This document shows, piece after piece, positions 1 to 64,000 of a stretch of DNA of 64,000 nt. The notes below the pieces were generated by a model that saw nothing but the letters and a program-made list of their open reading frames with translations, had not been told where the DNA came from and searched no databases. The DNA comes from Ochromonas danica (lineage: Eukaryota; Sar; Chrysophyceae; Chromulinales; Chromulinaceae): the NCBI GenBank assembly GCA_015146655.1, contig VKHL01000045.1, forward strand, positions 62,001 through 126,000, in the 5' to 3' direction. The position numbers were made by a program, and so were the translations under genes. The stretch's first letter is position 1. Every line of letters begins with the position of its first letter.

Positions 1-2189
1 TTGTATTCGTAGTTTTTCATATAATAAAGCTAATTCATCATTACGACGTATTAATTGTGTTCCTAATATATCACGTTGATTGATCACTTGATCATATTCT
101 TTACGTTGTGCTAATGCTTCTTCATCCATACGACGTAATGTAGAAGTTAAATTCTTTAATTCATTTTCTTGTTGATGTATTAATTCATGATTTGCTGCTA
201 TTAATTGATCTTTACGTCCTAATTCATTTTGTATATTTTCACGTAATTTTTCAATACGTTGTAATTCATAATGTTCTTTCACTATGGCTTGATCTTTGGA
301 AGCAATTTCTTCTTTTAATTGTTCTATTTGATGTCCCATAATTTTAAATTTCTTTCTTAATTCAGCAATTTCATCTTGTGCTTCTAATAGACCTTTAGAA
401 TAATGATTACGATCAGCACGTACAGATTCATACAATTGTTGTTGTTGTTTTAATTTATTTTCCCATTCAATAACGCGTTTTTTCAATTCAGCAATTTGAA
501 TATCCTTCAGTTTTAATTCATCTTGTGTTGAAATGAAATGTGTACGTTGATCTGCTACTTCATTTCCTAATCTTTCACGATCTTTTTCTAACTGAAAAAT
601 AGTCTTTTTCAGTTTTAATACTTCTTCACGATAATGTTGAACTTCTTCAGTTAATGTCTTTGTCATATGTTCTTGTTCTAGATATAAATCATTTTGTTCT
701 TTCATTTTATTTTCAGCTTTTTCTGTGGCTTGTCTTTGTACTTCTTTTTCATGTATGATTTTATCATTTTCTTTTGCCATCATTAATTCTTGACGATGTG
801 CAGCTTGTAATTCATGTTTTAAAGAATCAATTTCAGCTTGTGCCATAGCTAAAGGTGTTCTCGCATCATCAGCAATCTGTTGCCAATGTAAGGCAGCACG
901 ATGTTCTTTATCTACTTTACGTTCTAATAGATTCTTTTCTGTATTTAATCGACCAATTTCAACATGTTTTAATTTCAATTCTTTCTCTAAATTCGTAATA
1001 TTCCCAATTAATTTTTTATTTTGATTTTCTTGATTATCTAAATCATCACTTAATTTCTGTGTACGTGTTAATAAAATATCATAATCACGTAGATATTTAT
1101 CTAAAGTATTTTTAGAATCAGCTAATTGTCTTTCTAATTCTAATGAATGTGTTTTTCCTTTTGATAAATCATTATTTAATTCTTCTTCTTTACGAAATCT
1201 TTCTTCTAATCGACTACGTGCATCTTGTAATTCTTTTTGTGTTTTTTCACGTCTTTTCATTTCACGTATAATTTCATTTTCTTTTGCTGTAATACGTTCA
1301 CGTAAATCAGCTATTAACTTAAGAGATTCTTCTCGTTCACCTCTTAATTCTTCTTGTACTTTATGTTGACTCACTAGTTGTCCTTCTAATAGACTAATTG
1401 TCCCTGTCTTCTCATCAACTTGTCGTTGTAATTCATCTTTAGCTTGTCTTAACTCTTTCACTAGATTCTCTTGATTTAGACTTAATCCTGCTCCTTTCTC
1501 TACTAGTTTACTTAAATTAATCATTTCTTCTTTTAATTGTGAAATAGTATCTTTAGCACGATTTTCCTTTTCTTGTGAGAGATAGACTAATTTCCATGTT
1601 TTCTCCATTTCCTTTTGTAAATGAGTAATGGTCTTTTGATCTTCTTGAGATAGTTTTAAAGCAGTTTTAATCTTTGCTTGATTATTTAATATTTCTGAAT
1701 TTAATTCACGACATTTCTTAACAAGTCGCTTTTCTTGTTCATGTGATTTCTTTAAAGCACGATGTAGTTTTTCATATTCTACACGGAATTTCTCTAATGA
1801 TTCATCCACCATGAGGTCACTTAAGACTTCTTGGAAATCTCGTTCTAGTGCTTCAAAGGCTGTAGCACTAGTTTGTAAATCATTTTCAAAATCTTCTGTA
1901 GACCCTTTGTTTAACTTGTCTAAATCATTGTCAACACCATTCTCTTCTGTATCCGCCTAATAATAATAACAATTAATTAATAATTAATTAAATAAATAAA
2001 TAATAAATAATAATGTAAATATGAAAAAGACAAGGAATTATTTATTCACTAATATAGATATGATAGATATAGACAGATATAGTATATAATGTTATTTATT
2101 TATTTTATTATTATTATTTTATTATTTTATTATTTTTCAATATGAAGAAGGTGGCCAAGGTAAAGAAGGTAATGATGATATCTTACCAT
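1..2189 (-). CDS. CFAP58: CFAP58 (CCDC147) ciliary coiled-coil protein, 3' part off the window
   Basis: Cilia- and flagella-associated protein 58, an axonemal/midpiece coiled-coil protein. The reverse strand of 1-1956 is one open frame of 652 codons running off the window edge. It is almost wholly heptad-like, rich in Glu, Lys, Gln and Leu. Several stretches match the CFAP58 family as I remember it: FEALERDFQEVLSDL near the start, LEKFRVEYEKLH, KCRELNSEI, ALKLSQEDQ, LKEEMINLSKLVE, and near the edge RDILGTQLIRRNDELALLYE. The frame opens at a splice acceptor (TTAG before 1956). A start codon at 2187-2189 is followed at once by a strong GTAAGA donor, so the first coding exon seems to be only the ATG, with an intron at 1957-2186. 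Family members are about 870 residues, so roughly the last quarter is missing. It shows that the organism builds a motile flagellum. Family identity is confident; the one-codon first exon is inferred from splice signals. Confidence 0.9.
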
Positions 2190-2643
2190 GATGATGATGA
2201 TGATTGTTGTTGTTATTAAATTAATTGATGACTACTTCTTGTTGATAGTTATCAATAAGAGCTTTCTTCTTTGTTATTGAGGTAATAGAAATCACCACTC
2301 TCTGGAATAACTTCTTCTAGTTATTAATGAATGTGATGTGATTTATTGTGATAGTCCAGCAGATGAAGACAAACCGTCACTCACCACTGTGAAGAAGTGA
2401 AACGGCTCCTTCCGGTCGGAGAGGAAAATCTTAACTAGTTAAGTAAATACATAAAACTAGCACTCTGGTCTTCTAGCAGTCTGGAGAGGTGAGGGAGTTT
2501 CATTTCATTCTGTTGTTGATTGGTCTACTCTATTAGACTAGCCTAGTCCATTACTATTAACTACTACTGTACTGTACTGTACTGTACTGTACTGTAGTAC
2601 TGTAGACTAACGTTAGTACTAATTAGTAGACAGACAGACATAT
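2190..2643. promoter_or_regulatory. Shared upstream region of CFAP58 and EGF gene, with ACTGT microsatellite
   Basis: The 454 bases separate two head-to-head genes and must carry both promoters and 5' UTRs. Six perfect ACTGT units lie at 2566-2595, about 50 bases before the plus-strand start codon. Short ATG/CAT runs lie next to the CFAP58 start. I see no convincing TATA box or other known motif. Confidence 0.5.
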
Positions 2644-3736
2644 ATGACATTTCTTTTTCTTCTCTATCTCTCACTATTTCTTCTTCTACTACTAGACCTT
2701 CTTCTTCCATTACAAGGATGTGCTATATTAAACTATTGTAATGGTCATGGGAAATGTGCTGCTAACGGAACAGATTGTATTTGTTATGATGGATGGGGGA
2801 GTTGGAATGACGTCACCTCCTATCGTGCACCTGACTGTTCTAGTCGTGTCTGTCCCTCTGGTATCGCTTGGAATGGTCTCCCTGCACTAGACCAGAACAA
2901 CACTGTCACACCTCATCAACTAGCTGAATGCTCTAATCAAGGGGTTTGTAATCGTACGACTGGTCTTTGTCAATGTTTCCCAGGCTATCAAGGCAAGGCA
3001 TGTAATCGCTATTCATGTCCTAACAACTGCTCAGGTCATGGCAGATGTCTCAGTATGGAAAGATTAGCGATGACATCTGATGCTCAACCTCTAGGACCAA
3101 ACTTCTATTATGGGTTTGATCCAAGTGATCGTGTCTGGGATGCTAATATGATCTTTGGATGTCTATGTGATTCATCTTGGGAGGTGGGGATTGATAGTGG
3201 ACAAATGTTTGTCTCGGAATGGTTTGGACCAGATTGTTCCAAAAGTAAGTCTTCTAACTCTCCCTCTTCCTCTAAGTTCGCCTTATCTTACTACTACTAC
3301 TGTGTCTTTGATAGAGCATTGTCCCTCTGGGTGGGATCGTCGTTTTGCTAAGAATAGCAGTGTAATTGATTGTTTCAATGTCACTGTACCAGGTAGTACT
3401 ATTGGGACAGTTGGTTTACCAGGTAGTCTATGTTTTCAAGAATGTTCAGGACAAGGCTATTGTAACTATACTACAGGGACATGTAAATGTCTTCCAGGTC
3501 AATGGGGAGCGAATTGTGCCTATTATGAAGGATACGATCCTGCTGTGGAGATTATTCCAGAAGTCTATGTGGATGACACTGTGGTCTACTATGAGAACTT
3601 GGCGAAATCTCTTAATGTCTTAGCAGATAAGATCGCAGCCGCTGCTGGGAGTAATGCAGCGGAGAAGACTCGATCAGCTGCTATTGCTGCTGCAGAAGCT
3701 GCTGCCTCATGGAAGGCTAGTCATCATGGCAACTAG
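2644..3736 (+). CDS. Secreted EGF-like/tenascin-type repeat protein
   Basis: Two exons, 2644-3244 and 3315-3736, joined by a 70-base GTAAGT...ATAG intron in phase 1, give 340 residues. Residues 1-25 are a strongly hydrophobic signal peptide. Four Cys-rich modules of the C-x-GHG-x-C ... C-x-C-x-G-x-x-G-x-x-C type follow, including CNGHGKC, CSNQGVC, CSGHGRC and CSGQGYC. The linking pattern (CPSGIAW, HQLAECSNQG, CPNNCSGHGRCLSM) is one I associate with extracellular proteins expanded in stramenopiles. The tail after about residue 270 has no Cys and ends in an Ala-rich, probably helical stretch. The protein is likely secreted or on the cell surface. A role in flagellar hairs is possible in this lineage and the head-to-head neighbour is ciliary, but nothing here proves it. 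No membrane anchor or GPI signal is obvious. Confidence 0.8.
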
Positions 3737-4317
3737 TACTAGTAACAGAATGAATGAATGATTGTTATGTGAAAGACAATGGACAAAGTTTCTCTGTTCC
3801 TATCAACGTTCTTTATGTGTGATGTTTGTGTATATATTAATGATAGTAATTGGTTCATTGGCCATCATTGTTATAACACCTGGCCATCACCACACAGGGA
3901 GAAGACATGATTGATGGTAAAGTGTGACTGACTGACTGACTGACTGACTGACTGGCTAGTCTCATTCGTCGGTATTAGTCTACTGTCAGAGTTACACCAC
4001 CTGGACCTCATCTTCCCTTCACTACAGTAGACAGTGTGAAGTGAACAGCACCACGATAATATTGTGTTACCAACAGTGCGATATTTTTGCATTATGTGGG
4101 TACAGTCACAACAGAAGTGGAAGAGAAAGAGAGCAGCAGGAAGTGAGTACTCCTCGAGACCTCCAGTCAGATCTGTCACTGTCACTCATTTCCTATCCTT
4201 AATGTTGAGCCCTAGGTGTATCTCTTCTCCGCCGGGATTTTAACCGTAAAGTGTAGTAATGTAACTATTATTGTGTTGCGTGGGTGATAGAGTGGTTGGT
4301 TGGACTTCTCTAAAGCG
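3737..4317. repeat. Intergenic region with TGAC microsatellite
   Basis: This 581-base gap lies between two plus-strand genes. It holds seven and a half perfect TGAC units at 3925-3954 and otherwise only 3' and 5' untranslated sequence. The open frame on the minus strand here partly encodes the microsatellite (SQSVSQSVSQS) and has no family resemblance, so I do not call it a gene. Confidence 0.5.
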
Positions 4318-5772
4318 ATGATGATGATGAAGCAATTCATCCTCTGTTGTCTCCTTCTACATATCCTAAGTTATCTAGATGCTATGCGACTAGCTATTAT
4401 TGGAGGAGGATTTAGTGGTCTTTCCACTGCATTTAAACTAGTGAAATCCTATAAGACAATTCATGTTTTTGATCCTCGTCCACCTGGTCAAGCAGCTGCT
4501 TCGTCCATCTCAGGTGGACTTATGCATCCTTTTGCACCAAGAGGAAACCTTATGTGGAAGTCATTAGAAGGTTTTGAAGCAGCTCAAAGTGTTTTAAATG
4601 AGTTGGCTATCGAGGGATTTGATCAAATTGTCTCTTCCCCACACAATCCTCACACTACCTCTACCTCTACTACCACTACCTCTACTACCACTACCTCTCA
4701 TAGTAATCCTTATGCACAGTCTCTCTTACGTCCAGTCTTTACTCAGACTGATAAAGAGAACTGGGAGAAGGCAGTGCTAAGAACACCTGATTTAATAGAA
4801 AGAGTTTATCCCACAAGTGGTAATAGTGATAGCAGTAGAGACAGTGGTAATAGTGGTAGTGGTGGTGATAGTGGTAATAGTGACAGTAGTAGAGGTGACA
4901 GTGGTAATATTGCTAATAGTGGTAGTGGTGGTGGGTATTCTGAGTTAATGGTCTCTAAGGATGCCTTAGCCTATTTCTTAATTAAGAAAGTGTTAATCTT
5001 CCATCCTGTACGATATCTTCAATCTTTATGGTCTGTCATAGAAAGAAAGTGTCAAGATAGTCAATGGATTAACAAACAAGTGACTCATTTAGAAGATATT
5101 GTACAAGAGTATGATACTGTTGTCATAGCTAATTCCTATGATATGCCTAGACTATGGCAACAACATTCACAGATATCAACATTATCTAAACCTAAACCTC
5201 CTCCTCCTCCTGCATTGCGTGTTCATTATATTCGAGGAAGGATATTTCAATATGATAATACAATAGAAGGAGAAGGAGAAGCATCTAGTAAACTGTTCTA
5301 TCCTGCAGGTCTTCTAAATGGAGAATATATTGTACCAACAACAGATCCTCATGATAATGATCGACCTGTCTTATCTTGTGGATCATCTCATGAACACTAT
5401 CGACAAGACTATATTCATCATCATGTCAATGAGATGACTTATTATCAATCACCTGCCAAACATGATGGAGAAGAAGAGAAAATGCGTCAACGACTATATC
5501 GTCTTCTGCCTCTATTACAAACTAGACGAGAGACAGGCACTTCCTCAGCTGTGAGATTGTCAACTGATCGAAGTATTGAAGGCAGACTGCCCATTGTTGG
5601 TCGACATCCTGGATTTGATAATGTCTGGGTACTAGCAGGTCTTGGTTCTAAAGGACTGATCTATCATGCACTCATGGCCGACTATCTTAGTCAAGCAATC
5701 CTCTCTAATGATGAGATCAACTCAATACCAAGTTGTCTATTACCTCAAGCACATTATGTCAAACACACATAG
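4318..5772 (+). CDS. FAD-dependent oxidoreductase, DAO family
   Basis: A single-exon gene of 484 residues starting at the first of four ATGs; the frame is open a few codons upstream but without an ATG. A hydrophobic leader (FILCCLLLHILSYL) suggests targeting to the secretory pathway or, in a secondary-plastid alga, the plastid. The dinucleotide-binding fold follows directly: AIIGGGFSGLSTAF, then an acidic strand end (HVFDPR) and AASSISGGLMHPFAPRG. The C-terminal FAD-contacting segment is GRLPIVGRHPGFDNVWVLAG followed by GSKGLIYHALMADYL. The layout resembles the DAO-type oxidoreductases of cyanobacteria and plants related to the MnmC C-terminal domain; the substrate cannot be read. Two low-complexity inserts interrupt the fold: a Thr/Ser run at about residues 115-130 and a Ser/Gly/Asp/Asn repeat at about 163-210. 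They look like expanded microsatellites that remain in frame. Confidence 0.8.
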   Translation: MMMMKQFILCCLLLHILSYLDAMRLAIIGGGFSGLSTAFKLVKSYKTIHVFDPRPPGQAAASSISGGLMHPFAPRGNLMWKSLEGFEAAQSVLNELAIEGFDQIVSSPHNPHTTSTSTTTTSTTTTSHSNPYAQSLLRPVFTQTDKENWEKAVLRTPDLIERVYPTSGNSDSSRDSGNSGSGGDSGNSDSSRGDSGNIANSGSGGGYSELMVSKDALAYFLIKKVLIFHPVRYLQSLWSVIERKCQDSQWINKQVTHLEDIVQEYDTVVIANSYDMPRLWQQHSQISTLSKPKPPPPPALRVHYIRGRIFQYDNTIEGEGEASSKLFYPAGLLNGEYIVPTTDPHDNDRPVLSCGSSHEHYRQDYIHHHVNEMTYYQSPAKHDGEEEKMRQRLYRLLPLLQTRRETGTSSAVRLSTDRSIEGRLPIVGRHPGFDNVWVLAGLGSKGLIYHALMADYLSQAILSNDEINSIPSCLLPQAHYVKHT

Positions 5773-5988
5773 AAGGCTCTAGAAGCCTTTGTGGAGAGAG
5801 GGGGGGGATAAGTTGTCTAATGCTTTTATTGTAAAATTAATTTCATGGTTTTTTGTCTCAATGTGAGAAAACAAATAATGAAATAGAGGCATTGGAAATA
5901 AAGATGGTCTAGCTCTGTTAGATTTCTATTAGTCTATGCTAAGCATAACATCATCTCTAATACTGTAGTAGTATCATTTAGACTATTA
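5773..5988. other. Short gap between convergent genes
   Basis: The 216 bases hold the two 3' ends. An ATAAA-containing stretch lies near 5896-5900. No gene is seen. Confidence 0.4.
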
Positions 5989-8532
5989 TCAAGCAAATGT
6001 TTGGGCTAAGAGAGATCGTAAAGTCTTGCCTTGTGTTCTCTGCCAAAGTTGTTGATTATGAGGAGAAAGAAGACGAGGTAGTTGATCTCTCCATTTCTCA
6101 CAACCACATTGAAGCCAAGCAGTCATGCGCTGTTCTGTCAACTGCTCGATACAACATCTCAACATAACCTCTTCTTCTTCTATATTATCATGACTGACAA
6201 GGTAGGTTTCAATGAAGACAGAACACATTGTATTCAAACCTTCTAACACTTGATTGATTATTTCCTCTTCTTGATCTAATAACAACAATTCTCTACGAGG
6301 ATGACTTGCCACCAATAGAAGAAGAAGTTGTCGTGAAGAAGAATCATCATCAACATGATCAACATCATATAGTTTACCAGATAGAAGAAAACGTGCTCGT
6401 AGACGATCTGCTGCTTCTAATGCTTGAGAATGCTCACATTGACTTTTAGAAGAAGGATGAAGTCGAAGTTGAATGACTACATCAGGTAGATTACACAACC
6501 CCAAGGGATATCTATTATTACCCCCCATATAACATACCACATACAATCGTGCCAGAAGGAATCAAAACACAAGGGGGGGGGGAGAGAGAGAGAGAGATTG
6601 TTGGTGGTTCTTACCTCAAAGCTAGACGAGTCCAAAGGTCATAGTCTTCTATCCAAGGTATCTCTTGCACACCTCCTCCACCATAACATCCAACTGCTAA
6701 CACTGCAGCTTTACGAAACATTACACTAGGATGTAGTAAGGAACACTTAAAATATAGACTAAATTGAACTAGTAAAGGGTGTGTAGGCATACGAGTAACA
6801 TTGTGTTGCTTAAGTTGATCACAGTGTATACTGTTAGTAGATTCATGATGAGGTAATAGTACTGCCTGACCACCAACCACTTGCACTTCCTCATTCATTA
6901 ACAAGAAGTCAAGTTGTCTTCGTAATCGATAAGGCATACAAAGATCATCAGCATCTAATCGAGCAACTAATGGGGTAGTAATATGATCTAATCCACAGTC
7001 TAAAGCAGCAACTAATCCTTGATGTGGTGTAGTAACTATCATAAGGTTAATATTCTGTAAGGCTGCTTTCATCTTAAAATCAAGTAGAATAGCTGGTGAG
7101 TCATCTGTAGAGCCATCATCAACTACGAGGATATGATAAGAACAACCTTGTTCAGAGTACAACAAGCTTGACAGACAATCAGAGAGATAGTCTGCAGCAT
7201 TATACACAGGAATTAACACCGTGACTAATACTTCTTCTGATCCAATCATTCCTCTCTTCAAATGAGAAGAACGTGATGATAGTGATAGTGACGGTTGAAA
7301 CCATAGATTTCCAACATGAACACTGAGGAAGATATGATTAAAGTAACGATCCAGATCCAGCATAAGGATATCTGGGATATCCAGCAGATTATTCAAATCC
7401 TCTAGACTGTGGCTGGAGGAGTAAACAGGAACATCAAATGTATCTTGTACACGATTAACTGTTACGACTACTATAGCTGGACTTGTTAAACAAAGGCATT
7501 CTTTATAACGATTAGATAGTAGTGATGATGATTGCCAAAAGAGTCGATTGCCTGTAGTCTCGAGGAGATTGGGATTTGCTATTGACTGTCTATGGGAAAG
7601 GTCATCTTCTTGGTTAGAACAACAACAAGAAGAAGAAGGCAGTAGAAGAGTTAATACATCCTCTAGACGATAAATCCCTCCACAGAGATCGAATGGATAA
7701 TGCCAATCTAAATTACCCCCTTGTAACGAAAACCTCAGAGTAGTAGTATTGGTCAATCTTCGGTCCTCACCATTTGAAACTACTGGACTATAGCACTGCA
7801 AGTCAGATGGTGGTAAGCAAATGTCTGAAGCAGCGTGACTGTAGATCACACCAGGATGAAGCTTTGGCTGTAGACAGAAAGCCTGCGGATCTGTACATAG
7901 ACCACACCATACCATCATTAGCTACAGGGTCGATACAGCATCATAGAGTTAGTCACTTACTAGCATCCAAATCTCTCAATAGCTCTCTGTTGACAGTCCC
8001 ATCGCCAACCCCCCATCAGAGAGAGCATAGAGAGATGCCAGGCATTCAACAAGCAGTATGAGTACGTGACAATACAGAGGAAAGGGTAGAGGTTGTCTTA
8101 CTCAACGGATAGACTTCGAATGAAAACCATATCATCAACACAGAGCATGAGGTGTGTGGTCATCTTGTCTAGCTCTAGTTCTTGCAACAATTTGACTAGG
8201 TCGTTAGCAAAATCCACCTCTCGACAAGCTTTCTTCATTGAAGGATGCCATTCAAAGACTCTCTCATAGAGATTACTATAGCTGGAAGTAGAAGTAGTGA
8301 AGAGTACTATGACTTCATAATCTCCTTTCAGATTAGTCTCAAGGGAAGTGAGGTATTGATGGAGTTGGAATGGTCTGTCTTTAGAGAAGCACAACACTGC
8401 CAGCTTCTTGAAAAGAGGAGCAACGCATGCTTTCTTCTTAGAAGGTGGAGAAGGATGAAGAAGATGTGGAAAAGGAGATTTCTGCGGTTGATTCCCAGTG
8501 AAAGAGAAGATATTGGCTAGAATAGCATCCAT
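5989..8532 (-). CDS. Family 2 glycosyltransferase, probably with two GT-A-like domains
   Basis: Four exons (8532-8102, 7986-7961, 7890-6615, 6511-5989) join in phase to 751 residues; all introns are GT...AG and exon 2 is only 26 bases. The C-terminal half is a clear GT2 domain: VLIPVYNAADYLSDCLSSLL, ILVVDDGSTDDS, GLVAALDCGL, the DxD motif in VARLDADDLCMPYRLRRQ, HPSVMFRKAAV and the acceptor-site motif WIEDYDLWTRLALRY. The last motif is completed exactly by the exon 3-4 join. The N-terminal half (AVLCFSKDRPFQLHQYLTSL ... LMLCVDDMVFIRSL) looks like a second, divergent nucleotide-sugar transferase fold with its own acidic VDD motif. It should transfer a sugar from a nucleotide sugar; donor and acceptor are unknown. 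No signal peptide or membrane span is evident. The third intron contains a G run followed by a GA run (about 6574-6597). Confidence 0.85.
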
Positions 8533-9031
8533 TATCTCCTAGACCTGCGATGGACAGTGCACTGTGGATATCCATAGGATATCAGACCAACAAAGACAAT
8601 CAAAGTGGTCGTGGTGATGATGGTGTTTCAAACTGCTTTATATAGACAATAGCTCCCCTATGTTACAAGGTTCCTTACAGCGAAGTTTACACTTTCAATT
8701 GAAATGAAAACCGGTGTTGGAGCCTGTTCAAACCCCTTCAACAGCATCCTTTTTGCAGGTATTGCTGGAAAATGCTTTTAAGTGACTAGTAGACTAATCT
8801 CTTTTCTGAAGTATGCCATTAGCACTAGAATTTTCTTTTCTTCTCCATTATTCTTTACTGAACGAATCTTAGTTAACTAATGATGACAAAAAGTCTTCAT
8901 TAGTTTTTTGACGATCGAAGGAAGCTTGTGTCAGAAACGCGTTGTTTAAAGTTTCTCTCTCGCTCACGAGTTCATGAGGGAGATCTCCTCTTGACATCTT
9001 GACTCTCTTTGACCTGCTCCTGTCCCATCCT
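8533..9031. promoter_or_regulatory. Shared upstream region of glycosyltransferase and acyl-AMP ligase
   Basis: About 500 bases lie between head-to-head start codons. A short upstream frame, ATG at 8973 with stop after six codons, precedes the ligase start at 9032 and could lower its translation. No other gene is seen. Confidence 0.4.
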
Positions 9032-12000
9032 ATGCAAGTCTTAGAAGCTCTCTCTCATTGGGCAAATGTCCAGCCTAATAAGAAAGTATGGACCTTCTTG
9101 AATGATAAAGGTGATCCTGTGGATGACTACAGTTATGAGGTAACAACCCCCACCAGATCACACTCCTCCTATCGTACTATTGTACTAGTATTGGTATATG
9201 ATGATGATGATCACGATCCTAGTCTTATCAATGATGTCAATTCTATTATCATAGGAGTTAGATCGAGTGACATCCTCTCTCGCTGAGCATTTGATCAACA
9301 CTGTCAAGTTGACCAAAGGAGATCGTGTACTTTTAGTTTTCTTCCCTGGTTAGTCCCTTGTCCCACTCACACACACAAACACACATACACACACTCTTCT
9401 TCATTATTATCCTCCTGCTACCTTCCCCTTGTCTCTTAGAAGTATACTAACAGAAGTACACATGATATTGTTGTTTTATAGGGTTAGACTTCACAGTGAG
9501 TCTTTTAGCATGTTTCAAAGCACAACTTATCGCTGTGCCTGTTTTCCCACCTGATCCACGCAAATTAAAGAAAGATCTTCATCATTTCATTTCTATCCAA
9601 AATAGTAGTAATGCTAAAGTTGCTTTAACTAACCAACAATTTAATTTTTTGAAGAAAGTGGAAGATATTAAAAATATGTTTTCGTCTGTGAAATGGCCAG
9701 AGATTCGATGGATTGCTATTGATGATCAACTCAAGAAAGGCAAAGCAACAACAACAACAACAACAAAGAAATCACCAGGAATTGAATTACCTTCACCTAG
9801 TCTAGATACTATCGCCTTTCTTCAATTTACTTCAGGATCAACAAGTGAACCAAAGGGAGTGATGATTTCACATCAGAATTTACGTCATAATCTAACATTA
9901 TGTGTGACTGAATTGAAAGCTAATCAATCGACTGTGAATGTTTCTTGGTTACCACAATATCATGATATGGGTCTTATTGGTATGTCTTTACTCATGCTAT
10001 ATAATGATTATCATAACTGTTTGTAAGTCATGGGGAATGAATGAATAATGTCTTATTATTGTTATTGTCCTATTGTTGTATATAGGATCTTATCTTGGTG
10101 CACTCTATTGTGGAGGAACTGGTTATTATCTCTCACCTATTTCATTTCTAAAAGATCCTGTCGTTTGGCTTCGTGCTTTGTCTCGGTTCTCTGGTACTCA
10201 CACTCAGGTTGTTTTCCATATGCACAACCTGCTCTTACAACTGTGAGAAGTTTGCTAATAAACAGAGCATGTTTGGTTTTCAATAGGCACCAAATTTTGC
10301 GTATGCATTAGCTGCTCGTAAGTTCCGTGAATATGGAGTACAAGGTCTTCAACTTGACTTGTCATCCGTATGCCATATGATCAATGCTGCTGAACCTGTT
10401 GACTTCAAAGCTATTCTTGACTTCTATAGTATTTTCCAATCTTATGGCTTGAAAAACGATGTTATTGGTAAGCTTTATGCCCCTATCGCTATCTCTAAAA
10501 ACATGTGAAATTGATGATAACTATGGGAAATATGATAGTACCTACTTATGGTCTGGCAGAACATACAGTCTTTGTGTGCTCAGGTGGTCGACAAGTACTG
10601 ACAGTTGATCAACGTGCTCTCTTGGAAGAAAATCGAATTGTTGTGGAAGAAGAAGAAGAGTTGGTTTTTAATGCGACGTCACATTCCATGTTGATTCATA
10701 ACCATATAGCTGACGGAAAACCATCTTCCTCTCATAGTGTACGCCTTGTTGGTTGTGGTTATCCTGGTCGAGCTGAAGGTGTCCATGCAAAGATTGTGTC
10801 CACAGCTGGAGAGGACAAAGGCGAGAGTGTGCAAGAATTGCCTGAGGGTCATGTTGGAGAGATCTGGCTTGATTCTCCTTCCAAAGCACAGGGCTATTGG
10901 GAACAAAAACAACTATCTGAGCATGACTTCCACGCACAGTTACCCACCGATACTGAACGTGTCTATTTACGCACAGGAGATATGGGGTTTATGTACAAGA
11001 GTGAACTCTTCATTTGTGGTCGTAGTAAAGACTTGATCATACTGGGTGGGTCCAATCACTACCCACAAGATATAGAGCGTACAGTAGAACAAGGAGTTGC
11101 ATCATTCATTCGAGCAGGTTGTTCTGCTGCCTTTGCGATTGCAATGAATCAAATCACACAAAGTGCAAAAGAGAAAAAGGGAACTTTATCAAGCTATCTG
11201 AGCTCTCGTGATGGGAATGAAGTTGTCATCTACATGGCCGAGGTAAGTCACAATCACGACTATAGCAACCTAATTTTGTGTTAATTTACAATATGGTTGA
11301 CCTTGTGTAGCTGAAAGATGGTGTTGCAAGCAGCAGCTATCCTGATATTGCTAAACAATGTGTTTCTCTTATCTCTGCAGAGCATGGTCTTTCGATACGA
11401 TTAATTATCCTCTTACCCAGTCGAACCATTCCCAAGACTACGTCTGGCAAGATTGCTCGCAGTTGGTGCAAGCGAGCCTTGCTTAGCAATACTCTGGATG
11501 TTCTTTTCGTATATGAGAACCCTAATTATGGTACCTCTGATGTGAAACAAGGCGAAGATAAAGCCAACGAAGCTGTCACCAACAAGCCACCAGATATTGA
11601 TAATGCTGCGGGGCAAGCTTCAAAGAAGAATGGCGGCTACGAGACGATTCCTCTGAATGATGAAGGTGCTGCTCATGGACACTCACCTATTGAGATGTTA
11701 CCTCTAGAAACTATTCGTGGAATGGATCATCCCCAATTAGTTTATCGTCTCCAACAAGCATTGCAGCATGTCATGGGTGCGACTGAAGGAAAGGTATTAG
11801 ATGAACATCAAGCTTTAATAGCAATGGGAGTAGATTCGATCTCTATCGCTCAGTTTAAAGGGATTGTTGAGAAAAGGTTAGTTAGTGGTGCTTGATGGTA
11901 GATTTGTGATGTCTTCTTAATGGGGTGCTTGTTGTTTATGTAGATTCTATTGCGATCTTCCTGATGAGTTTCTCTTCTCATCCAGTTGTAACCTTCATGA

Positions 12001-12160
12001 GTTAGCCATCGCAGTACATGGTGGCTCTCTCATGCCTGAGCAAATCCAGCGCTTGGGACTTGGATCAAATGAACCTGGTGGAGATGGAAAGAAGACAACC
12101 GCGGTTGTTGTTGATATGCCAAGACAACCATTATGCCCATGGTTCTTCTGTTGTTATTAA
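9032..12160 (+). CDS. Fatty-acyl-AMP ligase fused to an acyl carrier domain
   Basis: Eight exons (9032-9139, 9255-9348, 9482-9979, 10086-10207, 10287-10467, 10539-11242, 11311-11876, 11944-12160) give 829 residues. An ATP-dependent adenylating enzyme activates a fatty acid as acyl-AMP and probably loads it onto its own carrier domain. Adenylation motifs are in order: KGDRVLLVFFPG, VPVFPPDPRK, LQFTSGSTSEPKGVMISHQN (P-loop-like A3), VSWLPQYHDMGLIG, PNFAYALAARK, INAAEPVD, PTYGLAEHTVFVCSGG, YLRTGDMGF, DLIILGGSNHYPQDIE and PKTTSGKIAR with the catalytic Lys. These, especially WLPQYHDMGLIG and NHYPQDIE, are typical of FAAL rather than CoA ligases. The carrier domain follows with GVDSISIAQF, the Ser being the phosphopantetheine site, and a fourth helix in CNLHELAIAVHG. 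No ketosynthase or reductase domain is attached, so the activated chain must be passed on in trans. The start at 9032 is the first ATG in frame with MQVLEALSHW. Confidence 0.92.
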
Positions 12161-12665
12161 CTTATCACTGCTCTGCTCTATGATATGCAGCACTGTTTGT
12201 TAAGACGGTTAAGTTTAAAGAAATTGTGACGAAGGGCAGATATCTAGGATAGACGTCTAGGAGAGACATTGTGATGAAATTAGGCCAATAGGATAACACA
12301 TCATAATAAAATGTGAGTTTCTCTTCTCATCCAGTTGTAACCTTCACAAGTTAGCCATCGCAGTACATCATGTTGGGTCTCTCATACCCAAGCAAATCCA
12401 GCGCTTGGGACTTTATAGACATGTCATATCCAGACGACATCATAGTAGTAGCACAAAACTTGTGCGTTTCCGTTTTACGGACGTCGGGATTTCCTGGTTC
12501 GGTTTTTGGATTTTGGATTTTGGATTTCCGGGTTTGGTTGAGTGAATTTTCTACAATTGGGAAGGCAAAGAGAAGAACAAACACATCATCTTTGATTGAG
12601 CACTTGACTATTTTTATATTCCTTTCATTCTACTCATCTTCTAGTCCACTTGAAAATAATAATCT
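12161..12665 (+). pseudogene. Broken duplicate of the acyl-AMP ligase last exon, plus a GGATTTT tract
   Basis: Bases 12315-12413 repeat about 97 bases of the ligase's last exon (11966-12062). The match runs from GAGTTTCTCTTCTCATCC through CAAATCCAGCGCTTGGGACT, with scattered substitutions and small insertions. The copy has lost the splice acceptor and first bases of the exon and leads into unrelated sequence, so it is a fragment and not a working exon. Farther on, a G-rich plus-strand tract at 12501-12540 contains near-tandem GGATTTT units. The rest of this 505-base gap shows no gene. Confidence 0.75.
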
Positions 12666-15600
12666 ATGGATCAAGCTGGCCTTTCTTCTTATCTTCATGG
12701 AGAACAAGGTGTAATTCCTGTGGGTATGAAAGATGAGAACTATCTTTCCAAGCTCTTATTCAACAAGACATTGACAAAAGAGGAAATACAAGGTCTTGAT
12801 CATGCTAATCTCTGTCAAAGACTCTCTAGCTATGGTCCACGTCAAGTATGTCAATATCAGGTAGAGTTCTTTACTTTTCATCTCTCTCCTAACAGTATTT
12901 ACCATCTGATTTCACTGCGTTGTGTTGTGTGCTGCTGCTGTTGTTGTTATTGTTTTGGTTGTCGATGTTATTGTTGTTGTTATTGGGATCTGTGGGGAAT
13001 AGTTCAAGACCAATGATGTCGTTTGGATATGCAAACAATGCCAAAAGGTGACTTTATCTATTAAAACTCTTTATGAATTAATAACGGTTAATTCAATGTG
13101 TTGCTATCTTGAAGGATGAAACCTGTGTGCTATGTAATGATTGCTTCCAACATTCTTGTCATGAAGGTCATGATGTCTACTTTTATCATTCTGCTGCTGG
13201 AGGATGTTGTGATTGTGGTGATGCTGCTGCTTGGTCGCCTGAAGGATTTTGTTGTCATCATGGTAAACGAAACACAGACCCTGTGCAGTTTATTCCAGCG
13301 ACCTTGTGTGGACAAGCAAAGACTATCTTTTCTACTATTGCGGATGATTTCGAACATTTCTGTGGGGAGTATTGTCGTCTCCTGTTCGAAAATGAGATCA
13401 CATCCGAAGATGGTGAACAATTGTCACTTTATTTGTACGCAGATGATGTTCATTCCTATGAAGAATTGTTCCATGTGATCAATGGAAGGCTCAACTACCA
13501 CTTATCGAGCCAAGAGGTTTCTCAAGCTCTAATGCAACGTGGATATGTGCAGATGACGAGCTATTACAATCAGACGTTGGAAATTTTGCAGACTAGGAAT
13601 TTTAAATTTCGTCTTCTCACTAAGCAGCAAGAACGTGCTAGATCTGCTGTAGTGCAAGCGTTAAAGTGGATGAGAAGTATTGCTCTGATCTGTGATGGCG
13701 TGTGCTACTTGGCTTGTCAGGTGCTAGATAGTGAGAGACTTCGACGTATCTTTGTGTCAGACATGTATTTGGACAAGGAACTTGGAGTTGTCTTTCATGA
13801 TCTTTTGTTGACTTTAATGGCTGAACAGTCATTTAAGATGACTGCTGCGATAGCTTATGCGGCAGTAATTCGTAAGGTTAGTGCAGATTATAGAAGTGGA
13901 TTTGGAATTAGCGGGTCGTCTCTTTTCAACCTCTCAGTTCAGTTCTTGAATCGTGATTACTTTGTTCATGAGATTTGTTTTCACTACTCATTTCTCGATA
14001 ATTTGATCGGTGCTGTATACGATATGGTTCATGTGCCGGTGATTGGTGAAAGTGATTTCTCGACTGTATTCAGTATTTTCAAGAGACGGTACTCGCCAGT
14101 TATTGGAGACTGCAAGGTTAGGCTCCATATCAATCAGCTACACAACCCTCTCTAAATCATTTGCATATTTTGTTGACTTCTATTTTGCAGATAATATTCA
14201 CAATACCGGAGATATCTCGCCTTTTCCTCACCACTTGTTCATCAACGTTTTTTCGCCTTTTGTGCGAAGCTCAACTGTTACATTCACAGAAGCGAGCTTT
14301 TGAATCACATGTTATATTCGAAGACTCTCGTTGGATGAGCGCATTTAATCTTACTCTCGGTATGGCGTCCTTGTTCGATCATGTCACGAACTGGTTTGGT
14401 GATCCAACCTCCGTATCAAAACTGTTGAAGATTTGCTCCTCTTTGACCAAAATTCATGCTGCCAACGTGCAACTAGTCGATGTCGGCCAAGTAATGGTCA
14501 ACGTTGTTCGAGAGTGCTTTCAATGGCAACAAAGCAAAGAGAATGGCTATGCAGATACCGCTTCCTCCATTCTTTCTGAGGCCATAAACTTTGAGAGTCT
14601 CGATCTCCTGGGAAAGGAGAGTCACATCATCTTGCGGTACTTTAGTATGAGTTTTGTTCGAACTGATGCCAAATCTTTTCACCTCCCTCTTCATCGCTTT
14701 TTGGGACATTGTGTAATGGAAGCGAGCAAGCATCCTCATCTGTGTTCAACTCTCTACAATATTGGACTGCTGTTGGCCGAGGACTCGAAACACACCACCA
14801 GCATGCTTTTCACCATGCTGCAGCCAATCCTGTTTGGTAATGAAATTCGTGAAGGCAAATGGAAGCGAAATGGTAACTGTGTTCTATCACAGTTATTCAA
14901 CTATAGTGAGGCCCCATGCTGCAAATACTTCAGAGACCTTGATTTGATGGTTGTTCAAACGACGATGATAGTGTTGCCAGCTTCAGTTTTCCTCTTGTAT
15001 CTCTTCAATGAATCTGGGATTATCAAGCTCATGTTACAAGATGATTTAGTATTTGTAGGCACCAGTGTTCCTCTGGAACCAGACTTCTCTGCTAGGATGA
15101 TAGCAGAATGTCTCAGTTTGATTATTATGGTGTTGACGGAATTGCCTAGAGAACCTCAAGCAGATCCTTCAGTGCGATTGATTTCGCAAATTCGTCGTGA
15201 GTGGATACACAGACTCGCTGCGGAGTCTTGCTCCTTTTCGCAGCTTCAGGAGAGTATCTCTATTTGTGCAGGATATGACAAGCTGCCATCTCAAATTCTA
15301 GACTCTTTGCTGCTTGAAATAGCTGTTAAAAATCAGATTTCAGCTCTCACTGCTCCGACATACTCTCTCCGTAAGGAATTGTGGGGTGAATATGACCCTT
15401 GCTTTCCTCATCTTAATGATGCTTCTCACCAATCAGCTTTAGAGAAGAAGCCAAAGCTTAATGTCGCCCATCCTATTGTCCAACCGCTTGCCACCCCCCA
15501 TGAGTGCTTCTCAGAGATTCGTCCAAAGATTCTTTTCGATCCTATTTTCTTGATTTCTTTGCGCAATATACTTCATTCGGCAGCTTGGAAAAGACTAGGG

Positions 15601-18564
15601 CTAGTGGAATATGATCGTCAGCGGCTATTAGATGTAGCTTTTGATTGCAATGACACTGTCTTGAATCGCGCATTGCATGTTCTGACACTTGCCATGCACG
15701 AAGCCACCAGCATGATCACAGAAAGAAGAGACGAGTCAGTTGTTGGAGACTTCTTTAAGCTCCTTGTTGAAGAAAAAGTTGTGCATGTGGGTCATGAGAC
15801 CGCAGATTCTTTCCGTTTACATCCATCCATATTTGGAACACTGTTTCGACTGAAAGGGTGGCATGAAGAGAATCATGACTTCAATACCATGTATCACATT
15901 GAGTGGATACTCAATAAATTAGTGCAATTAAGCCCGGAATGTAAAGAGATTATGGATATATTGTCACCACCTAAACCTTCGGCTGCCGTGGAATCTTCCC
16001 CTGTAACAGATTTTGAGCAATTGAAGAAGATCAACAAGGAAAAAGCCCTCCTTTCTATTCAAGCAGCTGCTTCACAATTTCTTGCAAGCTTAGAAGATAT
16101 TTCAGACTCGGAGGAAGGTGAAGAAGAGGAGGAAGCAGAGGAGGAAGGCATAGTTAGCAATGGTGACATTGTTTTGGACACGAAGCAGATGGATGAAGAA
16201 GGAACAAATCTCGGTGATGACAAAGAACGCGAAGCATCAGTGAAGACATTGAACATGACGCTGAGTACTAAAGCAAACAGTGGCGACACAGAAGACGACT
16301 TATCAATAGGGGATGATTTGCTATGTATAATATGTCAAACTGAACTTGGTGTTCTGGAAGCCGATGGAGATGGTGAACAGCAACCGGGCGACTTTGTGGG
16401 TTGTTTAGCACTGTTGCAATGCACCACCATCGGAAGAGAAACGAGTCGAGATATCTTCATCGCAGATCCACTTCCATCTGAAAACACCTCCATTTTGCAC
16501 AAAGGGGTGTGGAATTCTTGCAATTATCGAATAGGTTTATGTGGACACATGATGCATTCATATTGCTTCGAAACGTATAAGGCATCGATGCTGTTGGGCA
16601 GCGCGCGTGACAATCATCTGATAGTTGACGCAGCTCAAGGTTATGTGACTTGCCCACTGTGTAAGAAACTCTGCAATACATTGATTCCGATGAAAATTCC
16701 GAACAATATGAGCGATAAGAAAGATAAAGAAAAGAAAAGCAAGGCCTTCATCGAGGGATTTAGTGCTGTGGAATGGTTTAAAAGTTTGGCTTTGTGTGTT
16801 CAGGACCATAGCTTGGAGTCTAGTGGAGGCCTGGAATTAAGTGAGTTGATTCAGCTCGATTTTCCTATCATAGATATCCTAATTGGTTGTTTGTTTCTGC
16901 AGAGAGTGCTCCGCAGGTGGATGATCATGTTTTGGAAAGGTATAATAATCGAAATCGACTTGCGTTCTTGATTTTTCTTGTTACTGATGTGGATGTTTAA
17001 TACTCTCTGTTAGCTTTCTTCTGTCCATCTTAAGGAAAGACACGGTCTATGATCTGTCCGCTGCGATCGAATTCCTGCTTAATATGATCGCCTATACTCT
17101 GAGCATGGACATTACTGAACATATCGCCCCGGCCTATCATCTTCAGTATGTTCAGCAATTGATGATTGCTGAAAAGCCCAATGTATCATTTCTCAGCTAC
17201 GGTAAATACTCACCGGGATTTGATGATTTGAAGAATGTTTCTATTGTTTTAGAGGCTATCGGCCAAGTGTGCTGCTTGGAAAAGACTATCGTGGGTGGGT
17301 TAATTCGACAACTTTTGAACGTGATTTTCCCTTCAAAGAATCCGAATCACTCCCGCAGTATGACTATGGACGATGATTCTTGGCTTGGCAGTCGATGGCC
17401 CCCTTTGTTGCAATTGCCGCTTTTGGATATTATGATGTTGATTGCTGGCCTGAGTACTCAATCTCTTGACATCGTGATGCATGAGGCAGATGACTCTATT
17501 GTAAAGATACCTGGGCTTCAAGATACATCTGCACTGATCAGTTCAGTAAGTTGGCTGTGTTTGGCAAAGTTAATACAGCTTTGTATTGAATACTCTAGTG
17601 AGGATACTGTTCAGAATCGTGTTGATGACTCAACATCGCCTCCACTCGATACATCGATCAATTGCCTGTATCACTTTGTGAAAACTCGCGGTAACTTCGA
17701 AAATATTGGTTCTCGCAAGTTCTTGTCGATACTGAAGGATTGGTTGCTTTTTATTCGAATTGTTATTCATACATACACTCGAATGCCTTTCAATCCAATT
17801 CGTGCGGTTTTTATTCGTTCCCTTGACGGAGATGATGCATCTTGGGCTGTTCTGCCCTTATCGGAAGGTGTGATAACTGCATCTCTGGTTAGGCCACATC
17901 TGTTTTGTGTTGGTTTGTCTTTCCTTCTTGACGACGGCTCACCCCTGGATGCCCAAGAAGTAGTAAGCGAAGCTGTTGGTAATTGGCTGCAGGACAAATC
18001 TTCTTTCATCTCAATGGCGGCCTCTGTGGGTTCTCCAATGTTCGATTATCGGAAATGTGGCCGATTCCAATCTTACCCTTGCTTGACACAGCGCAATTTG
18101 ATTGCACTTCCCAAGGATTATGCTCAATTGCATTCTAAAGTACTATCACTTTGTACCAACGATATGCCGGCTATTTGCTTGGTGTGTGGAGCTATTGTTG
18201 ATGCTGGTGGTCACGGTCAGTGTTTCGCACACTCTCTGTTTTGTGGTGAAGGTGTTGGTATATTTTTCCTCTTCCAGGTATGTGTCTTAGGAATGAGATC
18301 AGCTGTTTTGTGACTAATAATCTTTTCTGTATTTGCTAGGATTGCAACATCGTGTTATGTCATGGTCCGCGCTCATCTTACTTCCCGTCCGTATACTTGG
18401 ATTCCTATGGAGAGATTCACAAGTCTTTTCGCAGCAAGCCTCTTCGCCTTGACCCCACCCGACTTGAGGTCTTGAGATCGTTGTGGGCAAACTACGGAAT
18501 TGCTTCTGAAGTCACAATCAAGCGGTCTTCGGCTACCAGATTGATTATAAACGGTTATTTTTGA
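12666..18564 (+). CDS. UBR: UBR1/UBR2-type N-recognin E3 ubiquitin ligase
   Basis: Seven exons (12666-12860, 13003-13047, 13115-14116, 14191-16840, 16903-16939, 17014-18277, 18340-18564) give 1805 residues. This E3 of the Arg/N-degron pathway binds proteins with basic N-terminal residues and passes ubiquitin from an E2. The zinc-rich UBR box is at about residues 73-130: WICKQC, CVLCNDCFQHSCHEGHDV, GGCCDCGDAAAW, FCCHHG. A long helical middle follows. An acidic stretch of Glu/Asp lies near residues 1045-1105. A RING-H2-type domain at about 1123-1240 starts LLCIICQTELG, continues CGHMMHSYCFETYK and closes CPLCKKLCNTLIP. The C-terminal cap (CNIVLCHGPRSSYFPSVYLD, then PLRLDPTRLEVLR) is typical of UBR1/UBR2/PRT6. 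Length is normal for the family. Joins around the tiny fifth exon are supported by phase and strong splice sites. Confidence 0.93.
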
Positions 18565-18826
18565 GTGATGTGGTTGACTGAGCTGCTAATCTACAAGCAA
18601 TTTTGTGATGAAAGGCATTTTATATATCAATTATGAAGCTTTTTGTAGATCGATGGTCTTTCTTACATCGATGCGATGATTATACTTCGAGAAGGTTTGA
18701 AATAGATTAGCGAGAACTAGCACTCATAGCATCAGCAGCGTGCTGCTGCTTTGTGCTCTTAAACACACTAACCGTGGTGGATTCCTGTTAAACTAATCAA
18801 ATCGATGGAGAAATATCAGTAATTTC
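18565..18826. other. Gap between convergent genes
   Basis: Untranslated sequence only. It could hold a final short exon of the minus-strand Rtc3-like gene (acceptor-like TTAACAG near 18785), but this cannot be decided from sequence. Confidence 0.3.
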
Positions 18827-19269
18827 TTACCCTTTTTCGTGCCCTTCAAGTGTGGTTTGGTGACCCGCATGCTGGATGTGGCCATTCTCAACCATGAACT
18901 TGAAGATCGTTTCGAAGTCACTTGTGCCAAAAGTCTCCTCCAGCTCTTGTCTTGATGGTCTTTCTAAAGTTCCGCTATGAGCTCTACTTGTTTTGGTAAC
19001 AAATACCTCCCAAGCATCCACTACTTCAACCAATGCCACTGAGTGGGGATCTACAAAAATGATGATTCAATTTATACGTATCTCTTCAATAGCAACAATC
19101 AAAAGAATTGTTCCACAGTATGCTTAATACCTTTAATCCATCGATTATAATCTTCTATCTTAACGCGAATAATAAACTCTGGTGTTTCAGGTAGATTTCC
19201 AACTCCTGTATAAGGACGTTGATAAAGTAAAAGACCATCTTCGGATCCTTTTGAATGCGTATGCTTCAT
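18827..19269 (-). CDS. Rtc3/SBDS-domain small protein
   Basis: Two exons, 19269-19131 and 19050-18827, joined across an 80-base intron in phase 1, give 120 residues. It resembles the free-standing SBDS-like domain proteins (yeast Rtc3) and the N-terminal domain of the ribosome-maturation factor SBDS. The match is strongest in RPSRQELEETFGTSDFETIF followed by FMVENGHIQ, which corresponds to the FGTSD...ILxxGxIQ signature. The rest of SBDS is absent, as in Rtc3. Such proteins are linked to RNA metabolism and stress tolerance, but the function is not settled. The stop codon lies inside a donor-like GGGTAAGA, so the last codons may be spliced to a further short exon; the end given here is the simplest reading. 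Confidence 0.7.
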
Positions 19270-19646
19270 CTTTATCTTTCACTTGCTATGGACCTCTAAT
19301 CTCCTTCAGCAGTGATAGGTACAGTATTTGATAATGAATGACTGCAATGACTTGTGATGGATTTGATTGTGATTGCGATAGGAATTCGATGACGAAGACA
19401 GACCAGCACAAAGCACATGAAGACAAAGAAGGGACTTACCTACAGCTGTGTGGTGAAATAACTGTTTATGGGGGAGAAACTGTTTTCATCAACTCTATTG
19501 GTGTAACAGCAGTCTAGTAGATTAGCTATCGTCTACTAGATTAGCTCTCCTAGACTGTTAGAAGTCTTCTGCTGGTAACTGATTAAGGTAAATGATTAAA
19601 AGAAGAAAACTGATTCAAAACTATTTTCTTCTTTATATTAAACTAT
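19270..19646. other. Gap between two minus-strand genes
   Basis: The 377 bases contain 5' sequence of the Rtc3-like gene and 3' sequence of the SMARCAD1-like gene. A short direct repeat of TAGATTAGCT(A/C)TC... lies near 19518-19550. No gene is seen. Confidence 0.4.
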
Positions 19647-22600
19647 TTACACTTTTCCAGCAGTTCGACCAGCTGAATGATCAATATGCTTTGTTAAAGC
19701 TTTTGATAGAATTTGACTAATCATGGCGATATCTCCATCATCACCTTGACCATCCTTCTTTAGAGAAGACTTAAGTGTATGACCAGATAACACAGCTTGA
19801 CTCAAGCGACTCTTGCGCTCTCCCATCTCATAGATGTCTTCATCAACTGAACCTGTGGCAACTAACTTGAAAACCGTCACTGGCTTAGTCTGTCCAATAC
19901 GATGGCATCGATCCTACACAAAAAAAACACCAATTAAGCCTAAGCTACCTGATCAAGATGCAACACATCACACATAATTCATACCTCAGCTTGCTTGTCA
20001 TTTTCAGGATTGAAGTCAAGATCATGCATGATAACAGTATCTGCAGCCGTTAGATTGATTCCTAATCCACCTGCTTTTGTAGAGAGAAGAAAGACAGGAA
20101 TGGAAGTATCCTGATTGAATTTATCAATGAGTTCTTGACGCACTTTGACAGGTGTAGATCCATCTAAACGAAGATAGCTCAATCCAATATCTTCTAATAA
20201 CACTTCCAACAGATCTAATATACGTGTCCATTGACTAAAGACAAGTATACGATGTCCTTCACGCTATTTAAAAAAACCATACATCATGTTAACGATAGCT
20301 CATATGGTAATGAAAGATGACAGCAATACTGTATACTTACTCGTAACTTAGGGAGCTCTTCCTTAAGATAGATCATCTTGGGAGAATCATAAAGAGATTC
20401 AGCACATAATTCATATTTTTGTAAATATTCTGGATATTGTAAACAAAGTTGATGAACATCAAAGTCAGAGAATCCTTTAATCTCATTCAGAACACGTTCA
20501 AAATTACATTGATTTCCAAAATGTTCAAACATGTGGGAAACTTTTGCAATTTCTCTTAAAATTGTTTCATCTTGATAATAGATACGAAGAAGTAAAGGAT
20601 GATTTGCTGCTTTACGTAAAGCTGTAAACAAATGCTTTGCTTCTGTTGCATTGAGTGTTTGAATAACTTCTGCATGATTAATATCAGGTGACTTATCAAT
20701 AATATCTACAATAGCTTCCTTATTATTGTTTAAGAGAGATTCATCATCATCATCATCAAAAGTCAAGTCAATAGGTGTATTAGTTGACTTGCTAGGGACT
20801 TGACCAAGATGTTTAGTTGGTGTTTGCATCATAGAAGTCTTACTAGTCTGATTAACATTACTATTAGATATATCTACAACACCATGTGTCATAGCTTGTG
20901 AGACATCTATAAAGTTAATAGGATCAATAGATTCATTAGCATTTCCTTTCTTCAACTTTTGTTGAGCAAATGCTGTAATAATATTATCATAAATCATTTG
21001 TTGACGCTTAGTCATACTAAGTTTATGTACTGTAGTAGATTTAGTACTTAATTGATCTAAAACATCAATCTTTAATCTTCTAAGAACAAAAGGTGCTAAC
21101 ATGTTTTTCACTTGTGATAGTGAAGTATTATTATTATCTTTTTGATCCCATCCAAAAGCTTGTATAAGTAATCGACATTTATCATGACGGAAGACAGTTG
21201 ACATAAGAAAAGATAATAATGCTAATAATTCACCAATATTATTTTGTACTGGTGTACCACTTAAGAGAAGACGATGTTGTGTTTGAATAGTATTGAGATT
21301 GGAATATCTAGAAGATTCTGCATTCTTAATACAATGTGCTTCATCTAAGACAAGATAATCAAAATTCTGATTGAAAAAGAAAGCACGATCTTGTTTATTA
21401 CTTTCTCGTTCAAATAGAGTGTATGTACAAAGAATCACATCCACTTCTTCATATTGTATCTTACTACGTAAACTATATCGTAATTCAGCACGTTCAGTCT
21501 GACTACCATGGTAGATGAAAAGTCGCAGATTTGGATTAAAACGCTCAATCTCATTCTTCCAATTATTCAATGTTGATGCTGGAACAACGATAAGATGAGG
21601 AAGGACTTTCTTTCTATTCGTCTTGATCACCCAGGAGAGAAAGGCAATTGTTTGTACTGTCTTCCCTAAACCCATATCATCTGCTAATACTCCATTAACA
21701 TTATTTTCATGTAATAATTTAAGCCAATTCACTCCAACTAATTGATAAGGATTAAGACGTAATAAAGGACAAATCTTTTCAACATCTTCATTCGATAGTA
21801 CAGGGTTCTTAGAAGATAAACTATTTCGTGATTTCATTTGAATAAGATTGATACAGTCACGCGCCATACCTCGCTCTCCTTTCTGTTGGTCTTCATTATC
21901 CCATTCCATAATGGCTTTTTGAAGTCGTTCACTTACTACTTTACACTCACGTAAGACAGCATTAGCTCGATCTAGAATACCTTGTGTATCCAGCTCTTCT
22001 TCCTCTTCTGCTGAATCATCTTCATCATGGTCATCATCATTTTCACTCTCACTAGCCACTTTAACCTTCTTTTTCGGCTGCTTTGTCTTGCTAATCACAC
22101 TCTTCGATTCTTTGATAGGAGTATCTTCCAACACAATGGCAGTGGTAGTGGACGTGGTAGGGTTAGTTGGTTTAGTACCATTCTTTACCACTTGTGGACT
22201 ATCAATTAAATTATCTTCTTCTTCATCAGAATCATATATAATTCGTTTCCTCTTGGCTGGTAGAGAAGAAGATGAAGTAGTAGAAGAAGATTCAATAACC
22301 TTCACCTCCTTTGATGGCTGGTGACTAATTGAAGACAATGAAGATGAAGACTTCTGGGGATAATTGTTATGATGATTGCCATTATGATTATTGTGATTAT
22401 GGTGATTGTTATTGTAATTAGTTTGTTGTTGAGGACTTTGGAAAGGTTTTAAATCATTTCTTGGGTTAAATAAGACTGTATCACGAATACTAATATAACT
22501 TGGTTGTTGTCTTTCTTTTGGTTTCATTTTTGAAATATGATCAGCTAATGGATCATAATCATCATCTAATGACTTATTCAAGAGACTATTCTTTATCAGA

Positions 22601-23073
22601 CTAGATGAAATTACTTTCTTGAGATCAACTGTTGTTGTTGGTATTGGTTTAGTTGGTTTAATATCAAGAATATCATCATCTTCTTCATCCTCTTCTTGTT
22701 CTTCTTCCTCTTTGGCTTTCTTCTTTATCTTTTCTTTGAATTGTTTATAATTCTCTCGTCGTCGTTGTGCTAACATTGCTTTTTGTGCATTTCGTGCTTT
22801 CTCAAAGTCAGACATTTTTGAAGAATTCCTTTTCTCTAACCATGGCTCTTCTTCTTCTTGTTCTTCTTCCTCTGGTTTTCCTTCTTCTTTTTTATTGAGA
22901 GAATTTGTCTTGTGATTGTTAGCTGTGTCATTGCTTCTGACCTGTTGCTGGTTTGATGATGAAGGGGGTGATTTGTTATAAGCGAATCGTGAGAAAGGAT
23001 TTGGTGGAGAAGGAGAGTCCACGACAGTTGTTCTGGTTGGGAAAGAAGGTAACGCGATAATACTTCTTCTCAT
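19647..23073 (-). CDS. SMARCAD1: SMARCAD1/Fun30-type SNF2 chromatin remodeller
   Basis: Three exons (23073-20341, 20263-19985, 19913-19647), both introns in phase 0, give 1092 residues. It is an ATP-dependent nucleosome remodeller acting in the nucleus. Residues 1-420 are low-complexity, with acidic, Lys-rich and Asn/His-rich runs. The SNF2 ATPase follows: [16 protein letters not shown], Walker A in [19 protein letters not shown] at about 465, [10 protein letters not shown], Walker B DEAH in [18 protein letters not shown] at about 576, and [11 protein letters not shown]. The helicase C half has [71 protein letters not shown] and the long, poorly conserved insert between lobes fit the SMARCAD1/Fun30/ETL1 branch. 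The motif I context is LADDMG where most relatives have LADEMG. I chose the ATG at 23073 because the frame farther upstream has no ATG. Confidence 0.9.
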
Positions 23074-23223
23074 AGTATATTCAATATATCTTATGGAATG
23101 AACAGTAGTTAATCTTATTTTATGGTTCCCCGTGTGGAATTCAATTCCACGTGTGTCGATATTATTGCTATGCGTGGTCACTGTAGTGTTAACTTTAAAA
23201 ATTGGGTGAATGTTGGTAGGTGG

Positions 23224-24759
23224 TTAATAATTAAGGTTCTCAGGATGTAAAGCAGCAGCTACACTAGGTTTATCTTTCCAATGTAATTGGTCGGGAGATC
23301 GAATTTTCATTCTTCGATCATGGGCCCGAGCATGAACAGATTTGTCAAAAATATAATCGATATTCTCTCGGAAATGCTGAGACGAAGGATCCACACCACA
23401 TTGACGGGATCCAATTTTCTGACCACTAGAAGCCATAGTTTCCCGTTTGGGGCTCCCAATAAAGGACGAACTGGTACGCACTGCATCAACCGCCGAACTA
23501 CCTACGTCACTCCGTAGCAGTTGTCCAACCGAGGTGTTTGCTCTATCAGAATACTCTCTCAATCCAACTCGACCAGCACTCCTTCCGCGATCCGACGGTC
23601 GAGCTTGAGAGTTTCCCAATAAATACGCAATCTTAGAGCTGTCCAACGCATTGTCAGACGGTGGAAGTGGGATTTTTGATTCCTTCTTCCACCAATTTTG
23701 ATCTCGCAATGGGGAAGGTGGGCTCGGGGGCCGATCACAACCCAAAGCTGCTTGGACACTACTAGGACGTGCTATTTCAGAGGAGAAGCAGCCTTTAATA
23801 CGCCGCCCATTCTCTTGTTGAGCTTTATGAGCATAATCCGTTTGACCCAGAAGCTCAGCAACACTTTTGGCGTTAACGCTTACCCGCCTGGGGTGCGTTC
23901 CACTTTGTCGGGGTGCAGATTGAGGTCGTGTTGAGATGGAGGAACTGCTTTTAGAAGTTGTGGAACTCTCCGCAGTGGATGGTACAATAACATTATTTGA
24001 TTTTCTCCAAAACTCAACGTCTGTGGCCAATTGAGATGTTTTCCCGTCATAACTACGTCTGGATTCTTCTGTCGCAGCTTTTATTAGAGTTATGAACTTC
24101 CATAAGTCCACCATTTCGCGATTGCGAGTGGGAGAAAACTGTTGATCTTCCGCCAAGACCTTGAAAAATGAATCGAGAACAGCTTCACCAGCGCTCGGAT
24201 TATTATTGAACGCTTTAGCATATACTCTTTTCACCATAGCTTTGAAATCCTCAGAGGTAACCAATCGATTCTGCAAGATAGTTCGAGCAATCAGATCAGC
24301 ATCTTTCCGTTCTGCAGTGGTCCACTTCTTTCCCAATAATCTCCCAATAAAACGTTCCGGGGAACGACTATACTGTAATTGAAAAGAGTCTAACATTCTT
24401 TCAATATGTGGACGATGTTGCGGCTCGATCTCAATACTTCGATCTTCTAACTTGCGGAGAATGGAAATAGAGTACTTGGAATCCAATTGAAAAAGTTCCT
24501 TTTGAAATGGGTTCACCGAGTGAAAGACATGCTTATTGTTATTTGAATCAGCATCAGGGGAGACATAGCGAAAGACTACATCTTGGTTACTTTGACTGGG
24601 AGCTTTGGGCTTAGATTTTATTATTTGGGACACATCATGAGCAACTTGGAAAATCTTCTCCACACCTAGATTCTTTTGCAAACGCTCAATTAAACGATCA
24701 TCAAGTTCAATACCAAGATTCAATAAATCTTCTTTCGCTTGCTTGACTGAGGATGTCAT
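23224..24759 (-). CDS. Uncharacterised 511-residue protein
   Basis: A single exon; the first ATG giving a sensible N-terminus is at 24759 (MTSSVKQAKEDLLNLGIELD). I do not recognise a family. The first half is mostly helical and charged, with some hydrophobic pattern (LIERLQKNLGVEKIFQVAHD, RLLGKKWTTAERKDADLIAR, VDLWKFITLIKAA). The second half is Ser/Arg/Pro-rich and contains three short spaced motifs of similar form, SVAELLGQTDYAHK, KIAYLLGNSQARPS and SVGQLLRSD, perhaps short linear binding repeats. The tail (HFRENIDYIFDKSVHARAHD, RSPDQLHWKDKPS) looks ordered and would be the best search query. It is head-to-head with the scramblase-like gene and 150 bases upstream of SMARCAD1. The sustained frame and biased composition support a real gene. 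Confidence 0.65.
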   Translation of the reverse strand: MTSSVKQAKEDLLNLGIELDDRLIERLQKNLGVEKIFQVAHDVSQIIKSKPKAPSQSNQDVVFRYVSPDADSNNNKHVFHSVNPFQKELFQLDSKYSISILRKLEDRSIEIEPQHRPHIERMLDSFQLQYSRSPERFIGRLLGKKWTTAERKDADLIARTILQNRLVTSEDFKAMVKRVYAKAFNNNPSAGEAVLDSFFKVLAEDQQFSPTRNREMVDLWKFITLIKAATEESRRSYDGKTSQLATDVEFWRKSNNVIVPSTAESSTTSKSSSSISTRPQSAPRQSGTHPRRVSVNAKSVAELLGQTDYAHKAQQENGRRIKGCFSSEIARPSSVQAALGCDRPPSPPSPLRDQNWWKKESKIPLPPSDNALDSSKIAYLLGNSQARPSDRGRSAGRVGLREYSDRANTSVGQLLRSDVGSSAVDAVRTSSSFIGSPKRETMASSGQKIGSRQCGVDPSSQHFRENIDYIFDKSVHARAHDRRMKIRSPDQLHWKDKPSVAAALHPENLNY

Positions 24760-25019
24760 GAATAAATAATAGAACCCACTTCCCAACGACCAACACCAAA
24801 ACAGCCGACGAGCTGTGCAACATCCATGACACGGCATAGGAGACAGAGGGGACACCCCCTCTTGGCGTTTGGGCAGGCCCCACGCAACAACAAGAGGGAT
24901 CGTTGAATTTTTCGGTGGGGCCACCACGAAGATCGCGCTTGCTGCTGCTGCTTGAGCAGAAGAAAGACGAGATCTTCCCTTCAGCTCAGGCAGAAACAAC
25001 TCCAAAAAATTCTTTGATC

Positions 25020-26427
25020 ATGAGTAAAGCCCAACCTGTTACCGCCCAACCCATTATCATCTCCATTACGGATGCTCAACCGGTTCTTTCTGGAGTGGTT
25101 GCTGTTCCTGCTCCCAAGCAATATGCCGAGTAAGTGTCATCGACGCTCATTATGATAAAACCGTTTTGCTATTGATAGCTTACAGAGATTTTTCTTGGAT
25201 TGCTTAAATGACATGTTTTTAATTTCATTCAATCCAAATGTTGGGATATCCATGAAGTTCAATTTCTCCTGAACTGTGGGGAATTTTTGCCAGTCAGTCA
25301 ACTTTTACCATTCGTCAACACGTCAAGCTCCTTCCTAAAGCGTGCTGTGCTTGCCCTCCATGCGCTCCCCAGGAAAACACTTATAGCATCTATGCTGGTA
25401 TGTCCAAGGATGCTGAAGCGGAGTTTATGCGCCTTGACGAAGTGAGCGACGATTGGAACCGCTGCTGTTGCAAGCCTTACCATCCCCTTCGTTTGGAAGC
25501 TCGCCAATATATTCCTATCCCTGGAGATGGCACCAAAAGCGATTTTTCGCATCTGACCCAAGACTTTCAGAACGATTTCCGAGGTCTCACAGCGGGTCGC
25601 AAAGCTGAGCGTCTCAAGCAACTTTACACAAATCAGCCAGTGCTTTTCTCCGTTTTACGTAACGATGGAGAACGCTGTTGGTAAGTAACTCCAGTATTAT
25701 ATTCTTTTGTGTGTGCTCATGTTTTCTTCTCAGCTTCAAAATGCCATGCAAGTTGCTGAGCACTTTCGTGTGCTTCGGTTGCTGCCAAGATGGTGTTTCT
25801 ATCTATTCCGGAGCTTTGGTTGATCCTCCTGGTAAGGAGGCTGGCAGACCTTATGATCCTGATCCGTCTCGTTTGATTGGATCTGCCATTCAACCAAACT
25901 TTGGCGGATGTCTCACTCCAACTCTTCATTTGAGAGGTGGCGAGAGTGTCGGTGAGACTGCCGAGCCTTATGGAAAGATCGAAGGACCTTGCTGCTTTGG
26001 CGGTTGGTCTGAAATGTGTTGCAACTTCAACTTCCAGGTTTCCAGTTTCAATGGACCTGCCAAAGCGGGTGACCTGGGTTTGATTACCAAACGCAAGCCC
26101 GCTTCTCTTGCTGGCGCTTTCGTTGAGCTCGCTTCCGATGCTGATGTTTACACCATTCAGTAAGTGGTCACTGAAATACTGTTTAGAGGTTTTGTTTGGA
26201 ACTAATTTTGAGTATTTTTTACAAGGTTTAATGATAAAGCGGATCTCACGCCTTCCCAGAAGATCACCATCTTGGCTGGGCAAGTCCTTGCTGACTACAT
26301 GTTCTTCGATGGTAACACTGAGAAGTGCTCTCAAGATGACAATTTCGTGTATTGTTATTGCTGCTACTTCAGCTGCATTGGTGCGATCTGCCCAATTTAC
26401 ATCTGTATCCCAAAGAAATCCAACTAA
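25020..26427 (+). CDS. Phospholipid scramblase-family protein
   Basis: Four exons (25020-25129, 25258-25680, 25734-26159, 26226-26427) give 386 residues. The family moves phospholipids between bilayer leaflets in some members, but many are regulatory. Matches to scramblases are FTIRQHVKLLPKACC, the Cys-rich run NRCCCKPYHPLRLEAR, LFSVLRNDGERCCFK, the second Cys-rich strand in LLSTFVCFGCCQDGVSIYSG, KIEGPCCFGGWSEMCCNFNF and GDLGLITKRKP. The closing segment KITILAGQVLADYMFFDGN corresponds to the C-terminal hydrophobic helix of the family. Many Cys residues sit where palmitoylation is usual. The N-terminal 37 residues are a hydrophobic, Pro/Ala/Val-rich leader. The first intron uses a weak acceptor (CATGAAG); the others are standard, the second being only 53 bases. 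Substrate and location are unknown. Confidence 0.85.
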
Positions 26428-27138
26428 GATTCCGAAAAAGGAAACTCAAGCGTGTCCCTACTTAGTATGGAGACTGATTTGCGCTGTGGCCAATCATCAA
26501 ATAAATCAAATGAGGTATCTTCCATTATCTAACTATTTACTGTTGAACCAGGTTAATAGTTTTAAGAGTGCTTGACTGGATATCTGTAATACTTAATAGA
26601 AGTGACACTTCCTCACCACTATAACGATCACGCTATTCAATTTCCTCGCTGTCAGCAATTCTACTTATATTGTACCAGACTTGTTGCTGTTCTTGATCTC
26701 ATATTCTTCTCGCATTCTTCACAACGGACAAGGGAATTTTCCCTCAGTTCTAAGTTCGGTTTTCTTTTCTTTTCTTTTCTTCACCACAACCTCATTTTGA
26801 AGTGCAACTCTCCCTCTTCGGTGTTTATTCTCTTTCCCACCCGAGAAACTGCTTCTTTAACTTCAATTGCCGTGTTTCTCTCACTCCGTTTCTTCACTTC
26901 TGGCGACGTGTGGTGCAGTTGCAGACTTCACTTTCCCAGGTGCGTTGCTCTGAGGTCAGCACGGGGCAACGTCAGCGGCACTTTCACACCAAAGACTGAA
27001 GGATACCTTCTTCAGACATACGCGTCAGACAATCGTCAGCACTTTCTTCGGTTCCAACATTCGCCAGTGAACCATTCATAATCGAACTGTCTAATCATCT
27101 CGATCATCTCTCTCTTTTACTACAAAAAAAAATTAATT
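26428..27138 (+). promoter_or_regulatory. Upstream region of triosephosphate isomerase
   Basis: The 711 bases include the scramblase 3' end and the promoter of TPI. A tandem TTTTC tract lies at 26761-26785 and long pyrimidine stretches follow, as is common upstream of highly expressed genes. The start codon context is A-rich (AAAAAAAAATTAATTATGG). Open frames inside have no recognisable product. Confidence 0.4.
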
Positions 27139-27995
27139 ATGGCGTCCAAGAAGATTACTAAGGCTCTCATTGGTGGTAACTGGAAGAGCAACGGCACTGT
27201 CGCTTCAATTCGTCAAATGGCTGATGCTTTGAATAGAGCGGGTCATTTTAGCCCTAATTCCGAAGTTGTTATCGCCGCTCCTTCCATCCATCTTCCTCAA
27301 CTCAAGAACATGTTGAGATCCGATATTCACGTCAGCGCTGAGGTAAGGCAACTATTTATTTTCACCGTCAGAAAAATCCTAATTGTCACCTTTTTGGACA
27401 GGATGTGAGTTTCAAGAGAGGTTACGGCGCCTTTACCGGTGAATTGACCGCCGATATGCTTGCTGATGCGGGTATCACATGGACCCTCACTGGTCATAGC
27501 GAACGTCGTGTTGGATTTGGTTTCCCTGGAGAGACTTCCCAAGTTGTGGGTGTTAAGACCAAGAATGCTATCGATTGTGGCATGTCCGCTATTGCCTGCA
27601 TCGGCGAGCAGCTTGCCGATCGTCAAAGCGGCAGAACGATGGTTGTCTGCTCCGAGCAATTGGCTGCCATTAAGGCGGCTCTTCGTGAGGTGGATTGGAA
27701 GAAGGTTGTGATTGCTTATGAGCCTGTTTGGGCTATCGGCACTGGTGTGACTGCCACTCCTGAGCAGGCCCAGGAGACTCATGCTGAGATTCGCGCATGG
27801 ATCCGCAAGCACGTTTCAGAAACTGTGGCCAATGAGACTCGTATCATCTATGGTGGTTCAGCCACTGCTCAGAACTGCAATGACCTCTATGCTCAGCAGG
27901 ATATCAATGGTTTCTTGGTGGGTGGTGCCTCTCTGAAACCTGATTTTGTGGATATCATCAACTGTACTGCCCCTAAGGGTTGGGTGGCCAAGTAA
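27139..27995 (+). CDS. TPI1: Triosephosphate isomerase
   Basis: Two exons, 27139-27342 and 27402-27995, phase 0, 265 residues. TPI interconverts dihydroxyacetone phosphate and glyceraldehyde 3-phosphate in glycolysis and the Calvin cycle. Active-site elements are intact: Asn and Lys in GGNWKSNGT, the His in LTGHSERR, the Glu in IAYEPVWAIGTG with its mobile loop, and the phosphate-binding IIYGGSAT and FLVGGASL. Small oddities: the usual AQN motif after strand 3 reads AEDVSFKRGYGAFTGE, and ILGHSERR reads LTGHSERR. The length is about 15 residues over the family norm, partly at the C-terminus (TAPKGWVAK). There is no transit peptide, so a cytosolic form is most likely. Confidence 0.97.
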
Positions 27996-28353
27996 GTTGA
28001 AGGCGTCTTAATTGTTTGTTAGAATTTCTTTCTCTCTGCGAAAGAAGCAGTCGTAATGATACATTTGTAGATTGATTCCTGAAGCTCTTGTGCAGATTTA
28101 GACTTTTGATAGTTCCCGCTAACTCCCTTAATCCCACCACACTTTTGTCAGTCTTGTTATAATTAGTTGCTCTCGCACAACTTAGTTAATATCCCTGGGA
28201 ACAACAATGGAATAACAGGTTCTCCCATGACTGAAGTTCGGCAGAGATTTGGAGGGGCACCTGGAATTCTAGAGATTTGGAATTGTCCTGTTGTGGAACT
28301 CTGAAGGGTGTTTACTATTTTATCCACATGAGTTTTACGCCATTTTGTTTTGT
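27996..28353. other. Gap between TPI and the first copy of the tandem family
   Basis: Untranslated sequence of 358 bases; nothing distinctive seen. Confidence 0.3.
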
Positions 28354-29284
28354 ATGGAGAGTGAGTATTTATCTCGTGTCAGTTTGATGGAAGGTGGAAA
28401 TGTTTGCTGGGCTGTGGATACATTCACATCCACGCCGCACCACCCAATCTTCTCATCAGAACCTTCTGACCAGTTAATAAGAGGTCTGTCACTACTTCTG
28501 ATCATACCCAGTTCATACTCATATCTGTGCTGATGTTTTAGAGATTTTGCTGGGAATGAAAGAAGGTGAAGAGGAGACAGAGGAAGAGCATGAGGCAAAA
28601 AGTGTTGTAAATACTCAATCTTCCTCTCTTTCCTCCTCTACTACTGAAGAATCTATATTAGAAATTCGCAAAATTCGTAGGCGGGTCTATCGTCGAACTC
28701 ATTACCATCGTACTCATCCTTTCAGTCGAATCCCCAGTAATGACATACGCAAACAATTCCCTACACTCTGGCTGAATATCTTTCATCAATGTAATCCTCC
28801 CCTCTATGCCTCCTTCTTCAAACATCTCGCACATAAGCACATTATTATTGGCAGTACCGGGTGGAATCCTGGAAAAGATGGCCACGTAGCGACTTATATT
28901 CCTCATGTTTGCGTTGAATGCTCTTTAGCGAAGTTCCTTGCAAGTTATCTTCATCGTTGTGCTGTGAGTGTGGATATGATTTGTGAGCTACGTGGGAGTG
29001 AGATACGACGATCTCGTGTATCGAAAGGCACTGAGGTTGCTCTGAATCTACGAACTATTTACACCTCAGTTTATGAATTGGATTTTCCTGTAGATTGCAG
29101 CATCCTTGCCAATGATGTTTCTGATCTTATCCCTTATCGCAAGCTTTCACCGAAACCCATGAAGTTAGTGGTCGATTGTATTCTTTCATTTCACTTTGAA
29201 GAGAATGCAAAATTTATGGATCATTGTTGCCTTCATTTCAAGTCTATTAATTCCTATCCAATTGATTCCCGTGAACTTCGTTAG
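28354..29284 (+). CDS. Tandem unknown family, copy 1
   Basis: Two exons, 28354-28483 and 28542-29284, phase 1, 290 residues. I do not recognise the family, which occurs four times in tandem here. After a short N-terminus opening MESEYLSRVS comes an acidic, Ser-rich stretch (EGEEETEEEHE). An Arg-rich segment follows (KIRRRVYRRTHYHRTHPFSR), and then a conserved core of about 200 residues: RIPSNDIRKQFPTLWLNIFH, PPLYASFFKHLAHKH, GSTGWNPGKDGH, SYLHRCAVSVDMICELRGSE, RRSRVSKGTEVALNLR, ANDVSDLIPYRKLSPKPM and HFKSINSYPIDS. No signal peptide or membrane span. The basic segment next to an acidic one would suit a nuclear or nucleic-acid-binding protein, but this is a guess. The first intron has a weak GTCTGT donor; its place and phase agree with copies 2 and 4, and the MESE start agrees with copy 4. 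Confidence 0.65.
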
Positions 29285-30162
29285 TATTTGTTTTTTGTTG
29301 GTTGATATTTTCGTTCATTCGCTTGTGTGTGGTGGATGTGGTACACCAATTTGCTTGTCTTTTTGTATTTTCATCTAGCTGCTTCCTGCACATCAATTGC
29401 GCTTCGAACGCTGACTGCTCAACAGACCACTTGCTGTTCATCTATTCGACGGGGACGAATTGTTGCATTTATTTCCTCTGTCACTTTGTGGTTTTGTTCG
29501 TCGTAGCAGTATTTTTTTGCCGCAGCAACGATGATATGATACTGTCTGTATTTGAAAATTAGGTAATAGCAATGGAAGATGTGATGAAACAGTGTAGTAG
29601 ACTGTACCTAAATTGGATAATAGAAATTTGTTGGCAGAAGAACTGAGTTGGGCTACCGACAGTGCGATAAATTATGCTAGTACTACGTAGTATTAACACA
29701 ACCAAGCGTGAAAATATGGATTCCTAACTCAGTTCGTACTTCACCTCTGGGTGACGAAAATCGGACATCTTCTTGATTCTCTCAGCACTTTCGAATTCTC
29801 CCTTTGAGATATATTAGCTTGCTTCCTAACGAATGCAAAACCAACAAGAAGCAGTTGAAAACCCTAAATTGTTATGTAAATACGCAAGGTTTTAAACAAT
29901 TACTCAAGAATTTTTCGGGAAGTTTTAAGTTCCAGTGAGTCGATTAGTTTGTATTGTTCCTGGCTGTCCAGCTTGTAATAGAGCTGGTTGACCTATTGAT
30001 ACAAACTTGAGGATTGCGTTATAGCATTTGGGTCTGACAAATCAGCTTGGTTCTCAATACCTCCTGCGTTAACGTCTTGCTGGTAAATCATAAAAATTTC
30101 CCATCTGTTAACTCTCTTTCTTACCTTTTGGTTTTGTCTAGTTTCGTTTTATACTACTTATC
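29285..30162. other. Spacer between family copies 1 and 2
   Basis: The 878 bases hold the 3' end of copy 1 and the promoter of copy 2. An open frame at 29302-29562 is hydrophobic and Cys-rich in T-rich DNA with no resemblance to anything, so I do not call it. Confidence 0.4.
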
Positions 30163-31071
30163 ATGAGCGAAATATTAACTCTTGAATGCTCGTCTATTTC
30201 TTCCTCTTCTCTCTCATGCAACAATCTGTTCACCTTGGACCAGACTGAGAGCCTGATGCTAGGTATGCCAGTAAGAAATGACTACACTAGGCAAAATTTT
30301 TATTTGGTGTGTAATCAAATAGATTTCTTTCTAGCTATGAGTGAAGATGAAGTTGAGGAAGAAAAAGGGAAGGAAGGAGAGGCTGCGCGAAGTGACAATT
30401 CTCCTGCTTCTTCCAGTTCGTCTACCATAGACAACCTCAAAATAGAAGAGCGAAAAAAGCGCAAACGTGTCTATCGTCGAAATTATTATTTTCGCACTCA
30501 TCCCTTCAGTAGAATCCCCAGTTCTGATATTCGCAAAAAATTCCCTGCACTATGGATGAATATTTACCATCAATGTGATCCACCTCTCTATGCCTCCTTC
30601 ATCAAACATCTCGCGCACAAGCACATTGTAGTTGGCAGTACCGGGTGGAATATTGGAAAAGACAACCATATAACAACTTATCTTCCTCATATTTGTACGG
30701 AATGTCCATTCGATAAGTATCTAGCAAGTTATCTTCATCGTTGCGCCGTGAGTGTGGATATGATTTGCGAGCTACTTGGATGTGAGATACGACGATCTCG
30801 TGTGTCGAAAGGCACTGAGGTGGCTCTGAATCTGCGGAATGTTTATACGACCCTTTATGAGTTAGACTTTCCTGTGGATCGCAGCATCGTGGCGAATGAT
30901 GTTTGCGATCTTATCCCTTATCGTAAGCTTTCTTCCAAGCCTATGAGGGTGGTGACTGATGGTATCCTTGCATTTCACTTTGATGGTGTTACGAGTTCTG
31001 TCGATCGGGTGTGTCTTCATGTTAAATCGTTTTCTTGCTATCCTATTGACTCTATCAAGCAACTCTATTAA
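30163..31071 (+). CDS. Tandem unknown family, copy 2
   Basis: Exons 30163-30262 and 30323-31071 (phase 1) give 282 residues. The 60-base intron is a multiple of three and has no stop codon, so an unspliced message would encode a 302-residue form with 20 extra residues. The donor (GTATGCCAGTAAG) closely matches the copy 4 donor (GTATGTCAGTGAG), and both second exons open with the codons for DFF, so the intron is old in the family. The variable N-terminus is Ser-rich; an acidic run (EVEEEKGKEGEAA), a basic run (ERKKRKRVYRRNYYFRTHPF) and the shared core follow, with THLPxIC-like HICTECPFDKYLASYLHRCA and RRSRVSKGTEVALNLRNVYT. Function unknown. Confidence 0.8.
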   Translation: MSEILTLECSSISSSSLSCNNLFTLDQTESLMLGMPVRNDYTRQNFYLVCNQIDFFLAMSEDEVEEEKGKEGEAARSDNSPASSSSSTIDNLKIEERKKRKRVYRRNYYFRTHPFSRIPSSDIRKKFPALWMNIYHQCDPPLYASFIKHLAHKHIVVGSTGWNIGKDNHITTYLPHICTECPFDKYLASYLHRCAVSVDMICELLGCEIRRSRVSKGTEVALNLRNVYTTLYELDFPVDRSIVANDVCDLIPYRKLSSKPMRVVTDGILAFHFDGVTSSVDRVCLHVKSFSCYPIDSIKQLY

Positions 31072-31829
31072 AGTTGAGATCAAGCAATTTTAAGGACATG
31101 GTTGTTGTGCATATAACTTTGTCTAATTGCTTATGTTGATTCTGCGATCATTTTCATCTGAAGGAAGTTCATTTGCTCTTGTGATATGCTATATAGGCTC
31201 TTCGAGGAAGTAGCCGTGCTCGCGGTGATGATTGTTTGCTGTTGTTGTGTATGCTGCTGCTACATTTGCTCATGATAGCCTTTAGTGAGTATTTTTTTTC
31301 TTAGTGTGTCTTCTGTGTTTTGTATTGTTCTTCCCCGAACGTTGCTTTTAATTTCCTGACTTCTGCCGCGCGACAAACGATAAGTTCACGTGCTTAGTAT
31401 ATGTTTGTATCATTCGTATTTAGACGAGGCAATCCTTACCCGGGTTTTGTCACAGTTGCTGATATAATCTCCGCCGTGGGTCTCACTCTGAATAACGAAG
31501 GGCGTGTGCTGTCTTTTACAACCCAAAGGATGCGATATTGAGAGGCATCGATTTTGGCTGAGAGTAGAAGTAGTATTGACGCTCATCCACAAGTATCAAT
31601 GGCAAGTAATGTAATTAGTAGTATCTATTCACTCTCATCTTGCTTAATATGAATAACATGAGAGCTTAACGAAAGTACAATAAATTCGTAGAGACTGTTT
31701 AACTGCATTTCATTCAACAAATATCTACAAGAAGACTAATTCTTACACAATTTAACTTTGTAAGTTACATCTGTAGGTTACATAATTGAAGGATGGAAAA
31801 CTGTTCCGCGTGCAAGATGATTTTGTCCT
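31072..31829. other. Spacer between family copies 2 and 3
   Basis: The 758 bases contain a segment around 31370-31410 resembling the conserved 3' flank seen after copies 3 and 4 (AAGTTCACGTGCTTAGTAT compared with GAGTTCATATGCTTGGTAA). No further gene is seen. Confidence 0.4.
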
Positions 31830-32762
31830 ATGGGTGGCAAGTTGAATTTCTGTTTCCATGTGGAATCCAGCAGAGCGAGACAGAGAGAAACACACAAGAG
31901 GACGTATGTCCAGAAGACGAACAGCTCAGAACTAGAACTGTTTGCAAAATTAATGACTGCGTCTAATACCAGTGAACAGACTGACCTGTGGATACTTCAA
32001 CTTGACGAGTTGACTAGCTTTCTTCTGGTTAGGAAGGAAGACGAAGAGGAGGAAGAAGAGAAGGAAGGAGAACTCACAGGAAGCGACAATTCCCGTGGTT
32101 TCTCAAACTCATCTATAGTTGATGACCTCAAAGAAAAGAGAAAGAAACGCAATCGCCTTTATCGTCGAAATCATTACCTTCGCACTCATCCTTTCAGTCG
32201 AATCCCCAGTACTGACATACGCAAACAATTCCCTACACTCTGGATGAATATCTTTCATCAATGTGATCCACCTCTCTATGCCTCCTTCTTCAAACATCTC
32301 GCGCACAGACAAGTTGTCTTTAGAAGTAATGGATGGGATCCTAGACAAGACCGCACTATCGCAGCTTTTCTTCCTCATATTTGTAGAGAATGTAATATGG
32401 AGAAGTACCAGGAAAACTATTTGCATCGTTGTGCTGTGAGTGCAGATATGATTTATGAGCTACGTGGGAGTGAGATACGACGATCTCGTGTGTCGAAAGG
32501 CACTGAGGTTGCTCTGAATCTGCGGAATGTTTATACGACCCTTTATGAGTTGGGCCTTCCTGTGGATCACAGCATCATGGCGAATGATGTTTGCGATCTT
32601 ATCCCTTATCGTAAGCTTTCTTCCAAGCCTATGAGAGTGGTGACTGAATGCACGGTCTCCTTTCACTTTAATGATGATACTGGCTCTATTGACCAAGTGT
32701 GTATGCATGTCAAGTCATTTTCTTGCTATCCTATCGACCCTATGGAGGTCAAGCTTCATTAA
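31830..32762 (+). CDS. Tandem unknown family, copy 3
   Basis: Read as one exon of 310 residues from the ATG at 31830. The core is plainly that of its neighbours: RTHPFSRIPSTDIRKQFPTL, PPLYASFFKHLAHRQ, NYLHRCAVSADMIYELRGSE, RRSRVSKGTEVALNLRNVYT, ANDVCDLIPYRKLSSKPMRV. The N-terminal 70 residues differ completely from the other copies, and the position of the family intron is not evident, so the first exon may have been replaced or the true start may be a later Met (for example MTASNTSEQTDLW). An acidic run (KEDEEEEEEKEGEL) and a basic run (KRKKRNRLYRRNHYLRTHPF) are kept. The segment after the core's first third (VFRSNGWDPRQDRTIAAFLP) has drifted more than in copies 1 and 2. Confidence 0.7.
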   Translation: MGGKLNFCFHVESSRARQRETHKRTYVQKTNSSELELFAKLMTASNTSEQTDLWILQLDELTSFLLVRKEDEEEEEEKEGELTGSDNSRGFSNSSIVDDLKEKRKKRNRLYRRNHYLRTHPFSRIPSTDIRKQFPTLWMNIFHQCDPPLYASFFKHLAHRQVVFRSNGWDPRQDRTIAAFLPHICRECNMEKYQENYLHRCAVSADMIYELRGSEIRRSRVSKGTEVALNLRNVYTTLYELGLPVDHSIMANDVCDLIPYRKLSSKPMRVVTECTVSFHFNDDTGSIDQVCMHVKSFSCYPIDPMEVKLH

Positions 32763-33774
32763 TCACGTGAAATTTAGTCTGTGCTATTTCTGCTGTTAAG
32801 ATAGGCTTTTTGTTCCTTCGATGTCTTGCATATGCTATTCGAGATGCACACTAGACTTTCGTTATTATTTTAATGGGTGATGGTTGCTGACTCCATTTAC
32901 TCGAGTGTGCTGTTCATGGTTTTCTTAGTTGGTTCTAAGTTATTCATCTTCCAACTCTCGAAATGCGCTTTTTCCGACCGCCTCTATTGTTAGACAAGCA
33001 ATGAGTTCATATGCTTGGTAAAACTACCCCCTTTAGTTTTTTGAATGCCTTTCGCTGTTGATCCTGATTAAGTTTTGCGACCCCAATTGAGATTTGTTAA
33101 GAACGGCTCTTAGCGAATGTTCATGATTTGGTATATATTACCACTTGACGAATGCCAAGTGTAACCGTCCACCTACGCAGTTCAGTAATATGATATGGCA
33201 TACGCTATTTGAGAAAATGGTTGCAGCCATTGTTCGTTATTATTTCAATGGGTGATGGCTGCTGACTCCATTTAATCGACAGTGCTGTTCATGGTTTTAT
33301 TAGTTTTCCTCTTCTCGGTTCTACAGTATCTATCCTCGAACTCTCGAACTGTGCTTTTTCCGACTGCTTCTGTTGCTGGACAAGCGATGAGTTCATATGC
33401 TTGGTAAAACTACCCCCTTTAAGTTTTTGAATGCCGTTCTCTGTTGATCCTGATTAAGTTTTGCTATTCCAATTGAGATTTTCTAAGAAAAGGTTCTTGA
33501 AGGGTGATGCGATTTAGTAATAGTTGTAATCTTCGTGCTGAGTTGAAAAGTGAACTGATTCTGATTCTGTTGACTTAAACTTCGGTAGTATAGTATACAG
33601 TGTATAATTCTCCAACCTGACTCTTCTAAGTTAATAATAGACTTTATGACATCATCCATTGCATCGATACAACATTTTTCAGATGCTGGCACAGTACCAA
33701 ACGGCAAGAGGGCCAAACCTCCAAACCCAGACCCACCCAGCCTCCAAGCAATCCATTTCCAATGCGGTTAAAAT
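32763..33774. repeat. Spacer containing a directly duplicated 3' flank
   Basis: Two diverged direct repeats of about 270 bases lie at roughly 32840-33110 and 33205-33490. They share TGCTGACTCCATTTA, GTGCTGTTCATGGTTTT, GAGTTCATATGCTTGGTAAA and GTTGATCCTGATTAAGTTTTG. A weaker third version follows copy 4 (about 35160-35260). The pattern suggests that flank and gene were copied together, and that one extra unit may have lost its gene here. Confidence 0.7.
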
Positions 33775-34797
33775 ATGGAATCGGAATTCAATGAACTGTT
33801 AACGCGTTTTGAGGGTTCCCATCCCAGTGATTGGGTCAGGAAACTACATGCTGCCTTTCAACTACCCCATGATGCAAATCCCGATTTCCTGAAAGAAATT
33901 TTGTTGACTCGTGAATCTTCTGCTTCTTCCTCTTCTCTATCATCAGACAGTCCATTCACTTCACAACAGTCCGATGAAGGAATATTAGGTATGTCAGTGA
34001 GAAATGGTTTAATATTGTCCATTTGCTAATCATGAGCTAAATCTATTGTATGATGCGATTAAATAGATTTTTTCATAGATCTGAGAGAAGATGTATTTGA
34101 TGAGGAAGAAGAAGAGGGAGAGAAGAAAAGAGAGGGTGTTTCTCATCTTTCTTTCGATTCATCTACTACTATTGAAGAAGAGCGAAAGAAACGCAGGCGT
34201 ATTTATCGTCGAAGCCATTATCTGTGTAAACACCCTTTCAGTCGAATTCCCAGTACCGACATTCGCAGACAATTCCCTACAATCTGGATGAATGTGTTCC
34301 ACCAATGTAGTCCACCTCTCTATGCCTCGTTTATTAGATATTACGGACATAAACAACTTGTCTATGGCACTACTGGTTGGAATCCTGGAAAAGATGGTCA
34401 TATAACCACTTACCTTCCTCATATTCGTACAGAATACAAGACGGAGAAATATCTTGAAAGTTATCTACATCGTTGTGCCATGAGTGTAGATATGACTTAT
34501 GAGCTACGTGGATGTGAGATACGACGCTCTCGTGTATCGAAAGGCACTGAGGTGGCTCTGAATCTGCTAAATACTCATACAACCCTTTATGAGTTGGACC
34601 TTCCTGTGGATCACAAGATCGTGGCGAATGATGTTTGTGATCTTACACCTTATCGTAAGCTTTCTTCTAAGCCTATGAGGATAGTGACTGAGTGTGTTCT
34701 TGCACTCCATTTTGATGATGATGTGAGCTCTGTTGATCGGGTGTGTTTTCACGTTAGATCGTACACTTGCTATCCTGTTGACGTCCAGCAACTTTAA
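33775..34797 (+). CDS. Tandem unknown family, copy 4
   Basis: Exons 33775-33988 and 34067-34797, phase 1, give 314 residues, the longest of the four. The N-terminus is also the longest and looks ordered: MESEFNELLTRFEGSHPSDW and KLHAAFQLPHDANPDFLKEI, then a Ser-rich stretch. The intron contains stop codons, so it must be spliced. The second exon starts DFFIDLRED, continues with an acidic run and EEERKKRRRIYRRSHYL, and then the core. In this copy the segment corresponding to HICTEC reads HIRTEY and FKHLAHK reads IRYYGHK, so Cys and His positions kept elsewhere are lost. RRSRVSKGTEVALNL and PYRKLSSKPMR are unchanged. If a metal site exists in the family, this copy should lack it. Confidence 0.78.
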
Positions 34798-35899
34798 AGG
34801 CATGGTCCTTGTGCGTGGTACTTTGTCTATGCTGCTGGAATTTCTTTTATTTTGTTGTTGTCAATTCTGCTATCAAGACAATTCATTTACTACTATGAAA
34901 TATTACATACTGGTATTAAGACATGTCATTTACTCGCCTGAAACATTATGTTCTGGTATGAAGACAGTTCATCTACTCCCATGGAATATTGCGTTCCACT
35001 ATTACCGAGCTCTAGAAGTGATAAAAGTAGTGTATTCACGGTGGTGGCGATTGTTTGTATTTTTGTTTGCTGGGGCTGTGTTTTTGACTACATTTGCTGC
35101 TCTGTATAAACTAATGTATGTTGCACTGCATCATGTTCTTTTCTCCTCATCATAACGTTCCTTTTCCGACCAATAAGTTCATATGCTTGGTATAAATGCT
35201 TTTCGTTTACATGATCACCCCTAATTGTTTTGAATGCCATTCTCTGTTAGTTCTGTTGCTTCTTAATTGTTGTTCTCAATTCTTGTTGCGGTAGTGTGAT
35301 AAGAATGGCTATGACTTCATGAAGAAGTCCAATGAATGTGTTCCGCGAAGGAGGCACGAAGTCCTGTCTTTATTGCGGCTGGAAAGAAAAGCTAAAATCA
35401 AATCATGAAAGCGAACACTCATTCTGCCAAGTGAGCATTGCAGTACATTTCATAAAGTTGCTGATTCCTGCAACTTCGTATTTTTGTTTCCGATGTCTAT
35501 TGATTTCGTACAATAATTCAAAGTTAGCGAGGGCTGATGTTGAAAGCGAACTTGCTTTGCTTGTGCGAAGAGGATGGACTCAGGTCCGATTCTCCTAGAC
35601 TCAAGTCAAACGTTAATCCCGTGCTGCGTCTCAACCTTAGCAAGGTCTTTACTTTACTGTAGACTATTACTACCGTTACATAGTACTGTTGAACAACATG
35701 GGGTTGCTCAAAGCCTTGTAATAACAGATAATCAAGCGACATCGTACTGATGGCGAGAATTTAACTTACACTATATCAATCATGTCTTTAGAAAGGAAAT
35801 TTAGTGATATCTACAGTGTATCAGTAGCTATCACCTCGGAAAACTAACCATGTTGGTGCAATTTTTTAGATGATCGCATCCTCACTGATGCGGGAAGAG
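34798..35899. repeat. Long gap with a 43-44 base minisatellite
   Basis: Three imperfect units of 43-44 bases lie at about 34875-35000, each opening AAGACA and carrying TTCAT(T/C)TACT and TATT. A copy of the family 3' flank lies near 35160-35260. Open frames here are short, hydrophobic or unconvincing, and I call no gene in these 1100 bases. Confidence 0.5.
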
Positions 35900-38091
35900 T
35901 CAGTACCACTTGTTCAAGATGATCAGAATAACTGAGACATTGTCTCGAGAGTTTCTCTTACGAATTGCATCATGTGTGAGGTGCTAAAGCATTACAGAAA
36001 AAGAAGTACCTCACATCAGATAGAAGAAGTCATAAGAGACAGTAGATAATCAACTCACCTGGCAACATCGTTGTGTATCACCATGTTTCTCCATAGAAGA
36101 TTTGACAAAGGTGACCACTTCTTCGGGTGTGTAAACATCGAAGAGACCATCGCAAGCGAGTAACAGGAACTGATCATTGTCCCCAATAGTTACAGATTGA
36201 ATATCAGGCTCCGCAATGATCAAAGGTTGGTCCCAATTAGTCATGTCGGGGCCTCCGTTTTCATTGGTTGGAGGCAGACCTCCACTTTCTTGTTCAATAA
36301 TCGATTGAATGCCCTTCTTAAAATCAATGTCTCCAAAAGCTCGAGAGACTGCTAACTCTCCCATAACTCGATTGGAAATAACAAAGCCCCCTGCATCACG
36401 AATGCGCTTAGCCTCATCTTCTCTTGATGGCTTGTGATCTTGAGACAGTAAGACTGGCTCAAAATTTCTATGACATGACACGATAGGTAAGGCTAATGAG
36501 TATTTCTATATCATCGTTTTCGATATTTCATAACATACCTGCAAAGTAAAGTACGTGAATCACCAACATTTGCGCAATACAAACGCCGACCTATAACTAA
36601 CGCACTAGTAGCTGTTGATCCATGTTGAGGGGTAGGAGATGAAGTCAGGAAGTCTTGGTCAGTCTTAAGAAAGGAAGTCTTCAAAGCAGCCGTAATGAGT
36701 TTATCAAAAGCTTGCAACGCTTCTGGTGTTGAATCCTCATAAAGACTACGAGGAGCTATAGAATCAATTACTGCAAAGATATCATTAGAGATGTTCAGTA
36801 ACCCATGAGCAACATTGATGTGCAAATTCTGAGCAAGGTAATGACTTGCAGCAACCCCGCCATGTCCATCAAACACACCGAAAAAAGACTGCGGACAGAG
36901 ATCAGGAACACATAACGGGGCAATGTTCAAGTGTTGTACAATAGTACATGCATCCTCCATGGACTGACGATATCCCATCTCTTCCGATAAACCATAGTCA
37001 AAGCGGTTAATACTAAATCCAGTTCTACCAACAAGGATATGATCGTTCAAAGAAAGTTTGTATCTCCCACCATAAGGTCCTACAAGTTGAATATATGTTC
37101 CATTCGTAGAATTCATATCAGAAACAATGTATTTGCCACTTCTCTCATCAAAGTCAATACGGCTGTGTTTACGAGACAACTCGCGGTCAGGAACACAGAT
37201 CGTATTATCAGAAGATCTGCCAAACGTTGCCCCTTTCTTTGTGACTATTAAAGTTTGTCCTTTCAATGGACCTTCCAAAGATGATAATTCCAAGTTTCCA
37301 TCTCCATTTATCCCTTGAGAAAGGAAAATAGAATTACCCGCAGAGAATCGCGCACCTTTGTCTAATATCCACTTCTTGTGTGCTGTGCTACTTCCAATCC
37401 CAATGCGTACAGAAGCTGAAAAGCTGAACCCATTATCAACAATATAGAAAGAACCACGATGATATTCAATGAACGAATGAGCTTCATTCGAAAGTCTCTG
37501 GTCAGAGGGCACACAGATATCATTTGACTTATCTCGACCAATTTTAGCACCTTGACGACCTACAGTGAAGGAAGGTGTTTCTACACAACCTTCTGAAAGA
37601 GTAGTAAACTTCAACACAATATTCTTAAAGTTTCCTTCATAGCCATAGAATGAATGACGAGTAGAACGTTCTCCAGCCCCATGAGCTCTGGTAGCTTTCG
37701 AGGAAGAAGGTTTTGTATCATTCTGATCTGACTTCTTCTGACTTTCATATTCTTTAACAAAGGCTTCATAACGAGCAAGAAACTCTTCCTGTGTCAAATC
37801 TTTTGTATTAATCTTTTGGTGGCGAAGGAATTCAGCGATTAGATTGCCTCTTGAGAGAGTATCATCTGATCCTGCTGCTGGTTCTGCAAGAATAATAACA
37901 CAAAGATAAGACAAGACACGAGGAGACAGTTAGTTAGCTATTGTTTCACTGCATTCATTCATTCAGTTCATCTCACCTGTTCCATCTCTTTTCAAAGGAG
38001 CTTCTCGATCTTCTTTCTCCTCGTGATTTGAAGCACTTTTACTTTCCCCTTTACCAGGAGAAAGGTTTCCATTACCTGAATAGCCGCTCAT
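35900..38091 (-). CDS. PP2C protein phosphatase with two FHA domains
   Basis: Four exons (38091-37977, 37883-36539, 36467-36059, 35983-35900) give 650 residues. A metal-dependent Ser/Thr phosphatase carries phosphothreonine-binding domains. The first FHA (about residues 145-225) has KIGRDKSNDICVPSDQRLSN and a weakened end (VDNGFSFSASVRIG). The second (about 240-325) is classical: ATFGRSSDNTICVPDRELSR, KHSRI, YIVSDMNSTNGTY. PP2C follows: GYRQSMEDAC, FFGVFDGHGGVAASHYLA, CANVGDSRTLLCR completed across the second intron, DHKPSREDEAKRI, GELAVSRAFGD, LLLACDGLFDVYTPEEV and, in the last 27-residue exon, RNSRDNVSVIL. The metal-binding Asp residues are present. The last exon was found by its PP2C closing motif and fits in phase. 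FHA-PP2C fusions exist in plants (KAPP, with one FHA N-terminal); two tandem FHA domains before PP2C are less usual. Confidence 0.9.
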
Positions 38092-38966
38092 ATTATACAA
38101 AGACAGTGTGGTAGGACGCTATTGACTGTAAAGGGCTTGAGGATTGATGATGATGATGATGATGATGGAATAGTAAGATATTAGATGAGGATGCTAAGGA
38201 AAGTAGACAAAGGAGGAGGGCTTCTATATCATGGAGAGAAGAAGACAACTAAGATCTACACGAAGGAGACAAGAGCAACCTTTCTGACAATATGATAGAT
38301 AATATACTATAATATAATAGTATGATAATATTAATATTATGAAATTCAATCACAAAAAATAGAGAATTCTTCTTTCTAGAGAAAAAGATGACTTGATTTA
38401 AATCTTCTTCAGAAAATACAAGAACGGAAAAGAACTCCAACAATGTTCTTTCTATTGTTTTTGTTTTGATTTCTTCAATTTCGTGTTGAGAAAGAATTTT
38501 TTCTTCTTTTCCACTTTCTTTTCCAATAACAACTCTATTATTCTTTAATCACTTCAAATAAGAAAAAAAAGAGATGAAGTAAAATAAACTCTATTTGATG
38601 TCGTTTAAATTAATTTTTAATTTAAATGAGGGATGATCTGATCGTCGTCTGTATATCTCTTTCTCTTTCTATTTCATCACTTGCCAAACAGAGAAAACAG
38701 CCAAACCCCACCAAACAGGTCCTTTTCGGAAATTAGAACGTTCGGATATTCGAAAATTGGTGAAAGAGGTGAAGTCCAAAGGAAAAAACGCGTTCTGAGG
38801 CTATCCGTTGGTTTTGGATTTTGAAAATGTGGTTGTTGGTCGTTGGTCTGGTGGACTCTAACGTTCATGTTATAGTAGCAAATAGTTGTTGCAAGTCAAG
38901 CACTTTGCTTTCATTATCAACCTAATAGTTCTCTTTTGTTATTATTATTAAGTTGCACAAATTGAA
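38092..38966. promoter_or_regulatory. Shared upstream region of PP2C and CEP192-like genes
   Basis: The 875 bases between head-to-head genes include a GATGAT tract near 38146-38166, a very AT-rich block at 38290-38345 and a perfect 18-base inverted repeat-like A/T block near 38605-38630. No gene is supported. Confidence 0.4.
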
Positions 38967-41900
38967 ATGACAACAAAAGCATCTGTGCGTTTTAAGGATA
39001 CGCCAGTTGCTATTCGTACGACTACTAAGAATCATCAATCAACAGGAAAGACATTGTCTCAAGATGATGATAGTTCTTCTTTTCTAAGTGATGAAAATGA
39101 TAAAGAAAATGTTACTTCTGCTGGAAGAACACCTCATACGAAGATGGTTGAAGCATTAGAAACCAAGAAATGTTTTGAAGATTTGTTGAAGATTCCTCCC
39201 ATGGCTGTCTTCGATATTAGCCAATATGGTACCAGCCCTGCGGCTAGTGTGGAAGAGAAGTTGACTTCCTCTCATGGTAAGCTCCATATAGAAATGTCAT
39301 CATGTTTCCTTGTTCATGTTCATGATTGTTTTGTGTTGTGGACAAACAGCAGAGATGACGAATAGCAACAGTCCAGATCCCATGCTACATGGTAGTGTGA
39401 ATACAAGTGTGAGCACACCATCGAGTTGCTCTTCTTACATGTTTGATCTTGTACCAACTGAAGCGGAGGAAATCTTGTCCTCTGCTCCATCCTCTGTATC
39501 GCCAGTGAAGCGTCGAGCCAATGTCAACAACCACACGCCTTTCCCAGATGCTGCAATTCGACCAAGTCTGAACAAGTCTCCAGAGACTCCTCAAAGCATG
39601 TTATGGGCTAACCAATCAAGTTGTTCGTCAGTCCAGTCTGCAAGTGTGATGACTAGAGAAAGAAGCGTGATGAATGTTAATAGAAGCATGGAGACTGTCA
39701 ATCTCACCACCGTCTCCATTGCTCAACAGCAGACGCCTATTCCCCACCAGCAACAACAGGTTAACTCTCCTCTCTCGTTTATGTTGCCCAACTATACTCC
39801 ACCTTCTGCTGGAAGTTCGATTGTTGGGTCTGATCACCAGAGTATTGCTAGAGAATCGCAGATGCCAACACCCATCATGCAGATGCCACATGCACCTACC
39901 ACACCAAGTGTGGCTATTTATTCTCCTTATCCTGCTCATTCTTATTCAACTAATAACAATGGTGCAGTGAGTAATATGCATCAAAATGTGTTGATCGCTC
40001 AAGTATCACCAGCAGCTTCTTCCCCTGCTGTCTCACCAATGACAGAAAATGTGTTCAAGTCGATGATGGCTTCTCCTATTCAACCCTCCCCTAGTAATGC
40101 TATTTCTGCAGTTATGAATGGATCATCAAGCGCCAATGTTTCAAATACTCTTTCACCTGCTATGCAACAGCAACTTGTCCCTTCACCCCACAACTTGCCT
40201 TCAAGATTGTCATCGCCTTCTTTCGTTGTTGCGAGTGCTACTTCTAGTCCAATTGTCCATCCTGACAACTCCATGCAACAGCAGTATTCACATCAGTCAA
40301 CGCCACAACAACAACAAGCAGCTGTACTGTCTATGTCTCAACAATTTCAACAGCAATATGTACAGCAGCAGCAACACCCGCAGAACCAGCAGCAGGCTTC
40401 CTTTCACAGTGGAAGTCCCTCGTTAAGCGAAGCTACTACATTATCTCAGCAAGCATCTCCCTTGGAGTTACATAAAGCTCAACAGCCAACTCCCATTACA
40501 CTGGGTCAACCTGTTGGTTTACCACAGCTTGGTCAACAGCGCAGTCCTAACGCCCCTGAAGTTGCTCCTGTTGCTGTTACATTACAGACTCAGACTCCTT
40601 ATCATCAAAGACCTAATGCACTCGTTGGTCAAGATGTTCAAACTCCAGTTGCTTCTCAAGTGAATCAAAACTTGTTGGATATGAATCTTGCCAGTCCAGT
40701 AGTTTTGGCAATCAACGGAGGTGTTGCCTTAGGAAGAGGACCAACTGTTGGAGTCTCTTCAAAGCCTCCATTGCCCAGACATTCCTCCATTGCTGCTGCA
40801 GTTTCTCAGGCTTCTATCCAGCCTTTGGTGCACGCAATCACTGAAGAGGGTAAACCTGCGAAGGTAAAGCCACCTGTTGGTATCGCTGCAGCACTCAGCC
40901 CTCCAGCAAAGGGCCAAGCGTGGAATACTCCTCGTAATTCCAGAAAGCTGCCATTGGCCACTGCCATGACAAAGAAAACTGAGAAGACCACCACGGCTGC
41001 TGTCCCAGCTCAAGCTCCTTCACCTGCTGCTCGAGCTGCCGCAGCGGCTGTCCGACTCGTGACACAGTCTGTAGAAGAAGAAAGTGTTGCTGAAGATGAT
41101 GAAGCTTCTGCTGTGGAAGAGGAAGCAACAGCCCATTCGCTTCAAAAGGAAGTAGAAGAGGATAAAAATGATTATACACAGCAGGAAGACAAATGCAATG
41201 TCAGCATTCAGGTTGACCCTCAATTCTTCAAGAAAGTTCACAAGAGAAATGGAAAGAGTGTTATGGATTGTGCTGTAAACACTTCCTTTGCTTCTGAGAT
41301 TAGCCAAGATTTCTCTCAGCAGAGTCGTCAATCATCATCCCATAGTAGAAGAAAGCAGTCCAGCAGTCTTTATGCTTCGTCATCAACTGCTGTTGCATCT
41401 GTCAAGCATCGCTCTTCCTCTTCTTCCTCAAGACGTTCTTTAGCTGAGATTAGTCCAATCTCTAACACAATGATGATGGCTAGCGATGTGGAAGACAATG
41501 AAAGCCATGGTGATGATGGCAGTTTGGCCTCCACCACAACAGCTTCAACGACTTGTTGTCTGGAAGAGTTGTTAATGGCTGCTAATCATCACGCTGACTA
41601 CAACAATATCATTCATAACAAGAGTGCTTCTACTCAGAACCAAGGAGTAACAGGAAGTGGTAGTAAGATGGGAATTGCATTTAACAGTCGTGCTTGTAGC
41701 ATTCCTGATCAATCTCCCAGCAATTTCTCTGTCAGTCGCACCACTAGCAGACCTCCATTAACTACTGACTCATTACGTCAATCTTCTAATATGCTGAATC
41801 AAAGCCAAAGTAGTGTTCGTTCGGCACTATTAGGAAGTGCTGTACGTATCCTAACACCTAATAAAGAAGCTTATATTGAAGAACAATGGAATAATGCCTG

Positions 41901-44004
41901 TGCGGAACATGTCGCCGAGCAGGAAGATTTGGAACAAGAAGAAGAGGAAGATATGTCTTCTGTTACTTTGAATAAATCTCAATTCCCAACTCAACAACAA
42001 TCTTTATTAGCAGCTGCAGAAGTTACCATCTTAACTGATGTGGCCGTTGCTAACTATACGTTAGATATGATTGAGCAGAATAATGTGCAGTATGTTGAAG
42101 AGGAAGCAGTTGCTGTTATTGCTCCTAATTCTCCAGTACCCACTTCTAATGCTATGATGAACCCTTCTCCTCGACAACAACATTCTCCATGCTTTGATCA
42201 AAGTATGATGACAACAGCAGATCAAACAGTCTTCCTAGATGTTACGAGTGGAACATCTCCAAGTCAAGCCTATCCAAAGCTTGCTGTTAAGACATTAAAA
42301 CGTGTTGTTAGTCCTAAATCTGCGGATAAAGTTGGTAGCGGTAACACACACACGGAAACGAATAGTGTGCAAAGCTCTGCAGGGTTTGATATCAAAGAAG
42401 TAGTTTTACAAGCTGCTCCTGGTGAAGTTACAACAGTCATGTTAACCTTTGCTAATCATCGTTCAAAGAATATTACAATGACTTTCCAAACTGTCTCAGT
42501 ACGATTTGATTCGTATAACATGTCTAACAGTCAAGGTAGTACAGTAGCTAATAACTGCTTCTCTGTCTCACCAAACAAGATTACAATTGCAGCTGATCAA
42601 GAAGAAGTTATCTTTATTACCTTTACACCTGCTAATGGTAGTGAAGGTATCTATACGGGTGCTATGCAAATTCGACAAGGTAAGAAGAAGTTTACAATGC
42701 TTCTTCGTGGAGAAGCTTTCAAACAATACAGTGTTACCCCTGCTCCTCCTGAAGCAACTATTGAAGAAGAAGTCCAACAAAGTAATAAGGCTGGACATGT
42801 ACAGCCTCCTTCTCCTGTTCATGCAGTTAATCTTAACAGCTCTCCTATTGTAAAGAGTGAAGGAACAGAGAAGAGTGGATTCTCTAATAAACTTCGTGCT
42901 TTACATGAAAAAGTTGCTGAAATTTCTCGCAGTGGTAAGTCTGATTTATGAACTGTCTACCTCCAGTGTTGTTACTAGTTGTTCTAATATGTGTACTGTT
43001 TGTTTCTCTCTGTAGTGCTATGGCATGATCAAAGCTGTGCTTCACCTGTTGCTCCTTCTCACTCGACAGTGCCTATTCTACCTCCTCAATCTACACCAAG
43101 ACGCGACCTCAAACAAACAAAACAACAACCACCTGTATTACAACAATTGGGTATTTCCTCTTCACCATGTTCTTTCACAGTGACTAAACCAGATTCTTCT
43201 TATCCAACACAAAGTGGAAGTCGTTGGTTGATTAAAGGAGCTTTCTCTTTACGATCAACTTATGCTAGACCTAAGGTAGTACGATGCAGAGTGAGTCAGA
43301 ATCTCTTCATGTTATCAACCAACTTAGTCATCTTATACCCCAATCAAGAACAACATGTGGGATTATCACTTCTTCCAGGACAAGAAGGAGCACTTGTTAG
43401 CTTTCTTACCACTCTCTTATCACAAAATAAGAAAGCGAAAGGAGAAGATGATATTTCAATGGCAGAGATTACAGTCCAATTTGATGATCAGAAACTACTT
43501 GTTCCAGTAACTATCACGAAGAGAGATATTGAGCTCTTATTGACTATTCAACAACGTAGTGGACAACAACAACAAGGAAGCAATACAACTTTCATGACAA
43601 ATCGACAACAACATGAAATGACTTTTACAAGACAAAACATCTCTCATCTTCCTCAACAGCAAAGTATGATGAATCCTTCGTCTTCTTCATCATCATCAAC
43701 GTCTGCTTTGTATTTCCGTCGTAAGGAATTAGACTTTGGTACGGCTAAAGTGAAGGATTTATTACGTGCTAAGATTGAACTATGCAATGGTTCTAATCAG
43801 GAAGTGACAGTCTATCTGGGTGATCCACAATTACCTTTCATGTTAGGACATAGTCAAGTCAATATTCGTCCTCGCACTTTCGTTCGTCTTCCTGTGCGTT
43901 ATCTTCCAGTGCAAGCTGGTCGTCATCAACGTGATCTCATCGCACAGACTGCGGATGGCAGTGCCATGGCAGTGGTCACACTCATTGGACAGGCAACACT
44001 TTAG
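38967..44004 (+). CDS. CEP192/SPD-2-like centrosomal protein with ASH/PapD-like domains
   Basis: Three exons (38967-39276, 39350-42934, 43016-44004) give 1627 residues. The first 1100 residues are low-complexity, rich in Ser, Gln, Pro, Val and Met, with Gln runs near residues 410-460 and acidic runs. Near residues 1115-1230 a beta-rich domain appears: VVLQAAPGEVTTVMLTFANH, FSVSPNKITIAADQEEVIFI, TFTPANGSEGIYTGAM. A last one lies at about 1533-1627 (LDFGTAKVKDLLRAKIELCN, RPRTFVRLPVRYLPVQAGRH). These look like the ASH/MSP-type folds of CEP192/SPD-2 and other ciliary and centrosomal proteins. Assignment to CEP192 rests on this domain order and the disordered N-terminus, not on close sequence matches. 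The acceptor of exon 2 is a tandem CAGCAG, so two isoforms differing by one residue are expected. Confidence 0.6.
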
Positions 44005-44554
44005 AGCATTCCCATTTCTGTTCATGATGACTCGTTGTCAATGATATGATGTGTCTAGTGGTGATATGATGTCACAGTGTTGCAAGTGGATGGTGACACT
44101 GTAATAGCAGCAGCCACAGAAGAAACATTGGAAAGGCATAGGAATGATTGATTGATTGTCTGAGAAAGTCATTAAAGTCATTTTAACTCATTAAATTCAA
44201 ACCTTTCTCATGAACAAACAAAGAAAGCTTTTCCTTAACAAGCAAGAGAGATACAGCAGTACAGACTCGTAATACAGTACAACAACACTAACACACTGTA
44301 TGGTCACACTGTATATCAGGTCAAGGTAAACAAGAATACTGTAGCTCAAGCTATGATAACAATAGTAATATACAGCAGACAGATAGACAGAAGCTCTGAT
44401 TGATAACGATGCTATAGTCTTGTCTTATCTCATACTGTATTTAGCATAGCACATCATAATATAGCATAACAGTCAGTCATTTGTCATTCGTTTAGTCAGT
44501 GAGAGGCCAAGTCTATGATGTCATGTCCATGGCTGTGGATGGTGTTATTCTGCT
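44005..44554. other. Gap between convergent genes
   Basis: The 550 bases hold 3' untranslated sequence with many ACAGTA/ACACTG-like short repeats (about 44240-44400). No gene is supported. Confidence 0.4.
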
Positions 44555-45094
44555 TTACGAGGACATCATCATGTTGACATAGTCGATGAAATTGATCATA
44601 CCATTGCCATCCGTCTCCAATTGACTGACAAGATCTCTTGCCTGGTCTTCTGTCAACTTCTCTGAGCCATAGGTACAGAGTGCCTTGACTAAAATCTCCG
44701 CCTTGACATGACCTGGTTGACTGGCATTCTCGAAGACTTTGAAAGCTCCTTTCACTTGATCAGAGGTATAGGTAGCATTGACTTTACGTGACATGACAGC
44801 AACAAACTCTTCAAAATCAATCGTACCATTTCCATCTATTATTTATAGTAGAGAAGGATCCATTAGACGATCATTGGGATGTGATATGATGTAAGAGATG
44901 AAGATGTTGATGGGTGTCTTACCTTGGTCAATCTCACTAATCATATGTTCAATCTCTTCAGGATCAACATCAATCCCTAAGGTATCCATTAATTCTGCTA
45001 ATTCTACTTTAGTAATTGTTCCTCCACCATCACGATCTACAAGATTGAAAATCTCTCGGAATTCAGCAATTTCTTCTGGTGTTAATCGTTCCAT
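44555..45094 (-). CDS. Calmodulin-like EF-hand protein with a degenerate third hand
   Basis: Two exons, 45094-44923 and 44835-44555, joined across an 87-base intron in phase 1, give 150 residues, the calmodulin length. EF1 is DRDGGGTITKVE, EF2 (completed by the splice) is DQDGNGTIDFEE and EF4 is ETDGNGMINFID. EF3 reads ENASQPGHVKAE, without the acidic ligands, and has lost one turn of pattern, so it should not bind calcium. EF4 starts with Glu in place of Asp. LTPEEIAEFREIF and EEFVAVMSRKV are close to calmodulin and centrin. It is a calcium sensor of the calmodulin/troponin C class, more diverged in its C-terminal half; it is not true calmodulin. Confidence 0.88.
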
Positions 45095-45771
45095 ACTCGA
45101 TTATCTCTATGTAGTGATTTCTGTTTATTGGTTAGCAATTAATTAATATCAGTGATAGACTAAACTAGACTAGCAATAGTTTTGATTAAATGTCGTAACT
45201 GCTGATGGAAAGACCAACGAATGGCTCTAAACTTCCAGAATTTGGATTCTGGAGATTCCACTGTCAAGTAGTAGAGAGTTACAGTATTGACTTGCTGTAA
45301 CTCTTTTGATGGAGAGTACACCACATGAACTTGGACTAATGTAGATATCTAGGTAGTGCTCTGGTGACTAACATAAGCTATTCATATTACAATGAATGTC
45401 GTAGAATACAAGCTAATCAAATACAACCCGTTCTTATCACCAGACACATTATTATGATGGAATAGTCCAATAGAAAGAACTTGATCTATTGTAAACAAGT
45501 GAAACAAAGCAAATAAGTGAGAGCAAATTCATGTTTGTTCAGAGAGGTCTTCGTCGTCGATGATAAGAAAGTACTTGTCCATTATTTCTTTAATGTATCC
45601 GAGTTTCCTTATTTTTAATAAGCGGACTCCAACCACAATCAACCCTAGACTAGCTAACAGGAAAATGATGAAGAAGCACCAATTACTTATCGATGAACCA
45701 CAAACTATCGCTATGGTAAGCAAGACACTACGACTGCATTGCTCTACGGCATTGCCTTGCAACCAACAGAA
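45095..45771. other. Gap between calmodulin-like and BRE1 genes
   Basis: The 677 bases lie upstream of the calmodulin-like gene and downstream of BRE1. An open minus-strand frame at 45529-45762 encodes a plausible membrane span (NWCFFIIFLLASLGLIVVGV) and an acidic tail, but has no ATG before it and no clear upstream exon, so I leave it uncalled. Confidence 0.4.
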
Positions 45772-48700
45772 CTAATGAGTGAAATAGACATTAGCAACAT
45801 CATCCTGCCCAAACTTCTCTCCACAAGCAGGGCACTTCCTTGATCGGTTGCGAATGTTCTCTTCAATACAATCTCTGCAAAAGAGATGATAGCAGCGTGT
45901 GATTGCCACAGATTTGAAGCGCTCCTTGCAAACTGAACACTTTAACATGTTGAGTGCCATGTCAAGCATGTCAACATCATCCTGATTCATGAGAACTTGA
46001 TTGCCTTCAGGATGTAATGCTTTCTGTTTAGCATGATGTTGTTTGAGAGGAAGCAATGCTGACAGCTCCTTCTCGGCTTCCTGCCTACAAAGACACAGAG
46101 AATCAATATTAGCATCCACAACTGCTCCACAAAGGAGTATTCGATTTTTGATCGTACCTCGACTTTCTTTGTGCAGAAACTTCTTGTGTTAACTCCCTAC
46201 AGCGTTTTGTAACCTCTTCATCTCTTTTTGCGAGGGCTTGGATCTGATGTTCTAATTGATTGATCTTTTGCTCAAATGCGCCTGCTTCTTGCTCAGCAGT
46301 ATGTTTCCCAGAGGAAGCAGCAATGCAAGCTCGTTGTGAAGCATGCAACGAAGACGACAATGTCCCTTCTTCAGCTCGCACCTGAGCAAGCAGAGCCTCT
46401 TGATCATTCATAAGCTTCTTCAAGCTTTCCATCCTACAATTCAAACAAAACAAACAAAATCATGAAATAACGTAGATATGCGAACATTGTATTATTCAAA
46501 CAACCTTGCAATGATATCTTGTTGCTCTTTCCTACCGCTCTCGATTTGATTTTGGAGCGAAATGTTTTCCTCCAATATTGCCGTTTGCAAACCTTGAGTC
46601 TCCACGACTTGCCTTAGAAGAGAATCGTTCTGGTTTTGCATAGCCTGAGTCTGTGTTGAAAGAGAGTCAATCTCAGTGATCAGATCATTGATAGTGTTGC
46701 GCGCATCAGAAAGTTCAGTTGCCAACTCGGCATATTGCTTCTGATAGTGGCTCAAAATAGTTGAATTAGGATGAACAGTTTCGGTCGCGGACTGAGTTAA
46801 TTCGCCTTCCTCATTGTTTGATAAATTAGTTGCACCACAAATCAAACTTGCATCAGCTGCACCGCTGGGAGTTGACGCGGCTGAGGAAGAAGCAGAAGAA
46901 GTATGCTTGCCAATCTTCAACCCTTGTGGAAGAGGAATATTGTGCTGCAATATGATCTTTTCCAACCTCTCTTCTCTTCGGCGACTACTTTTAAGATGCT
47001 CTTTCAAATGTTCGTTCGTCGCTGTGATATTCTTTACTTGTTGATTGAGGACTTCTATCTCCTGCTTCTTAGCTTCCTCTAGAGCTTGATATTCGTTTAA
47101 ATTCTTTTTCAATTGCTCCAAAATAGAACGATCTTGGCGATGCATCACTAACTTTTCTTCTAAAGAAGCTTTTTCGCTTCGTAACTTGACAAGTTCTGCC
47201 TCTGTAGCCTGAACGAACTCAGCTATTTTCGCGGCAGAACCTTTCTCGACTTGCTCAACAGCTAAAGTCAAATCACGAACTTTATCTTGTAAGCCTTCAT
47301 TCTTTAAGGATATAGTAAGACAAACAAGAAACAAATTGTTAGTTTAGTCAATCACAGTTAATCAGGTTCGCTTTCTGACCTCTGCGATGAGAGACAACAC
47401 TCTCTGTTTGCATTGAGCACGAAGATCTTCCATTGCCTTACGCATATCTTGCACCTACATTGTGTGTTACATAACAGGTGATGAGAGCAATACAAACACA
47501 CAGTATCTCATCTACAGTGTTTGAGATTCTCACCTGTACTTCACTGTGTGCTACTGGACGACTGATTCGCTCAGTGTATCTCATTTCTGCATCTGCTTTA
47601 GCTGCCTCACTTTCTCCTAACTGACGCTCTAGGACCTTAATTTTGTGTTCATAATGCTTGATTGCTTCACTGTTGGAAGTGGATTGAGTGTTCTCTGTTC
47701 CAGTGGTACCTTCCCCTCCAGCAATCTGACCACTGGCCACGAGAGATTGAAGATGACTCTTCGTCTCTTCTAGACTCTGAATAGTCAGCGTTGCTTTATC
47801 TAAACGTTTATTTAACCGAACATTAACATTCTCAGACTTGGCCAGTTTAGCATGAAGAGCGACCATCTCCAATCTCAATTTAAGTATTTCATCATTTAGG
47901 AACATAATCCGAGAATAGTTTTCTTTAATTTGAATAATATTTTGTTGTGTTTGTTGAGGAATAGCAGAGACTATGTTACTATCATTGATAGCATTACATA
48001 ACCTCTCTAACAGAGTCATGGTGAAGGAGACATGACCTGCTAGATGTTCTTCTAGCTTCTGTTCTTCATTAATCTCTGCATCAGCAACTGAACTTTCTTG
48101 TTTAATGGTTGTCTCCGTTTGTTGTCGTGCTTGTTCTATTTCTTCAGGACTAACCCATTCATCAAAACTATCCAAAGAAGGAACAACTTGGTCATGTGTT
48201 GGATCCAATTGATAATATTTCCCACTAACATGTAGAAATCGATACAGCATGTCATTTGCACCTCTTTCAGATATAACAGCTTCAGGATCTCCTAAGGAAT
48301 CTAAGAGTAAGGAAGCATCAATATCCAACTGTGACCAAGCTCTTTGAATTAGACTCACTAAAGCTTCCATTTCTCGTGATTTCTTTCTCATTAATTCTAA
48401 TTCTCTTCTGGCTTCATGAATCATACGCTTTTTATTCAATAATTCTAATTGTAATGCTTGAGTACGATTCTTTTGAAGGAAGTCATGGACAGGGTCATCC
48501 TATAGGAATTAGATTATGACAACACAGACAAGACAGACAAGACAGTCAGTCAGAGAGAAAGAAAGAGACAGAGGGACCAGGGGGGAAATGAAGATACGAA
48601 AATTGAAAACTGAAGATTACTTCTTCTTTTCAAAGATAATGGTATCTTTCAGGAATGATGATTAACTTACCCCTTGTTGTTGTTGTTGTAAGTGATGATG

Positions 48701-48853
48701 ATCACCACTGGAAGAAGACGAAGAAGGAACGGCAGCAGGAGCAGCAGGTTCAGTAGAATGGTTCTGACTATTCATATTGTTGACATTAGCTTTCTTTGAT
48801 GATAAACTATCTCCATTGGTACATTCTGATGAACTATCAAGAGCACGTTTCAT
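45772..48853 (-). CDS. BRE1: BRE1 (RNF20/RNF40) histone H2B E3 ubiquitin ligase
   Basis: Six exons (48853-48671, 48499-47534, 47454-47380, 47301-46505, 46433-46158, 46084-45772) give 869 residues. The E3 monoubiquitinates histone H2B during transcription. The N-terminal 60 residues are low-complexity with a Gln run. A long coiled coil follows from DDPVHDFLQKNRTQALQLEL to about residue 780, as in the family. The C3HC4 RING closes the protein: MLKCSVCKERFKSVAITRCY, HLFCRDCIEENIRNRSRKCP, ACGEKFGQDDVANVYFTH, matching the BRE1 ending (CGxxFGxxDVxxIYF). Length is normal. The third exon is only 75 bases with a GTCAGA donor; phases all agree. A plausible partnership is with a RAD6-type E2, known for the family and not visible here. 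The gene is head-to-head with proteasome beta-5. Confidence 0.93.
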
Positions 48854-49271
48854 TCTATTTCAATGCAATTGATTGAAATAGTTGATTATTTGATTTTCGC
48901 TTCCTCTCTGTGCGGCTCTCATTGTCCTTTCCAGCAAAAGCTGTTTATTTTGGCCGTTTCTTTCCTTCACCAGTTCTTTCTCTTTGTTTGAAATTGGATG
49001 AGATAAGAGACGGATCAGATCAGATCTGATCTGATCTGAAGATCTGGTAGAAACATGTCATACACAGTATATCTTACTCATCCCCTAAGTCACCATCCAT
49101 CTAAAATCTTCATTTATAACCAAACATAAAATAAGGATGGAAAATGCGCTCAAAACAGTTTATTCTTATTAAGTTAACTGTGAAGTTAAGGAGAAGGAGC
49201 GAGAGTTCGGCAGATGCCAAGCGAAGCAATTGCTTTAGTTTAGCTATTACACCAAGAAGACATTTTGAGAA
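48854..49271. promoter_or_regulatory. Divergent BRE1/proteasome promoter with a perfect 24-base palindrome
   Basis: The 418 bases separate two start codons. At 49013-49036 lies a perfect palindrome built of GATCA GATCA GA and its mirror TC TGATC TGATC, followed by a near repeat (GAAGATCT). It could be a symmetric binding site or a hairpin in the 5' UTR of either gene. This is the clearest candidate cis element in the window. Confidence 0.5.
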
Positions 49272-50408
49272 ATGGCATTGGATCTTGATATTCTATCTGT
49301 TGGTTCAAATAAATGGAGTCAGAAGATGGAGATGATGAATGACAGCTGTCGCTCTACTCCTTCTTCCTTCCTCCTCCCTGGCGTTGAGAATGTAATACAA
49401 CCTACTCTCTTATTATCACTTCCTCTTGATCATCTCTCACTTGACTCTCCTCTCTTTCTCTCTGTCTTTGTCTCTCTGTCTATGTTAGCCTGCTGAATAC
49501 TGTCGAACTAATTTCAGTGCTCAGAAAGGCGAGGACTACAACCAAGACATCAAGTTCATGAAAGGAACCACTACTTTAGCCTTCAAAGTAAGTGCTAATT
49601 CCAGTCTTTGCTGCATTCCTATTTCTTATGGACCCCCTATCTCTCTCTTTGTGTGTTCTTTCAGTTTGATGGAGGAGTCATTGTCTCTGTGGATAGTCGT
49701 GCTACTCAGGGACCCTTCATTGGTAAGACACACACACACTTCCCCATTGCCTCTTATTATACTTATTGCTTGTCTATCTGGGCAGCCTCTGGCTCTGTGC
49801 AAAAGGTGATTGAAATCAATCCTTTCCTATTGGGCACCATGGCTGGCGGTGCAGCGGATTGTTTGTTCTGGGAACGTGATTTGGGACGTCAATGCCGTTT
49901 GTTTGAATTGCGTAACAAGGAACGTATTTCAGTTGCTGCAGCCTCTAAACTCTTGGCCAATACAATGTATCAATATCGTGGATATGGTTTGTCTATGGGA
50001 ACGATGATCACAGGATGGGATAAGACAGGTCCACAGTTATACTATGTGGATGACGAAGCAAGTCGCTTACATGGTGATATCTTTGCAGTGGGATCTGGAT
50101 CAACATATGCCTATGGTGTGTTGGACACTTACTATCGAAAGGACTTGACTGTGGAGGAAGCGATTGAATTAGGAAAGAGAGCCATTTGCCATGCAGTTCA
50201 TCGTGATGCATACTCTGGAGGAATTAATAATGGTAAGCTATATTATATTATCATCCATCTCTCAGATCATTTCTCATGTATGTTATATTGGTTTGTCTTG
50301 TTGTTCATAGTGTACTGGGTGAGTGAGAATGGTTGGAAGAAAGTCTGGTCCAATGATACCCAAGACATGTGGTACGAATACTATCCTGTCGAGCAGCTTA
50401 AGAGATAA
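49272..50408 (+). CDS. PSMB5: 20S proteasome subunit beta-5
   Basis: Five exons (49272-49391, 49489-49587, 49665-49722, 49786-50232, 50311-50408) give 273 residues. It is the chymotrypsin-like catalytic subunit. A 66-residue propeptide ends at the self-cleavage site in [11 protein letters not shown]; the first Thr after Gly is the catalytic N-terminus. Key residues are present: Asp in VDSRAT, Lys in [11 protein letters not shown], then [94 protein letters not shown]. The usual xSQTVKK around the lysine reads ASGSVQKV here. Exon joins reproduce conserved blocks exactly. Confidence 0.96.
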
Positions 50409-50620
50409 ACTTGGAGCAAGTAATTTACAAATCCACTGCCTCACAGCAGTGTTGATCATGTCTGAGAATGACCTTGTTAAATAAATAATAAACCCTACAC
50501 TGATCATTCAGTTTTCAACTAATTGATAGCTAAGCAAGATATTGTGTATCATACAAAGAGAATACAGAAGAACAACTTAATGTTAGCAGCAGAGAAGGAG
50601 GAATGTTGACTTCCTATCTT
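50409..50620. other. Gap between convergent genes
   Basis: Untranslated sequence of 212 bases; AATAAA-type signals occur near 50480-50490. Confidence 0.4.
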
Positions 50621-51304
50621 TTAGAACAAGAAGCGAGATGGTGCAGTGCCCAAATAGTCTGCCAGAGTATCTTCATCTTGCACCATCCTCTTCCCTGGCA
50701 TAACATCTGACCTATCTGTAGGCTCAGGATAGACATCTAAACCATTCTTACAGATGGGTACATGACTATTGGTATCCACCTTCATCAAGGCATGATTCTC
50801 AGTCAAAAGTTTGATAATCTCTTGACTACCTCCCATATGAGCCAGATAGAGAGGAGTATATCCTAATCCATTCACTACATTCAAATCTACACCTATATTA
50901 ATTAACACCATAACGCAATCAATATTCTTCATTTGTACAGCTAAGTGAATAGGATAATTGCCATTCTTAGGAGATAATGTAATAGATCCACCTAACATAT
51001 AGACTTCTTCTAATGTCCATGCATCACCTTGTGAAATAGCTGCCATACCTTGGAAAGATGGTTTACATGACATAACTCTACGTAGAATATTTTCATGTTG
51101 ATATCTTCGATCAGAGACTGGTAAAGGATGATGAAGTAAAGGAGTGTAAATTGTTCGTGAGAGATGACGATGATTATGTAAACCTTCAGAACGTGCTATA
51201 GAATTTAATAATTCAATTTCTTCTGGTGTATAATCATCATCATTGATGTTGTCATTGTCATTGTTGTTATGCTTATTGCCCTTCTCATCACGTCGTTTAC
51301 TCAT
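50621..51304 (-). CDS. Small ankyrin-repeat protein
   Basis: A single exon of 227 residues. The N-terminal 30 residues are Asn/Asp-rich and probably disordered. Ankyrin units occupy about residues 95-175: GNYPIHLAVQMKNIDCVMVL, INIGVDLNVVNGLGYTPLYL, AHMGGSQEIIKLLTENHALM. About two and a half repeats fit the consensus (GxTPLHxAxxxGxxxxVxxLLxxGAxxN). The C-terminus (MVQDEDTLADYLGTAPSRFL) has no known domain. It is a likely protein-protein adaptor; the partner is unknown. Confidence 0.75.
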   Translation of the reverse strand: MSKRRDEKGNKHNNNDNDNINDDDYTPEEIELLNSIARSEGLHNHRHLSRTIYTPLLHHPLPVSDRRYQHENILRRVMSCKPSFQGMAAISQGDAWTLEEVYMLGGSITLSPKNGNYPIHLAVQMKNIDCVMVLINIGVDLNVVNGLGYTPLYLAHMGGSQEIIKLLTENHALMKVDTNSHVPICKNGLDVYPEPTDRSDVMPGKRMVQDEDTLADYLGTAPSRFLF

Positions 51305-51623
51305 CTCTTCGCAATTATTAGTTTATTGTGTCAAACCGTTATTGTTATTAACTTAAGTAGATTAGTATAATGTGCAGTAGAATTGTGTATTTGCTTACCT
51401 AGTTACACCATTATGTGTGATTTGTCTCGTTGATGAAAACATGGTTATCTGTTATTACCCTCATGTTTTCTTTAAAATAATGTGAAAAGCCAAGACAGCA
51501 TTGAATGCATTGAATTTGCATTTAAAAAGGTCATGGCCCGAAGCCAAGCTAACAATAGCTAACCAAACCTAAGCAACCTAAGCAGCTTACTATAGCTACA
51601 AATGCTGTTCACTTCAGTCTGTT
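51305..51623. other. Gap between ankyrin gene and MDR copy A
   Basis: The 319 bases hold upstream sequence of the ankyrin gene and the diverged 3' flank of MDR copy A. Only parts of that flank resemble the 3' flanks of copies B and C. Confidence 0.4.
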
Positions 51624-52670
51624 TTAAATAAAGACCACCACCTTGCCCAAGTTCTTTCCAGTGAATAAAGACTCGAAAGCCTCGGGCCAAGCTTGAAGAC
51701 CATGGAAGACAGTCTCTTGAGCACGAACCTTGTCTTCCTTTAACCAAGCAGACATATCATCAAGGAAATGTCCTTTATGACCCATAAGCCAATCCCAACA
51801 GAGGAAGCCCTCTATGCGTTGCTGGGTATAGATCATACCCATGGTGTTCACTTCATAGGTTGGGGTATCCTTCTTGTTGTATTCAGCAATCTGACCGCAA
51901 ATAGCAATGCGACCACGAGGACGTAACAGCTTCAGAGCTGCTTCGAAATGAATGCCTCCAACATTCTCAAAGTACATGTCAATGCCTTCAGGAGCCACTT
52001 CTCTCACCTTCGCGATTAGATCTTCAGCACTATGGACTCCCTTGTAGTCAATGCAATGGTCATAGCCATAGAAAGACTTCACAAAGGCACACTTCTCAGG
52101 ACCTCCAGCTGACCCAATCACCTTGCAGCCATACTTATGTTTAGCGATCATACCTGCCAGACCACCCACTGCACCTGAAGCAGCAGAGATAAAGATCGTC
52201 TCTCCTGGGTTAGGACGTAAGATGCCTTCTATACCACCATAGGCAGTTGATCCAGTTGAACCCAAGATGCCAAGTCCATACGAGATGTTAGAGTTATCGA
52301 CGTATCCCGTCAACCTCCAAACTCGAGTGCGCGCAAGCACCTCCGCGGTGACGATTTGTACGCTAACTACAGGCAAATTAGCACCAATGAAGTCACCTTC
52401 TACCCACGCGGGATTCTTGGAAGCTAACACGGTTCCAGCAGTATAGCAAGACATGGGATGGTCTGGTTTGATAAGACCTGTGCTCTTGATGGCTCCACGA
52501 AGATAAGGATCAGCAGACACTACAGAAAGATGCACTAGAATACTTCCCTCTGTGAGAGAAGCCTTGAGATCTTCAATGTTGACTTCTTTCTCTTCAATGC
52601 GAAAATGATGATTTTGAGGGATTCCTTCATCAACATGTTCTGCAAGAATCAAACTCTTTGAAAGAACCAT
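51624..52670 (-). CDS. MDR-family NADP-dependent reductase, tandem copy A
   Basis: A single exon of 348 residues. Zinc-free medium-chain reductase of the leukotriene B4 12-hydroxydehydrogenase / prostaglandin reductase / alkenal reductase type, which reduces activated C=C bonds with NADPH. Evidence: VSADPYLRGAIK, AGTVLASKNPAWVEGDFIGA, the nucleotide-binding loop in ETIFISAASGAVGGLAGMIA, GCKVIGSAGGPEKCAFVKSF, IDMYFENVGGIHFEAALKLL, RPRGRIAICGQIAEYN, RIEGFLCWDW and EAFESLFTGKNLGKVVV. No catalytic-zinc ligands are seen. Residues 1 to about 284 are identical to copies B and C; the last part differs at about a dozen positions (LMGHKGHFLDDMSAWLKEDK in place of LTGLKGNFHADMSAWFKEGK). The true substrate is unknown. 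Confidence 0.93.
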   Translation of the reverse strand: MVLSKSLILAEHVDEGIPQNHHFRIEEKEVNIEDLKASLTEGSILVHLSVVSADPYLRGAIKSTGLIKPDHPMSCYTAGTVLASKNPAWVEGDFIGANLPVVSVQIVTAEVLARTRVWRLTGYVDNSNISYGLGILGSTGSTAYGGIEGILRPNPGETIFISAASGAVGGLAGMIAKHKYGCKVIGSAGGPEKCAFVKSFYGYDHCIDYKGVHSAEDLIAKVREVAPEGIDMYFENVGGIHFEAALKLLRPRGRIAICGQIAEYNKKDTPTYEVNTMGMIYTQQRIEGFLCWDWLMGHKGHFLDDMSAWLKEDKVRAQETVFHGLQAWPEAFESLFTGKNLGKVVVFI

Positions 52671-53229
52671 TTTTGTTTTATTTTGATGTTTGTTCTTGAT
52701 AACTTTGTTGAGAATGGAAAGGATTTCAATTGTGTCTCCCTCTAGTGTCTTCTCTTGTCTTGTCTTCTACAGCAGACGAGAATTCTCTTGACCAATGCTC
52801 TGTGCTAGTGGAAGGATACAATCCACTTCTCCTTTCCACTTCTCATATGTCAGCTTCTTCCACCACTACATCACACAAACACACCTTCTTTCCACAGAAA
52901 AGCTGCTTTTCTGTTGTGTTTATTGATCGATGGGCCATTTAATTTCGATTTATGACATCATGCAGTTCGGAGTTGGATACGGATTTCAAGGCAAGATTTG
53001 CGCACCCTAAACTCTGCCAATCTTCAGACTCAGAAATAACGAAGTGAACCGCGCGAATGGCTTCGACTCATCTGGAGTCCATCTCGATTCTAAGAAGGAG
53101 ATTTAGTAAGAGGGTATGAACTAAACTTATTTACAATTAAAAATGTCACGGCACCAAGACAAGCTAACCTTGTCTAAGCAACCCTAAGTGGCCTACAAGT
53201 TACTCTGCCTATATTCACTTCAGTCTGTT
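52671..53229. repeat. Spacer A-B, part of the tandem MDR unit
   Basis: Bases from about 52905 to 53229 recur almost unchanged in the next spacer (about 54430-54746), including GATCGATGGGCCATTTAATT and ATGACATCATGCAGTTCGGA. The second spacer lacks a stretch of about 20 bases present here near 53025-53080. The sequence just upstream of the copy A start is shared with copy C more than with copy B. Confidence 0.75.
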
Positions 53230-54276
53230 TTAAACAAACACAACTACCTTGCCAAGGCTCTTTCCAGTGAATAAAGACTCGAAAGCCTCGGGCCAAGCTT
53301 GAAGACCATGGAAGACGGTCTCTTGAGCACGAACCTTGCCTTCCTTAAACCAAGCAGACATGTCTGCGTGGAAATTGCCTTTTAGTCCAGTCAGCCAATC
53401 CCAACAGAGGAAGCCCTCTATGCGTTGCTGAGTATAGATCATACCCATGGTGTTCACTTCATAGGTTGGGGTATCCTTCTTGTTGTATTCAGCAATCTGA
53501 CCGCAAATAGCAATGCGACCACGAGGACGTAACAGCTTCAGAGCTGCTTCGAAATGAATGCCTCCAACATTCTCAAAGTACATGTCAATGCCTTCAGGAG
53601 CCACTTCTCTCACCTTCGCGATTAGATCTTCAGCACTATGGACTCCCTTGTAGTCAATGCAATGGTCATAGCCATAGAAAGACTTCACAAAGGCACACTT
53701 CTCAGGACCTCCAGCTGACCCAATCACCTTGCAGCCATACTTATGTTTAGCGATCATACCTGCCAGACCACCCACTGCACCTGAAGCAGCAGAGATAAAG
53801 ATCGTCTCTCCTGGGTTAGGACGTAAGATGCCTTCTATACCACCATAGGCAGTTGATCCAGTTGAACCCAAGATGCCAAGTCCATACGAGATGTTAGAGT
53901 TATCGACGTATCCCGTCAACCTCCAAACTCGAGTGCGCGCAAGCACCTCCGCGGTGACGATTTGTACGCTAACTACAGGCAAATTAGCACCAATGAAGTC
54001 ACCTTCTACCCACGCGGGATTCTTGGAAGCTAACACGGTTCCAGCAGTATAGCAAGACATGGGATGGTCTGGTTTGATAAGACCTGTGCTCTTGATGGCT
54101 CCACGAAGATAAGGATCAGCAGACACTACAGAAAGATGCACTAGAATACTTCCCTCTGTGAGAGAAGCCTTGAGATCTTCAATGTTGACTTCTTTCTCTT
54201 CAATGCGAAAATGATGATTTTGAGGGATTCCTTCATCAACATGTTCTGCAAGAATCAAACTCTTTGAAAGAACCAT
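53230..54276 (-). CDS. MDR-family NADP-dependent reductase, tandem copy B
   Basis: Single exon, 348 residues, protein identical to copy C over its whole length and to copy A over the first 284 or so. The 3' flanks of B and C are also the same to the eye for at least 100 bases. The 5' flank of B has lost about 30 bases kept in A and C. The function is as for copy A. Extra gene copies with identical products suggest a dosage benefit or a very recent event. Confidence 0.93.
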   Translation of the reverse strand: MVLSKSLILAEHVDEGIPQNHHFRIEEKEVNIEDLKASLTEGSILVHLSVVSADPYLRGAIKSTGLIKPDHPMSCYTAGTVLASKNPAWVEGDFIGANLPVVSVQIVTAEVLARTRVWRLTGYVDNSNISYGLGILGSTGSTAYGGIEGILRPNPGETIFISAASGAVGGLAGMIAKHKYGCKVIGSAGGPEKCAFVKSFYGYDHCIDYKGVHSAEDLIAKVREVAPEGIDMYFENVGGIHFEAALKLLRPRGRIAICGQIAEYNKKDTPTYEVNTMGMIYTQQRIEGFLCWDWLTGLKGNFHADMSAWFKEGKVRAQETVFHGLQAWPEAFESLFTGKSLGKVVVFV

Positions 54277-54746
54277 TTTTGTTTTATTTTGATGTTTGTT
54301 CTTGATAATGGAAAAGGTTTCACTCTAGGATCTTTTAGAATCCTCTTGCCCAATGTTGATCGAGTCGGATCCTGTTCTTATGTCAACTCGTTTGGTTTTG
54401 CGTGATGTAGTGGTGGAAGATGTTGCTTTTCCATAGAAAAGCTGCTTTTCTGATGTGTTTATTGATCGATGGGCCATTTAATTTCGATTTATGACATCAT
54501 GCAGTTCGGAGTTGGATACGGATTTCAAGGCAAGATTTGCGCACCCTAAACTCTGCCAATCTTCGAAATAACGAAGTGAACCGTGCGAACGGAGTCCATC
54601 TCGATTCTAAGAAGGAGATTTAGTAAGAGGGTATGAACTAAACTTATTTACAATTAAAAATGTCACGGCACCAAGACAAGCTAACCTTGTCTAAGCAACC
54701 CTAAGTGGCCTACAAGTTACTCTGCCTATATTCACTTCAGTCTGTT
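54277..54746. repeat. Spacer B-C, part of the tandem MDR unit
   Basis: Repeats the A-B spacer from about 54430 onward. The first 150 bases (downstream of the copy B start, unique part) differ, showing where one duplication joint may lie. Confidence 0.7.
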
Positions 54747-55793
54747 TTAAACAAACACAACTACCTTGCCAAGGCTCTTTCCAGTGAATAAAGACTCGAA
54801 AGCCTCGGGCCAAGCTTGAAGACCATGGAAGACGGTCTCTTGAGCACGAACCTTGCCTTCCTTAAACCAAGCAGACATGTCTGCGTGGAAATTGCCTTTT
54901 AGTCCAGTCAGCCAATCCCAACAGAGGAAGCCCTCTATGCGTTGCTGAGTATAGATCATACCCATGGTGTTCACTTCATAGGTTGGGGTATCCTTCTTGT
55001 TGTATTCAGCAATCTGACCGCAAATAGCAATGCGACCACGAGGACGTAACAGCTTCAGAGCTGCTTCGAAATGAATGCCTCCAACATTCTCAAAGTACAT
55101 GTCAATGCCTTCAGGAGCCACTTCTCTCACCTTCGCGATTAGATCTTCAGCACTATGGACTCCCTTGTAGTCAATGCAATGGTCATAGCCATAGAAAGAC
55201 TTCACAAAGGCACACTTCTCAGGACCTCCAGCTGACCCAATCACCTTGCAGCCATACTTATGTTTAGCGATCATACCTGCCAGACCACCCACTGCACCTG
55301 AAGCAGCAGAGATAAAGATCGTCTCTCCTGGGTTAGGACGTAAGATGCCTTCTATACCACCATAGGCAGTTGATCCAGTTGAACCCAAGATGCCAAGTCC
55401 ATACGAGATGTTAGAGTTATCGACGTATCCCGTCAACCTCCAAACTCGAGTGCGCGCAAGCACCTCCGCGGTGACGATTTGTACGCTAACTACAGGCAAA
55501 TTAGCACCAATGAAGTCACCTTCTACCCACGCGGGATTCTTGGAAGCTAACACGGTTCCAGCAGTATAGCAAGACATGGGATGGTCTGGTTTGATAAGAC
55601 CTGTGCTCTTGATGGCTCCACGAAGATAAGGATCAGCAGACACTACAGAAAGATGCACTAGAATACTTCCCTCTGTGAGAGAAGCCTTGAGATCTTCAAT
55701 GTTGACTTCTTTCTCTTCAATGCGAAAATGATGATTTTGAGGGATTCCTTCATCAACATGTTCTGCAAGAATCAAACTCTTTGAAAGAACCAT
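54747..55793 (-). CDS. MDR-family NADP-dependent reductase, tandem copy C
   Basis: Single exon, 348 residues, the same product as copy B. Its 5' flank (ATAACTTTGTTGAGAATGGA and on) matches copy A better than copy B, while its 3' part matches copy B and not A, so C is a mosaic of the two. It is head-to-head with the WW/UBA gene, 378 bases away. Confidence 0.93.
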   Translation of the reverse strand: MVLSKSLILAEHVDEGIPQNHHFRIEEKEVNIEDLKASLTEGSILVHLSVVSADPYLRGAIKSTGLIKPDHPMSCYTAGTVLASKNPAWVEGDFIGANLPVVSVQIVTAEVLARTRVWRLTGYVDNSNISYGLGILGSTGSTAYGGIEGILRPNPGETIFISAASGAVGGLAGMIAKHKYGCKVIGSAGGPEKCAFVKSFYGYDHCIDYKGVHSAEDLIAKVREVAPEGIDMYFENVGGIHFEAALKLLRPRGRIAICGQIAEYNKKDTPTYEVNTMGMIYTQQRIEGFLCWDWLTGLKGNFHADMSAWFKEGKVRAQETVFHGLQAWPEAFESLFTGKSLGKVVVFV

Positions 55794-56171
55794 TTTTGTT
55801 TTATTTTGATGTTTTTTCTTGATAACTTTGTTGAGAATGGAAAGGATTTCAATTGTGTTTTATTCTCTAGATCAAGGTGGGTAGAATACAATGCATTTCT
55901 CTTTCTTCCACCACAACATCAGTTAAACCGTCCAATAAGGGGTGGTACTGTAAGTCTATGATGTTTTGTTTGGGAAAGCAAAATTAAGATGATTCAATTG
56001 GGCGGGGTGTGTTCTGCATGGAATTTTGCGTGGAAGCTGTTTGGATTCCAAGAACAATGTTAAGTTAACGTGAACTTTGCCTGTGGGGGAATTGTTTCGA
56101 GTGTGGTGGTCTGATTCTGTTTCTTGTTCCTGATCAACAAAGTATAGCTAGTCAATCCATTAAACATTATC
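55794..56171. promoter_or_regulatory. Shared upstream region of MDR copy C and WW/UBA gene
   Basis: 378 bases between start codons; the first 70 belong to the repeated MDR 5' flank, the rest is unique. No known motif is recognised. Confidence 0.35.
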
Positions 56172-57761
56172 ATGGCTGCAGCTGCTGCAGTCCTTCGTAT
56201 TGCCTTAGATCATCTGCATCAACCTGAGAAATTTGAAAGTTATTGGGATTATCTTCAATCGGAATGGTTAACAACTTCAGATGATTTACGTGTTGCTTCT
56301 GAACGAGAAGAATATTGGAACAGTTTAAAACTACCTTTACGATTAAAGATAGAGTTAGTCAAAGTGATGGAAAGCTACGAAACCAATGTAGACCCTGTCG
56401 ACTATTCCATAGAAAGCACAAGTCGGCCAGACCGCACAGCCACCACAGCCACCACCACTGGTGGGACCACAACAGCACTGACCAATGCCAACACAAACAA
56501 CAACACTGTGACAGCCAACACTGATGCTAACCCAACCACTAACAATGACAGTGATTGGGAACTTTACTACTGTGAGGAACAGCAGGCGTACTACTATTAC
56601 AACTCCGTCACAGGAGAGAGTCAGTGGGCGGAATATGATGAAAATGCTGAATTAATAGCAGAGTACAATGCAGCGAATCTCACCTATCAGCAACAACAAG
56701 AAGAAGGGCAGCAAGAAGGTTATTACGAAGAGCGAATGTTTCAACGTCCACGTCGTTTAACCAGCAATCGCCAAGTCCTAAACCAGAACAACACTCACAA
56801 CCACGATAAGAAAAAGAACAAGAACAAGAAAGATCCCAGGGTGGGAGAAACAGATACACTTCCGATTAGACATAGCAGGAAAGAGAAGAACCGTCTTTAT
56901 GAGAAAGAGAGAAAGCAAGTGCCTCGAGAGGATAACAGTGATCATGATGATGATAATGTGGCGAGTGAAGCTTCCACAGTGAACTCATTCGAGGATGATG
57001 ACTCATCATCTGAAGGATCTGTTAATTACATTATCACAGAGAAATCCAATGGTCGTAGATTCAAAGTGGAAGCCTATAAAATCAAAGCAGATCAAGCTGA
57101 AGAAGAAGAAAGAGATTTTCTATCCGCTCCAAAGGAATGCTTTCTCCCTCTGCCTAGTGCTCCTCCTAATGATCATGAATGGCCACCACAGGCACCATAC
57201 CCTATGCCCAGGAGAATTGAAGAGAAGGTCACGCCAACTTCTTCTCCTGTCCTTGGCTATCCTAGAAGAGCACCACTGATGGATTATGATCGTACCAGTA
57301 TAGGTGGAAATGAAACTACTAGCTACAATGAGGCTGACTTATTGAGCATGGCCTTGTCTCCTTCATCTCCACAGGTTACGAGAGGTTATGTAGAAGAACC
57401 ACCTATTGCTACAGCAGAAGCTTTCCCTTTGGTTCCAAGTGAGTTGACAACCTTTGATCCACCCCCTCCCAATCAAATTGCTACACATGTAAAGCCACCG
57501 GCAAATCATAGTGTTGCTGCTGGAGAAAGCAAATTACACAGACTACTTCGCAAGGTTAATATCTTTGGTAAACCACCTGCAGCTCCTCCACCCGCTCTGA
57601 ATGAACAACAACAAAGACGAGCCTTGAAAGAAGCAAATATTCGTACTTTATGTGAGATGGGATTCTCTAGAAAGACTGCTACATATGCTTTACAACTGGC
57701 AGGAGGTAATTTGGAGGATGCCATGGCCATGTTGTTAGAGAGTACTGATGAGAACAAATGA
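56172..57761 (+). CDS. WW-domain and UBA-domain adaptor protein
   Basis: A single exon of 529 residues. The N-terminal 75 residues are helical (FESYWDYLQSEWLTTSDDLR). After a Thr/Asn-rich linker, a WW domain lies at about 133-160: DWELYYCEEQQAYYYYNSVT, GESQW, with both signature Trp but no final Pro (WAEYD). A long charged and Pro-rich middle follows, including PPP-type stretches. The last 45 residues are a UBA domain: IRTLCEMGFSRKTATYALQL, AGGNLEDAMAMLL, with the MGF and GNLEDA hallmarks for ubiquitin binding. The combination suggests an adaptor linking Pro-rich or phospho-motif proteins to ubiquitin. I do not know a named orthologue. Confidence 0.85.
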   Translation: MAAAAAVLRIALDHLHQPEKFESYWDYLQSEWLTTSDDLRVASEREEYWNSLKLPLRLKIELVKVMESYETNVDPVDYSIESTSRPDRTATTATTTGGTTTALTNANTNNNTVTANTDANPTTNNDSDWELYYCEEQQAYYYYNSVTGESQWAEYDENAELIAEYNAANLTYQQQQEEGQQEGYYEERMFQRPRRLTSNRQVLNQNNTHNHDKKKNKNKKDPRVGETDTLPIRHSRKEKNRLYEKERKQVPREDNSDHDDDNVASEASTVNSFEDDDSSSEGSVNYIITEKSNGRRFKVEAYKIKADQAEEEERDFLSAPKECFLPLPSAPPNDHEWPPQAPYPMPRRIEEKVTPTSSPVLGYPRRAPLMDYDRTSIGGNETTSYNEADLLSMALSPSSPQVTRGYVEEPPIATAEAFPLVPSELTTFDPPPPNQIATHVKPPANHSVAAGESKLHRLLRKVNIFGKPPAAPPPALNEQQQRRALKEANIRTLCEMGFSRKTATYALQLAGGNLEDAMAMLLESTDENK

Positions 57762-58083
57762 GTAGGTAGCAGCATGTTTACCTGTTGTAGTCTAATTGTA
57801 TATAGTTGTTAAACATGTATGTATATAGTAATCGTTGAGATGTAGTGTACACAATGACAATGGAAATGGCGCATTAGTGAATCTATTGCTTGTGTTGATT
57901 TGCATTTCATTTGTTAAACGAGTTCTGCTAAGTTGAACAACAAGGAAGAATATGATTGAAAAATAAGGGTAATACTAATTTAACCTAGATTAGCTAATCA
58001 GTCCTAAGGAGCAAGCAGCTTTATCTCATAAAAAGCAAAGATTGGCATACAGTATATAAAGTACAAACATAGTCATCAATCAA
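57762..58083. other. Gap between convergent genes
   Basis: The 322 bases are AT-rich 3' untranslated sequence with TGTATATAGT repeats near 57796-57830. No gene is seen. Confidence 0.4.
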
Positions 58084-59872
58084 TCAAACCTTTCGATAGA
58101 CACATGGGACCCAGAACTGCATTGTCTTATTCTCCCATTGACCATTATCAATGAGTTCTCGCTCTAAAGCATATTCCCCTCCAGCTGACAGGAGGATAGT
58201 ATCACATAATACATCAATACAATTACAAACCATACTTTCGTTTAACACAGAATAATCCAGTCTATTTGTGGAGAGTCGATTCCATGAAGAAAGCGAAGAC
58301 AATAGAGAAGCTTGCTTTCCACTATTAGTAGAGCTCGAAGAAGAGGAGGAAGAAGTTGGTTTCATACTATTATTAACTTCCCTACTAAGGAGTAGTTCAA
58401 CCTGTAATTTGGCAGGAATTTCTTCTAAACGAGGTTTCTTCGAGAGTGAAGAGGATGAGGTAGTGGCAGTGGTAGTGGCAGTAATTGATCGCTTTAAATT
58501 GCGGTGAACTGTTCTAGATGATTTGTTTTCATAACATTCGTCAGTCATAAAGTCATTTTCATAAAGTTCCTCATCGTCATCATCACCATTGTCTTCATCG
58601 TCCATATTTTTCTCAATGTCTACATCTTCATCATCAGATAAGTCAACTATTCTTCTAATAGGATCATCAACTGGTTCCATCGTTATCAACACATGTGCTA
58701 GATCACAACCACGTGCACCTAAAGTCATCGATAACCCTAACACAACGCCTAACTTCGTCATATCTGCTTTTACAAGAAGATGTGAATCATCAAATTCTTT
58801 GCCAAGTGTCCAATCCATTTGCTCCATAACTTGAGGAGATAGCTCACTCCATTTCTTCAAGGCAGTCACTACAGACTCACCATTCATGAAAGTCAACAAC
58901 TTCTCTTGACTGCCTTCTTGTATTCGAGGCGACTCTATCTCTCCTCTCGGGGTGGAGACAGTTGAAAGTGTATCGTGTGCATGATGGAATTGAGTTGCCA
59001 CTTCAATACTTAAATCAATTTGAGTTGATAACTTTCCCAATTCATTAAAGAAGGAAGGTAAAGTAGTCGTCACTTTCCTCATCCATGTCTGATATTGCTC
59101 ACAATTAGATTGACGACGACGAATTTCATGAAATGACTTCTCTACTATCTTCGACATAGTCAATAATTGTTGTAAACTATCTTTCAAATGATGATGAACT
59201 CCTACAATAAGTTTCGCTAATTCTCCTTGATCTTCTAATGCTTGAATACGACGATTTTCAATCATAGCTGAGACTAGGTCAGATAGCTCAGATAACATCT
59301 TTCTTTTCTTCTCATTGAAATCATAACGAGGTTTCATATCAATAACACATAATGCACCCATCTTCATTCCCTGACAGATGATTGATGATCCAGCATAGAA
59401 TCGTAATCCTCCTTGTGTTACTAATGGACTATTCTTAAATCGTTCATCATTAGAAGCATCTTCTATGACAAGGTTACGTTCACAGGACTCTAAGATAATA
59501 TGAGAGCAGAGAGCATGATCTCGAGGGACTTGAGGTGCAGGGAAGCCAACACTTGATTTGAACCAATTGCGATCTGCATCCATTAGCGCGACTATTGCCA
59601 CTGGCGTCTAAACAGAGTGACACAACAGAAGAGAGAGGAGGAACATGATCACTACAGAGAACCACAAACAGATAGCAAGCAATGATGAAAACCTGGAAAA
59701 TGCGGGAGCAGAGACGAGTATAACGATCAAAACATTCCTCTTGAGTATTGGAATCTAATAGCTTGGTTTGACGAAGAATGTTCAAACGATGATCTTCTTT
59801 CATAGGAAGAGGAACTTTAAGATTAGATAGTTTCAGTTTATCTTCTTCATTGAGATGAAAGTTAGCAATCAT
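58084..59872 (-). CDS. GAF-domain protein with a degenerate histidine-kinase-like C-terminus
   Basis: Two exons, 59872-59693 and 59607-58084, phase 0, give 567 residues. Residues 30-175 are a GAF sensor domain of the bacterial-type form: DHRLNILRQTKLLDSNTQEE, the splice-completed FQ-TPVAIVALMDADRNWFKS, HALCSHIILESCERNLVIED, ASNDERFKNSPLV, GLRFYAGSSI, GALCVIDMKPR. A helical region follows with an H-box-like LAKLIVGVHHHLKDSLQQLL. A stretch near residues 330-360 (LVKADMTKLGVVLGLSMTLG) sits where a kinase ATPase N-box would be, but lacks the N and G motifs. Acidic and Ser-rich inserts break the rest. It probably senses a small molecule and signals without kinase activity; the ligand is unknown. 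Confidence 0.75.
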
Positions 59873-60368
59873 CTTCCTTTGTTATCCTATGATATGATGA
59901 AAATAGATTGTTGGGTTGTTCTGCTTCTTCTGTTACTCCTTCTATCACAATTCTACTCTAGCGGGGAAATGACGTTCGTCTGGAGGGAGATAAAGGAGAG
60001 AGGAAGTGTGAGTGGCACCTCTAGAGCAACACCAGAAGAGTGATGGATGGAGAAGAAAGAAGCGAATCGGAATTGCCCATTCAACCAGAAGTCATTCGAT
60101 TTGCTTCGTTATTATGCCGAATCCCGCGCACTGAGTCAGCGCTGGGTTCGAATCAACGGAACTCTTCGCCCACCAAATTCTGTCGAACTTCTTCTCATCT
60201 TCCACTTCTGTGTTCCGCTTTGCGAGGAAAACGCGTTTCTCTGTACTTTCGCTCGGTACGCAGTCCTAAGTCTCCAGATCTCTAAATCTTGATGCCAGTG
60301 TGTTGTTGTTGTTGTCATCATATTGAAGCACTGCGGCAGAACCTGATTGTCTTAATACTAGATAAAGA
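59873..60368. promoter_or_regulatory. Shared upstream region of GAF and acetyltransferase genes
   Basis: The 496 bases hold overlapping open frames in all directions near 60040-60320, but none with known motifs. A GGTTCGAATC word at 60147 resembles a tRNA T-loop but lacks the stems. Confidence 0.4.
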
Positions 60369-61296
60369 ATGAAGCTTTTCTTTACCACATTGTTATTATT
60401 TACTAATAAAGCTAGTAGTAGTGCTATTTCATCAAGTCGTCTCTTTGCAACTCAATCAAGATCATCATCAAGTCATCATCATTATCATCATCAACAACAT
60501 CAACTACCCCATCTTCACTATCGTATTCGACCAGCAACGAAGAATGACATTCCTCGTATTGATCAATGTAATCGAGCTAATTTACCAGAAAACTACAGTC
60601 ATTTATTCTATTCAAGTCATCTAGATCGATTTGCTGACTTGTCTCTGGTGGCAGAGACTGACCAGGCAGAACTGGTACACACTAACACTACCTGACACAG
60701 ACACACACACACCATGTTTACCAACCTTCTCTCTTACCTTGTCTCTGTCCTTCCTGTGTGTTCTATCTTCTCCTATAGATAGGATATGCCTTAGGCAGGA
60801 TTGAACGAGATGAGGAAGATTTCTTCAGAAACTTGTCAGATTTCGCCTCACCTGTCACTTATCATGGTCATGTTGCCAGTGTGGCAGTTAATGCACCTTA
60901 TCGCAAACATGGTGTTGCAAAGGCATTAATGGAAGAGTTGCATCGACGATTTGTTTCTTTATATAATGTGGATAGTGTGGACTTGTATTGTCGGGTAAGT
61001 GAGTCATTCTCTCATCCATTGTCAATAAGATATGATATTATATGCTGATGTTTATCTCATTGTTCTTATCAAAACATGCTACTTTACTATAGGTCTCAAA
61101 TGAAGCTGCTATTCGCTTATATTCAGAAGTTTTCTCTTATGGGAGAGCGAAGTTGGAAGTTGCGTATTATGAAGACCAAGAAGATGCATGGCAGATGCGC
61201 ATGACTGGATTACGAGAGCTATTCAATGGTAACAAAGCATCTTTTTCTTCCTCGTATGGAGAGAAGTCACAACACAAACGATTCCTTCAGTCATAG
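60369..61296 (+). CDS. GNAT-family N-terminal acetyltransferase with a leader
   Basis: Three exons (60369-60674, 60779-60994, 61093-61296) give 241 residues. The core resembles NAA10-like N-terminal acetyltransferases: YRIRPATKNDIPRIDQCNRA, LPENYSHLFY, LSLVAET, IGYALGRIERDEEDFF, GHVASVAVNAPYRKHGVAKA (the R-x-x-G-x-A acetyl-CoA loop), LMEELHRRF, then LYCRVSNEAAIRLYSEVFSY completed across the second intron. It would acetylate protein N-termini using acetyl-CoA. Before the core are about 50 residues: a hydrophobic start (MKLFFTTLLLF), a Ser/Thr/Ala-rich stretch with SSRLFATQSR, and His/Gln runs. The leader looks like a bipartite plastid-targeting sequence of a secondary-plastid alga, which would make this a plastid acetyltransferase. 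That targeting is inferred. Confidence 0.83.
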
Positions 61297-61473
61297 AACA
61301 TGATGATGAGAGCAATCTCATTACGAGAATGAGTTTATAGTCAGACAGTCAGTCATACAGTAGCACAGCTTAATTCCATAATATCCACTTGGCCACATTG
61401 TAACCTTATTCTAACTAAAGCATTGATAGCTGGCTTAGAGGAGTTAGGTTCTGAAAAGAAGAGAGTAAATTGA
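61297..61473. other. Short gap between convergent genes
   Basis: 177 bases of 3' sequence with an ATAGTCAGACAGTCAGTCAT short repeat near 61337. Confidence 0.35.
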
Positions 61474-63169
61474 CTATCTTCTGCCTGGCAAGAGTCTCCA
61501 TGCTCCTTCTAGTACTTCTGTTCTCACTAAGACATCCCCTGCTTGTAATTGTTGTAGGGCATCAATACCTTCCACAGCATAGGCAAAGAGAGAAAACCTG
61601 TTATTTAGTCTCTGAATAGCTGGCAGTGCATGTAATTGACCCACACGATATTGAGCACGATCAGCGGGCAGAAAGAAGAAAGCACCCGATGCTCCATTAC
61701 CATCCCCGAGCTCATGGTGCATCCCAATAGCTCCATACTAAAACAAAGAACATGTACAGTAAAGAGGTCAAGATTAGCCAACCATTCAGAATAATGATTG
61801 TGATAACAGCTCCTACCGTGGCAAAGGAAAAGACAGGACGAGCACGAGTAAAGAAAGCAGTGTTTCTTGCTGCACCAAATGCTGTAGATCGACGTCTACT
61901 CTCTTCTTCTTCTCCTTTTTCACCTTGCGGTTCTTCTCGATAGATCTCTAATGGAACTCTTCTTTCCTTTTTCGTTAAAGGATCAAGATATCCACTCGTG
62001 ATATCACCTAACAGAGTGAGATTAGCTTGTTCTTGTCTTTTGAATACCAATGCTTGAGCATGTACAGGATGATTATCAAAGAAATCTTTTTGACATAGAT
62101 CAATGAAATGGCCTGCTGTATAAGGATGATGGATACCATCTACTACTAAAGTCACCTCTGTAGTATGTCCACCAGCAGGCGTAGATCTTGGAGGATCCAT
62201 GAGAGGTAAATTAAACCCACTACCAGATGATGGGGAAGTCAGTGATAAAGACTTAAAGCTTCCACCATTTATCTTTTGCAAGACTAACTTAACTTTAGCT
62301 CGTCCAACTAATCGTGGTAATCCTTCAAGTTCTTTAAGAAAATCATCATCTCGATGTAATGGATCAACTGGGAGAATAAGATCATCCTCTTGATAAGGTA
62401 ATTGATAATAAGCTACATCAGCTAAACTAGTTAAACTATTAGACATGGCTTCTAAGCTTTCTTTCAAGAGACATTGTCTAGATACATTGACTAAAGTTAG
62501 TAAATGTAATTGTAATTGTTCTAGTGAATGTTCAGCATATTGAAATCGTAAAGCTTGCATTTCAGAACTTTCATTTCTTAAGAAAATAGGTCTTAATTTG
62601 TCTTCATTATATAAACACATTCCTGTTGCACGTTGTGCATTAACCTGTAAATTTTGCCATAATGCAGAAGTATTGGATGCTAATTGTTTTCGTTGTTGTG
62701 GAGAAGGTTTCACTAATTGAATAAAGCTCTCAATAAAACCTTGTAATTGTCCAATTAACTTATTTTCTAAAGGTAATGAATTCAGTAATGCGGATTGTGG
62801 AAGTAATGGTGTGGTGTCATAGAGGGACTGCATGGGGGCATAAGCGGATTCAGCAGCTTCATATCCAACAGCACCATTCTTGGTCTCTCGTAGAATAAAA
62901 CCAGAGGAGGAAGAAGGAGATGACATAAGAATAGAGGTTGTCCATAGCGAGCCAAGAAATAATTGTCGCAGAAGTTGTTGTTGTTGTTGTTTGCTAGTAT
63001 AGGCTTGCAAACTTTGTGGAGAGGAAGAATCATCATTTGATGTTGATGATGATGGGATTGATCCTCTAGGAGTTATTGAAAGAGAATGAGTTAATCTTTT
63101 GTTGTATGGAAAATGGTTTATCCATCCATTGGATAGGAAAGTTAGAGAAAGAAATAAAATCAATTTCAT
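61474..63169 (-). CDS. CYP38: CYP38/TLP40-like thylakoid cyclophilin
   Basis: Two exons, 63169-61817 and 61737-61474, phase 0, give 538 residues. It resembles plant CYP38 (TLP40), a thylakoid-lumen protein needed for photosystem II assembly. The N-terminus is a signal-like leader (MKLILFLSLTFLSNGW) followed by a Ser-rich stretch and a second hydrophobic patch (LRQLFLGSLWTTSILMSSP), consistent with ER, plastid and thylakoid targeting. A helical domain (about residues 95-270) precedes a cyclophilin-type domain: GRAKVKLVLQ, VTLVVDGIHHPYTAGHFIDL, CQKDFFDNHPVHAQALVFKR, LGDITSGYLDPLTKKERRVP, then in exon 2 YGAIGMHHELGDGNGASGAF, FFLPADR, RFSLFAYAVEGIDALQQLQA, GDVLV. Usual catalytic residues (R..F.MIQGGD) are replaced, as in CYP38, so isomerase activity is doubtful. 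Confidence 0.85.
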
Positions 63170-64000
63170 CTCATCTCATCACAATAATGCAATCTGTTTA
63201 CTTCAAACGACGAAAAGCAGCTTTGTTTATAAAAAAGGCTTCTTTTCGCTGTTATAAATCGATCTAACTGGCTCCCCCAAAGTCAACAGTGAACTTGACA
63301 TCATTCTGGGAGATTCTCTCTGGTTCTATCCATTGTCGGAATTAATTCTAAGGAATGCAAAGCTTATACTCGCAGATTGATAAAGGGTTAGAGCTTGGAC
63401 CAGAATGTTATGGCTTTGCTTGAGAAAGAGAAGTTTAGTGATTTGTGTTTAGCAGCTGTCAGTAGAGTAAAGCTATACGGATATGGAGTAAAGCTTATAT
63501 CGATAAAGAAGCTTGATAAAGGGTGAGATCAGAGGTAGAGACTGCATTTTGAAATATACTAGTAACAAGAAAAAGGAATCTGGGGAGTGATCCATCCAAT
63601 TCCCTTGCCTACCCATGACTCATGAGCAATCCTTCTAGCAAGACAAGAGCTTGTTGTTAGTGTAAAACTATACAAAACACTAGTAGCTTACTGCATCATG
63701 ATGTAACCTCGACAGTGGATATTTTGGTTTCGAGATTTTAGATGTCCACCACCGTGTCAACTATTCCTATGAGTCACCCACCTTATTTAGCTCCATCCTG
63801 GTAGACTTCTTTGGAGTTCCCAGTTTACCTTCCTATTAGAAAGATGTTTCCTTAAAGGAAAGGCAAACATCTATAATAAGAAAGTATATGCAATAGTATG
63901 TTCATTACACTGTAACACCATATCCGAACTGTATTAGTTATCCCCTGATCTCACTGACCTGGTGGAAATGATATTGGAATCCTATTTAATCAAAGAAGGG
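63170..64000. other. Right-hand end without a recognisable gene
   Basis: The 831 bases contain the CYP38 upstream region and then sequence with many stops in all frames. A short direct repeat, AAAGCTTATA...GATAAAGGGT, occurs near 63358-63390 and 63491-63522. Nothing else is supported. Confidence 0.4.

What the first reader, a model, noticed from the sequence alone, without database searches (positions are those of the whole stretch)
28354..34797. Unrecognised four-copy tandem gene family
Four neighbouring plus-strand genes share a core of about 200 residues that I cannot place. It opens with an Arg/Lys-rich block running into THPFSRIPS-DIRK-FP-LW, and has a central SYLHRCAVSVDM-ELRG-EIRR and the almost invariant RRSRVSKGTEVALNL and PYRKLSSKPMR. 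N-termini are acidic, Ser-rich and differ greatly. A conserved core with fast-changing ends suggests a fixed biochemical role with changing partners or regulation. A basic-plus-acidic layout could suit a nuclear regulator, but no known DNA-binding motif is seen.
Basis: partly seen in the sequence, partly recalled or inferred. Interest (0 to 1): 0.85.

Follow-up and report, generated by a model that had tools for sequence, protein, structure and literature searches.

The report
Orphan four-copy algal gene family
Four neighbouring, intact gene copies in an alga-like eukaryote encode a protein whose shared core matched no family we could search; the copies look functional, but what they do remains a guess.

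Summary
Four plus-strand genes at 28354-34797 share a core of about 200 residues (62-73% identical). Three of the four models (g1, g2, g4) have a GT-AG intron in phase 1 at the same place. The core is under purifying selection (mean dN/dS 0.27, bootstrap interval 0.20-0.36), so these are working paralogues. The acidic tails change faster, but no measurable pair exceeds a ratio of 1. No convincing match in Pfam, NCBIfam, PHROGs or PDB sequences, and no relative in viral or prokaryote contigs. No eukaryote collection was available, so 'unrecognised' is shown only for these libraries. AlphaFold2 failed (pLDDT 44 and 33). An NTF2/SnoaL-like fold is my leading guess, but profile comparisons did not beat shuffled controls. 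Best reading: a tandemly duplicated, probably nuclear regulator with acidic tail, basic block and alpha+beta partner-binding core; the function is inferred. Gene conversion between copies is hinted at, not proven.

The parts
28354..29284 (+). g1: exon 28354-28483, phase-1 intron 28484-28541, exon 28542-29284; core from 28670
30163..31071 (+). g2: exon 30163-30262, phase-1 in-frame intron 30263-30334, exon 30335-31071; core from 30454; may lack part of its 5' end, since its start lines up with a point past the middle of exon 1 of g4
31830..32762 (+). g3: one open frame, true 5' end unsettled; core from 32142
33775..34797 (+). g4: exon 33775-33988, phase-1 intron 33989-34078, exon 34079-34797; core from 34186
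32858..33489 (.). non-coding repeat of about 250 bases in two copies (32858-33110 and 33233-33489) between g3 and g4, with a 25-base piece after g4 at 35171-35195: possible trace of unequal exchange

Best explanation
Shown: a tandem array of four intact paralogues, made by local duplication of a two-exon gene and held by purifying selection on the core. Inferred: each protein has an acidic Ser-rich tail, a strongly basic block that serves nuclear import and possibly nucleic-acid contact, and a C-terminal alpha+beta core that binds a partner or dimerises, plausibly with an NTF2/cystatin-like fold. The copies would share the core activity and differ in tail-mediated regulation or in expression: a lineage-restricted nuclear regulator.
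For: Core dN/dS 0.23-0.34 in six pairs and mean 0.27, interval 0.20-0.36; shared phase-1 intron in three models; N-terminal pI 4.1-4.4 in three models, basic block pI 11.7-12.0, core pI 9.2-9.3; import-like clusters in g2, g3, g4. Precedents for NTF2-like modules in regulators: LDB dimerisation domain (PMC6800368, passages) and sigma factors with SnoaL_2 (PMC7730460, passages).
Against: No known DNA-binding domain was hit. g1 lacks a K-[KR]-x-[KR] cluster in exon 2. Both structure models are poor and Foldseek gave nothing at E 0.001. NTF2-like profiles were matched equally well by 6-43 of 100 shuffles, and the DUF4440 match fell on the wrong end of that profile. Expression, localisation and binding are untested.
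Confidence: 0.4

Rival explanations
1. The core is an NTF2/SnoaL-like ligand-binding or enzyme domain and the basic block only a targeting signal; the paralogues act on related small molecules.
For: The same weak fold hints as above.
Against: No profile support beyond shuffles and no Pfam row of that clan at any E up to 10; the very basic start is unusual for such enzymes (general knowledge).
Confidence: 0.15
2. A basic RNA-binding or ribosome/nucleolus-associated protein, structural rather than regulatory.
For: Core pI 9.2-9.3 and basic block pI 11.7-12.0.
Against: No RNA-binding family hit; such proteins are seldom tandemly diversified with acidic tails (general knowledge).
Confidence: 0.15
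3. A gene captured from a virus or mobile element and then duplicated in tandem.
For: Orphan arrays sometimes arise so (general knowledge); nothing direct.
Against: No relative in four scans of viral contigs, which rest on short peptide patterns; best PHROG rows only 0.005; no inverted repeat of 40 bases or more at 26000-37000; a shared intron.
Confidence: 0.08

Closest known systems
NTF2-like superfamily (SnoaL, SnoaL_2, SnoaL_3, SnoaL_4, DUF4440)
   Same: Order of helices then strands in the low-confidence model, and a shared first-half register in 4 of 6 profile alignments, one of them a pool that is not independent.
   Different: No significant sequence or profile match, an extra stretch of about 33 residues where my comparison would put a strand turn, and a basic N-terminal block.
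LDB1/Chip dimerisation domain (a nuclear NTF2-like module)
   Same: Precedent for such a fold working in nuclear complexes (passages of PMC6800368); entry 6tyd, LDB1 with SSBP2, is among the weak Foldseek rows.
   Different: That row has E 1.9 and TM 0.12, which is no evidence of kinship, and I did not check which molecule chain V is.
Sigma factors with a C-terminal SnoaL_2 domain (ECF41, ECF56)
   Same: Precedent for an NTF2-like domain modulating a DNA-binding part (passages of PMC7730460).
   Different: Bacterial, and no sigma domain was found here; likeness of design only.

Membership tests
NTF2-like superfamily | sequence or profile match to a member family | tested here: not met
   No Pfam row of that clan up to E 10; hhalign probability at most 0.71% with the core and 0.80% with the loop-deleted core, 6-43 of 100 shuffles as good. 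Power is limited by a four-sequence query.
NTF2-like superfamily | cone-shaped alpha+beta fold | tested here: inconclusive
DNA-binding transcription factor of a known class | a recognised DNA-binding domain | tested here: not met
   No Pfam DNA-binding family for the ORFs, the cores or the typed variants.
Nuclear regulator (what it works like) | nuclear localisation and an effect on gene expression | not testable with these tools
   Only import-like basic clusters in exon 2 of 3 of 4 genes.
Tandem array of functional paralogues | intact frames, shared gene structure, purifying selection | tested here: met
   the g3 start is unsettled.

The most novel reading that the evidence does not exclude
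A lineage-specific class of eukaryotic nuclear regulator in which a basic helix is fused to an NTF2-like dimerisation core with an extra loop, expanded by tandem duplication: an uncatalogued transcription-factor type of algae.
Probability: 0.15. Interest if true: 0.6.

Novelty: new member of a known kind. Interest (0 to 1): 0.35.

Why it matters
Orphan families kept under selection and duplicated in tandem show where a lineage invents its own proteins. If the core proves to be a new nucleic-acid-binding or dimerisation module, lists of algal regulators built from known domains would be missing it. At present it is a clean candidate, not a discovery.

Tried and rejected
Decaying copies: rejected; core dN/dS is 0.27 (interval 0.20-0.36) and the frames are intact.

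Motif invariance as a product of gene conversion: a scan of all third positions suggested exchange (g2-g3 codons 110-159, 4% against 32%, permutation P 0.000 of 1000; g1-g3 codons 7-36, 3% against 40%, P 0.002). A stricter scan on codons with invariant amino acid kept only g1-g3 codons 7-41 (1 of 30 against 33 of 100 variable, 32 of 2000 permutations, not corrected for the pairs tried); g2-g3 fell to 257 of 2000, and the coldest block across all four genes was not unusual (1161 of 2000). In the 17-codon invariant block 1-3 of about 15 silent sites differ per pair. Conversion is hinted at, not shown.

NTF2-like membership: not established. One search read minus-strand loci in the wrong orientation and is superseded. 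In one search, 1 of 7 SnoaL loci (L152) and 2 of 20 Glyoxalase loci (L185, L201) were skipped, and one Glyoxalase locus with an internal stop (L197) was left out beforehand; match positions in L150-L203 were taken as base 1501 to 1500 from the end, checked only by frame and stops. The 18 positive controls include two pairs of equal scores that come from the same places (L089/L166, L084/L169). Decoy sequences tested singly were the first 10 of each of four families, 40 of 88.

Relatives elsewhere: none in viral contigs or genome contigs; these scans use short peptide patterns and miss distant relatives. Taken as chance: PHROG rows at 0.005 (2 of 4 members) and 0.0052 (4 of 4), NCBIfam Hsp18 at 0.03 in one member, Pfam rows from 0.16 up. 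PADLOC was not searched.

Literature: the exact motif strings are in no held paper. Searches on NTF2-like proteins, stramenopiles and algal regulators listed no description of this family that I could see in titles and abstract starts; I read passages of two papers only.

Full report
Observation. The window holds four plus-strand genes in tandem between a triosephosphate isomerase gene and, on the other strand, a PP2C-type phosphatase gene. Their core repeats lie in register with spacings of 1784, 1688 and 2044 bases. The cores align over about 200 residues with 126 to 148 identities of 203-204 in the six pairs. EIRRSRVSKGTEVALNL is identical in all four.

Gene models. g1 (28354-29284), g2 (30163-31071) and g4 (33775-34797) give open frames with one GT-AG intron each, all in phase 1 just before the acidic stretch. 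The g2 intron is 72 bases and stop-free, so ORF callers read through it. The ends of the g2 and g4 introns and the sequence next to them are still alignable. For g3 (31830-32762 as an ORF) the acceptor that looks homologous is out of frame, and the 5' end is open. The g2 start lines up with a point past the middle of exon 1 of g4, so g2 may be incomplete at its 5' end too. No fifth copy was found in the window. A non-coding repeat between g3 and g4, with a 25-base piece after g4, may be a trace of unequal exchange.

Selection. Nei-Gojobori dN/dS in the core is 0.23-0.34 in the six pairs; the mean is 0.27 with a bootstrap interval of 0.20-0.36. In the N-terminal 40 columns of exon 2, pN is 0.17-0.41 against 0.14-0.20 in the core; dN/dS could be computed in four of six pairs (0.10, 0.29, 0.53, 0.73), silent sites being saturated in the other two. 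The tails change faster, but no computable ratio is above 1. A first scan suggested gene conversion; conditioning on codons with invariant amino acid left only g1-g3 codons 7-41 (32 of 2000 permutations, uncorrected).

Identity. Searches of ORFs, cores and a core profile in Pfam, NCBIfam, PHROGs and PDB sequences gave nothing convincing; the best PHROG rows reach 0.005 without known function. Four viral scans and one prokaryote scan found no relative. No eukaryote collection was available and no genome is held for the window, so orphan status is relative to these libraries. Elsewhere in the window are a CYP38-like protein (3rfy, chloroplastic CYP38, E 5.8e-6; 7a73, E 1.3e-7) and a CFAP58 protein (E 3.1e-60).

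Fold. AlphaFold2 on the four sequences gave pLDDT 43.9 and pTM 0.36 for g2 exon 2, and 33.2 and 0.23 for the g4 core. Foldseek returned 172 PDB and 283 viral matches at E 10 or less and none at 0.001. Of the 50 PDB rows listed, six are cystatins (1tij, 6fk0), LinA (3a76, 3s5c), a bile-acid dehydratase (4leh) and an LDB1 complex (6tyd), all with TM 0.12-0.14 to the query; kinesins, botulinum haemagglutinin chains and tRNA synthetases are as frequent, so this is a lead only. That these six share the cystatin/NTF2-like fold is recalled, except for LDB1.

Test of the lead. I built profiles of SnoaL_2 (29 loci), DUF4440 (20), SnoaL (6 of 7), SnoaL_4 (7), SnoaL_3 (9), a pool of 63, and decoys 4HBT (30), GNAT (30), ABM (11), Glyoxalase (17 of 20). 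The core reached hhalign probabilities of at most 0.71%; 6-43 of 100 column shuffles scored as well against the NTF2-like profiles and 20-92 against the decoys. Four of the six NTF2-like alignments start in the same first-half register (core 26-34 on profile 17-30), which agrees with the register I expected; the DUF4440 alignment does not. Against the SnoaL_2 profile, 17 of 18 single true members scored above the core, and so did 5 of 40 decoy sequences.

Mechanism. Shown: duplication, shared gene structure, purifying selection, acidic tail and basic block. Inferred: nuclear entry through the basic block (clusters in g2, g3, g4, not g1), partner binding by the core, and divergence of regulation through the tail. 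Precedents for NTF2-like modules in regulators are the LDB dimerisation domain (PMC6800368, passages) and bacterial sigma factors with SnoaL_2 (PMC7730460, passages). They show that such a design works, not that this is one.

Verdict. A real, apparently functional, unplaced tandem family.

Noticed in passing
51624-55793, minus strand: Three tandem zinc-dehydrogenase-like genes; two have identical coding sequence (0 of 1047 differences) and the third differs from each at 24 of 1047 positions: very recent duplication or conversion, or an assembly effect.
   Followed up: partly
32858-33489: Two copies of a non-coding repeat of about 250 bases, 84% identical, between g3 and g4; a 25-base piece recurs at 35171-35195.
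   Followed up: partly
61712-63169, minus strand: CYP38-like protein with a signal-like start, resembling a chloroplast family, in a window that also codes for CFAP58 at 1-1812: points to a flagellated plastid-bearing eukaryote.
   Followed up: partly
34802-35155, plus strand: A 117-residue hydrophobic ORF directly after g4 without a Pfam match; it may be chance.
   Followed up: no
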